NCBI GenBank assembly: GCA_947444925.1
Contig: CANFBW010000030.1
Coordinates: 1 to 38,012, forward strand
Reading direction: 5' to 3'
Origin: Flavobacteriales bacterium
Lineage (GTDB): Bacteria; Bacteroidota; Bacteroidia; Flavobacteriales_C; GCA-002722245
DNA length: 38,012 bases
Each line of letters opens with the position of its first letter. The stretch's first letter is position 1. Of the stretch, positions 1 to 38,012 are shown in pieces. The translations under genes and the position numbers were made by a program. The notes beneath the pieces were generated by a model that was not told where the DNA came from, searched no databases, and saw only the letters and a list, made by a program, of their open reading frames with translations.

Positions 1-25
1 AGAACGATTCCCTTCAATGGGGCGA

Positions 26-56
26 CAAAGATAACTAAGTTTTTATCACTTCCAAA
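26..56 (-). promoter_or_regulatory. leftward promoter P1 (Bacteroidota type)
   Basis: Read on the minus strand, TTTG (53-56) is followed after exactly 19 nt by TATCTTTG (26-33). This matches the Bacteroidota housekeeping-sigma consensus TTTG/N19/TAnnTTTG. Transcription would begin near position 19-22 and leave the window to the left. The first transcribed bases end in AATCGTTCT at the edge, which resembles the start of a GTTCTTTGA-type rRNA leader motif; that reading is inference. Confidence 0.7.
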
Positions 57-145
57 TATTATTAAATAAATTCAATATTATTTTTCACAATAAACTCTCC
101 GATCTCAAAACACCTTAATGAACTTACCCTTGCTATTGGGGAGGG

Positions 146-176
146 CAAAGATAGATATGTTTCTCTTACTTGCAAA
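146..176 (-). promoter_or_regulatory. leftward promoter P2 (Bacteroidota type)
   Basis: On the minus strand TTTG (173-176), a 19-nt spacer and TATCTTTG (146-153) reproduce P1 almost exactly. The flanking bases are also similar (a run of four or more C just downstream, AATATTTG at the -33 side), so P1 and P2 look like diverged duplicates about 120 bp apart. Confidence 0.7.
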
Positions 177-187
177 TATTTTTGAAA

Positions 188-224
188 TGAGTTGTGATAA
201 AAAAAACAAATTAAACACAACTCA
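188..224. repeat. 9-bp inverted repeat upstream of P2
   Basis: TGAGTTGTG (188-196) and CACAACTCA (216-224) are perfect inverted copies separated by 19 nt. They sit just upstream of the -33 element of P2 and downstream of the P3 start, so this could be a protein-binding site or an RNA hairpin in the P3 transcript. No function can be assigned from sequence. Confidence 0.4.
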
Positions 225-230
225 CTGATG

Positions 231-263
231 CAAAAGTATTTGCAGGAAAAATAAATTTTCAAA
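231..263 (-). promoter_or_regulatory. leftward promoter P3 candidate
   Basis: On the minus strand TTTG (260-263), a 21-nt spacer and TACTTTTG (231-238) match the same consensus with a slightly long spacer. It lies about 90 bp upstream of P2 in the same orientation, so three promoters are stacked here. It is weaker evidence than P1 and P2 because the surroundings are AT-rich. Confidence 0.45.
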
Positions 264-596
264 AAAAGATAAAACCACTTGTAAAAAAACCTTTCTGAAG
301 CATTGCGAGATAAAAGACAACACCCTCGATGATAAAAATGGATTAAAAAATTCAAACAAAATCCTGCTGGATAGCAAAGCGACCACGACAAAAACCAAGA
401 TCCATTCTCTACTTTGTATTTTATACTGGCAAGAATTTGTGCTACTACACTATCGTTACTGCTAAATTATTTTTCAAGGGAGCTTAGGTACCGCACTATT
501 TTAGTCATTCCGCTTGCATGTGACGCATGCACGTTCAATAGAATCAACTGTAACGATTATCCGCAATTGTACCCGTTGTGTTACCGCAAGTGACGA

Positions 597-692
597 TAGA
601 TACTTCGCAGTACCTCAGGAAGACAAATGTGACCGATTCCCAAAAAGTTGCGTTGAATATGCTTGTCTTCCTGAGGTACTCCGAAGGATCTA
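597..692. repeat. REP-like long inverted repeat (two 30-nt arms)
   Basis: The arms at 597-626 and 663-692 are inverted copies with 28 of 30 positions complementary; 17 consecutive central pairs are perfect. The loop is 36 nt. Weaker complementarity continues outward (about 555-571 with 709-724, around TCCGCAAT/ATTGCGGA), giving a palindromic unit of roughly 170 bp. Read rightward, the right arm runs TTGTCTTCCTGAGG and ends CGAAGGATCTA. From memory this resembles the dispersed palindrome GTCATYCTGAG...GAAGRATCT seen in many bacterial genomes. The layout of two inverted REP units fits a REPIN or a small non-autonomous mobile element. No transposase is present in the window. Confidence 0.7.
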
Positions 693-770
693 CCACCTTA
701 AAATTACGATTGCGGAAAATCAGTCGGCTTTTAAATCGCAATTAAAAGGGATAGATAAAAACAAAAAAAA

Positions 771-790
771 GGGCAGTAAAATTACTGCCC
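771..790 (-). terminator. intrinsic terminator of the rpoBC-DUF3467 operon
   Basis: GGGCAGTA and TACTGCCC form an 8-bp stem with a 4-nt loop. On the minus strand it is followed by a run of eight T (plus-strand A at 763-770). It lies 23 nt past the stop of the DUF3467 gene, so it ends the long leftward operon. The plus strand also has five T after the stem, so it could stop rightward transcription too. Confidence 0.85.
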
Positions 791-813
791 TTTTTCATTC
801 AAATTGTATTTGC

Positions 814-1131
814 TTAAGCCTGCGCTGTTGGTCCACCAAAATTTAGAGGAAGATTAATAGCTCCTTCTACGTCTTTGATGCTTCCATTCACAGATTCAAA
901 CTTGGCAATATTATCAGCCAAAGCCTTCATCAATCTCTTAGCATGTTGAGGCGTCATTATCACTCTACTTTTCACTTTCGCTTTAGGCACACCAGGCATA
1001 ACTCTGATGAAATCCATCACAAATTCAGAAGTAGAATGCGTAATGATAGCAAGGTTAGAGTACTCACCTTCGGCGATTTGCTCATTCAGTTCAATATTCA
1101 ACTGATTTTGGTTATTGCTATCCTCTGCCAT
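814..1131 (-). CDS. DUF3467 family protein
   Basis: This is a 105-residue protein of the DUF3467 family, whose molecular function is unknown. An acidic N-terminal segment is followed by a compact domain containing a VMDFIRVMPGVPKAKV segment and, near residues 60-80, TPQHAKRLMKALADNI, both typical of the family. There is no signal peptide or membrane segment, so it is likely cytosolic. It starts 9 nt after rpoC ends and is the last gene before the terminator at 771-790. It is therefore almost certainly co-transcribed with RNA polymerase, as commonly seen in Bacteroidota. The position suggests a link to transcription, but this is inference from context only. Confidence 0.85.
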   Translation of the reverse strand: MAEDSNNQNQLNIELNEQIAEGEYSNLAIITHSTSEFVMDFIRVMPGVPKAKVKSRVIMTPQHAKRLMKALADNIAKFESVNGSIKDVEGAINLPLNFGGPTAQA

Positions 1132-1140
1132 ACTTTAAAA

Positions 1141-4100
1141 TTAAGCGGGTTCTGCTTCTTTTTTAATTTTAGATTCAATGATATCTCTATAATCTTCTTG
1201 CGAACCAACTACAATGTGATCATAAGATCTCATACCAGTTCCTGCAGGAATTTTATGTCCAACGATAACATTTTCTTTCAAACCTTCCAAGTAATCCACT
1301 TTACCACTTACCGCAGCTTCATTCAGTACTTTTGTAGTTTCCTGAAACGATGCCGCTGAGATAAACGATTTAGTTTGAAGAGAAGCTCTTGTGATACCTT
1401 GCAAAATTGTATTTGATGTCGCAGCAATGGCTTCTCTGGCAGTTGCCAAAGCCTTGTCTAATCGTTTCAATTTAGAGTTTTCATCACGCAATTTTCTTGC
1501 AGAGATTACTTGTCCAGCCTTCAACGTATCAGATTCACCTGGATCTGTTACAATCATTTTAGCAAATACCCAGTCGTTTTCTTTATTGAAATCAAGTTTA
1601 TTTGCGATTTCTTTTTCCAAGAAACGGGTATCTCCCGGATCAACAATTTCAACTTTACGCATCATTTGACGCACGATCACCTCGAAATGTTTGTCGTTGA
1701 TACCTACACCTTGCATACGGTAAACCTCTTGAATTTCATTCACCAAATACTCTTGAACTTGAGTAGGTCCTTTAATTCTCAAGATGTCACCAGGAGTGAT
1801 AGCTCCTTCTGAAAGTGCCATACCTGCTTTAACGTAGTCGTTTTCTTGAACCAAAATGTGTTTAGACAAAGGCACCAAATACTTTTTCACTTGGCCAGTT
1901 TTGGCTTCCACGATAATTTCTCTGTTACCTCTTTTAATTTTACCGAAAGAAACGATACCGTCAACCTCCGCTACAACAGCAGGATTAGATGGATTACGCG
2001 CTTCAAACAACTCCGTCACCCTTGGTAAACCTCCCGTAATGTCACCACCTTTTCCGGCAGCACGTGGGATTTTCGCAAGAATATCTCCCGGTTTAATTTT
2101 AGCACCTTCCTCAACATTGATGTGGGCACCTACCGGTAAATTGTATGACTTAATGATGTCTTTTCCTTTCAATACGTGGATAGCAGGGTTACGTTTTTTG
2201 TCTCTGCTCTCAACGATTACTTTTTCTTCAAATCCAGTTTGCTCATCGGCCTCAATTCTGTATGTAATACCTTCATCGATATTTTCGAATTGGATTTTAC
2301 CTTCAGATTCAGAGATGATGATCGCATTGTATGGATCCCATTCACAAACCACATCGCCTTTTTTCACTTTTTTACCGGGCTTGATAAACATTTTAGCACC
2401 GTAAGGAACAATGTTGGTGGTCAATATGATTTTGGTTTTTTCGTCAACAACTCTCATCTCAGCAGAACGTCCGATTACCATTTCATTTTCAACACCGGCA
2501 TCGTCAACGCTAATTACTGTTCTAAGTTCGTCGATTTCTAAAATACCATCGTATTTAACTACGTTTTTAGAATCGGTTGTGATGGTTGATGCAGTACCCC
2601 CAACGTGGAATGTTCTCAATGTTAACTGAGTACCTGGCTCACCGATAGACTGTGCAGCAATAACTCCAACAGCTTCTCCCATTTGAACCTTTTTGCCTTT
2701 GGCAAGGTTTCTTCCGTAGCATTTAGCACAAGCACCGCGCTCACTTTCGCAAGTCAGTACTGAACGGATTTCAACCATTTCAATTGGAGAACCTTCGATT
2801 GTTTCAGCAGCAGTTTCATTGATTTCATCACCAGAAGTAACGATCAATTCACCTGTTTGTGGATGGAATACATCATGAACTGATGTTCTACCCAAAATTC
2901 TGCTTTGCAATGATTCAACAACTTCGTCGTCATTTTTAAGAGCGGTCATTTCCAAACCTCTCAAAGTACCACAATCTTCTTCGTTAATGATTACGTCTTG
3001 CGCAACGTCAACAAGTCTTCTTGTCAAGTAACCAGCATCCGCAGTTTTAAGGGCGGTATCGGCCAAACCTTTACGAGCACCATGAGTAGAGATAAAATAC
3101 TCAAGAATCGAAAGACCTTCTTTAAAGTTAGATAAGATTGGATTCTCAATAATGGACTGAGAAGTCGCTCCTGATTTTTGTGGCTTCGCCATCAAACCTC
3201 TCATACCTGAGAGCTGACGGATTTGCTCCTTAGATCCCCTTGCACCAGAGTCAAACATCATGAATACAGAATTGAAACCATGTTGATCGGTTTTCAATTG
3301 ATCCATTAAGTGGCTCGTCAATTTCGTATTCGTTCTGCCCCAAATGTCAATCACTTGGTTGTAACGCTCGTTATTGGTTATGAATCCTAAGTTATAATTG
3401 TTTTGAATATCTTCTACTTGTGCAGCAGCTTTGTTTACCAAAATTTCTTTTTCGGCAGGAATAACAACGTCGCTCAAACGGAAAGACAAACCACCTTTAA
3501 AGGCGTGGTAGAAACCAAGGTTTTTGATTTGATCCAAGAAGTCGGCTGTTTTAGCCATTCCTGTGATTTTCAAAACTTGAGAGATAATTAGTCTCAAATC
3601 CTTTTTAGTCAAAAGCTTGTTGATGAAACCAACTTCCGCCGGCACCATTTCGTTGAAGATAACACGACCTACTGTAGTTTCAATCATTTCAGTTACCAAC
3701 TCCTCATTTCTTCTAACTTTCGCTTTCACTTTAATGTGCGCGTGCATGTCGATACTGCCTTCATTGTATGCAATGATGACTTCTTCGGCACCGTAGAATG
3801 ACAAACCTTCTCCTTTTACAGGATCTTTTTTGCCAGTTGATTTTCTTCCTTTAGAGATGTAGTACAATCCCAACACCATATCCTGAGATGGAACCGTGAT
3901 CGGCTCACCATTCGCAGGGTTCAAAATGTTATGAGAAGCCAACATCAACATTTGCGCTTCCAAGATAGCAGCATTACCCAAAGGTAAATGCACCGCCATT
4001 TGGTCACCGTCGAAATCCGCGTTGAATGCCGTACATACCAATGGATGCAATTGGATAGCTTTGCCTTCAATCAACTTAGGTTGGAAAGCTTGAATACCCA

Positions 4101-5445
4101 TTCTGTGCAATGTTGGGGCACGGTTCAATAAGATAGGATGTCCTTTCAATACATTTTCAAGGATATCCCAAACTACTGCGTCTTTTCTGTCAACAATTTT
4201 CTTAGCAGACTTAACTGTTTTAACAATACCTCTTTCAATCATCTTACGAATGATAAAAGGTTTGTACAACTCAGCAGCCATGTCCTTAGGCAAACCACAT
4301 TCATGTAGTTTCAACGTTGGACCAACGATGATTACAGAACGAGCTGAATAGTCAACACGCTTACCCAATAAGTTTTGACGGAAACGTCCAGACTTACCTT
4401 TCAAGCTATCCGACAAAGATTTCAAAGCTCTGTTGGCCTCAGTTTTCACTGCATTGGCTTTTCTAGAGTTGTCGAATAATGAGTCAACTGCCTCTTGAAG
4501 CATACGTTTTTCGTTACGCAAGATCACTTCAGGAGCCTTAATTTCTATTAGTCTTTTCAAACGATTGTTACGGATGATTACCCTTCTGTAAAGGTCGTTC
4601 AAATCCGAAGTAGCAAATCTACCACCATCAAGAGGCACTAAAGGTCTCAATTCAGGAGGAATAACTGGCACTACTTTAACAATCATCCATTCAGGACGGT
4701 TTTCTATGTTTTTGTTCGCTGAACGGAAAGCTTCAACAACTTGAAGTCTTTTCAAAGCTTCGTTCTTTCTTTGTTGAGAAGTTTCAGTATCGGCTCTGTG
4801 ACGCAAGTCGTAAGACAAAGCGTCCAAATCCAATCTTTTCAACAATTCAAACAAAGCATCTGCACCCATCATGGCTACAAATTTGTTTGGATCGTTGTTG
4901 TCAAGATATTGGTTTTCTTTTGGAAGTGTATCCAAAATATCCAAGTATTCCTCTTCTGTAAGGAAATCCATCACTTGCAAAGCATCACCAGCCTTGTTCG
5001 TTACAGCACCTGCGTTAACAACAACATAGCGCTCATAGTAGATCACCATGTCAAGTTTTTTGGTAGGATATCCTAACAAATAACCGATTTTGTTTGGCAA
5101 AGATCTGAAGTACCAAATATGCGCAACAGGAACCACCAATTGGATATGGCCCATTCGCTCTCTACGTACTTTTTTCTCTGTTACTTCAACACCGCAACGG
5201 TCACAAACGATTCCTTTGTATCGGATTCTTTTGTATTTACCGCAATGACATTCCCAGTCTTTAACCGGACCGAAAATTCTTTCGCAAAACAAACCATCTC
5301 TTTCTGGCTTGTAAGTACGATAGTTGATCGTCTCTGGTTTAAGCACTTCCCCGCTAGATCTTTCAAGGATCATTTCAGGTGAAGCAAGGCTTATCGTAAT
5401 TTTATTAAACTTTGGAGCAACCTTGATATTCTTTCTAAATCCCAT
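1141..5445 (-). CDS. rpoC: DNA-directed RNA polymerase subunit beta'
   Basis: This is the catalytic beta' subunit of RNA polymerase, 1434 residues, the usual size for Bacteroidota. The N-terminal zinc ribbon has C66, C68, C81 and C84. The absolutely conserved magnesium-binding loop NADFDGDQ lies at residues 475-482. A second zinc site has the motif [14 protein letters not shown]. The trigger-loop signature [13 protein letters not shown] follows it. The sequence is intact, with no frameshift or missing catalytic residue. It follows rpoB with a 43-nt gap and is followed closely by the DUF3467 gene. No internal promoter was recognised, so expression most likely depends on the upstream ribosomal-protein operon. 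Confidence 0.99.
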
Positions 5446-5488
5446 GTATGTAAGTTATAAAATTCAACAATTTGTTAGCTCAATCGGA

Positions 5489-8400
5489 TTAATCCAATGT
5501 CATGTTCAAACACAGACCTCTTAACTCATGCAACAATACGTTGAATGATTCAGGAATCCCTGGTTCAGGCATTGGCTCTCCTTTAACAATTGCTTCGTAA
5601 GCTTTCGCTCTACCCACAACGTCATCTGATTTCACCGTCAATATCTCCTGCAATAAATTGGCAGCACCGAATGCTTCAAGTGCCCAAACCTCCATTTCAC
5701 CAAAACGCTGACCTCCAAATTGAGCTTTACCTCCAAGTGGTTGTTGTGTAATTAATGAGTATGGCCCGATTGATCTAGCATGCATCTTGTCGTCCACCAT
5801 GTGGCCTAATTTCAGCATGTAGATGATACCAACAGTTGCTTTTTGATCAAAGCGCTCTCCTGTACCTCCATCGTGAAGGTAAGTTTCGCCATTCATAGGA
5901 ATACCCGCTTTTTGAGTGTATTCATTGATTTGATCCGTTGAAGCACCGTCGAAAATTGGCGTCGCGAATTTCATACCCAGTTTCTGTCCAGCCCAAGCCA
6001 ATACAGTCTCGTAGATTTGACCTAAGTTCATCCTTGAAGGTACACCTAATGGATTCAATACAATGTCAACTGGAGTTCCGTCTTCCAAGAAAGGCATGTC
6101 TTCGTCTCTTACGATACGTGCAACAATACCTTTATTTCCGTGACGACCCGCCATTTTATCACCCACTTTCAATTTACGTTTTTGTGCAACGTAAACTTTA
6201 GCCAATTGCATGATTCCTGCAGGAAGTTCATCACCAACAGTGATAGCAAACTTTTTGCGTTTGTAAAAACCAAGAACGTCGCTAGACTGGATGTTGAAAT
6301 TGTGAATCAATCGTTTGATAAGATCGTTCGATTTTTTATCGTTCGTCCAATCCAATGGATTGATTACATCGTAGTCAATATCAGCAATTACTTTCTTCGT
6401 GAACTTACTTCCTTTCGGAACAATTTCTTCTTTGTAGTTGTTGAATACACCTTGAGAAGATTTTCCTTCCAAGAGTTTCAATATCTTTTCAAAGAAAATA
6501 CCTTTGAGCTCCATCAATTTCTTTTTGTGCTCATCGTCCACTTTAGTCAATACTGCTTTTTCTTCAGCACGCGCTTTTCTGTCTTTAACAGCACGAGAGA
6601 ATAGTTTTTTGTCGATTACAACACCCGTCATGGATGGTGGAACTTTCAAAGAAGCATCCTTCACGTCTCCAGCTTTGTCGCCAAAAATCGCTCTCAACAA
6701 TTTCTCTTCAGGAGTAGGATCGGTTTCTCCTTTTGGTGTGATTTTACCAATCAGGATGTCTCCTTCTTTGATATGTGCACCAATGCGGATCATACCACTT
6801 TCATCCAAATCCTTAGTAGCTTCTTCACTCACGTTAGGAATATCAGCAGTCAATTCTTCCATACCACGTTTGGTATCTCGAACATGCATTACAAATTCTT
6901 CAACATGAACTGAAGTGTATAAATCTTCTCTTACAACTCTTTCAGAGATAACAATCGCATCCTCATAATTGTATCCATTCCAAGGCATGAAGGCTACCTT
7001 CAAGTTAATACCCAAAGCCAATTCTCCAGCTTCAGTTGCATAACCTTCTGACAACACTTGACCTTTTGTAACCTTATCTCCTTTTCTAACGATAGGACGA
7101 AGGTTGATACAAGTACTCTGATTCGTTTTTTTGAATTTGGTCAATCTGTAAATTTTCAAATCTTCTTCGAAACTAACTGATTTTTCCTCCTCTGTTCTAT
7201 TGTATCTTACTCTGATTTCTTCAGCATCAACATATTCAACAACGCCATTTCCTTCGGCATTGATCAAAGTACGTGAATCCTTAGCCACATCTTTTTCAAG
7301 ACCTGTACCAACGATAGGTGCTTGCGGAATTAACAAAGGAACGGCTTGACGCATCATGTTTGATCCCATCAAGGCTCTGTTCGCATCATCATGCTCTAAG
7401 AAAGGAATCAATGAGGCCGCTATAGAAGCGATTTGATTTGGCGCAATGTCCATCAATTGCACCGTTGCTGGTGGAACTACCGGATAATCTGCATCCAAAC
7501 GAGATTTCACTACTTTACCTGCCAAAACACCTTTACCGTCTACTGGCTCAGTTGCCTGCACGATAAATTTGCCTTCCTCTTCTTCGGCGCTATAATATCT
7601 GAATTCTTCAGTTTTAACTTTACCTTTTTCTACTTCTCTGTAAGGAGTTTCGATGAAGCCCAAACGATTGATTTTAGCGTAAACGCACAATGATGAAATC
7701 AAACCGATGTTCGGACCTTCTGGTGTTTCAATAGTACACAAACGTCCGTAATGCGTAAAGTGAACGTCACGCACCTCAAAACCTGCTCTCTCTCTTGACA
7801 AACCACCAGGCCCGAGTGCTGACAAACGACGCTTGTGCGTAATTTCAGAAAGCGGGTTGGTTTGATCCATGAATTGAGACAACTGGTTTGTTCCAAAGAA
7901 CGAATTGATCACAGATGACAATGTTTTTGCATTGATCAAGTCAGTAGCAGTAAACACTTCATTGTCACGAACGTTCATTCTTTCGCGGATGGTTCTAGCC
8001 ATTCTAGCCAAACCAACACCGAACTGAGCGTACAATTGCTCACCTACAGTTCTAACGCGTCTGTTGCTTAAGTGGTCAATATCATCGATATCTGTCTTCG
8101 CATTGATCAACTGGATCAAGTACTTGATGATGGCGATGATGTCTTCCTTAGTCAATACTTTGGTGTCAGAAGGAATGTTCAGAGACAACTTTTTGTTGAT
8201 TCTGTAACGGCCTACTTCACCCAAGTCATATCTTGTATCTGAGAAGAACAGTTTGTCAATTACACCACGAGCAGTTTCTAAATCCGGCGGTTCAGCGTTT
8301 CTCAACACGCGGTAGATTTGCTCTGCAGCTTCTTTCTCAGAGTTTGATGTATCTTTTTGTAATGTGTTGTAAATGATTTCAAAGTCAATTACTGATGCAT

Positions 8401-9292
8401 CTTGTTTGTGCACCAAAATAGACTTAGAACCTGAATCTACAATTTGATCAATGTGTTCATCCAATAGAACAGTTTCACGATCGATAATGATTTCATTTCT
8501 TTCAATTGAAACCACCTCGCCGGTGTCCTCGTCCACGAAGTCTTCCACCCATGATCTCAAAATTCTGGCAGCCAATTTACGGCCAACCGCCTTTTTAAGA
8601 GCTGCTTTGTTCACCTTCACTTCGTCAGCAAGGTTAAAGATCTCCAAAATATCACGGTCACTTTCGTAGCCAATTGCTCTCAATAAAGTGGTAACTGGTA
8701 ATTTCTTTTTACGATCGATGTATGCGTACATCACATTGTTTATGTCAGTAGCAAACTCAATCCATGATCCTTTAAAAGGAATGATTCTAGCAGAATACAA
8801 TTTCGTTCCATTTGCATGGCGAGATTGTCCGAAGAACACACCTGGAGATCTGTGTAACTGAGATACCACAACTCTTTCAGCACCGTTGATGATAAAGGTA
8901 CCTTTAGGAGTCATGTAAGGGATAGTTCCCAAATAAACATCTTGAACGATGGTTTCAAAATCCTCGTGCTCGGCGTCAGTACAGTAAAGTTTCAACTTTG
9001 CTTTTAAAGGCAAACTATAAGTTAAACCTCTTTCAATACATTCTTCGAGCGTATATCTTGGTGGATCAATAAAATAATCCAGGAATTCCAATACAAATTG
9101 ATTTCTTGAATCAGAAATCGGGAAATTTTCACTAAAAACCTTGAATAAACCTTCGTTCTCACGGTTCTCTGGAGTAGTCTCCAGCTGAAAAAAGTTTTTA
9201 AATGACTCCAATTGAATATCGAGGAAATCGGGATATTCTGGACGTTTGCCTGAGGCAAAGCTATATCTTTCCGAAAGTGCTTTTGTTGCCAA
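5489..9292 (-). CDS. rpoB: DNA-directed RNA polymerase subunit beta
   Basis: This is the beta subunit of RNA polymerase, 1267 residues, which forms one side of the active-site cleft and the rifampicin pocket. The rifampicin cluster I segment around [19 protein letters not shown] is wild type at the positions equivalent to E. coli D516, H526 and S531. In cluster II the sequence reads [12 protein letters not shown], where E. coli has a proline (P564) in place of the threonine (T520 here). The C-terminal region has the usual [24 protein letters not shown] block. The start at 9292 gives the expected family N-terminus. The gene is preceded by a 114-nt gap containing a hairpin and followed by rpoC. 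Confidence 0.99.
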
Positions 9293-9343
9293 TGATCTAG
9301 GTGTTAAAGGTTAATAATAGAATAACGTTCACATAGCACAAAT

Positions 9344-9383
9344 GGTTTAGACCAATCCAGCACAAGACTGGATGGTCTAAACC
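9344..9383 (-). promoter_or_regulatory. hairpin in the rplL-rpoB gap (attenuator or processing site)
   Basis: The arms at 9344-9360 and 9368-9383 pair over 16 bp with a single bulged base and a 7-nt loop. No T-run follows on the minus strand, so it is not a strong terminator. In E. coli the same gap carries a partial attenuator and an RNase III cleavage site that uncouple L7/L12 from beta synthesis. By position this hairpin is a good candidate for the equivalent device. Confidence 0.6.
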
Positions 9384-9406
9384 CATAAGTTTAAAGAGAG
9401 AAGAAA

Positions 9407-9775
9407 TTACTTCAACTCAACTTCTGCACCTGCTTCAACCAACTGAGCTTTCAAAGCTTCAGCATCTGCTTTGCTAATTCCTTCTTTAACTGGTTTAGGA
9501 GCTTGGTCAACTAAATCTTTAGCTTCTTTCAAGCCAAGACCAGTGATCTCTTTCACCAATTTAACTACTGCCAATTTAGCAGCACCACCTGATTTCAAAA
9601 TCACATCAAATGTTGATTTCTCAGCAGCAGCTTCTGCCGGAGCAGCAGCTACAGCTACAGCAGCAGCTGCAGCAGGTTCGATACCATACTCGTCTTTCAA
9701 AATTTTAGCGAGTTCATTTACTTCTTTAACTGTTAGGTTCACTAATTTTTCTGCGAACTCTTTTAAATCTGCCAT
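9407..9775 (-). CDS. rplL: 50S ribosomal protein L7/L12
   Basis: This is the ribosomal stalk protein L7/L12, 122 residues, which recruits translational GTPases. The N-terminal dimerisation domain ([21 protein letters not shown], about residues 11-31) is followed by an alanine-rich hinge (about 34-51). The C-terminal domain has the expected [26 protein letters not shown] stretch. It follows rplJ by 42 nt and precedes rpoB by 114 nt. The large ribosomal excess of L7/L12 over RNA polymerase makes a control point between rplL and rpoB expected; the hairpin at 9344-9383 fits that role. Confidence 0.98.
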
Positions 9776-9817
9776 GTCTATTGAATTTAAATTTGAATAC
9801 TTACTTTATTTAACTTT

Positions 9818-10348
9818 TTAATTTTCTTGTCTCTCCGACAACGTTTTAACGATACCAGCAATTTTTCCGCCTCCTGATTGTAAAGCTCCAATAACATTTT
9901 TGGATGGTGACTGAAGCAATGCGATAACATCAGCGATAAGATCATTTTTAGACTTGATGGAAGCAAGTACATCTAATTGATCTCCGATGTAAGCACACTC
10001 TTCAATGAACGCCGCCTTAACAAGTGGTTTCTTTGATTTGTTGCTCTTTCTGTATGCCTGTATAACTTTGGCTGGCATAGAACCAGATTCAGTATACAGT
10101 ATAGATGTAGATCCTTTAAGGGTTCCGATAAGATCAGAGAAATCTCTTCCATCTGTTCTTTCCATTGCTTTTTTAAGCAATGCATTCTTAACCACTTTAA
10201 TTCGTACACCTTGTGCATGAAAGAGTCTTCGTAAATTGTTGGTATCTTCTACCGTCATTGCAGAGATATCTGTAAGATAAAAGTTGGCATTGTTTTGCAA
10301 CTCTACTTTCAGATTATCAATTACCTGATTTTTTTCTTCTCTTGTCAT
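9818..10348 (-). CDS. rplJ: 50S ribosomal protein L10
   Basis: This is ribosomal protein L10, 176 residues, which anchors L7/L12 dimers to 23S rRNA. It opens with MTREEKNQVIDNLKVEL, has the typical RNA-binding core (LRRLFHAQGVRIKVVKNALLKKAMER) near residues 38-65, and has a C-terminal helix that binds L7/L12. It lies 47 nt downstream of rplA. In many bacteria an L10-L7/L12 complex represses its own message through the leader. The gap here is too short and too featureless for me to claim such a site. Confidence 0.98.
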   Translation of the reverse strand: MTREEKNQVIDNLKVELQNNANFYLTDISAMTVEDTNNLRRLFHAQGVRIKVVKNALLKKAMERTDGRDFSDLIGTLKGSTSILYTESGSMPAKVIQAYRKSNKSKKPLVKAAFIEECAYIGDQLDVLASIKSKNDLIADVIALLQSPSKNVIGALQSGGGKIAGIVKTLSERQEN

Positions 10349-10395
10349 GATTTCTATTTTATATGAAGCAGCACGTAACAGACATTATTAATTCA

Positions 10396-11091
10396 CTAGT
10401 TGTTCAACAAACTAGTTTCCAATTGTACACCGCGGCTCATGGTACTTGACATCGTTACACTCTTCAAGTAAATTCCTTTTGCAGCAGATGGTTTCAATTT
10501 CATGATGGTTGAAATTAATTCCTTTGCATTCTCTTCCAATTTTATAGCATCAAAAGATACTTTACCGATTGAAGCGTGAATGATACCAGTTTTATCAACT
10601 TTGAAGTCAATTTTACCAGCCTTAATTTCCAAAACAGCTTTACCAATTTCCATGGTCACTGTTCCAGCTTTTGGATTTGGCATCAAACCGCGAGGTCCGA
10701 GTACTCTACCCAAAGCACCAACTTTACCCATTACAGATGGCATGGTAACAATCACATCGATGTCAGTCCAACCACCTTTAATTTTTTCAATATACTCGTC
10801 CAAACCAGCAAAGTCAGCACCAGCATCTAACGCTTCTTTCACTTTATCAGGCGTACAAAGTACAAGTACTTTAACGTCTTTTCCTGTTCCGTGAGGAAGA
10901 GCTACAATGCCTCTAACCATTTGGTTTGCTTTACGAGGGTCAACTCCTAAACGTACATTTAAGTCCACAGAAGCATCAAACTTCGTGAAAGTAATGTCCT
11001 TTACTATTTTAGCACCTTCTGCTAAAGAGTATGATTTAGTAGCATCAAACTTCCCAATGGAAGCTTTTTGATTTTTCGTCAACTTTGCCAT
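10396..11091 (-). CDS. rplA: 50S ribosomal protein L1
   Basis: This is ribosomal protein L1, 231 residues, of the L1 stalk, which moves deacylated tRNA out of the E site and can act as a translational repressor. The conserved motifs [23 protein letters not shown] and [18 protein letters not shown] are all present. It lies 23 nt after rplK, the usual L11-L1 pair. The stop codon is TAG, and a short imperfect inverted repeat spans the last codons (about 10395-10416). Confidence 0.98.
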
Positions 11092-11114
11092 AAAAACAAA
11101 CTTATTTATAATTA

Positions 11115-11558
11115 CTATTTATTAAAAGGAGCCTCACCTTCAACGGTCAACCCCATGCTTCTTGCTGTTCCAGCAACCATTTTCATAGCCGCTTCCAAAG
11201 TAAAACAGTTCATATCTACCATTTTATCTTTCGCAATATCTTCAACTTGTCCCCAAGTCACTTTTCCAACTTTCACGCGGTTCGGCTGTGCTGAACCACC
11301 TTTGATTTTAGAAACTTCGAATAACTGTGCCGAAACAGGAGGTTGTTTGATAATGAAATCAAATGAACGATCTGAATAAACAGTAATCAATGTAGGTAAC
11401 AGTTTACCTGCTTTATCTTGTGTTCTAGCGTTGAACTGCTTGCAGAACTCCATGATATTAACCCCTTTCGCTCCTAAGGCAGGTCCAATTGGAGGCGCCG
11501 GATTGGCTGCTCCACCTCTAACCTGTAACTTAACAATAGCTGTAATTTCCTTTGCCAT
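11115..11558 (-). CDS. rplK: 50S ribosomal protein L11
   Basis: This is ribosomal protein L11, 147 residues, of the GTPase-associated centre and the target of thiopeptides. The N-terminal proline-rich segment [26 protein letters not shown] and the C-terminal 23S-binding domain ([12 protein letters not shown]) are clear. It follows nusG by 22 nt and precedes rplA by 23 nt. Confidence 0.98.
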
Positions 11559-11580
11559 CTTAATCTGTTTTTATTGTCTA

Positions 11581-12144
11581 TTATTCTTTTTCTACTTGCA
11601 TGAAACTCAATTCCAAAGGTGTTTTTCTTCCGAAAATTTTCACCATTACTTTGAGCTTTTTCTTTTCTTCATTAATCTCTTCAATAACACCAGAGAAGCT
11701 ATTGAATGGACCATCAATTACTTTAACTGTTTCGCCAGTAATAAAAGGAATGTTCATTTCCTCATTGCTTTCAGCCAACTCGTCAACTTTTCCAAGAATT
11801 CTATTTACTTCAGATGTTCTTAAAGGAACAGGATTTCCGTTTTTATCGCCCAAAAAACCAATAACACCAGTGACATTTTTAATGGCATGCGGTACTTCAC
11901 CAGAAAGTGTAGCTTCTACCAAGATGTAACCTGGAAAGAAATTTCTCTCTTTGCTGATTTTTTTTCCTTTTCTAATTTGGTATACCTTTTCAGTTGGGAT
12001 CAATATCTGCTTAACATAATCTCCCAATCCTAAAGTTTTGATCTCGTTCTCGATGTAATCTCTCACCTTCTTTTCTTTCCCACTGATCGTTCTAACAACG
12101 TACCATTTCAATACCAATTCGCTATTTGTCTTTGCCTCTGCCAT
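11581..12144 (-). CDS. nusG: transcription termination/antitermination factor NusG
   Basis: This is NusG, 187 residues, which binds RNA polymerase and couples it to ribosomes or Rho. The N-terminal NGN domain starts at KWYVVRTISGKEKKVRDYIE and contains the FFPGYILVE motif. The C-terminal KOW domain includes GETVKVIDGPFNSFSGVIEEI. It lies 13 nt after secE and 22 nt before rplK, the canonical secE-nusG-rplK order. Confidence 0.98.
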   Translation of the reverse strand: MAEAKTNSELVLKWYVVRTISGKEKKVRDYIENEIKTLGLGDYVKQILIPTEKVYQIRKGKKISKERNFFPGYILVEATLSGEVPHAIKNVTGVIGFLGDKNGNPVPLRTSEVNRILGKVDELAESNEEMNIPFITGETVKVIDGPFNSFSGVIEEINEEKKKLKVMVKIFGRKTPLELSFMQVEKE

Positions 12145-12157
12145 AATACCAAATAAG

Positions 12158-12340
12158 TTATTTCCAGTCGTAAATGAACTCCATAAGAGCGTTTAATGAT
12201 AAATCCATTCCAAAAATGAGCAAGGAAAAGATCACCACTCCTACCAAAACAAGAAGAGCGCTACTTTGAACTTCCTTCCACGTAGGCCAGGAAACCTTGT
12301 ACACTAACTCGTTATATATGTCTTTCAAATATGTTATCAT
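12158..12340 (-). CDS. secE: preprotein translocase subunit SecE
   Basis: This is SecE, 60 residues, the small subunit that clamps SecY in the inner-membrane translocon. It has the family's amphipathic helix with the conserved VSWPTWKEV motif and one membrane segment (ALLVLVGVVIFSLLIFGMDL). I start it at 12340 (MITYLKDIY). An upstream in-frame ATG at 12358 lies inside the 3' end of tRNA-Trp and would add six residues not expected for the family. The gene directly follows tRNA-Trp, so its message is probably released by tRNA 3' processing. Confidence 0.93.
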   Translation of the reverse strand: MITYLKDIYNELVYKVSWPTWKEVQSSALLVLVGVVIFSLLIFGMDLSLNALMEFIYDWK

Positions 12341-12355
12341 ATCATTTTCAGTCTG

Positions 12356-12428
12356 CACGGGAGGGGAGAATCGAACTCACAACCTCAGGTTTTGGAGACC
12401 TACGCTCTGCCAATTGAGCTACTCCCGT
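12356..12428 (-). tRNA. trnW: tRNA-Trp (CCA anticodon)
   Basis: The minus strand folds into a full cloverleaf. The 7-bp acceptor stem is ACGGGAG with CTCCCGT, the anticodon loop is CTCCAAA giving CCA, and the T-arm has GTTCGATTC. The discriminator is G, as usual for bacterial tRNA-Trp. CCA is not encoded. It sits between tuf and secE, a position conserved in Bacteroidota. Confidence 0.96.
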
Positions 12429-12461
12429 TTATTAAAAAAACTACACTTTTTAAGGGAGCAA

Positions 12462-12489
12462 AAGGTATCCCGCGTGAGCAGGATACCTT
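12462..12489 (-). promoter_or_regulatory. hairpin between tuf and tRNA-Trp
   Basis: AAGGTATCC (12462-12470) and GGATACCTT (12481-12489) form a perfect 9-bp stem with a 10-nt loop. On the minus strand only four T follow the stem base. It could be a partial terminator after tuf or a processing site ahead of tRNA-Trp. Full termination would cut off secE through rpoC from the upstream promoter, so partial read-through is more likely. Confidence 0.55.
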
Positions 12490-12510
12490 CACCCTATTGA
12501 AAGTCCTTAA

Positions 12511-13698
12511 TTAATCTAAAATCTCCAATACTTGACCTGCACCAACAGTTCTACCACCTTCTCTGATCGCAAATCTTAAACCTTTGTTCAAGGCAACTGG
12601 CATGATCAATTCAACTGTAATAGTAACGTTGTCACCTGGCATAACCATTTCACGACCTTCAGGCAACATAATCTCACCTGTCATGTCCGTAGTTCTTAAG
12701 TAGAACTGTGGTCTGTATTTGTTGTGGAATGGAGTGTGACGACCACCTTCCTCTTTTTTCAAAACGTAAACTTCCGCTTTGAATTTTTTGTGAGGAGCGA
12801 TTGATCCTGGTTTCGCGATAACCATACCTCTTTTGATATCGTCTTTATCGATACCTCTCAAAAGTAGACCAGCGTTGTCACCAGCTTCACCTCTATCCAA
12901 TAATTTTCTAAACATCTCGATACCTGTGATGATAGAAGATTTTTTTCCTTCTTGCAATCCTGTAATTTCAACCTCGTCACCTACTTTGATAATACCTGAC
13001 TCAATTCTTCCTGTAGCAACTGTACCACGACCAGTAATTGAGAACACGTCTTCAACTGGCATCAAGAAAGGTTTGTCAACTTCTCTCGGAGGAACTGGGA
13101 TATCTTTATCCACTGCATCCATCAAATCTTTTACTTTAGCAACCCACTGTGGTTCACCGTTCAATGCACCAAGTGCAGAACCTTGAATTACAGAGATGTT
13201 GTCACCGTCAAACTGATAGAAAGAAAGCAATTCTCTGATTTCAATTTCAACCAATTCTAACAATTCCGGATCATCTACCATGTCCACTTTATTCATGAAC
13301 ACAACGATTTTAGGAACACCTACTTGACGTGCAAGAAGGATGTGCTCTCTCGTTTGTGGCATTGGTCCGTCAGTAGCAGCAACTACCAAGATAGCACCGT
13401 CCATTTGAGCGGCACCAGTAACCATGTTCTTCACATAATCCGCGTGACCTGGACAGTCAACGTGCGCATAGTGACGAGCAACAGTTTCGTATTCAACGTG
13501 TGAAGTATTGATTGTAATACCTCTTTCTTTTTCTTCAGGCGCATTATCGATAGAACTAAAATCTCTCATTTGAGCTAATCCCATTCCAGCCAATACACTT
13601 GTAATTGCAGCGGTTAATGTCGTTTTGCCGTGGTCAACGTGACCAATAGTTCCGATGTTAACGTGTGGCTTCGCTCTGTTAAAATTTTCCTTAGCCAT
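12511..13698 (-). CDS. tuf: elongation factor Tu
   Basis: This is EF-Tu, 395 residues, the GTPase that delivers aminoacyl-tRNA to the ribosome. The P-loop GHVDHGKT lies at residues 19-26, followed by the switch motif DCPGH and the guanine-specificity motif NKVD. Domains 2 and 3 are complete, ending [15 protein letters not shown]. It is encoded directly after four tRNA genes, matching the ancient thrU-tyrU-glyT-thrT-tufB order of E. coli. Co-expression of EF-Tu with its tRNA ligands is implied by a shared leftward transcript. Confidence 0.99.
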
Positions 13699-13763
13699 GA
13701 TCTTTCTAAATTTAATTAATTAATAATTGTTACTTCTACATTAATTCCAAAATGCTATATCAG

Positions 13764-13835
<72 letters not shown>

Positions 13836-13852
13836 TTAACAGCCGAAAAAAG

Positions 13853-13925
13853 AGCGGGAGAAGAGACTCGAACTCTCGACCCTCAGCTTGGAAGGCTGAT
13901 GCTCTACCAACTGAGCTACTCCCGC
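13853..13925 (-). tRNA. trnG: tRNA-Gly (TCC anticodon)
   Basis: The cloverleaf on the minus strand has acceptor GCGGGAG/CTCCCGC, anticodon loop CTTCCAA giving TCC, and T-arm GTTCGAGTC. It is the third of the four-tRNA cluster, separated from the Thr(GGT) gene by 17 nt. Confidence 0.95.
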
Positions 13926-14005
13926 TTTTAAAATTATTCAAGGTCGATACTACACTAACAAGTTAAAACCTGCTCCATCCGCATCACTACTTTGAACCAA
14001 AGTTG

Positions 14006-14087
14006 TGGGGAGAGCAGGATTCGAACCTACGAAGACGTAGTCAGCAGATTTACAGTCTGCCCTCGTTAGCCACTTGAGTATCTCCCC
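14006..14087 (-). tRNA. trnY: tRNA-Tyr (GTA anticodon)
   Basis: This is a class II tRNA of 82 nt with a long variable arm. The acceptor is GGGGAGA/TCTCCCC, the anticodon loop CTGTAAA gives GTA, and the T-arm is GTTCGAATC. The discriminator is A. It is the second of the four-tRNA cluster. Confidence 0.95.
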
Positions 14088-14113
14088 AGCTTTGTCAATA
14101 TCTTAAAGAACTG

Positions 14114-14187
14114 AGCCGGTGGAGGGATTCGAACCCCCGACCAGCTGATTACAAATCAGCTGCTCTGGCCAACTGAGCTACACCGGC
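14114..14187 (-). tRNA. trnT: tRNA-Thr (TGT anticodon)
   Basis: The cloverleaf on the minus strand has acceptor GCCGGTG/CACCGGC, anticodon loop TTTGTAA giving TGT, and T-arm GTTCGAATC. It is the first gene of the tRNA-tuf-rpoBC unit, about 50 nt downstream of the -7 element at 14240-14247. Confidence 0.95.
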
Positions 14188-14239
14188 AATCGCATTACAA
14201 ATCGAACTTATAAATAAGCCCCCCTTTATTTAGGGATGG

Positions 14240-14247
14240 CAAATGTA
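14240..14247 (-). promoter_or_regulatory. probable promoter of the tRNA-tuf operon
   Basis: TACATTTG on the minus strand matches the Bacteroidota -7 consensus TAnnTTTG. It is followed by a C-rich start region like that of promoters P1 and P2. No TTG sits at the usual 17-21-nt distance; a TTTG lies 32 nt upstream, too far. It is the only good -7 element between the hibernation-factor terminator and the first tRNA. Confidence 0.5.
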
Positions 14248-14290
14248 GATAATCTTTTTTAATTCCCCATAACATCATGCAAAGTTTTTT

Positions 14291-14325
14291 TGAAAAAAAA
14301 ATCGGAGCCGTTTTCACGACTCCGA
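14291..14325 (-). terminator. intrinsic terminator after the hibernation factor gene
   Basis: TCGGAGCCG (14302-14310) and CGACTCCGA (14317-14325) form a 9-bp stem (one G-T pair) with a 6-nt loop. On the minus strand it is followed by nine T. It lies 67 nt past the stop at 14392 and insulates this gene from the tRNA-tuf operon. Confidence 0.85.
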
Positions 14326-14391
14326 CATACATTAAAAAAGATTAAATTGATAGTTGTTGTTTGTTTTGTAAATAATTGAAATTCAGAATAC

Positions 14392-14700
14392 TTACATATG
14401 ACTTAGGATTCCATCCTTACTTTTGTGTTTACTAATTTGTCGTTTCAACGCTGCAACTACTGCGTCAGCTGCCTCTTCAAAAGATTTAGATTTCTTTTTA
14501 GCAAAGAGCTCTTTTCCCGGTGCATTCAATTTTATCTCTACTGTTTTGTTTTGCGTATCTTCCGACTTGTCTAAACGCAAAAACACTTCACCATCTATTA
14601 TACTATCGTAAAATAGACCAAGCTTCATTAATTTCGCTTCTATGAAAACAATTAGCTTTTGGTCTGCACTAAAATGCACTGATTTGAATCTCACCTTCAT
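14392..14700 (-). CDS. hpf: ribosome hibernation promoting factor (short HPF/RaiA family)
   Basis: This 102-residue protein belongs to the HPF/YfiA (RaiA) family, which binds the 30S decoding region and stabilises inactive ribosomes in slow growth. It opens MKVRFKSVHFSADQKLIVFIEAK, and a basic segment near residues 60-90 (GKELFAKKKSKSFEEAADAVVAALKRQ) carries the RNA-contacting lysines and the family's DAVVAALKRQ helix. The length corresponds to the short form, without the C-terminal dimerisation domain of long HPF. It lies 31 nt after the recombinase gene, so the two are probably co-transcribed, and it ends at the terminator at 14291-14325. Confidence 0.9.
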   Translation of the reverse strand: MKVRFKSVHFSADQKLIVFIEAKLMKLGLFYDSIIDGEVFLRLDKSEDTQNKTVEIKLNAPGKELFAKKKSKSFEEAADAVVAALKRQISKHKSKDGILSHM

Positions 14701-14731
14701 AATTGTAGAATTTAATTATTAATATTTTCGT

Positions 14732-15607
14732 TTACGCTCGTGGATGTGCCTGATTGTACACTTTTTTTAATTTCTCAATTGAATTGTGCGTATATACCTG
14801 AGTAGCCGCTAAACTGGCATGTCCCAACAATTCTTTAATCGCATTCAAATCTGCTCCATTATTCAGCATATGGGTTGCAAAACTATGTCGAAGAACGTGC
14901 GGACTCCTTTTTTGATGGGTGGTAACCAAGCCCAAATACTTCTTTACTGTGCGGTAAACAAATTGTTCATACAACTGCTCGCCCTTATCGGTAAGCAACA
15001 AATAATTCCCCTCACTCGGTAACCTATACGCTAAGTATTCCTTAATTGTTGCTGCCGTGGATAAACTAATTGGAATAATTCTTTCTTTTCTACCTTTTCC
15101 CAAAACACGGATGGCATTTTCGCGCAAGTCAACATTGGCAATATTTAGGTTAACCATTTCCGACAATCGCATCCCTGTGCAATACAGCAACTCCACAATA
15201 AGCTTGTCGCGTTTGCCCGAAAAATCATCGGTTTGAAAATCTACCTGATCCAGCAAAATGTTCATTTTACTTTCTTCCACGAAAGTCGGCAACAATTTTT
15301 TTAGCTTAGGCAAAACAACGCCATGCGCAGGAGAAGCCTTGAGTTCTCCATTCTTCATTAAAAATTTATAAAAGGATTTTAGTGCTGAAATTTTGCGATG
15401 AACCGACTTGGCCTGAAGCCCACTCTCCACCAACTCTACAATCCAAGCGCGAACCATTAGGGTATGAACGGTGGCGATGTCTTTTTCATCATAGGCCTTG
15501 TCCATATAATCCACGAAACTCTCAATGTCGTGCTTGTAGGCCAAAACCGTATGGTCCGAATATCTCTTTTCAATTGCTAGGTACTGAAGAAAATCGTCTG
15601 TATGCAT
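14732..15607 (-). CDS. xerC: tyrosine recombinase XerC/XerD type
   Basis: This 291-residue protein is a tyrosine recombinase of the Xer class, which resolves chromosome dimers at dif. The N-terminal core-binding (SAM-like) domain spans about residues 1-85. The catalytic domain holds all expected residues: R147 (TGMRLSE), K171 (GKGRKER), H237 and R240 (HVLRH), H263 (LGHASL) and nucleophile Y272 (TQVYTH). There are no neighbouring phage or integron genes, which favours a housekeeping Xer protein over an integrase. Distinguishing XerC from XerD needs comparison with the second paralogue elsewhere in the genome. Its start lies 10 nt downstream of a long hairpin that separates it from rpsU. Confidence 0.93.
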   Translation of the reverse strand: MHTDDFLQYLAIEKRYSDHTVLAYKHDIESFVDYMDKAYDEKDIATVHTLMVRAWIVELVESGLQAKSVHRKISALKSFYKFLMKNGELKASPAHGVVLPKLKKLLPTFVEESKMNILLDQVDFQTDDFSGKRDKLIVELLYCTGMRLSEMVNLNIANVDLRENAIRVLGKGRKERIIPISLSTAATIKEYLAYRLPSEGNYLLLTDKGEQLYEQFVYRTVKKYLGLVTTHQKRSPHVLRHSFATHMLNNGADLNAIKELLGHASLAATQVYTHNSIEKLKKVYNQAHPRA

Positions 15608-15616
15608 ACAAACTAA

Positions 15617-15683
15617 AATAGGAAGAATTTTTCAAAGTCTTTACCGACACAGTCGATTAATACTTCAAAAAACTCTTCCTATT
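15617..15683 (-). promoter_or_regulatory. long hairpin between rpsU and xerC
   Basis: The arms at 15617-15637 and 15663-15683 are inverted copies matching at 18 of 21 positions. A smaller inner stem (CGAC/GTCG) lies in the loop. The structure sits between the S21 stop and the xerC start, so it may act as a partial terminator or processing barrier limiting xerC expression from the strong rpsU promoter. The T-rich tract after it is short and interrupted. Confidence 0.5.
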
Positions 15684-15707
15684 GTACTTATGTGAAAAAG
15701 AAAAGGA

Positions 15708-15905
15708 CTAAGCCTCGCCTTCTGCTCTTCTCAAACCTTCAACATAAACAGCTTTCTTATTCGCCTCTCTGTTGATTACAGATGGCTTTGTGAAAGCTTG
15801 TCTAGCTCTAAGTTCTCTAAGAACCTTCGTTTTTTCGAATTTTCTTTTGTACTTCTTAAGGGCTCTTTCGATGTTGTCTCCTTCTTTAACCTGAATAACT
15901 AGCAT
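15708..15905 (-). CDS. rpsU: 30S ribosomal protein S21
   Basis: This is ribosomal protein S21, 65 residues, a small basic protein near the anti-Shine-Dalgarno end of 16S rRNA. The start at 15905 (MLVIQVKEGDNIERALKKYK) reproduces the family N-terminus. A longer frame up to 15992 is rejected because it would cross the promoter. The core KRKFEKTKVLRELRARQAF is typical. It has its own promoter 24 nt upstream. In Bacteroidota S21 has been implicated in sequestering the anti-SD sequence, which helps explain the rarity of SD motifs in the phylum and in this window. Confidence 0.95.
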   Translation of the reverse strand: MLVIQVKEGDNIERALKKYKRKFEKTKVLRELRARQAFTKPSVINREANKKAVYVEGLRRAEGEA

Positions 15906-15928
15906 ATTGTTTAATTTCAAATGGGTTG

Positions 15929-15959
15929 CAAATATAATAATTCCTTGATAAGCAGCAAA
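15929..15959 (-). promoter_or_regulatory. rpsU promoter
   Basis: On the minus strand TTTG (15956-15959), a 19-nt spacer and TATATTTG (15929-15936) form a perfect Bacteroidota promoter. It occupies the 73-nt gap between the DUF417-type gene and rpsU and predicts a leader of about 15-20 nt. Confidence 0.8.
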
Positions 15960-15978
15960 TCCTTTTACAAAAGTTTTT

Positions 15979-16395
15979 TTACCAATTGTCAATGGTCAGC
16001 TGTAAACATACACCTAAAAACACGATGTCTTTCAAAATGAAGCCATTGGGCGTAGGACACCAGTCCACCGTTTGATAAACATTCGCTGTTGGTGAGGTGA
16101 AAAAGAAACTTAGTGTGATGAGAAATATCAATGTCCCTAAAATCCCACCCATCAAAGCTGCTTTTTGATTTTTAAATCCAAAGAAGATGAGCAATGCTAC
16201 AAGAATTTCGAATCCCCCAATGAGATCAGAAACAAATTGATGCGATCCCACTTTGTACAACCATGATAAAATCGGGCTATTTGAAACATCACTAAAGATC
16301 GCCTCGGCTTCTTGCGACGTAAATTTATACAAACCAATAGCAAGCAGAACGATTCCCACTCCAATACGCGATAAATTACCTCCTATGTTTCTCAT
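15979..16395 (-). CDS. DUF417/RclC-YkgB family inner-membrane protein
   Basis: This is a 138-residue membrane protein related to E. coli RclC/YkgB (DUF417), near the DoxX superfamily. It has about four membrane segments, starting near residues 9-25, 58-75, 80-100 and 118-134. The family signatures are present: GIGLYKFTSQEAEAI-like N-terminus (here VLLAIGLYKFTSQEAEAI), NSPILSW, SDLIGGFEI, LSFFFTSP and GFILKDIVFLGV. RclC belongs to a reactive-chlorine resistance system in E. coli, but no rclA or rclR partner is nearby, so the role here is unknown. It lies 56 nt after the amidotransferase gene in the same direction. Confidence 0.8.
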   Translation of the reverse strand: MRNIGGNLSRIGVGIVLLAIGLYKFTSQEAEAIFSDVSNSPILSWLYKVGSHQFVSDLIGGFEILVALLIFFGFKNQKAALMGGILGTLIFLITLSFFFTSPTANVYQTVDWCPTPNGFILKDIVFLGVCLQLTIDNW

Positions 16396-16451
16396 ATTTA
16401 TATTTATTTATTGCAAGATGTAAAAAAAGTAGCATTGCAGCAAAATTCCGA

Positions 16452-18296
16452 CTATACTTTGTCGGCCACATACCAACTATGAAGCAAAACAATTACCCAC
16501 AAGCGATTGTATAGATAATTTTTTCCGCCAAGATATTGCGCTTTTAATTCCTTCACTTTTTGGTAATTTACAAATCCAGCAGCATCAATCACTTCCTTGG
16601 TGGTGTAACGCTCCATCAAATCTCTCAAATCCGACTTCAACCATTCATTCAACGGAATGCCGAATCCCCATTTTGGGCGATTAAAAAGATCAGCCGGCAA
16701 ATAATCGTAAAGCACTTCCTTTAACAACCACTTTGAGCAATTGTTTTTTATTTTCAGACTTTCGTCGATATTCAACGAATACTCCAAAATAGTATGATCT
16801 ACCAATGGTGTTCTGGCCTCTAATCCGTATTTCATTGAAGCTTTATCCACCTTCACCAATAAGTCGTCGGGCAAGTAATATGTCAAATCGAAAAATGCTT
16901 GTTCCTCAGCTGGACTCAACACACGGTCAAGCGAAATATTTTCGTCCAAGCGGATATCCTCCTTTTTTAATTCAGGCCTTACCAGTTCACTTATTTCAGC
17001 GAGTGAGAAAAAATACTGCTCCTGCGAAAAAATATGACTTTTTTTACGTTGCGACGGGTAAGAAAACAAATGTGCTGCGCGCTCAAAGCGCTGTCCCATT
17101 AAGTTCATAATAGGCGGAATGATTCCTCGAGTGCTTTTGACCAGTGGATGATTTAAGCGCTTTGCCCAGTTGTAAAAGCCATAACCCAAAAACTGCTCAT
17201 CTCCACCGTCACCAGAAAGTGTCATTTTCACATGTTGCCGCGCCAATCGTGATACCAGCATTGTAGGGATACTAGAGCAATCAGCAAAAGGCTCATCATA
17301 CGTCGGTATTATTTCACTGAACAAGTCCAACGCATCTTTTTGAGACACAATGAACTCATGATGATTTGTTCCCAATTTCGCCGCTACTGCCTTCGCATGC
17401 TCTGCCTCGTTGAATTTAGCTTCCTTAAAACCGATCGAAAATGTATTTATCTTTTCTGCGCGCAAACTCTGGGCAACAGCCGTTACTACACTAGAATCAG
17501 TCCCACCACTCAAGAAAGTGCCAAAGGGCACATCACTGATCAAACGGCGAGCAACCGAGGCTTCTATCAACGACTTCAATTCCTTTTTTGCCTCATTTGC
17601 ATCGGTAATGGTGGTTTCTTTTACATGCTCTGAAAGTTTCCAGTAAGCAGAATAACTCATCCCCTTGGGTCCTATCACAGCCACATGTCCAGCTTCAAAC
17701 TTGAAAATATTTTTATAAATCGTATTAGGATGTGGAATATAACCCAAATACAAAAACTCCTTTACAGCAGTTGTATCAGTAGTTTTTTGCTTGGAAATAA
17801 AGGTAAGCCGAAACAGTGCTTTGATGTCAGAAGCAAAGGCAAAATTACTTCCATCCCAAAAATAGTACAAAGGCTTGATGCCTATTCGATCGCGAAAGAT
17901 ATGCAATGCTTCTTTTTGTTTATCGTAAATCGCTATGGCGAACATACCATTGAATTCGTGGACACAAGCAGCACCGATTTTCGAAAAAAGCTCTAAAATC
18001 ACTTCAGTATCTGAATGCGTCTTCAAAACAAGCTGGTGTTTAAGCGCTAGTTCTTGAAAATTATATACCTCGCCATTGTAACAAATCACAAAATTACCGT
18101 CTTTCGAAGTCATGGGCTGATTGGACCGAGGGTTCAAATCAAGAATACTCAATCGGCGGTGCGCCAATCCAACATTATTTTCATGAAACACCCCTTCCGC
18201 ATCAGGACCTCTGTGCGCAATCGCCTGCGCCATCAAAGGCAATTCAGTAGAAGGAAATTCGTTGTCAACAGAGTAATAGCCGGCGATTCCACACAT
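16452..18296 (-). CDS. asnB: glutamine-dependent asparagine synthase-like amidotransferase
   Basis: This is a 614-residue class II amidotransferase. The mature N-terminus would expose catalytic C2 (MCGIAGYYS), and the glutaminase domain holds AHRRLSI and the YNGEVYN motif. The synthetase domain has the pyrophosphate loop SGGTDSS at residues 263-269 and the acidic SGDGGDEQFLGY motif. The reaction is ATP-dependent transfer of glutamine nitrogen to a carboxylate, classically aspartate to asparagine. It is the distal gene of a glycosyltransferase cluster, 33 nt after a GT2 gene. Relatives in O-antigen loci are thought to amidate uronic acid residues, so a sugar substrate is possible. Start and length are normal for the family; the stop is TAG. 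Confidence 0.9.
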   Translation of the reverse strand: MCGIAGYYSVDNEFPSTELPLMAQAIAHRGPDAEGVFHENNVGLAHRRLSILDLNPRSNQPMTSKDGNFVICYNGEVYNFQELALKHQLVLKTHSDTEVILELFSKIGAACVHEFNGMFAIAIYDKQKEALHIFRDRIGIKPLYYFWDGSNFAFASDIKALFRLTFISKQKTTDTTAVKEFLYLGYIPHPNTIYKNIFKFEAGHVAVIGPKGMSYSAYWKLSEHVKETTITDANEAKKELKSLIEASVARRLISDVPFGTFLSGGTDSSVVTAVAQSLRAEKINTFSIGFKEAKFNEAEHAKAVAAKLGTNHHEFIVSQKDALDLFSEIIPTYDEPFADCSSIPTMLVSRLARQHVKMTLSGDGGDEQFLGYGFYNWAKRLNHPLVKSTRGIIPPIMNLMGQRFERAAHLFSYPSQRKKSHIFSQEQYFFSLAEISELVRPELKKEDIRLDENISLDRVLSPAEEQAFFDLTYYLPDDLLVKVDKASMKYGLEARTPLVDHTILEYSLNIDESLKIKNNCSKWLLKEVLYDYLPADLFNRPKWGFGIPLNEWLKSDLRDLMERYTTKEVIDAAGFVNYQKVKELKAQYLGGKNYLYNRLWVIVLLHSWYVADKV

Positions 18297-18329
18297 GTTT
18301 CAGATCAATTTAATTTTCAAAAACCAATT

Positions 18330-19235
18330 CTATTTCAATTTGAACAATGCAATCTGCAGCACCCGAATATAGCGCTTTGTAAAAACAATTTTAAAATTAG
18401 CTAGTGCTGCCATTCGCAACAGCTGTAATGATTTTCCATACAACTTAGCCTGATTTGAAAGGATAGCACAATACACCAGCATCGAAGCCTCGAACAAAGG
18501 AATATATTTTTCAAACTTCTCTTTAACAGCTGAATGTCGCCGAATCATATTGATAATATACTCTTTATTCGCAAGTAACATTTCAAAGGTTTGAGAACTC
18601 ACGGACCTGCTGTCATGCTGCAATACGCCGCAATTTACTTTTTCTATTCGGCCAACTTTATATTTCGCTAAAATTCTAAACCAAATCTCATAATCTTCTG
18701 AACCAATCAGTATGGGATTTGCGTCAAATTGAATCTTTTGATACACTTCACGGTGCAAAAACCCGCCGACACAAGCCATAAAATTACCTTTACTCAGCGC
18801 CTTATATTGATTGTCGAGCGATGGAAAAGAATAGGCATACACCAATTCTTTTTTCTCATTCACCAATTCGTATCTATTTTGAAACACCTTAAAAGCTGGG
18901 TGCTTAATAGCAAATTCAGCTGCATCTTTCAAACAATCTTGATACATAAAATCATCAGAATCCAGCAATGTCAAGTAATCACCTTTCGCATTTTGCATGC
19001 CCGTATTTCTCGCCACACAACGCTCGCTGTTTCTTGACAATCGGATGTAGCGCAACAATCCCTTTTCGACATAGGGCTTTAATATTTCTTCAGTATCGTC
19101 AGTTGAAAAATCATCTACCACGATGATTTCAAAATGTCTATATGATTGATTAAATAACGTTTTTAAAGTATCGAGAATCAATTCGCCTCGATTGTATGTG
19201 GGAATAATGACACTAAAAAATATCGGCTTCTCCAT
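18330..19235 (-). CDS. GT2 family glycosyltransferase (second of pair)
   Basis: This is a 301-residue GT-A fold enzyme of family GT2, which transfers a sugar from a nucleotide donor to a growing glycan at the cytosolic face. The N-terminus SVIIPTYNRGELILDTLKTL and the acidic donor site VVDDFSTDDT are typical. The metal-binding DSDD lies at residues 92-95, and there is a downstream EDYEIWFR motif, usual for the acceptor or catalytic-base region. No membrane segment is seen. It is translationally coupled to the preceding GT2 gene: stop and start share one base (TAATG at 19235). Donor and acceptor cannot be told from sequence. Confidence 0.88.
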   Translation of the reverse strand: MEKPIFFSVIIPTYNRGELILDTLKTLFNQSYRHFEIIVVDDFSTDDTEEILKPYVEKGLLRYIRLSRNSERCVARNTGMQNAKGDYLTLLDSDDFMYQDCLKDAAEFAIKHPAFKVFQNRYELVNEKKELVYAYSFPSLDNQYKALSKGNFMACVGGFLHREVYQKIQFDANPILIGSEDYEIWFRILAKYKVGRIEKVNCGVLQHDSRSVSSQTFEMLLANKEYIINMIRRHSAVKEKFEKYIPLFEASMLVYCAILSNQAKLYGKSLQLLRMAALANFKIVFTKRYIRVLQIALFKLK

Positions 19236-20197
19236 TATTTAAATAAATTAATCACTTTACGAACGCCAAGATTGTTTTTCAGCATGAATCGGCGGGCTTG
19301 TTTTTTATACGAAGTTGTAAGGCAATAATTCAAAATTTTATTAGATGCCGCCACATTTCCAAACGAGTACTCTTGAACAGCACAATTGAATGCATATTCG
19401 TCAACAATTTCCTGTTTTGATTTTTCGGTAAATTGATGCGTTATCTGATACTTATTCGAATCTGAGTGGTCAAATATTTTCAGCGCGCGAAGAGTAGCGA
19501 TATGTTGGTCAAAACCGGCCGATCGGAAAAAACGAGACACGCATTTTCGATAATCCAGATAAATTCCTTTGGGATTATTACTGGTTTTTGCTTCTTCATG
19601 GCACCGAAATTTACTCAATATGGTATCCGTCTTCAAAGACTTGTATTTATAAAACAAGCGCAGCCAAAGATCATAATCCATAGTATAATAAAGCGCTTCA
19701 TCAAGAAAACCGACTTCATCGTGCAATTTTCTGCGCCAAAAAACCGATGGCTGATGTAAATTTATTCCCGTTAAAAACTGTTTGGGATTGAATTTCCTAT
19801 TGATGTGCTTTTCTGTTTTATCAGGATAGCACTGCCACACGTTTCCATATACCACATCAACATCCGGATGTTTTGCAAAAATCGCGGCCACTCTTCTTAT
19901 CGCATGTTCAGTATACATGTCATCGCTGTTAAGCCATGCCACAATATCACCGGTAGCCATTTTTAAACCTTTATTGATGGCGTCGGACTGACCTTTGTCC
20001 TTTTTGCTTTCCCAAAAGGCAATTTTGTCTGCATGCCTTTGAATCACAGCAATGCTTTCGTCACTGCTACCGCCGTCGATCACGATGTACTCCAAATTGG
20101 AATATCCCTGATTAACAACAGACAGCAATGTTTCTTCAATGTACTGCCCCTGATTATAGGAAGGCGTAATTATTGAAAATTTCAGCGACTCGGGCAT
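19235..20197 (-). CDS. GT2 family glycosyltransferase (first of pair)
   Basis: This is a 320-residue GT2 enzyme with the N-terminus FSIITPSYNQGQYIEETLLSV, donor motif VIDGGSSDES and metal site SDD at residues 91-93. It later carries MDYDLWLRLF, the ED/DYDLW type catalytic region. It belongs to the 'PSYNQG' subgroup common in Bacteroidota glycan clusters. The C-terminal 100 residues have no motif I recognise. The gene starts a new transcription unit: a promoter match overlaps its 5' end, predicting almost no leader. It is followed by the coupled second GT2 gene. Confidence 0.88.
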   Translation of the reverse strand: MPESLKFSIITPSYNQGQYIEETLLSVVNQGYSNLEYIVIDGGSSDESIAVIQRHADKIAFWESKKDKGQSDAINKGLKMATGDIVAWLNSDDMYTEHAIRRVAAIFAKHPDVDVVYGNVWQCYPDKTEKHINRKFNPKQFLTGINLHQPSVFWRRKLHDEVGFLDEALYYTMDYDLWLRLFYKYKSLKTDTILSKFRCHEEAKTSNNPKGIYLDYRKCVSRFFRSAGFDQHIATLRALKIFDHSDSNKYQITHQFTEKSKQEIVDEYAFNCAVQEYSFGNVAASNKILNYCLTTSYKKQARRFMLKNNLGVRKVINLFK

Positions 20198-20201
20198 ATT
20201 G

Positions 20202-20231
20202 CAAAAGTAACATTAATAGCAAACTTTACAA
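20202..20231 (-). promoter_or_regulatory. promoter of the GT2-GT2-amidotransferase unit
   Basis: On the minus strand TTG (20229-20231), a 19-nt spacer and TACTTTTG (20202-20209) match the consensus. The -7 element ends 4 nt before the ATG at 20197, so the transcript would start at or within a few bases of the start codon (leaderless or nearly so). It lies in the 137-nt gap that separates this unit from the upstream acetyltransferase. Confidence 0.6.
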
Positions 20232-20334
20232 TTGTTTTTTGAACCATGAGAAGTTAAAGAAATTAACGTCTAATATTTAATTCAAGAGACGATCGGCGGT
20301 TTTGAAATAGTTTGCTCATAAAAACGTCACACCC

Positions 20335-21066
20335 CTAAGTCGGCCAAAAATGGTAGACTAACTGCGAGTGCTTTTTCTCAAATCCACATTTCAAATAAAA
20401 ATTTCTAGCAACAGTATTGGTTCCTTGCGTAACAACACGCAAATCTTTGCAATCTTTAAGCGAAGCTTCTATCAATACTGCGTTTACTAATCTTTGACCG
20501 ATTTGTCTGCCAGCATTATCTTCATCAACTGCAATCAATCCAATTTGTCCAACATCATCTACTATTTTCCAAGTAACAAAACCAAGTATAGCATCTCCTT
20601 CCTCAAAAACAAAAACATCATTCGCAAATTCTTTATTTAATGAGTTAATCATCCACAAACGATACAATTCCTCAAATTTTTCACGAGGTATTTTTTCATC
20701 CTGAGAAAATCGCGAATATTTTCCTGCTAAAATTGCAAGAGAAAACATTTGATCTGTTGGATATGATGCCTTGTAAGATTTAATTGCTTTATCTCTTTCT
20801 TGAAAATGAAACTGCGCTTTGCTTTGTGAAAAAGTTGTTTTCTCATCCACCAACTGTATCAAATGATATTTTACAAGCGCGGCGGGAAGCAAACTTTTGG
20901 TGTCGAGAATAATATATACTAAATCATACGCAGTTTTCACTTCGCACAAAAACTGATTCAAGTTCGCTTCATTATACTCATTTTCCAAGCGCAACTGACC
21001 TACCCTGATTTTAAAAAAATCAGAATCCCACGCGAGGAATTCAATATGGAAATCTTGATCTGTCAT
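20335..21066 (-). CDS. WecD-like GNAT N-acetyltransferase
   Basis: This is a 243-residue protein whose C-terminal half is a GNAT acetyl-CoA-dependent acetyltransferase. The acetyl-CoA loop region is VGQIGLIAVDEDNAGRQIGQRLV, followed by RVVTQGTNTVARNFYLKCGFE. The N-terminal half with LAWDSDFFKIRVGQL and the linker KYSRFSQDEKIP are characteristic of WecD/RffC, which N-acetylates dTDP-4-amino-4,6-dideoxy-D-galactose. The presence of a WecE-type aminotransferase in the same cluster supports this substrate. The start overlaps the preceding GT4 stop by 4 nt (ATGA), so the two are translationally coupled. I infer the exact sugar from context; other 4-amino sugars are possible. Confidence 0.72.
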   Translation of the reverse strand: MTDQDFHIEFLAWDSDFFKIRVGQLRLENEYNEANLNQFLCEVKTAYDLVYIILDTKSLLPAALVKYHLIQLVDEKTTFSQSKAQFHFQERDKAIKSYKASYPTDQMFSLAILAGKYSRFSQDEKIPREKFEELYRLWMINSLNKEFANDVFVFEEGDAILGFVTWKIVDDVGQIGLIAVDEDNAGRQIGQRLVNAVLIEASLKDCKDLRVVTQGTNTVARNFYLKCGFEKKHSQLVYHFWPT

Positions 21067-22346
21067 TCTGCTATTTGATCCATAACAATTGTGAATTTTC
21101 GCACATGATGTTCAATATCGATGCACTGTAACGCATTTTTTCTCGCTGCTAGTTGAAAAAAATGTATTTCTTCATCTTCCATAGATGCAAAGCGACCAAT
21201 AGCAGCAGATAATTCGCGCACATTTTTGAGTTCAACGATACAGCCAGTTTGCTCTGTAATTAAATCACGTGCCACCCCATTGTCAAAGGCAAGTACCGGA
21301 AGTCCACACATCATTGCTTCATTGATCATCATAGGCCCAGCATCTTCAACTGATGGGCAAACAAAAAAATCTGACAATTGGTAGTATTCAATTAATTGTT
21401 CGGAACTATTCGCATAAGGAACTATTATATGTTCAAAGGAAATATTCTCGAAACCAGGATCTCCCATACTTTGCTTTCCAATAAGCACCAAAACAACTTC
21501 GGTTCTTTTCTGCTGAGAAATTTCCGCACTTAATTCTTCAAGAGCCTTTTTCAAATAAACAAATCCCTTTCGCTCGTCGTGGATCGTCTCTGCTCCAAAC
21601 AGCACCACGCGCTTTGACAAAGCGATTCCATATTTCTCCCTCAATGCCTTCTTATCTTTAGGCAAATATAATTTAGGATCTAATCCTATTAATAACTTTT
21701 GAGACACTGTATTTCTAAACAATGTTGATTTTGCCGTCTGCGCATCAAGTAAAGTTGAAGGAACAATTGAAATGCTTTTAAGTGGGAAATATTTTTTACG
21801 TGCCTTCAACTGCTCTGAGGCACTATTCTTAATTGCACTATTTTGAATTGCTGGACAAGCGGCACAATCAACTTCATAACCCTTGCAACCAAAAGAATAA
21901 TGACAGCCTCCAGTAATAAGGCTCATATCCAAATGATTAAAAACGATTGTTGCACCCGTAGCAATCTGTAAATCATACAACTGTAGGAAATCGATAAATC
22001 CTGTAATCCAATGAACCACGAAGAATTCAGGAACGAAAGGAAGAGACTTCAAAATATCCTTTATAGATAAGGAATATAGGTTTTCATGCAATCGAAAAAA
22101 ATATTTATTTGCATGAAGCGTGTCCTTGTATCGAGTGAATTGTATCTTATTTTTAACCCTAAACAACCACTTTTTGTAGACGGGTATTTTAACGGGATAG
22201 CAGCGCTCCACGCAGGAATATTTATGTAACACCAACAGCACCGAATCTTGCCCTGATTTTAAAAGCCCTTCATGCAAGCGAATGGCCGCCGATGCAGCAC
22301 CTCCTCTATCGGAAGTCACAAGATGAGCTATTTTGTGCGTTGCCAT
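21063..22346 (-). CDS. GT4 family glycosyltransferase with four-cysteine motif
   Basis: This is a 427-residue GT-B fold enzyme of family GT4. The N-terminal Rossmann domain begins KIAHLVTSDRGGAASAAIRLHEGL. The C-terminal donor domain has KRVVLFGAETIHDERKGF and PSVEDAGPMMINEAMMCGLPV, the region holding the EX7E-type donor site. An unusual insertion has C148, C154, C161 and C164 (CX5CX6CX2C, within TGGCHYSFGCKGYEVDCAACP), which could bind a metal. I start the gene at 22346; an upstream in-frame ATG at 22379 would overlap the preceding gene by 28 nt, whereas 22346 leaves 5 nt. It is coupled to the following acetyltransferase by a 4-nt overlap. Confidence 0.87.
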   Translation of the reverse strand: MATHKIAHLVTSDRGGAASAAIRLHEGLLKSGQDSVLLVLHKYSCVERCYPVKIPVYKKWLFRVKNKIQFTRYKDTLHANKYFFRLHENLYSLSIKDILKSLPFVPEFFVVHWITGFIDFLQLYDLQIATGATIVFNHLDMSLITGGCHYSFGCKGYEVDCAACPAIQNSAIKNSASEQLKARKKYFPLKSISIVPSTLLDAQTAKSTLFRNTVSQKLLIGLDPKLYLPKDKKALREKYGIALSKRVVLFGAETIHDERKGFVYLKKALEELSAEISQQKRTEVVLVLIGKQSMGDPGFENISFEHIIVPYANSSEQLIEYYQLSDFFVCPSVEDAGPMMINEAMMCGLPVLAFDNGVARDLITEQTGCIVELKNVRELSAAIGRFASMEDEEIHFFQLAARKNALQCIDIEHHVRKFTIVMDQIAE

Positions 22347-22351
22347 GGCGT

Positions 22352-23251
22352 TTACAACCCAATTAATTTCCTCATCCAAACATGCTTTACTTTTGCCAAA
22401 AAACTCAACGATTGATTGAAAAAGTAGTCTGCGACTGCTTTTCTAATTGCTGTATTTTCAAGAATAGGCACGTCCTGTAAAGGCACATATTCCTGCTGAA
22501 CGGAAACATTAAATGCTGCGGTATCATCACAATGTTCACCTGATCCATCATGACCGATATTATTGACTAAAGAAGGATAAAACTTTAAAGCCAAACCATC
22601 CATTAAAAACTGTGACGCATACCATTTGATGTCCCAATTGTGCATTTCGCCACGCACACAAGATTCAAGTTGCTTTTGAGCGTCAAGTATTTTTCCCTCA
22701 TAATTAAACTTATAAAACAAATTGTTTTTTGAAATCGCATCATACAACTTGACCGCATTTGGCTCATAGCAATCCCAGGCTCTTTTCCACGTTGCCCAAC
22801 CCCAACCGTTGGCGTTTTGTATAAAAAATGAGGATGGCAAAGCATCTTTGGTCGGTTCACAATACCCCGACACATGCATCACTCTTGTTTCGTTTTCATA
22901 CTTGACAAGCCCATCGTTCATATATTGCAAAAAGTACTTCGACAAAAAGCAATCGTCTTCAATGACAATAGCCTTTCCATACTTATCAATTAAGGTAGTT
23001 ACATTTTCAACAATATTGACATCAACACCCTTGTTCACTTCGTTTTCAATGATATGAACAGTACCGCACCATTGCTGAGAACTAATGAGATCCCTCACCT
23101 CCTGCACTTTGAGCTCGTGACCTTTTCGCGGTGCATCAGAATAAATATACAATGCAGTGCTTTCTGCTAAAGTGTTTGCTTTTAAACTCAATAGCGTTTG
23201 CAATGTATGCTGCGGGCGATTGTACACGAACAGCGCAACAGGTGCATTCAT
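22352..23251 (-). CDS. GT-A glycosyltransferase with EDD motif
   Basis: This is a 299-residue protein with a GT-A-like fold. It opens MNAPVALFVYNRPQHTLQTL, contains the acidic donor/metal motif E98-D99-D100 (IVIEDDCF), and has the aromatic NGWGWATWKRAWD block at about residues 148-160. That block marks a bacterial family loosely related to GT2 and GT13 enzymes. No signal peptide or membrane helix is evident. It lies 1 nt after the aminotransferase stop and 5 nt before the GT4 gene, so it belongs to the same transcript. Its donor and linkage are unknown. Confidence 0.78.
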   Translation of the reverse strand: MNAPVALFVYNRPQHTLQTLLSLKANTLAESTALYIYSDAPRKGHELKVQEVRDLISSQQWCGTVHIIENEVNKGVDVNIVENVTTLIDKYGKAIVIEDDCFLSKYFLQYMNDGLVKYENETRVMHVSGYCEPTKDALPSSFFIQNANGWGWATWKRAWDCYEPNAVKLYDAISKNNLFYKFNYEGKILDAQKQLESCVRGEMHNWDIKWYASQFLMDGLALKFYPSLVNNIGHDGSGEHCDDTAAFNVSVQQEYVPLQDVPILENTAIRKAVADYFFNQSLSFLAKVKHVWMRKLIGL

Positions 23252-23252
23252 T

Positions 23253-24392
23253 TTATTTCAATTTGGCATTATAAAATGAACTTATTCCATTCACCACTTG
23301 CTGTTGCATTTCAGTAGACAATTCAAAAAAGAAAGGCAATCGCAGTAATCTATCGGAAAAAAAATCGCAATTTGACAAAATTCTTCCATCGTGTTTTTCT
23401 ACATAAAACAGGCTTGAATGCAAAGGCAGGTAATGAAATACTGCGTGAATATCCATCTCCTTCAAATGACTGGTCAACGCCGTCCTCTCCTCCAAATTAT
23501 TGCACACCATATAATACATGTGTGCATTATTTTCTGATCCCGGAGGAACAATTGGAAGCGTAAAAAAACCAGCGTCGGCAAGTGTTTGTAATTGATCACT
23601 GTAATACTTCCAAATCAATTTTCGCTTGCGCTGGATAATATCCAAATTTTCCAATTGCGCATATAGAAAAGCTGCAATAATATCTGAAGGCAAAAAAGAT
23701 GACCCCATATCTACCCAACCGTACTTATCGATTTCACCACGAAAAAAAGCAGACCTATTCGTCCCTTTCTCCCTAACAATTTCAGCTCTCCCAATAAATT
23801 GTTCATCATTAATGACGAGCATACCCCCTTCACCAGAAATCACATTTTTTGTCTCGTGAAAGGAAAAGGCCGACAGGTGACCAAAACTACCCAAAACCTT
23901 ACCTTCAAAATAATTATCTATCGCTTGCGCAGCATCTTCAATTACAAATAAATTGTATTTATTTGCAATCGCCATGATTTTATTCATATCGCATGCAAAA
24001 CCAGCATAGTGCATGGGCACAATCGCTTTAGTTTTAGACGTAATGAGTGCTTCAATCTTGTCTGCATCCATATTTGGCTGATCCTGACAAGAATCAACAA
24101 AAACAATTTTTGCGCCTCGAAGCACGAAAGCATTCGCCGTTGAAACAAAAGTAAAAGAAGGCACAATTACTTCATCACCAGGCTGAACGTCAATCAACAT
24201 CGCCGCCATTTCCAATGCATCTGTGCACGAAGTTGTTAGTAATACTTTTTTAAACCCATATTTATCCTCGAAAAAGGAGTGGCATTTTTTTGTAAAAATC
24301 CCATCGCCAGAAATCTTACCAGATTGCACCGCCTCTGCTATATACGAAGCTTCGTCTCCACTTAAATAAGGCTTATTGAAAGGAATTTTCAT
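23253..24392 (-). CDS. wecE: dTDP-4-amino-4,6-dideoxygalactose transaminase (WecE type)
   Basis: This is a 379-residue PLP-dependent sugar aminotransferase of the DegT/DnrJ/EryC1 family. It resembles E. coli WecE/RffA closely in several long blocks: GDGIFTKKCHSFFE, PGDEVIVPSFTFVSTANAFV, IVPMHYAGFACDM and IVREKGTNRSAFFRGEIDKY. The PLP lysine is K182 (FSFHETKN) and D153 lies in EDAAQ. WecE converts dTDP-4-keto-6-deoxyglucose to the 4-amino sugar using glutamate. The rmlA and rmlB genes that make the keto sugar are not in this window. It is the first gene of the glycan cluster and has its own promoter, whose predicted start is at or next to the ATG. It diverges from kdsA. Confidence 0.88.
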   Translation of the reverse strand: MKIPFNKPYLSGDEASYIAEAVQSGKISGDGIFTKKCHSFFEDKYGFKKVLLTTSCTDALEMAAMLIDVQPGDEVIVPSFTFVSTANAFVLRGAKIVFVDSCQDQPNMDADKIEALITSKTKAIVPMHYAGFACDMNKIMAIANKYNLFVIEDAAQAIDNYFEGKVLGSFGHLSAFSFHETKNVISGEGGMLVINDEQFIGRAEIVREKGTNRSAFFRGEIDKYGWVDMGSSFLPSDIIAAFLYAQLENLDIIQRKRKLIWKYYSDQLQTLADAGFFTLPIVPPGSENNAHMYYMVCNNLEERTALTSHLKEMDIHAVFHYLPLHSSLFYVEKHDGRILSNCDFFSDRLLRLPFFFELSTEMQQQVVNGISSFYNAKLK

Positions 24393-24396
24393 TGTT

Positions 24397-24427
24397 CGAA
24401 GTTAGGAAATGAAAATAGAAAATGCAA
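24397..24427 (-). promoter_or_regulatory. wecE promoter
   Basis: On the minus strand TTG (24425-24427), a 20-nt spacer and TAACTTCG (24397-24404) match the Bacteroidota consensus with the common TTCG variant. The -7 element ends 4 nt before the ATG at 24392, so the predicted transcript is leaderless or nearly so. Confidence 0.55.
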
Positions 24428-24570
24428 TCATTTTATCCATTGACATAAGTGGCTCTAAAAAATGAATTAACCAACTGATTAACTGTTATTTACATACGTT
24501 GTTTTCACAAAACCAAAGAAAATAACTATTTGCAAAAAAACCTTAAACAGCAAAAAATTAAAAAGAATTC

Positions 24571-24578
24571 TACCTTTA
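24571..24578 (+). promoter_or_regulatory. possible kdsA -7 element
   Basis: TACCTTTA resembles the TAnnTTTG element with a final A, 15 nt upstream of the kdsA ATG. No TTG lies at the expected distance upstream, so this is a weak call. The rest of the 201-nt divergent gap (24393-24593) is AT-rich with no other clear signal. Confidence 0.3.
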
Positions 24579-24593
24579 TCAAAAACTCAATGC

Positions 24594-25409
24594 ATGACTA
24601 ACATTAACCATTTACCCCACATCAAATTCACAGATTCAGGAAATTTCTTTTTAATCGCTGGCCCTTGTGCAATTGAAAGCGAAGACATCGCCATGAGCGT
24701 GGCGGAAAGAGTGGTCGAAATAACCAATAAACTTCAAATACCCTATATCTTCAAGGGATCGTTCAAAAAAGCAAATCGTTCAAGAGTAGATTCTTTCACA
24801 GGAATGGGCGACCTTGATGCGCTGAAAATTTTACGAAAGGTTTCAGAAACGTTCAAAGTACCTACCATCACTGACATCCACGAGACTACAGATGCTGCAT
24901 TTGCTGCTGAATATGTGGATGTGCTTCAAATACCTGCCTTCTTGTGCCGACAAACCGACTTGCTCGTTGCCGCTGCCCAAACAGGAAAAGTAGTAAACAT
25001 CAAAAAGGGACAATTCGTTAATTCAGGAGCCATGAAATTTGCTGCACAGAAGGTAGTCGACAGCGGCAACGACAAAGTTTGGTTCACTGAACGCGGTAAT
25101 TCTTTTGGCTACCAGGATTTAATCGTTGACTACCGCAACATCCCCGAAATGCAAAGTTTCGGCTACCCAGTGGTGCTAGATGTCACACACTCATTGCAAC
25201 AACCCAATCAAAACTCAGGAGTCACTGGAGGGAAACCACAACTCATTGAAACAATAGCAAAAGCAGGCATCGCAGTGGGAGTTGATGGCATATTCATTGA
25301 AACACATCCAAAACCTTCAGAAGCAAAATCAGATGGAGCCAATATGTTGCAATTGGATTTACTGGAGGACTTGCTTACTAAATTGGTACGCCTGCGCAGA
25401 GCCTTATAA
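24594..25409 (+). CDS. kdsA: 3-deoxy-8-phosphooctulonate (Kdo-8-P) synthase
   Basis: This is a 271-residue TIM-barrel enzyme that condenses phosphoenolpyruvate and arabinose-5-phosphate to Kdo-8-phosphate, the first dedicated step of Kdo synthesis for the LPS inner core. Motifs include FLIAGPCAIESE, KGSFKKANRSRVDSF, PAFLCRQTDLL, NIKKGQF and TERGNSFGYQDLIVD. C25 in GPCAIES, the histidine in DVTHSLQ, and the E and D in FIETHPKPSEAKSDGAN are the four ligands of metal-dependent enzymes such as that of Aquifex. E. coli KdsA has asparagine at the cysteine position. It diverges from the glycan cluster and converges on the next gene with a 3-nt gap. Confidence 0.95.
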   Translation: MTNINHLPHIKFTDSGNFFLIAGPCAIESEDIAMSVAERVVEITNKLQIPYIFKGSFKKANRSRVDSFTGMGDLDALKILRKVSETFKVPTITDIHETTDAAFAAEYVDVLQIPAFLCRQTDLLVAAAQTGKVVNIKKGQFVNSGAMKFAAQKVVDSGNDKVWFTERGNSFGYQDLIVDYRNIPEMQSFGYPVVLDVTHSLQQPNQNSGVTGGKPQLIETIAKAGIAVGVDGIFIETHPKPSEAKSDGANMLQLDLLEDLLTKLVRLRRAL

Positions 25410-25412
25410 CAC

Positions 25413-26075
25413 TCAATACAAATAGCCCACAGCGAGATTGAACGACACTCCGTAAGCATTCTGAACTATGTTTTGCGTCTGTTTCGTATAGTCCCAGCCT
25501 TTCACCATGTCTTGTTGATCATACACATTGATGATCCAATTGAATTCCCAACCGTAATCTACCCAAATTTTATCATAGAAAACACGAGAATTTCCAAAGC
25601 CAACGCCGAGGCCCAAAAACATTACCTGACCCACCGGAATTTTATTTTCAATGGTATTCAAAAGATAATTAGAATACATCGCTGAGCATCTAAAATGCCT
25701 TCCAAGTGGTGCAATATTCCCCTTTAACGCGTAGTAATACGAACGAAAATCGAGTGCCACATCGAAGGCCGAAAATAAAGATGGAATCCGATCCAACTGT
25801 TTAGGACCAAATACCCGATCTTGCGAATACGTTCCTGTCAAGCCAAGCATGCTCGACCTTCCCACTGCGCGCTTTAAGCCAACATTCCAAAACAAAGCAC
25901 GCTTGTTTAACGTTGACACCTGATCAGTGGGGTCAGACAAAAAAGCGATGGCCGGAATTGCAGAAGCCCTTGCTCCCAAAAGCACAATATTCTTCTTGCC
26001 CAAATACCCAGGCACCTGAGCCGTTGCCGACACAAAAATAAAAGAGACTAGTAAAATTAGTTTATAACGCAGCAT
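25413..26075 (-). CDS. secreted outer-membrane beta-barrel-like protein, unknown function
   Basis: I do not recognise a named family. The protein is 220 residues with a clear signal peptide (MLRYKLILLVSFIFVSATA, cut before QVPG). The mature part has alternating glycine and aromatic-rich stretches such as GLGVGFGNSRVFYDKIWVDYGWEF and ends VGYLY, with a C-terminal aromatic residue. Together these fit a small outer-membrane barrel. It diverges from the M48 protease gene with a 74-nt gap, so shared control is possible. Its stop is 3 nt from the convergent kdsA stop. Confidence 0.65.
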   Translation of the reverse strand: MLRYKLILLVSFIFVSATAQVPGYLGKKNIVLLGARASAIPAIAFLSDPTDQVSTLNKRALFWNVGLKRAVGRSSMLGLTGTYSQDRVFGPKQLDRIPSLFSAFDVALDFRSYYYALKGNIAPLGRHFRCSAMYSNYLLNTIENKIPVGQVMFLGLGVGFGNSRVFYDKIWVDYGWEFNWIINVYDQQDMVKGWDYTKQTQNIVQNAYGVSFNLAVGYLY

Positions 26076-26149
26076 CGAATTGCCTTCTATTTTGCATAGT
26101 GAAGGTAGGTTTTCTTTATCTTTAAGTTCTTTGATAGTCGAAAAAAATT

Positions 26150-28387
26150 ATGCAAATATTTTCAAATCCATCCTTTAAATTTTTCGCACAGCTTTTGATT
26201 TTTGCTCTCGCTCCAATATTGGCAAGCGCTCAAACTTTTGATTTAAACCATTACCAAAACTTGGAGTGCGCCGGCGAAATCCCAAAGATCATCATCAAAA
26301 ACCTTGAAAAAAGAATTGCCGAAGAAGAAAAAAAGGAAATTACCCAAAAAGACAATTGGCGCGAAAAAAAAGCAAAAGAAAAGTTCATTGTTGAAAGCAG
26401 TTATGACATTTCCGAATTACTACTAAGTGGACTGGTATTATTCAATGATACATTGAGCAATTATGTTCATGGCGTTGCCAAAGAGCTGCTGAAAAATGAT
26501 GTTGAAACTTTCAATAAACTACATTTCTTCGTCGTAAAATCGCCGCTCGTCAACGCTTTTTCAACAAACGAAGGCATTGTACTGATAAACATTGGTTTAC
26601 TCGCCCAGCTTGAAACAGAAGCACAACTTGCTTTTATTTTAGCGCACGAAATCACCCATTTCAAAAAAAAACACGTACTCACGCTCTTCACTGAAGGCAA
26701 GAAGCAAGCCAGCTACAACAGTCATGCACCGCAAGACGCCTTGCTCGACAACATTAGTTTCAGTAAGGAATTTGAAAATCAAGCCGATGAAGGAGCGGTG
26801 GAAATCATACAGCAATCCAACTACAGTTTAGGCGCCATTGGCGGAGTATTCGACATACTTCAGCTTTCCAATTTACCTATCCACGAAATCCCTTTTGACA
26901 TTACTTTCTTTAATTCAGCACACCTCGTTATTCCACCTTCGTATTTCCTGCAATACTTAAATAGCATTCAAATTCACGACGACGCATCTTCTACTCACCC
27001 AAGCATTACGGAACGCAGAAACAAAACGATGGCGCTCATTTCCTTTGTGGACAATAGTGGCAAAAAAGACTTTATTCAATTGCAGAGTCATTTTGAAATG
27101 ATTCGCGATGTAGCACGCTTCGAAATTATTTCTATTTTTTTAGCGAACAGGAAATACGAATCCGCCATTTACAGCGCTTCCGTATTGCTTAAAAAATATC
27201 CCAACAGTGAATTCCTGCTTGCAGCCGTTGGAACGTCATTGTACTTTCTTTCAAAGTACGCCAACATAGGTATTCAAAGCGACATCACCAGTCCTTACGC
27301 CAACATTGAAGGCGAATCACAGCAAGTATATTACCTATTTTCAAGCTTAGGTAAGCAAGATTTAAATGTCATCACTTGCGACTATCTGTGGCGTATCTAC
27401 TTTAAATTCCCACAGCGCGCCGATCTTAAAAAGAAAGCCAATGAAATGCTCAATGAACTGATTCGTTTGCACTACCCCAGTGGAACGGCCTTTTCAGAAG
27501 AAGAGAAAATCATTGACCATACATCCGTTGCACTTCCCACCAGCAATCATGAGCAAATTACCAATGGAAAGACGAAGGTGGGCATTGGTGAAATCCAACC
27601 AAAAGATAAAATCAACGTGCAGTTCGCATTTGTAGACATGTTTAAGCAATATGAATTTAAAGATGCTTACTATAGCGCCTTACGAAACAAGGATGTCAAC
27701 GTCACTATATCTAAAAGCTACTACAACCGCGGGCAAGTAAATTACAACCCAAAAGAAATACAACACGTCAATTTGCAAAAAATAGTAATGGTAGATCCGG
27801 CATATTACAAAATCAGCAACCTTTTTGAAAGCAATAAATTTGATCCTATTGCCTCAGAAAAAGCACGAAAAAAATACAGCGCAATGATTAAAAGCGTTGG
27901 AAAGGCGGCTCAACTCGACGTGGTATTGCTCGACTCAAAATTTTTAAATACCAAGCAAGTCGGCATTTTCAATGAAATAACACGCCTCAATGCCTTCATC
28001 GACGAAATGTATGTGCATCGAAATCTCGACAGCATGCTTGCAAGCGATTATTTACTGACTCAAATGCTGTTGCAAAAACACAACAGTAAATACCTCGCGT
28101 GGAATACTATTTTCGCTGTTACTGAAGCCGACGCCATGGCCGATCCATACACCTTTGCAACCTACAGCTATTATATGCCACCACTCATTCCGATTTTTCT
28201 AATTGATGCGCTTACGCCAGATTACTTTACCTACAGTAATGTACTGGTTGCAGATATAGAAAAAGGGAAAATAATTTATGACAACTCGTACAAAATGTTT
28301 GGAAAAGACTATGATGACAGATTGAAATCCAACCTGTACTATAACTTTATGCAGCTCAAAGGGAAAACAAAAAAGAAGAAGAACTAA
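26150..28387 (+). CDS. secreted M48 family metalloprotease with large C-terminal extension
   Basis: This is a 745-residue protein with a signal peptide (about residues 1-27, ending ASA before QTF). The M48 zinc protease domain has HEITH at residues 166-170 and the third-ligand region ENQAD with E209 and D213. M48 enzymes related to BepA/LoiP act on misassembled outer-membrane proteins in the periplasm. Residues about 310-450 are helical and TPR-like (for example ANRKYESAIYSASVLLKKYPNSEFLLAAVG). The last 290 residues show no motif I know, and the whole is much longer than a typical 250-480-residue M48 protein. It converges on the next gene with overlapping stop codons. Confidence 0.85.
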   Translation: MQIFSNPSFKFFAQLLIFALAPILASAQTFDLNHYQNLECAGEIPKIIIKNLEKRIAEEEKKEITQKDNWREKKAKEKFIVESSYDISELLLSGLVLFNDTLSNYVHGVAKELLKNDVETFNKLHFFVVKSPLVNAFSTNEGIVLINIGLLAQLETEAQLAFILAHEITHFKKKHVLTLFTEGKKQASYNSHAPQDALLDNISFSKEFENQADEGAVEIIQQSNYSLGAIGGVFDILQLSNLPIHEIPFDITFFNSAHLVIPPSYFLQYLNSIQIHDDASSTHPSITERRNKTMALISFVDNSGKKDFIQLQSHFEMIRDVARFEIISIFLANRKYESAIYSASVLLKKYPNSEFLLAAVGTSLYFLSKYANIGIQSDITSPYANIEGESQQVYYLFSSLGKQDLNVITCDYLWRIYFKFPQRADLKKKANEMLNELIRLHYPSGTAFSEEEKIIDHTSVALPTSNHEQITNGKTKVGIGEIQPKDKINVQFAFVDMFKQYEFKDAYYSALRNKDVNVTISKSYYNRGQVNYNPKEIQHVNLQKIVMVDPAYYKISNLFESNKFDPIASEKARKKYSAMIKSVGKAAQLDVVLLDSKFLNTKQVGIFNEITRLNAFIDEMYVHRNLDSMLASDYLLTQMLLQKHNSKYLAWNTIFAVTEADAMADPYTFATYSYYMPPLIPIFLIDALTPDYFTYSNVLVADIEKGKIIYDNSYKMFGKDYDDRLKSNLYYNFMQLKGKTKKKKN

Positions 28388-28884
28388 ACCTTTTCCTTTG
28401 GCAATAGCTGTTTGTGCCAGCTATCGCGCACGGGAGTCAACCACGACCCCGTCAATTTTGCCTTGGTATCAATCATATTATTAAACACCAAAGTGTCGGC
28501 ATTCAGCTCGCCTGCTTTCAACTTTTCTTCAAAGTAAAAAAGTTTACACAACAACAATTCACCATGGTAAAGGTAAGCAGTTGTCAGTCGGTCAAAAAAA
28601 TCAATATTTAAAGCGCTTTGCAACTGTTTGATCATCGCAACAGAAGAGTCGATAGAACAGCCTGACGGCGCCTCTGCCGCTTCGTTTGCGAACACAACCA
28701 CAAATAAATTGTGGTGCAATTCAATGGCTGCTTCCAACTGCTTTCCATGCGATTTCCAATTGGGCAAAAAAGCGTTGATCATGTCTTGCGCTTGAGTTGT
28801 CTCGGCAGCGGTCAACACTCTATTCGCTTGGTAAATCCAAACTCTTGAAGCAGCAGGTAGATTATTTTGAATTGTTAATTCCAT
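28384..28884 (-). CDS. conserved Bacteroidota protein, often mislabelled 'ABC transporter ATPase'
   Basis: This is a 166-residue soluble protein of unknown function. The conserved blocks are ASRVWIYQANR near the N-terminus, GCSIDSSVAMIKQLQ in the middle, and VFNNMIDTKAKLTGSW with RDSWHKQ at the end. Homologues in databases commonly carry the name 'ABC transporter ATPase'. The sequence has no Walker A, Walker B or ABC signature, so I reject that name. It is the last gene of the leftward amidase-MCE-FeS-FeS run, 24 nt after the CCG protein, a linkage I recall from other Bacteroidota. Its function may relate to that set, but this is inference. Confidence 0.8.
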   Translation of the reverse strand: MELTIQNNLPAASRVWIYQANRVLTAAETTQAQDMINAFLPNWKSHGKQLEAAIELHHNLFVVVFANEAAEAPSGCSIDSSVAMIKQLQSALNIDFFDRLTTAYLYHGELLLCKLFYFEEKLKAGELNADTLVFNNMIDTKAKLTGSWLTPVRDSWHKQLLPKEKV

Positions 28885-28908
28885 GTTTAAAATTCTAAAA
28901 AATGAGCA

Positions 28909-29697
28909 CTATAAATCCGATGCTTGTGCCACCAACTCCGCCAAATCGAACACTCGAATTTGCCCTTCTTTGTTTTTGTTTTTCACACCATCAGTCATCA
29001 TCGTATTGCAGAAAGGACAAGCTGTCGCAATGATTTCAGCATTGGTTTCTATGGCATCTTCTGTGCGCTCGATATTGATGTCCTTGTTTCCTTTTTCTGG
29101 CTCCTTAAACATTTGGGCTCCACCAGCACCACAGCACAATCCCTTGGCTTTGGAGCGCTTCATCTCCACAAATTCAGAGTCAAGCTTTGCAATTAAATCA
29201 CGTGGCGCCTCGTAAACACCGTTGGCCCTGCCCAAATAACAAGCATCGTGATAAGTGATTTTCTTGCCTTTAAACTTACCGCCTTCTATGCTTAGCTTAC
29301 CTTCGTCTAAAAGTATTTGCAAAAGCTGTGTATGGTGCATTACTTCGTAGTTTCCGCCCAATTCAGGATATTCATTTTTCAGTGTATTGAAGCAATGCGG
29401 ACAAGTAGTCACAACTTTTTTTACGTTGTAAGCATTCAGCACCTGAATATTGGTAAAGGCCTGCATTTGAAACAAAAACTCATTACCGGCGCGCTTTGCA
29501 GGATCACCAGTGCAAGATTCCTCTGTACCCAACACTGCAAATTTCACTTGCGCCTTCGTCAATAGCTTTGCCATTGCGCGCGTAATTTTTTTCGCTCTAT
29601 CATCAAAACTTCCCGAACAACCTACCCAAAACAAAACTTCAGGAGTTTCTCCGTTGGCGGTCATTTCAGCCATTGTTGGAACTGTGAGTTGCGACAT
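28909..29697 (-). CDS. (Fe-S)-binding protein with two CCG domains (HdrD/GlpC/LutA type)
   Basis: This is a 262-residue soluble protein built from two CCG cysteine-rich modules. The first module has GCSGSFDD, ESCTGDP and TTCPHCFNTL. The second has YHDACYLGR, GLCCGAGG and TACPFCNTM. Such modules bind Fe-S clusters in heterodisulfide reductase HdrB/HdrD, GlpC and LutA. No membrane segment is seen. It lies 25 nt downstream of the membrane Fe-S protein and probably forms an electron-transfer complex with it, comparable to HdrDE or DsrMK. The physiological substrate is unknown. Confidence 0.87.
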   Translation of the reverse strand: MSQLTVPTMAEMTANGETPEVLFWVGCSGSFDDRAKKITRAMAKLLTKAQVKFAVLGTEESCTGDPAKRAGNEFLFQMQAFTNIQVLNAYNVKKVVTTCPHCFNTLKNEYPELGGNYEVMHHTQLLQILLDEGKLSIEGGKFKGKKITYHDACYLGRANGVYEAPRDLIAKLDSEFVEMKRSKAKGLCCGAGGAQMFKEPEKGNKDINIERTEDAIETNAEIIATACPFCNTMMTDGVKNKNKEGQIRVFDLAELVAQASDL

Positions 29698-29722
29698 ATT
29701 TAATCCTTTAAATGTTGTAAAA

Positions 29723-31036
29723 TTACTCTTGCTCCTTGGCCCAATTCAATCGGTCAGCCATTGGAAACTGCCAAGGCGCACCATTATTTTCTATATTGGT
29801 AAACACATTGTTGAGTTCCTTTGGCGCTTCTGACTTCTCCATTACCAAATAACGACGCAGCTCAACAATTACTGCCAACGGGTCATTATTCACCGGACAA
29901 GCATCAGTGCATGCGTTGCAAGTGGTACAAGCCCACAACTCTTCTGCAGTAATGTAATCATGCACCAAAGTTTTACCATCGTTGTGATCCTTTCCGTGCT
30001 TGTCAATATTATTGCCCACTTCCTCTGCTCTATCGCGCACATCCATCATGATTTTTCGCGGCGACAGCAATTTACCTGTTTGATTAGCCGGACACACCGA
30101 AGAACACCTTCCGCACTCTGTACAAGTATAGCCATCCATAATACTCTTCCAACTTAAATCAGCGATGTCTTTAGCGCCAAAGGTAGGCGGTGTTGCATCA
30201 GCTGGAGGAGGCGTTGCGCTAGGATCCATCATTAATTTCACCTCATTGCTAACTTCCTTAATGTTCGACAATCTTCCCAAATGTTCAAGATTTGAATAGT
30301 ATACATTTGGGAAAGCCAAGATGATGTGAAAGTGCTTAGACATTGGTAAATAGTTGATGAAGGCAAATATTCCAATGATGTGGAACCACCAGCAAAAACG
30401 CTCCAAAAAAATCAATCCATCAGTAGACCAATCGCTTAATAAAGGTGCAATCATGGAGGATATCGGAAAAGCTCCCGCAACACTGTAGTGCTCTACGAGC
30501 CTTGATTGTAAGATAGAATCGCTGGCATTCATGATTAAAAAAGCCGACATCAGTAAAATTTCAATCGTCAATATAATATTGGCATCAGTGCGCGGCCAGC
30601 TGGTCATTTCGCGGTTCCAAAAACGTTTTATTTTCAACACATTTCTGCGCAACAAGAAAATCACACACGCCGCCAATACACTGATCGCTAATATTTCGAA
30701 TGAACCAATGAGAAAATCATACAGTCCACCTAAAAATGAAAGCACGCGGTGGGTAGAAAAAAGACCATCAATCAATATCTCAATTACTTCAATATTGATA
30801 ATTACAAAACCCACATAAACCACAATGTGCAACAAACCGGCAACAGGGCGCTTCACCATTTTTGACTGTCCGAGGGCCACCATAAACATGGTTTTCAATC
30901 GTAATTTTGGTTGGTCAGAGCGGTCTAGTTCGCGTCCCAACAAAATATTTCTTCTGATTTTTCCAGCTTGTTTAACGAACAACAAAACTGTCGTCAGCAG
31001 TAACAATGCAAACAATACGTTTGGTAAATAATGCAT
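29723..31036 (-). CDS. membrane (Fe-S) oxidoreductase, NarI/HdrE-like plus two [4Fe-4S] motifs
   Basis: This is a 437-residue protein. Its N-terminal 235 residues contain about five membrane helices with histidines (for example LLHIVVYVGFVIINIE) in a NarI/HdrE-like layout that may bind haem b and reach the quinone pool. The C-terminal soluble part has two ferredoxin motifs: CTECGRCSSVCP from residue 305 and CTTCNACTDACP from residue 370. This fuses into one chain what HdrE and the ferredoxin part of HdrD do separately. The partner CCG domains are encoded next. It lies 8 nt after the MCE gene. The haem and quinone roles are inferred from family resemblance. Confidence 0.85.
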   Translation of the reverse strand: MHYLPNVLFALLLLTTVLLFVKQAGKIRRNILLGRELDRSDQPKLRLKTMFMVALGQSKMVKRPVAGLLHIVVYVGFVIINIEVIEILIDGLFSTHRVLSFLGGLYDFLIGSFEILAISVLAACVIFLLRRNVLKIKRFWNREMTSWPRTDANIILTIEILLMSAFLIMNASDSILQSRLVEHYSVAGAFPISSMIAPLLSDWSTDGLIFLERFCWWFHIIGIFAFINYLPMSKHFHIILAFPNVYYSNLEHLGRLSNIKEVSNEVKLMMDPSATPPPADATPPTFGAKDIADLSWKSIMDGYTCTECGRCSSVCPANQTGKLLSPRKIMMDVRDRAEEVGNNIDKHGKDHNDGKTLVHDYITAEELWACTTCNACTDACPVNNDPLAVIVELRRYLVMEKSEAPKELNNVFTNIENNGAPWQFPMADRLNWAKEQE

Positions 31037-31044
31037 AATACGAT

Positions 31045-32091
31045 TTAGTTTTTCTTTTTGTAGGAAGTGCTGTCCTGACGAAGCAATTGCTGAATATTTG
31101 CTGTATCCGCCACGAAATCACTTTTGTTTTTTCTAAAATCGATTAGCGACAAATTGATGTATCGTTGTGGATTTTCCTGAATATCCATAATCAGCAAACT
31201 CAATCGAGCATTGGTCATAATAAGCTCTTGGTACAATTGATCATCATTGATCAACTTTCCAATAGTACCCTGACCCGAATTTATTTTAGCCATTATATCG
31301 TTGGTTTTCAACATTGTTTTATTGACCAGCAATATCGTTTCGGTAATGTTTGATTTAGCAATAGAATCTGTAATCAAATCCAAATTCGAAATAATAGAAG
31401 CAATTTTACCATTGCTTTCCTTAATGTTAGCCGTTATCGCGTAGATGTTTGACAAAATACCTTTGAACTTATCGCTCGACACTTTAATGGTGGTGTCAAT
31501 GGTCATTGTCGCCTGTTCTAAATTTTTGATTGTATTGGGAATCGTGGCAAAGGCTTGAATTAAATTGTTTTTGGTGTCTTCATTCATTACCGCTTTGAAA
31601 GAGCCAACCAACTGCTCAACGCTCTCAATCAGCGTTTCAGCACTTCTTTTGAGAGGCAAAATTTGCTCATTGATTTGCGTTTGCAAATCTTTCTCTACAG
31701 CACCAATGATATAAGCGCCCGCAGCCACAGTTTTTCCCATATCAAGTCTTTCTAAACTAATCGCCCTAGAACCCAGTAAATCCGAACTAATGATACGCGC
31801 TACAGTACTGTCAGTAATAAATACATTTTTATTACTCAAAACAAATGCAACATCAATAAAACCAATAGCGCCTGCACTGTCTAAAGTGAGGGTAATTGAA
31901 CTGATCTGCCCTACCTTCAAACCTTTATATATCACTGGATTCGAAACTTCTATTCCTTGAATATTTGCATACTTTGCGTGATACACCGCTTCTTTAGAAA
32001 ACATATCGAACCCTTTCAAGAAATTGATTCCCCAATAGGCTGCCAAAATGGTTACTACAACGATGATTCCTATTTTAAACTCTTTCTTCAC
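31045..32091 (-). CDS. MlaD/MCE domain lipid-transport protein
   Basis: This is a 348-residue protein with one N-terminal membrane anchor (about residues 7-25) and an MCE domain following it (about 36-115, including SNPVIYKGLKVGQISSI and SDLLGSRAISLE). A long helical, coiled-coil-prone region (about 140-310) and a short tail complete it. MCE proteins form hexameric rings or tubes carrying phospholipid between inner and outer membrane. The partner permease and ATPase (MlaE, MlaF) are not in this window. It lies 29 nt after the amidase gene in the same transcript direction. Confidence 0.88.
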   Translation of the reverse strand: MKKEFKIGIIVVVTILAAYWGINFLKGFDMFSKEAVYHAKYANIQGIEVSNPVIYKGLKVGQISSITLTLDSAGAIGFIDVAFVLSNKNVFITDSTVARIISSDLLGSRAISLERLDMGKTVAAGAYIIGAVEKDLQTQINEQILPLKRSAETLIESVEQLVGSFKAVMNEDTKNNLIQAFATIPNTIKNLEQATMTIDTTIKVSSDKFKGILSNIYAITANIKESNGKIASIISNLDLITDSIAKSNITETILLVNKTMLKTNDIMAKINSGQGTIGKLINDDQLYQELIMTNARLSLLIMDIQENPQRYINLSLIDFRKNKSDFVADTANIQQLLRQDSTSYKKKN

Positions 32092-32120
32092 TGCTGATAC
32101 TTTAATTCCATTAACTAATA

Positions 32121-33374
32121 CTATTTCACCAAAAGTTCTTTCGCCCGTTTCATCGACACCCTTTCTCCTTTATGAAAGGCAATTACAAAAGCATCAGGGA
32201 AACCCGATTCTCTCGCTCTGGATTGCAGCTTCACCGCCTCTTCCATTGACTTTGCCTTTCCAAAAGCATACTTAAATGTGCCATCACTTTCGTAAACCTC
32301 TATCGCCTCTAGCCCTTTAAATTTATGTGAAGTTAACTCAATTTTCTTACTTGAAGAAGTGAACTGAACCTTAAAGAGCAATTCCCCTTCATCAGTGGGA
32401 ACAACGATTGTTTTTTTGATGACGGTATCTCTTGCAAGGCGGGCGCTGTCCTTGACAATTTGATGCACAACATGATTTTCAGCCATCGAGCCAATCACTT
32501 TGCTTTGTTTGGAATAATCGTCCTCTTCAGCACTTTTCATCTCTGTCGACGAACTGCCTTCGGCCTGCATTTTGTAAAGTTTAAAGGCGCGGTAAATTGC
32601 TGAAGCAATGTAGGATTGCCCCTTGTCGGAACACAAATATTTTTCATCTTCAAGGTTCGACAAAAAACCCGTTTCCACTAAAACACTAGGCATAGATGTT
32701 TTGTACATCACAAATAAGATGCGTTGCTTCACACCTCTATTATAGAGTTTCAATCGGGTTTCAAACTGATTTTGAATTTTTCCAGCAAGATTTAAACTCT
32801 GATCCTGCTTCTCTTTTTGCAAAGCAGAGGCAATCATTTTAGCAACAATAGGATCATCTGTATTGATGTTCTCATAGTGCTTCTCGTGGTCTTTCTCCAA
32901 ATAAATTACTGAGTTCTCGCGCTGCACTATGTCGAGATTATTCGACACATACTTCTCCACCCCCATCACATAGGTCTCTGTGCCAAAGGGCGTTTTTGAT
33001 TCATTTGAATTTGCATGAATACTGATAAAAAGATCAGCCTTGGCATCATTTGCAATTTTCGCGCGCTCGTACAACGGGATAAACACATCGGTTGACCGCG
33101 TATAAATAACCTTCACGTCCTTAAAATTTTCTTCGATGTAGCGCCCCAATTTAAGCGCAATACCCAAAGCAACAGCCTTTTCATCAATCTTTCTGGTTCC
33201 CAAGCAACCAGGATCGGTACCGCCATGTCCAGCATCAATCACAACAGTTTTGATCCTGTAACCGTTACCTTGCATTGGGGCATGGTTCTTGCTCCCAGTA
33301 AAAAACAAGAAAGACAGCAACAACAGCAACTGCCCAAGGAAAATAGAGTGTTTATTATGTACCGAAAACTTCAT
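32121..33374 (-). CDS. N-acetylmuramoyl-L-alanine amidase (Amidase_3) with SPOR-like C-terminus
   Basis: This is a 417-residue periplasmic amidase that cuts the stem peptide from MurNAc. I start it at 33374 (MKFSVHNKHS), which gives a signal or anchor sequence (FLGQLLLLLSFLFFTGS). A longer frame to 33644 would run into lptD coding sequence. The Amidase_3 domain has the expected zinc and catalytic residues: H in VIDAGHGG, E in KIDEKAVAL, H in SIHANSN and E in SVLVETGFLSN. The last 80 residues (LLFKVQFTSSSKKI to MKRAKELL) resemble a SPOR peptidoglycan-binding domain. It heads the leftward run and diverges from lptD. Confidence 0.9.
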   Translation of the reverse strand: MKFSVHNKHSIFLGQLLLLLSFLFFTGSKNHAPMQGNGYRIKTVVIDAGHGGTDPGCLGTRKIDEKAVALGIALKLGRYIEENFKDVKVIYTRSTDVFIPLYERAKIANDAKADLFISIHANSNESKTPFGTETYVMGVEKYVSNNLDIVQRENSVIYLEKDHEKHYENINTDDPIVAKMIASALQKEKQDQSLNLAGKIQNQFETRLKLYNRGVKQRILFVMYKTSMPSVLVETGFLSNLEDEKYLCSDKGQSYIASAIYRAFKLYKMQAEGSSSTEMKSAEEDDYSKQSKVIGSMAENHVVHQIVKDSARLARDTVIKKTIVVPTDEGELLFKVQFTSSSKKIELTSHKFKGLEAIEVYESDGTFKYAFGKAKSMEEAVKLQSRARESGFPDAFVIAFHKGERVSMKRAKELLVK

Positions 33375-33382
33375 TTTTTCAT

Positions 33383-33390
33383 TAACTTTG
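33383..33390 (+). promoter_or_regulatory. lptD -7 element
   Basis: TAACTTTG on the plus strand matches TAnnTTTG, about 49 nt upstream of the proposed TTG start of lptD and only 9 nt upstream of the divergent amidase start. No clear TTG lies at the -33 position, so the call is moderate. Confidence 0.45.
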
Positions 33391-33419
33391 AGCCTTAAAT
33401 TGAAATGTCCGCCCTTATA

Positions 33420-33427
33420 CAAAAATA
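33420..33427 (-). promoter_or_regulatory. amidase operon -7 element
   Basis: TATTTTTG on the minus strand matches TAnnTTTG, 45 nt upstream of the amidase ATG. A TTTA sits at the 19-nt distance in place of TTTG. The amidase and lptD promoters thus face outward across each other's leader region. Confidence 0.5.
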
Positions 33428-33438
33428 GCACTATTGCC

Positions 33439-35919
33439 TTGCAGAATAAAGCTTTCCCCATATTAATTACATTGTTTCTTTTCATATTCATGAGCGATGT
33501 GTTATATGCGGCAACCATTGATCCTGTAAGTGATTCATTGATTCCACCGAAGGTAGATACTAACAGTGTGGTATTGAAAAAATCAAAGTCGAGTTTCGAC
33601 GAAGACATCAAATATTCAGCCACAGATTCTTTTGACGTTGACAATGACAGCAGAGTGGTGTACTTGTATGGCGACGCTTTGGTGGAATACGGTACTGTAA
33701 AACTGAAAGCCGACTACATTTGGATAGACATGGCGAAAAGTGAAGTTCATGCATTTGGACAACGCGACGACAAAGGAAACTATATCAAGAAGGCTGTTTT
33801 TTCTGACAAAGACCAATCCTTTGAATCCAATCGCATTAGCTACAACTTCAAAACACAAAAAGGGAAAATTCTGGACGTAGTCACGCAAATGGACGAAAGC
33901 TACATACACGGCAAGGCGATTAAGCGAATGCCCAATAATGAGATTTTCATTGGCGGCGCCAAATACACGACCTGTGCTGCGGAGCATCCGCATTTTTATT
34001 TCAATGCAACAAAAATAAAAATGATTCAAAACGATAAAATCGTCAGCGGCCCAATGAATCTAGTGATTCTCGATATTCCAACACCCATCATGTTGCCCTT
34101 CGCCATTTTACCAAACAGCCCTAAACACGCTTCAGGTATTCTGATTCCAGGATACGGCGAACATCCTACACAAGGCTTTTTTTTAAACAATGGCGGTTTT
34201 CATTGGGCCATCAACGACTACCTCAACTACACTGTGCGCGGTGACATATACTCTAAAGGAAGTTGGGCACTGCGCAACGAACTCAACTATAAAATAAAAT
34301 ATAAATTTTCTGGAGGATTAAAATTCAATTACGCCAATACGCAAACAGGTGATCCTGACTTGTACAACTCCTCTAAAAAGAAGGATTTTAGTTTTGCATG
34401 GACCCACAACCAAGACAACAAGGCCAACCCTGATTTTATTTTCAACGCTACCGTAAATTTTGGTAGTAGCCAATCTTTTCAAAATTCACTGATTGCCAAC
34501 AATCAAACCAATCAAATACTGAACAACAACTACCTATCGTCAATATCAATTTCACACAAACTTGGCCCTTGGCGCCTTACTTCATCAATGTCGCACAACC
34601 AAACTCTATCCACCCACGACGTCACCATTTCTTTTCCCTCCATCAGCGCCAGAATGCAACCCTGGCTGCCTTTAGCGCACTCAAAAAACAGAAATCTCGG
34701 CATCTTAAAAGGTTTATCGGCCAAGGCTGATTTTGATATAGGCAACAAAATCGCCACCAAAGACACCATTTTATTCAACGGTTACAATTTAAACCAAATG
34801 CAAAATGGCATCAAAACAACCATCAGCGTTGGTGTATCAGAAAGTTGGAAACCCACGCGCTACATTAATGTTACCATGCCAAGTTTGACTTACAACGAGT
34901 ACACCTACCTGAGTCACGTGGAAGAAAAATATGTCGGCACCAGACTACAAAGCAATACGGTTCAGCAATTATCGAGTGCACGCAGCTTGCAAGTTGGCGG
35001 AGTTGGCATAAACACACAGCTTTTTGCCATTTTCACACCCATCAAAAATCCGTGGCTGCATTCTACACGACTCACAATGAAACCGGGCATCACTGCAGTA
35101 AAAAGCATTGACATCACCGACCCTTCTATTACCAGAACACTAATTAATCCGATCACGGCAACAGCCAGTACCTATAGCATATACCAGAACAGCATATATG
35201 GCGCCCCTACAACAGGCAAAGTGGCTCAACTCAACTTTAACCTCGACAATAGTTTAGACGGGAAATTTTTCAGAAAAATAAACGGAAAGGATACGATTGT
35301 GACGGAACGATTAATAAAAAACTTTAGCATCAACGGCGCCTACAACTTCATGGCAGAGCAATTCAAGTGGAGCGATTTTTACACCCAACTCACTACAGAG
35401 GCTTTCAAGCTAGTGAATATCAATTTGAATGCAACCTTCTCTCCTTACCGCACCAACTACCTTGGGAATAAAGTCGACACATTTCTGTACGCAAGCTGCA
35501 AACAACTGGTGCACTTAACAACGGGATCGGCCGCTGCATCACTTCGCTTAGCCAGTGCTTCTAAAAAAGACAAACCACTTTTCATCAACATACCGGCTGA
35601 CGCCAGCATTAGCTATACCTTCAGATATACCGAACCAAAACCCGGCGCACAGGCAGCCATCACACAAACCGTTCAAATCGCAGGAACAGTGCAACTGACC
35701 GACAAATGGAAAATTGGCTACATGACGGGCTATGACATTCAGAAAAAAGCAATGTCGTTAACAACACTCACCATTACACGAGATCTCCATTGCTGGGATT
35801 TGAGTTTCATATGGGTTCCGTTTGGACCCTACCAAAGCTACAACTTCACCCTGCAGCCTAAAGCCAGTTTACTGAAAGACGTGAAGTACAACAAGCGTGA
35901 GGCCTGGAAATCGTTTTAA
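33439..35919 (+). CDS. lptD: LPS-assembly outer-membrane protein LptD (OstA-like)
   Basis: This is an outer-membrane barrel that inserts LPS into the outer leaflet. From the proposed TTG start it has 826 residues. The TTG gives a good signal peptide (QNKAFPILITLFLFIFMSDVLYA, cut before ATIDP). The first ATG in this frame after it (33490) would remove the hydrophobic core, and the ATG at 33289 lies deep inside the opposite-strand amidase. The N-terminal OstA/LptA-like jellyroll covers about residues 45-175 (VVYLYGDALVEYGTVKLKAD onward). A YTTCAAEHPHFYF motif precedes the long barrel. It fits with kdsA in an LPS-making organism. Its stop overlaps the next, opposite gene by 4 nt. Confidence 0.85.
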   Translation: MQNKAFPILITLFLFIFMSDVLYAATIDPVSDSLIPPKVDTNSVVLKKSKSSFDEDIKYSATDSFDVDNDSRVVYLYGDALVEYGTVKLKADYIWIDMAKSEVHAFGQRDDKGNYIKKAVFSDKDQSFESNRISYNFKTQKGKILDVVTQMDESYIHGKAIKRMPNNEIFIGGAKYTTCAAEHPHFYFNATKIKMIQNDKIVSGPMNLVILDIPTPIMLPFAILPNSPKHASGILIPGYGEHPTQGFFLNNGGFHWAINDYLNYTVRGDIYSKGSWALRNELNYKIKYKFSGGLKFNYANTQTGDPDLYNSSKKKDFSFAWTHNQDNKANPDFIFNATVNFGSSQSFQNSLIANNQTNQILNNNYLSSISISHKLGPWRLTSSMSHNQTLSTHDVTISFPSISARMQPWLPLAHSKNRNLGILKGLSAKADFDIGNKIATKDTILFNGYNLNQMQNGIKTTISVGVSESWKPTRYINVTMPSLTYNEYTYLSHVEEKYVGTRLQSNTVQQLSSARSLQVGGVGINTQLFAIFTPIKNPWLHSTRLTMKPGITAVKSIDITDPSITRTLINPITATASTYSIYQNSIYGAPTTGKVAQLNFNLDNSLDGKFFRKINGKDTIVTERLIKNFSINGAYNFMAEQFKWSDFYTQLTTEAFKLVNINLNATFSPYRTNYLGNKVDTFLYASCKQLVHLTTGSAAASLRLASASKKDKPLFINIPADASISYTFRYTEPKPGAQAAITQTVQIAGTVQLTDKWKIGYMTGYDIQKKAMSLTTLTITRDLHCWDLSFIWVPFGPYQSYNFTLQPKASLLKDVKYNKREAWKSF

Positions 35920-36341
35920 ATCTTATTCATTTCAAAATAAGCGTGATCTATTATCGCCCAATGCTCGGGAATCGGCATTTGAGGAACACTTGCTACTAGG
36001 GGATTGGCCACATATATAAAAGCACTTTCTGCACTGTGATCGCCGAGCTCAACCTGAACATTTCGCTTCAGGTAGTCCAACGGAAAAACTTCATATTCAT
36101 CCAACAGCGCTATCGAATCCGACTCCAACTCCATCAGCAAGCCTTTTACAACTGATCCTTCTTTCTCTACAACGTTGGCATAGGCAAATCCGGGAAACTT
36201 TGATTCTGGAACATTAAAAATCAACTCCCAGCCGCTCAGCACAGCGGGTCGCACATTTCGGTAAAGCACACCCATTTCATCAAGGGCCGTCAAGCCCATA
36301 TTAGAACCGTAGGCAAAATATTTTAGGTAGGTAACTTCCAT
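35916..36341 (-). CDS. gamma-glutamylcyclotransferase-fold (GGCT/AIG2-like) protein
   Basis: This is a 141-residue protein with the BtrG/GGCT signature YFAYGSNM (residues 8-15), a substrate-binding loop. E84 in DEYEVFPLDYLKR is at the position of the catalytic glutamate. The family includes gamma-glutamyl cyclotransferases and gamma-glutamylamine cyclotransferases, which release 5-oxoproline from gamma-glutamyl compounds. The natural substrate here is unknown. It is a single gene on the opposite strand between lptD and ridA, overlapping the lptD stop by 4 nt and diverging from ridA over 33 nt. Confidence 0.85.
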   Translation of the reverse strand: MEVTYLKYFAYGSNMGLTALDEMGVLYRNVRPAVLSGWELIFNVPESKFPGFAYANVVEKEGSVVKGLLMELESDSIALLDEYEVFPLDYLKRNVQVELGDHSAESAFIYVANPLVASVPQMPIPEHWAIIDHAYFEMNKI

Positions 36342-36349
36342 TTAATTTA

Positions 36350-36357
36350 TAAATTCG
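36350..36357 (+). promoter_or_regulatory. possible ridA -7 element
   Basis: TAAATTCG matches the TAnnTTCG variant, 18 nt upstream of the ridA ATG, inside the 33-nt divergent gap. No TTG is seen at the -33 distance, so confidence is low. Confidence 0.3.
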
Positions 36358-36374
36358 CAGCAAAACAAATTGAC

Positions 36375-36758
36375 ATGAGCTCAAAAACAATCATCATCAC
36401 AAAAAATGCACCAGCTCCTATTGGCCCATACAATCAAGCGGTCAAAGTTAGCAATCTTTTATTTGTGTCAGGACAAATTGCCCTTGACCCTATCTCTTCG
36501 ACTATCATAGCTAAGAATATTGAAGAAGAAACGCATCAAGTAATGGTGAATATTGGCGCTATTTTACAGGAAGCCGGATTGGATTTTTCAAACATCGTCA
36601 AAACATCAATTTTCTTGTCCGACATGAATAACTTCGGCAAGGTAAACGAAGTCTACGGCAGCTATTTCGAAAGCAATTTTCCTGCTCGAGAAACGGTTGA
36701 AGTATCGCGCTTGCCCAAAGACGTGAATGTAGAAATATCAGTGATTGCGCACTGTTAA
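36375..36758 (+). CDS. ridA: RidA family reactive intermediate/imine deaminase
   Basis: This is a 127-residue RidA (YjgF/YER057c/UK114) protein, a trimeric enzyme that hydrolyses reactive enamines and imines such as 2-aminoacrylate made by PLP enzymes. The signature residues are present: GPYNQAV (17-23), SGQIALD (32-38), R105 in PARETVEV, and E120 in VEISVIA. R105 has the same number as the essential arginine of E. coli RidA. It follows lptD in direction, as I recall in other Bacteroidota, but here a GGCT gene is inserted between. It converges on the M61 protease gene with a 3-nt gap. Confidence 0.93.
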   Translation: MSSKTIIITKNAPAPIGPYNQAVKVSNLLFVSGQIALDPISSTIIAKNIEEETHQVMVNIGAILQEAGLDFSNIVKTSIFLSDMNNFGKVNEVYGSYFESNFPARETVEVSRLPKDVNVEISVIAHC

Positions 36759-36761
36759 AAC

Positions 36762-38012
36762 TTAGCCCAACCAATCTTTAAACGATTCTTCCTGCTCTTT
36801 AGAAGTACTTTTTAATTTCTCTATCCGAGCTGTTCCGAAATACTTATGCTCTGTAGCCATCATTACTTTCTCTAGCATTAAATGATCCTTCTTGAAGGTG
36901 ATTTTCACGTTGTCATCAAAATAAGCAATCCAATCAGAGACCTTATTTTTTTCAACCACCAAACCATTCACCGCAAGCACTTCGTCACCCCTACATATTC
37001 CCGCAAGAGCCGCTGGCGACAAGGGCGCCACATCCATTACTTTAGCATCGGCATCCAATCGCAAGCCAAAAGCAGAAGCTGAGTGTTGCGTGTGCTCAAT
37101 GCTTTTTAAATGACAACCAACATATTTCAACGACTCATTAAGCTTGGCGAAATAATCTTCGGTGCCATAAGTATATTTTTCAAAAATCAACGAAAGATCT
37201 TTTCCCGCTGCGTCGCTCACCAATTGCTTAAACTCAACCTCATTGTACCCTTGATCTTCCAATGCAAATTCTTTATACAACTTCTTCATCACCCAGTCGA
37301 GACTCTTGCGCCCCAAAGACAATTTTCTAATTTGCAAGTCGTACATCAAGGCATTCAAACTTCCTTCCGTATATATAGAAACCTTTCTGTTCGGAATCCC
37401 TTTGCTGTAACCATCCAACCAGCTGTCAAAAGAAGCATCGGCCACCGAAAGATTCAAGCGCCCGTAATTAGAAAAATGTTGGTCAAAAGTATTGTTCAAC
37501 AAAGTAAAATACTCGTCGTTGCTAATAACACCTGAGCGCACCAACATCAAGTCACCGTAGTAGGTAGTGATACCTTCCGACACGTAGCCCAAACGCGAAT
37601 AGTTTTCTTTTTGAAAATCGTAGGGATACATTTCTTCAGGGCGGATGGCCTTGATATTCCATGCATGAAAAAGTTCGTGCGACGAAATGCCAAGCATACT
37701 GTCGTAAAGCTTGCCTTCCATCAAATTACAACCCGGCCCGAGTGCGATTACTGTTGAATTGCAATGCTCCACACCATGGTAGGCCTTAACAGGCAATATT
37801 TGAAAAAAGAAATGATAGTCACTTACCGGAAATCCACCAAAAACAAGCATTTGCTCATTGGTGAACTTTTTAAAATCACTCAACACATCGTCCCACTTGG
37901 GTTTACATTCGCCCTGAAACCACACCGTGAAATTACTTTCGCGCACTTTGTAACTGTTGCTTTGCAAGGTGGCACTGGCCATAAAAGGACTGTCGGCCAG
38001 CTGATCAAAACT
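36762..38012 (-). CDS. M61 family (glycyl aminopeptidase-like) peptidase with PDZ domain, 5' end missing
   Basis: The frame stays open to the right edge (encoding SFDQLADSPFMAS at the boundary), so the gene is cut by the window and the ATG at 37982 is internal. The LADSP motif, HELFH (codons 37679-37665) with GISSHELFHAWNIK, and the third-ligand segment YVSEGITTYYGD identify an M61 metallopeptidase. A PDZ domain follows near 37100-36880 (APLSPAALAGICRGDEVLAVNG). Family members are periplasmic or cytosolic aminopeptidases preferring glycine or alanine. Localisation cannot be judged without the N-terminus. Confidence 0.9.
   Translation of the reverse strand, partial: SFDQLADSPFMASATLQSNSYKVRESNFTVWFQGECKPKWDDVLSDFKKFTNEQMLVFGGFPVSDYHFFFQILPVKAYHGVEHCNSTVIALGPGCNLMEGKLYDSMLGISSHELFHAWNIKAIRPEEMYPYDFQKENYSRLGYVSEGITTYYGDLMLVRSGVISNDEYFTLLNNTFDQHFSNYGRLNLSVADASFDSWLDGYSKGIPNRKVSIYTEGSLNALMYDLQIRKLSLGRKSLDWVMKKLYKEFALEDQGYNEVEFKQLVSDAAGKDLSLIFEKYTYGTEDYFAKLNESLKYVGCHLKSIEHTQHSASAFGLRLDADAKVMDVAPLSPAALAGICRGDEVLAVNGLVVEKNKVSDWIAYFDDNVKITFKKDHLMLEKVMMATEHKYFGTARIEKLKSTSKEQEESFKDWLG

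Follow-up and report, generated by a model that had tools for sequence, protein, structure and literature searches.

A palindrome behind the rpoBC gene row as the very probable interior of an old, non-autonomous IS1595-type element

The palindrome and its surroundings

The window (the whole stretch of 38,012 nucleotides that was analysed) carries a palindrome past the 3' end of the L10-L7/L12-rpoB-rpoC-DUF3467 gene row, after the terminator-like hairpin of that row (Table 1). A repeat search of the window placed the arms at 597–626 and 663–692; they are 30 nt long, match at 28/30 positions (93% complementarity) and enclose a 36-nt loop. As DNA, the 183-bp stretch around them has a folding energy of -37.4 kcal/mol (z = -6.7); as RNA, the value is -70 kcal/mol (z = -8.3). 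Neither was equalled by any of 200 dinucleotide shuffles. The palindrome described in an earlier note on this DNA, with the same arms and loop, is thus real, its fold being well beyond that of shuffled sequence. The weaker outer pairing reported there also exists, but it belongs to a separate, family-wide terminal inverted repeat (TIR) and is no decayed extension of the core: what had been read as decayed outer arms are the ends of a non-autonomous element (MITE). The unit is also larger than noted, measuring about 171 bp here and about 213 bp in most copies.

Table 1. Features at and beside the palindrome in the window.
Feature	Position	Strand	Basis or remark
Whole MITE copy, short form of both arms	553..723		paired TIRs, about 171 bp
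Left TIR ACGATTATCCGCAATTGTACC	553..573	+	1 mismatch to common TIR (20-base motif)
Left REP-like arm of core dimer, short-form centre	597..626	+	repeat search
Loop separating the two REP-like units, 36 nt	627..662	+	repeat search
Right REP-like arm TTGTCTTCCTGAGGTACTCCGAAGGATCTA	663..692	+	repeat search, motif matches
Right TIR, degenerate, reverse complement CTGATTTTCCGCAATCGTAAT	703..723	-	4 mismatches over 20 bases
Terminator-like hairpin of rpoB-rpoC-DUF3467 row, outside MITE	766..795		14-nt perfect arms, 2-nt loop
DUF3467 gene, 3' end towards MITE	814..1131	-	PF11950, 5.6e-32

With 169 bp over its 20-base TIRs, the window copy is the shortest paired copy, because both of its arms carry the short centre. 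Its right TIR reached a local score of 14/21, compared with a background (95th percentile 9, 99th percentile 15) that was taken from loci themselves containing MITEs. No target duplication is visible at this copy, where the flanks match at 5/8 positions. Together with the degenerate right TIR and the position behind the terminator of the rpoBC row, the missing duplication indicates that the window copy is probably old.

A strong fold 3' of the rpoBC row could also be that of a fixed regulatory RNA or of a terminator of this row. Such an origin is extremely improbable and is contradicted by several results: the copies are dispersed over the genome, Rfam at gathering scores gave no family at the palindrome (the matches in the window were five tRNAs only), and by eye no such element was seen in the gap beside DUF3467 in the sister genomes G002, G003 and G004 (G001 gave no DUF3467 match). 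A single copy conserved in relatives, which the earlier note had named as the sign of a fixed RNA, was accordingly absent. A secondary effect of the palindrome on transcripts is possible. Hairpins resembling the one at the end of the gene row were also seen after DUF3467 in G002 and G004, and in G004 the gap is filled with GTCATTGCGAG-type repeats (both by eye).

The repeat family in the host genome

G000, the genome to which the window belongs (3.24 Mb, 123 contigs), was searched with the palindrome, yielding 92 BLAST matches at E<=10, many of which count a single element twice, by its two arms or in both orientations. The exact pattern CCTGAG(N4-14)GAAGGATCT gave 28 matches, with 0 for the reversed-pattern control, which bears out the earlier suggestion of a dispersed mobile repeat. 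In the copies retrieved, conservation runs far outside the core and terminates in ATGATTATCCGCAATTGTACC and its complement, the 21-bp TIR of the family. The TIR was found at 54 places at <=3 mismatches (reversed control 0), and pairing of facing ends gave 26 elements of 169–212 bp, mostly 210–212 bp (from 27 rows, after exclusion of an alternative longer pairing at L019). None of these small elements carries a transposase gene. MITEs in general do not exceed a few hundred bp.

The 26 paired copies were then compared for duplications of 8 bp in their flanks. All eight positions matched in 15/26 copies and at least seven in 22/26, as against a mean of 0.043 (maximum 1 in 2000) and 1.34 (maximum 5), respectively, for the swapped-flank control. 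Both arms of the dimer are present in 25/26 copies and one arm in the remaining copy (L056). In 23/26, one arm has a short centre and the other a centre of 37–38 nt; in two (the window copy and L006) both centres are short, and L056 is readable on one side only. Among 37 recognised dimers in G000, the inner span is 61–64 nt, and 33/37 are bordered on one or both sides by a TIR (score >=10), with no recognisable TIR beside the dimers at L017, L025, L032 and L055. This count is based on 40 loci, representing part of the BLAST matches, of which L031, L039 and L052 failed the regular expression, and duplicates were merged. The interiors of the 26 elements fold with a median z of -4.5 (range -11.7 to -0.5), so at least one copy in this genome folds weakly.

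With simple ORF calls (ORFs of >=120 aa), the distance to an ORF 3' end is <=20 bp for 12/26 paired copies, and 9/26 lie between convergent ORFs; no copy lies <=20 bp from a 5' end or is spanned by an ORF of this size. The longer centre, a 37–38-bp module (ATTTGAGATTAAGAGGAGAAACGAAGTTTCGGTCTTT) that in 23/26 paired copies (e.g. L014 and L022) replaces one of the two short centres, also occurs in other contexts in G002 (L320, L324, L327) and G004 (L321). Its 24-base heart gave 60 matches in G000 at <=3 mismatches (control 0). The module looks like a third nested repeat.

The earlier note had suggested that the palindrome may be a REPIN. A REPIN consists of two inverted REP units copied by a RAYT (a Y1 HUH transposase) through single-stranded DNA. 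The core indeed holds a REP-like unit twice, in inverted arrangement, dimers without target duplications stand alone in sister species (see below), and G000 has Y1_Tnp genes at 4 places, 3 of them above the Pfam cut-off (L059, L060 and L061); a copy of the 24-base module heart with 3 mismatches lies about 0.9 kb from the Y1_Tnp gene on contig C59. The unit in G000 has moved, however, with 21-bp TIRs and 8-bp duplications. DDE-type ends of this kind, with target duplications, are not expected of Y1 transposition or of REPINs. Moreover, a search with one regular expression found no core in the retrieved flanks (up to about 1.5 kb) of the 4 Y1_Tnp places, and the palindromes close to 3 of these places are unrelated (18 nt long at L059). 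Movement by a RAYT is thus contradicted for the copies in G000 and highly unlikely as an explanation of the window palindrome; it is possible for the standalone dimers of G001 and G003.

Matching ends and dimers in other genomes

To follow the ends, a survey of 295 genomes was made with the end motif at <=2 mismatches. It was found in 15 genomes, including G000, and the reversed control gave matches in 2 genomes, once each, so that single matches mean little. In the congeneric genome G004, an apparently intact insertion sequence (IS) of 1002 bp (C92:229305-230306) carries the 20-bp motif at either end, each time with 1 mismatch. It encodes a 308-aa IS1595-family transposase (NF033547, 5.9e-60; PF12762, 2.2e-24) and is flanked by the duplication ATTAGTTA (8/8, a raw flank comparison without swapped-flank control, as are all flank readings given below for ISs and for MITEs of other genomes). 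By eye, the sequence common to this IS and the MITE is limited to about 22 bp at either end. The TIR probably differs from the usual ends of the IS1595 family. A transposase 65% identical to that of G004 is encoded in G176 by an element with an 8/8 duplication, whose ends are 5 and 6 mismatches away, and an IS1595-like element on contig C9 of G005 has a 7/8 duplication. At further IS1595-like elements with roughly similar ends (G005 L243, G069 L256 and L263, G176 L250, G194 L251), no 8-bp duplication was found, the flanks matching at 3/8 to 5/8 positions.

In G000, remnants of such an element were detected on contigs C73 (74 bp, 90.5% identical to the IS end, TIR included) and C15 (349 bp, 73%, with a stop-riddled piece of transposase). 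The 123-contig assembly yielded no intact IS1595 transposase, and no autonomous element was found at its unpaired TIRs. Five of the latter were read: L144 and L145 adjoin the dimer, whole or in part, L146 is the end of an IS1595 element and L147 adjoins nothing recognisable. The fifth, L148 (around position 3614 of contig C79), adjoins a GTCATTGCGAGG repeat that by eye resembles the interior of the G004 element L318 (see below), so a second type of cargo may also be present in G000. A weak IS1595 transposase match (25% identity) was noted at C13:7438-7788 (L258), within a 654-aa frame; similar frames exist in G002 (640 aa) and G004 (623 aa).

Presence or absence in sister species was tested for two G000 copies, L008 and L042, and both are missing from the matching sites. 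At L008, the neighbouring genes are 36 bp apart in G003 and 267 bp apart in G000; G001, G002 and G004 are uninformative, because the two genes are not adjacent there. At L042, the site is shorter by about 230 bp in G002 and G004, and G001 and G003 gave no flank pair. Neither TIR nor arm was found in the three unfilled gaps (best TIR 8–9/21, best arm 7–10/29), compared with a TIR score of 15 and arm scores of 25–29 at the filled sites in G000.

Ends of this or a similar kind also delimit MITEs whose interiors are unrelated, in other genera too, and in several of them one end is a loose match (up to 8/20 mismatches). In G001, a CCTCATCC...TTCTCC palindrome lies inside these ends with 8/8 duplications (L299-L302; only 5/8 at L304), and in G004 a CGTCATTGCGA dimer does so (L318, 8/8). 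Three species of this genus (G000, G001 and G004) thus have these ends around three different palindromes. Similar ends around other interiors, all with 8/8 duplications, were found in G176 (L308, L309, L311) and G250 (L316, L317, L226, L240). In G001, the interiors of 4 elements fold with z between -4.0 and -7.7, and in G004 that of 1 element with z = -7.4, as against -1.3 to -2.9 in G176 (3 elements) and -0.2 to -2.5 in G250 (3 elements). On this evidence, palindromic cargo is not a general rule, since interior folding is weak to absent in the latter two genomes.

Retrieval via the core instead of the TIR yielded 31 standalone dimers of the same REP-like unit in the sister genomes (14 each in G001 and G003, 1 in G002 and 2 in G004), with a size of about 100–138 bp overall and mostly 100–117 bp. 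None of the 31 has a TIR, none has an exact 8-bp flank duplication, and no duplication length from 3 to 12 exceeded the swapped control. These standalone dimers, together with the 33/37 dimers of G000 that have a TIR, show that the dimer can exist apart from the MITE and that in G000 it rides in it; we infer that it predates its carriage there. A further dimer, outside this sample and retrieved via the TIR (L238 in G001), lies beside a TIR and within a different kind of MITE, in which one TIR was recognised by eye. This nesting suggests how capture can start.

It could be asked whether the REP-like dimer inserts itself into palindromic or looped DNA, with IS1595 MITEs as a favoured target and TIRs that do not move the dimer. 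The nesting at L238 agrees with this proposal, as do REP dimers within palindromes in other genomes, reported in the accessible part of PMC3733652, and the TIRs at L148 and L147, which enclose another repeat and nothing recognisable, respectively, and demonstrate that TIRs without this dimer exist. The proposal is nevertheless very unlikely to explain the family in G000, where the dimer is nearly constant in both its arms and its inner span and where the duplications flank the TIRs, meaning that the whole unit moved after capture. Self-insertion of the dimer may well explain the first capture.

Outside the sister genomes, an exact 22-mer of the core, CCTGAGGTACTCCGAAGGATCT, was recovered in 51 stretches, chiefly from Phycisphaerae, with Doudnabacteria (2), Paceibacterota (1) and Micropepsaceae (1) among the named genomes. 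The core does resemble the GTCATYCTGAG...GAAGRATCT palindromes, as the earlier note had stated. The copies of the 22-mer are often dimers with GTCAT outward, opposite to the window (by eye). Many short CCTGAGGTACTCCGAAGGATCT dimers of this opposite orientation were seen in the Phycisphaerae genome JAICTV01 (L093, L099 and others).

A probable IS1595-type element with a REP-like passenger

The combination of 21-bp TIRs and 8-bp duplications indicates a DDE transposase, and the same ends recur at an IS1595 element. The window palindrome is therefore very probably the interior of an old, non-autonomous IS1595-type element with a REP-like dimer inside, rather than a RAYT-moved REPIN. In this lineage, a REP-like dimer would have entered an IS1595 MITE, which would then have been amplified in trans by an IS1595 transposase that cut at the TIRs and inserted the element at 8-bp staggered sites. 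In this way, REP-like dimers appear to travel and spread as the cargo of a DDE insertion sequence.

The family shares with members of the IS1595 family (ISApl4, IS1016 subgroup), as described in the available portion of PMC12561309, an IS1595/ISXO2-type DDE transposase, TIRs and A/T-rich duplications of 8 bp; the A/T-rich 8-bp duplications seen here fit those reported for ISApl4 there. Unlike IS1595-family ISs, the present copies are geneless and have a REP-like dimer in their interior. The nearest published precedent found is QMITE2 of Coxiella burnetii (extracts of PMC5896051), a MITE of 150–190 bp with TIRs, target duplications and a REP inside, whose shorter copies resemble plain REPs. The likeness is one of description, the ends not having been aligned, and QMITE2 differs in its GTAG-type REP and its duplications of 7–11 nt. 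By eye, no GTAG tag was seen at the present REP-like units.

Similarities also exist to the CGTC-tagged REPs (Di Nocera 2013, PMC3733652, in the part at hand), which have CGTC or TGTC at one end and a stem mostly starting with AT, form dimers and occur in several phyla including Bacteroidetes. For assignment to this type, a CGTC or TGTC tag beside a stem starting with a paired AT, a stem of 8–9 bp and a loop of 4–5 nt were considered. The core fits only in part: by eye, the window arm has TGTC followed by TTCCT (TGTC followed by ATCCT in the units of the sister species), and the stem comprises 5 bp plus a short inner stem, the long-form arms having the 37–38-nt centre. The stem is thus shorter and the loop longer than in CGTC REPs (by eye), and the dimer of G000, unlike these, lies inside a MITE. 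The range of CCTGAGGTACTCCGAAGGATCT across phyla fits the wide spread of CGTC-type REPs, as far as covered by the same portion of PMC3733652. With REPINs and RAYTs, the family shares two inverted REP-like units around a loop; it is set apart from them by its TIRs and target duplications, and no RAYT was found beside the repeat. Of a RAYT/TnpA-like gene, which the earlier note had considered possible elsewhere in the genome, the candidates found were the 4 Y1_Tnp places, none of them with the core in its retrieved flanks.

A limited search of the open literature, including the accessible parts of PMC3733652, PMC10969869, PMC9769881, PMC12561309 and PMC5896051, gave no account of a CGTC-like REP carried by an IS1595 MITE. 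As a word, IS1595 is absent from the available text of a MITE review (PMC10969869) and of a paper on Cardinium MITEs (PMC9769881). The letters of the motif led, among the matches listed, to subjects that were unrelated by title.

According to the sections of PMC3733652 at hand, CGTC REPs occur in several phyla and have no dedicated transposase, and other transposases as their movers were left open. Tentatively, IS1595-type transposases might be a general vehicle for REP-like palindromes of the CGTC type and others that cross phyla without a transposase of their own, the cargo being multiplied in MITEs and lone dimers being left after decay of the ends; at this breadth, the proposal is rather doubtful. 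In the present family, a DDE element carries a REP-like dimer of CGTC look as its passenger; ends and duplications were found, as were a likely parent IS and sites that lack the element. The finding offers a concrete and testable way in which orphan REPs could spread, and it warns that a REPIN reading can conceal a MITE.
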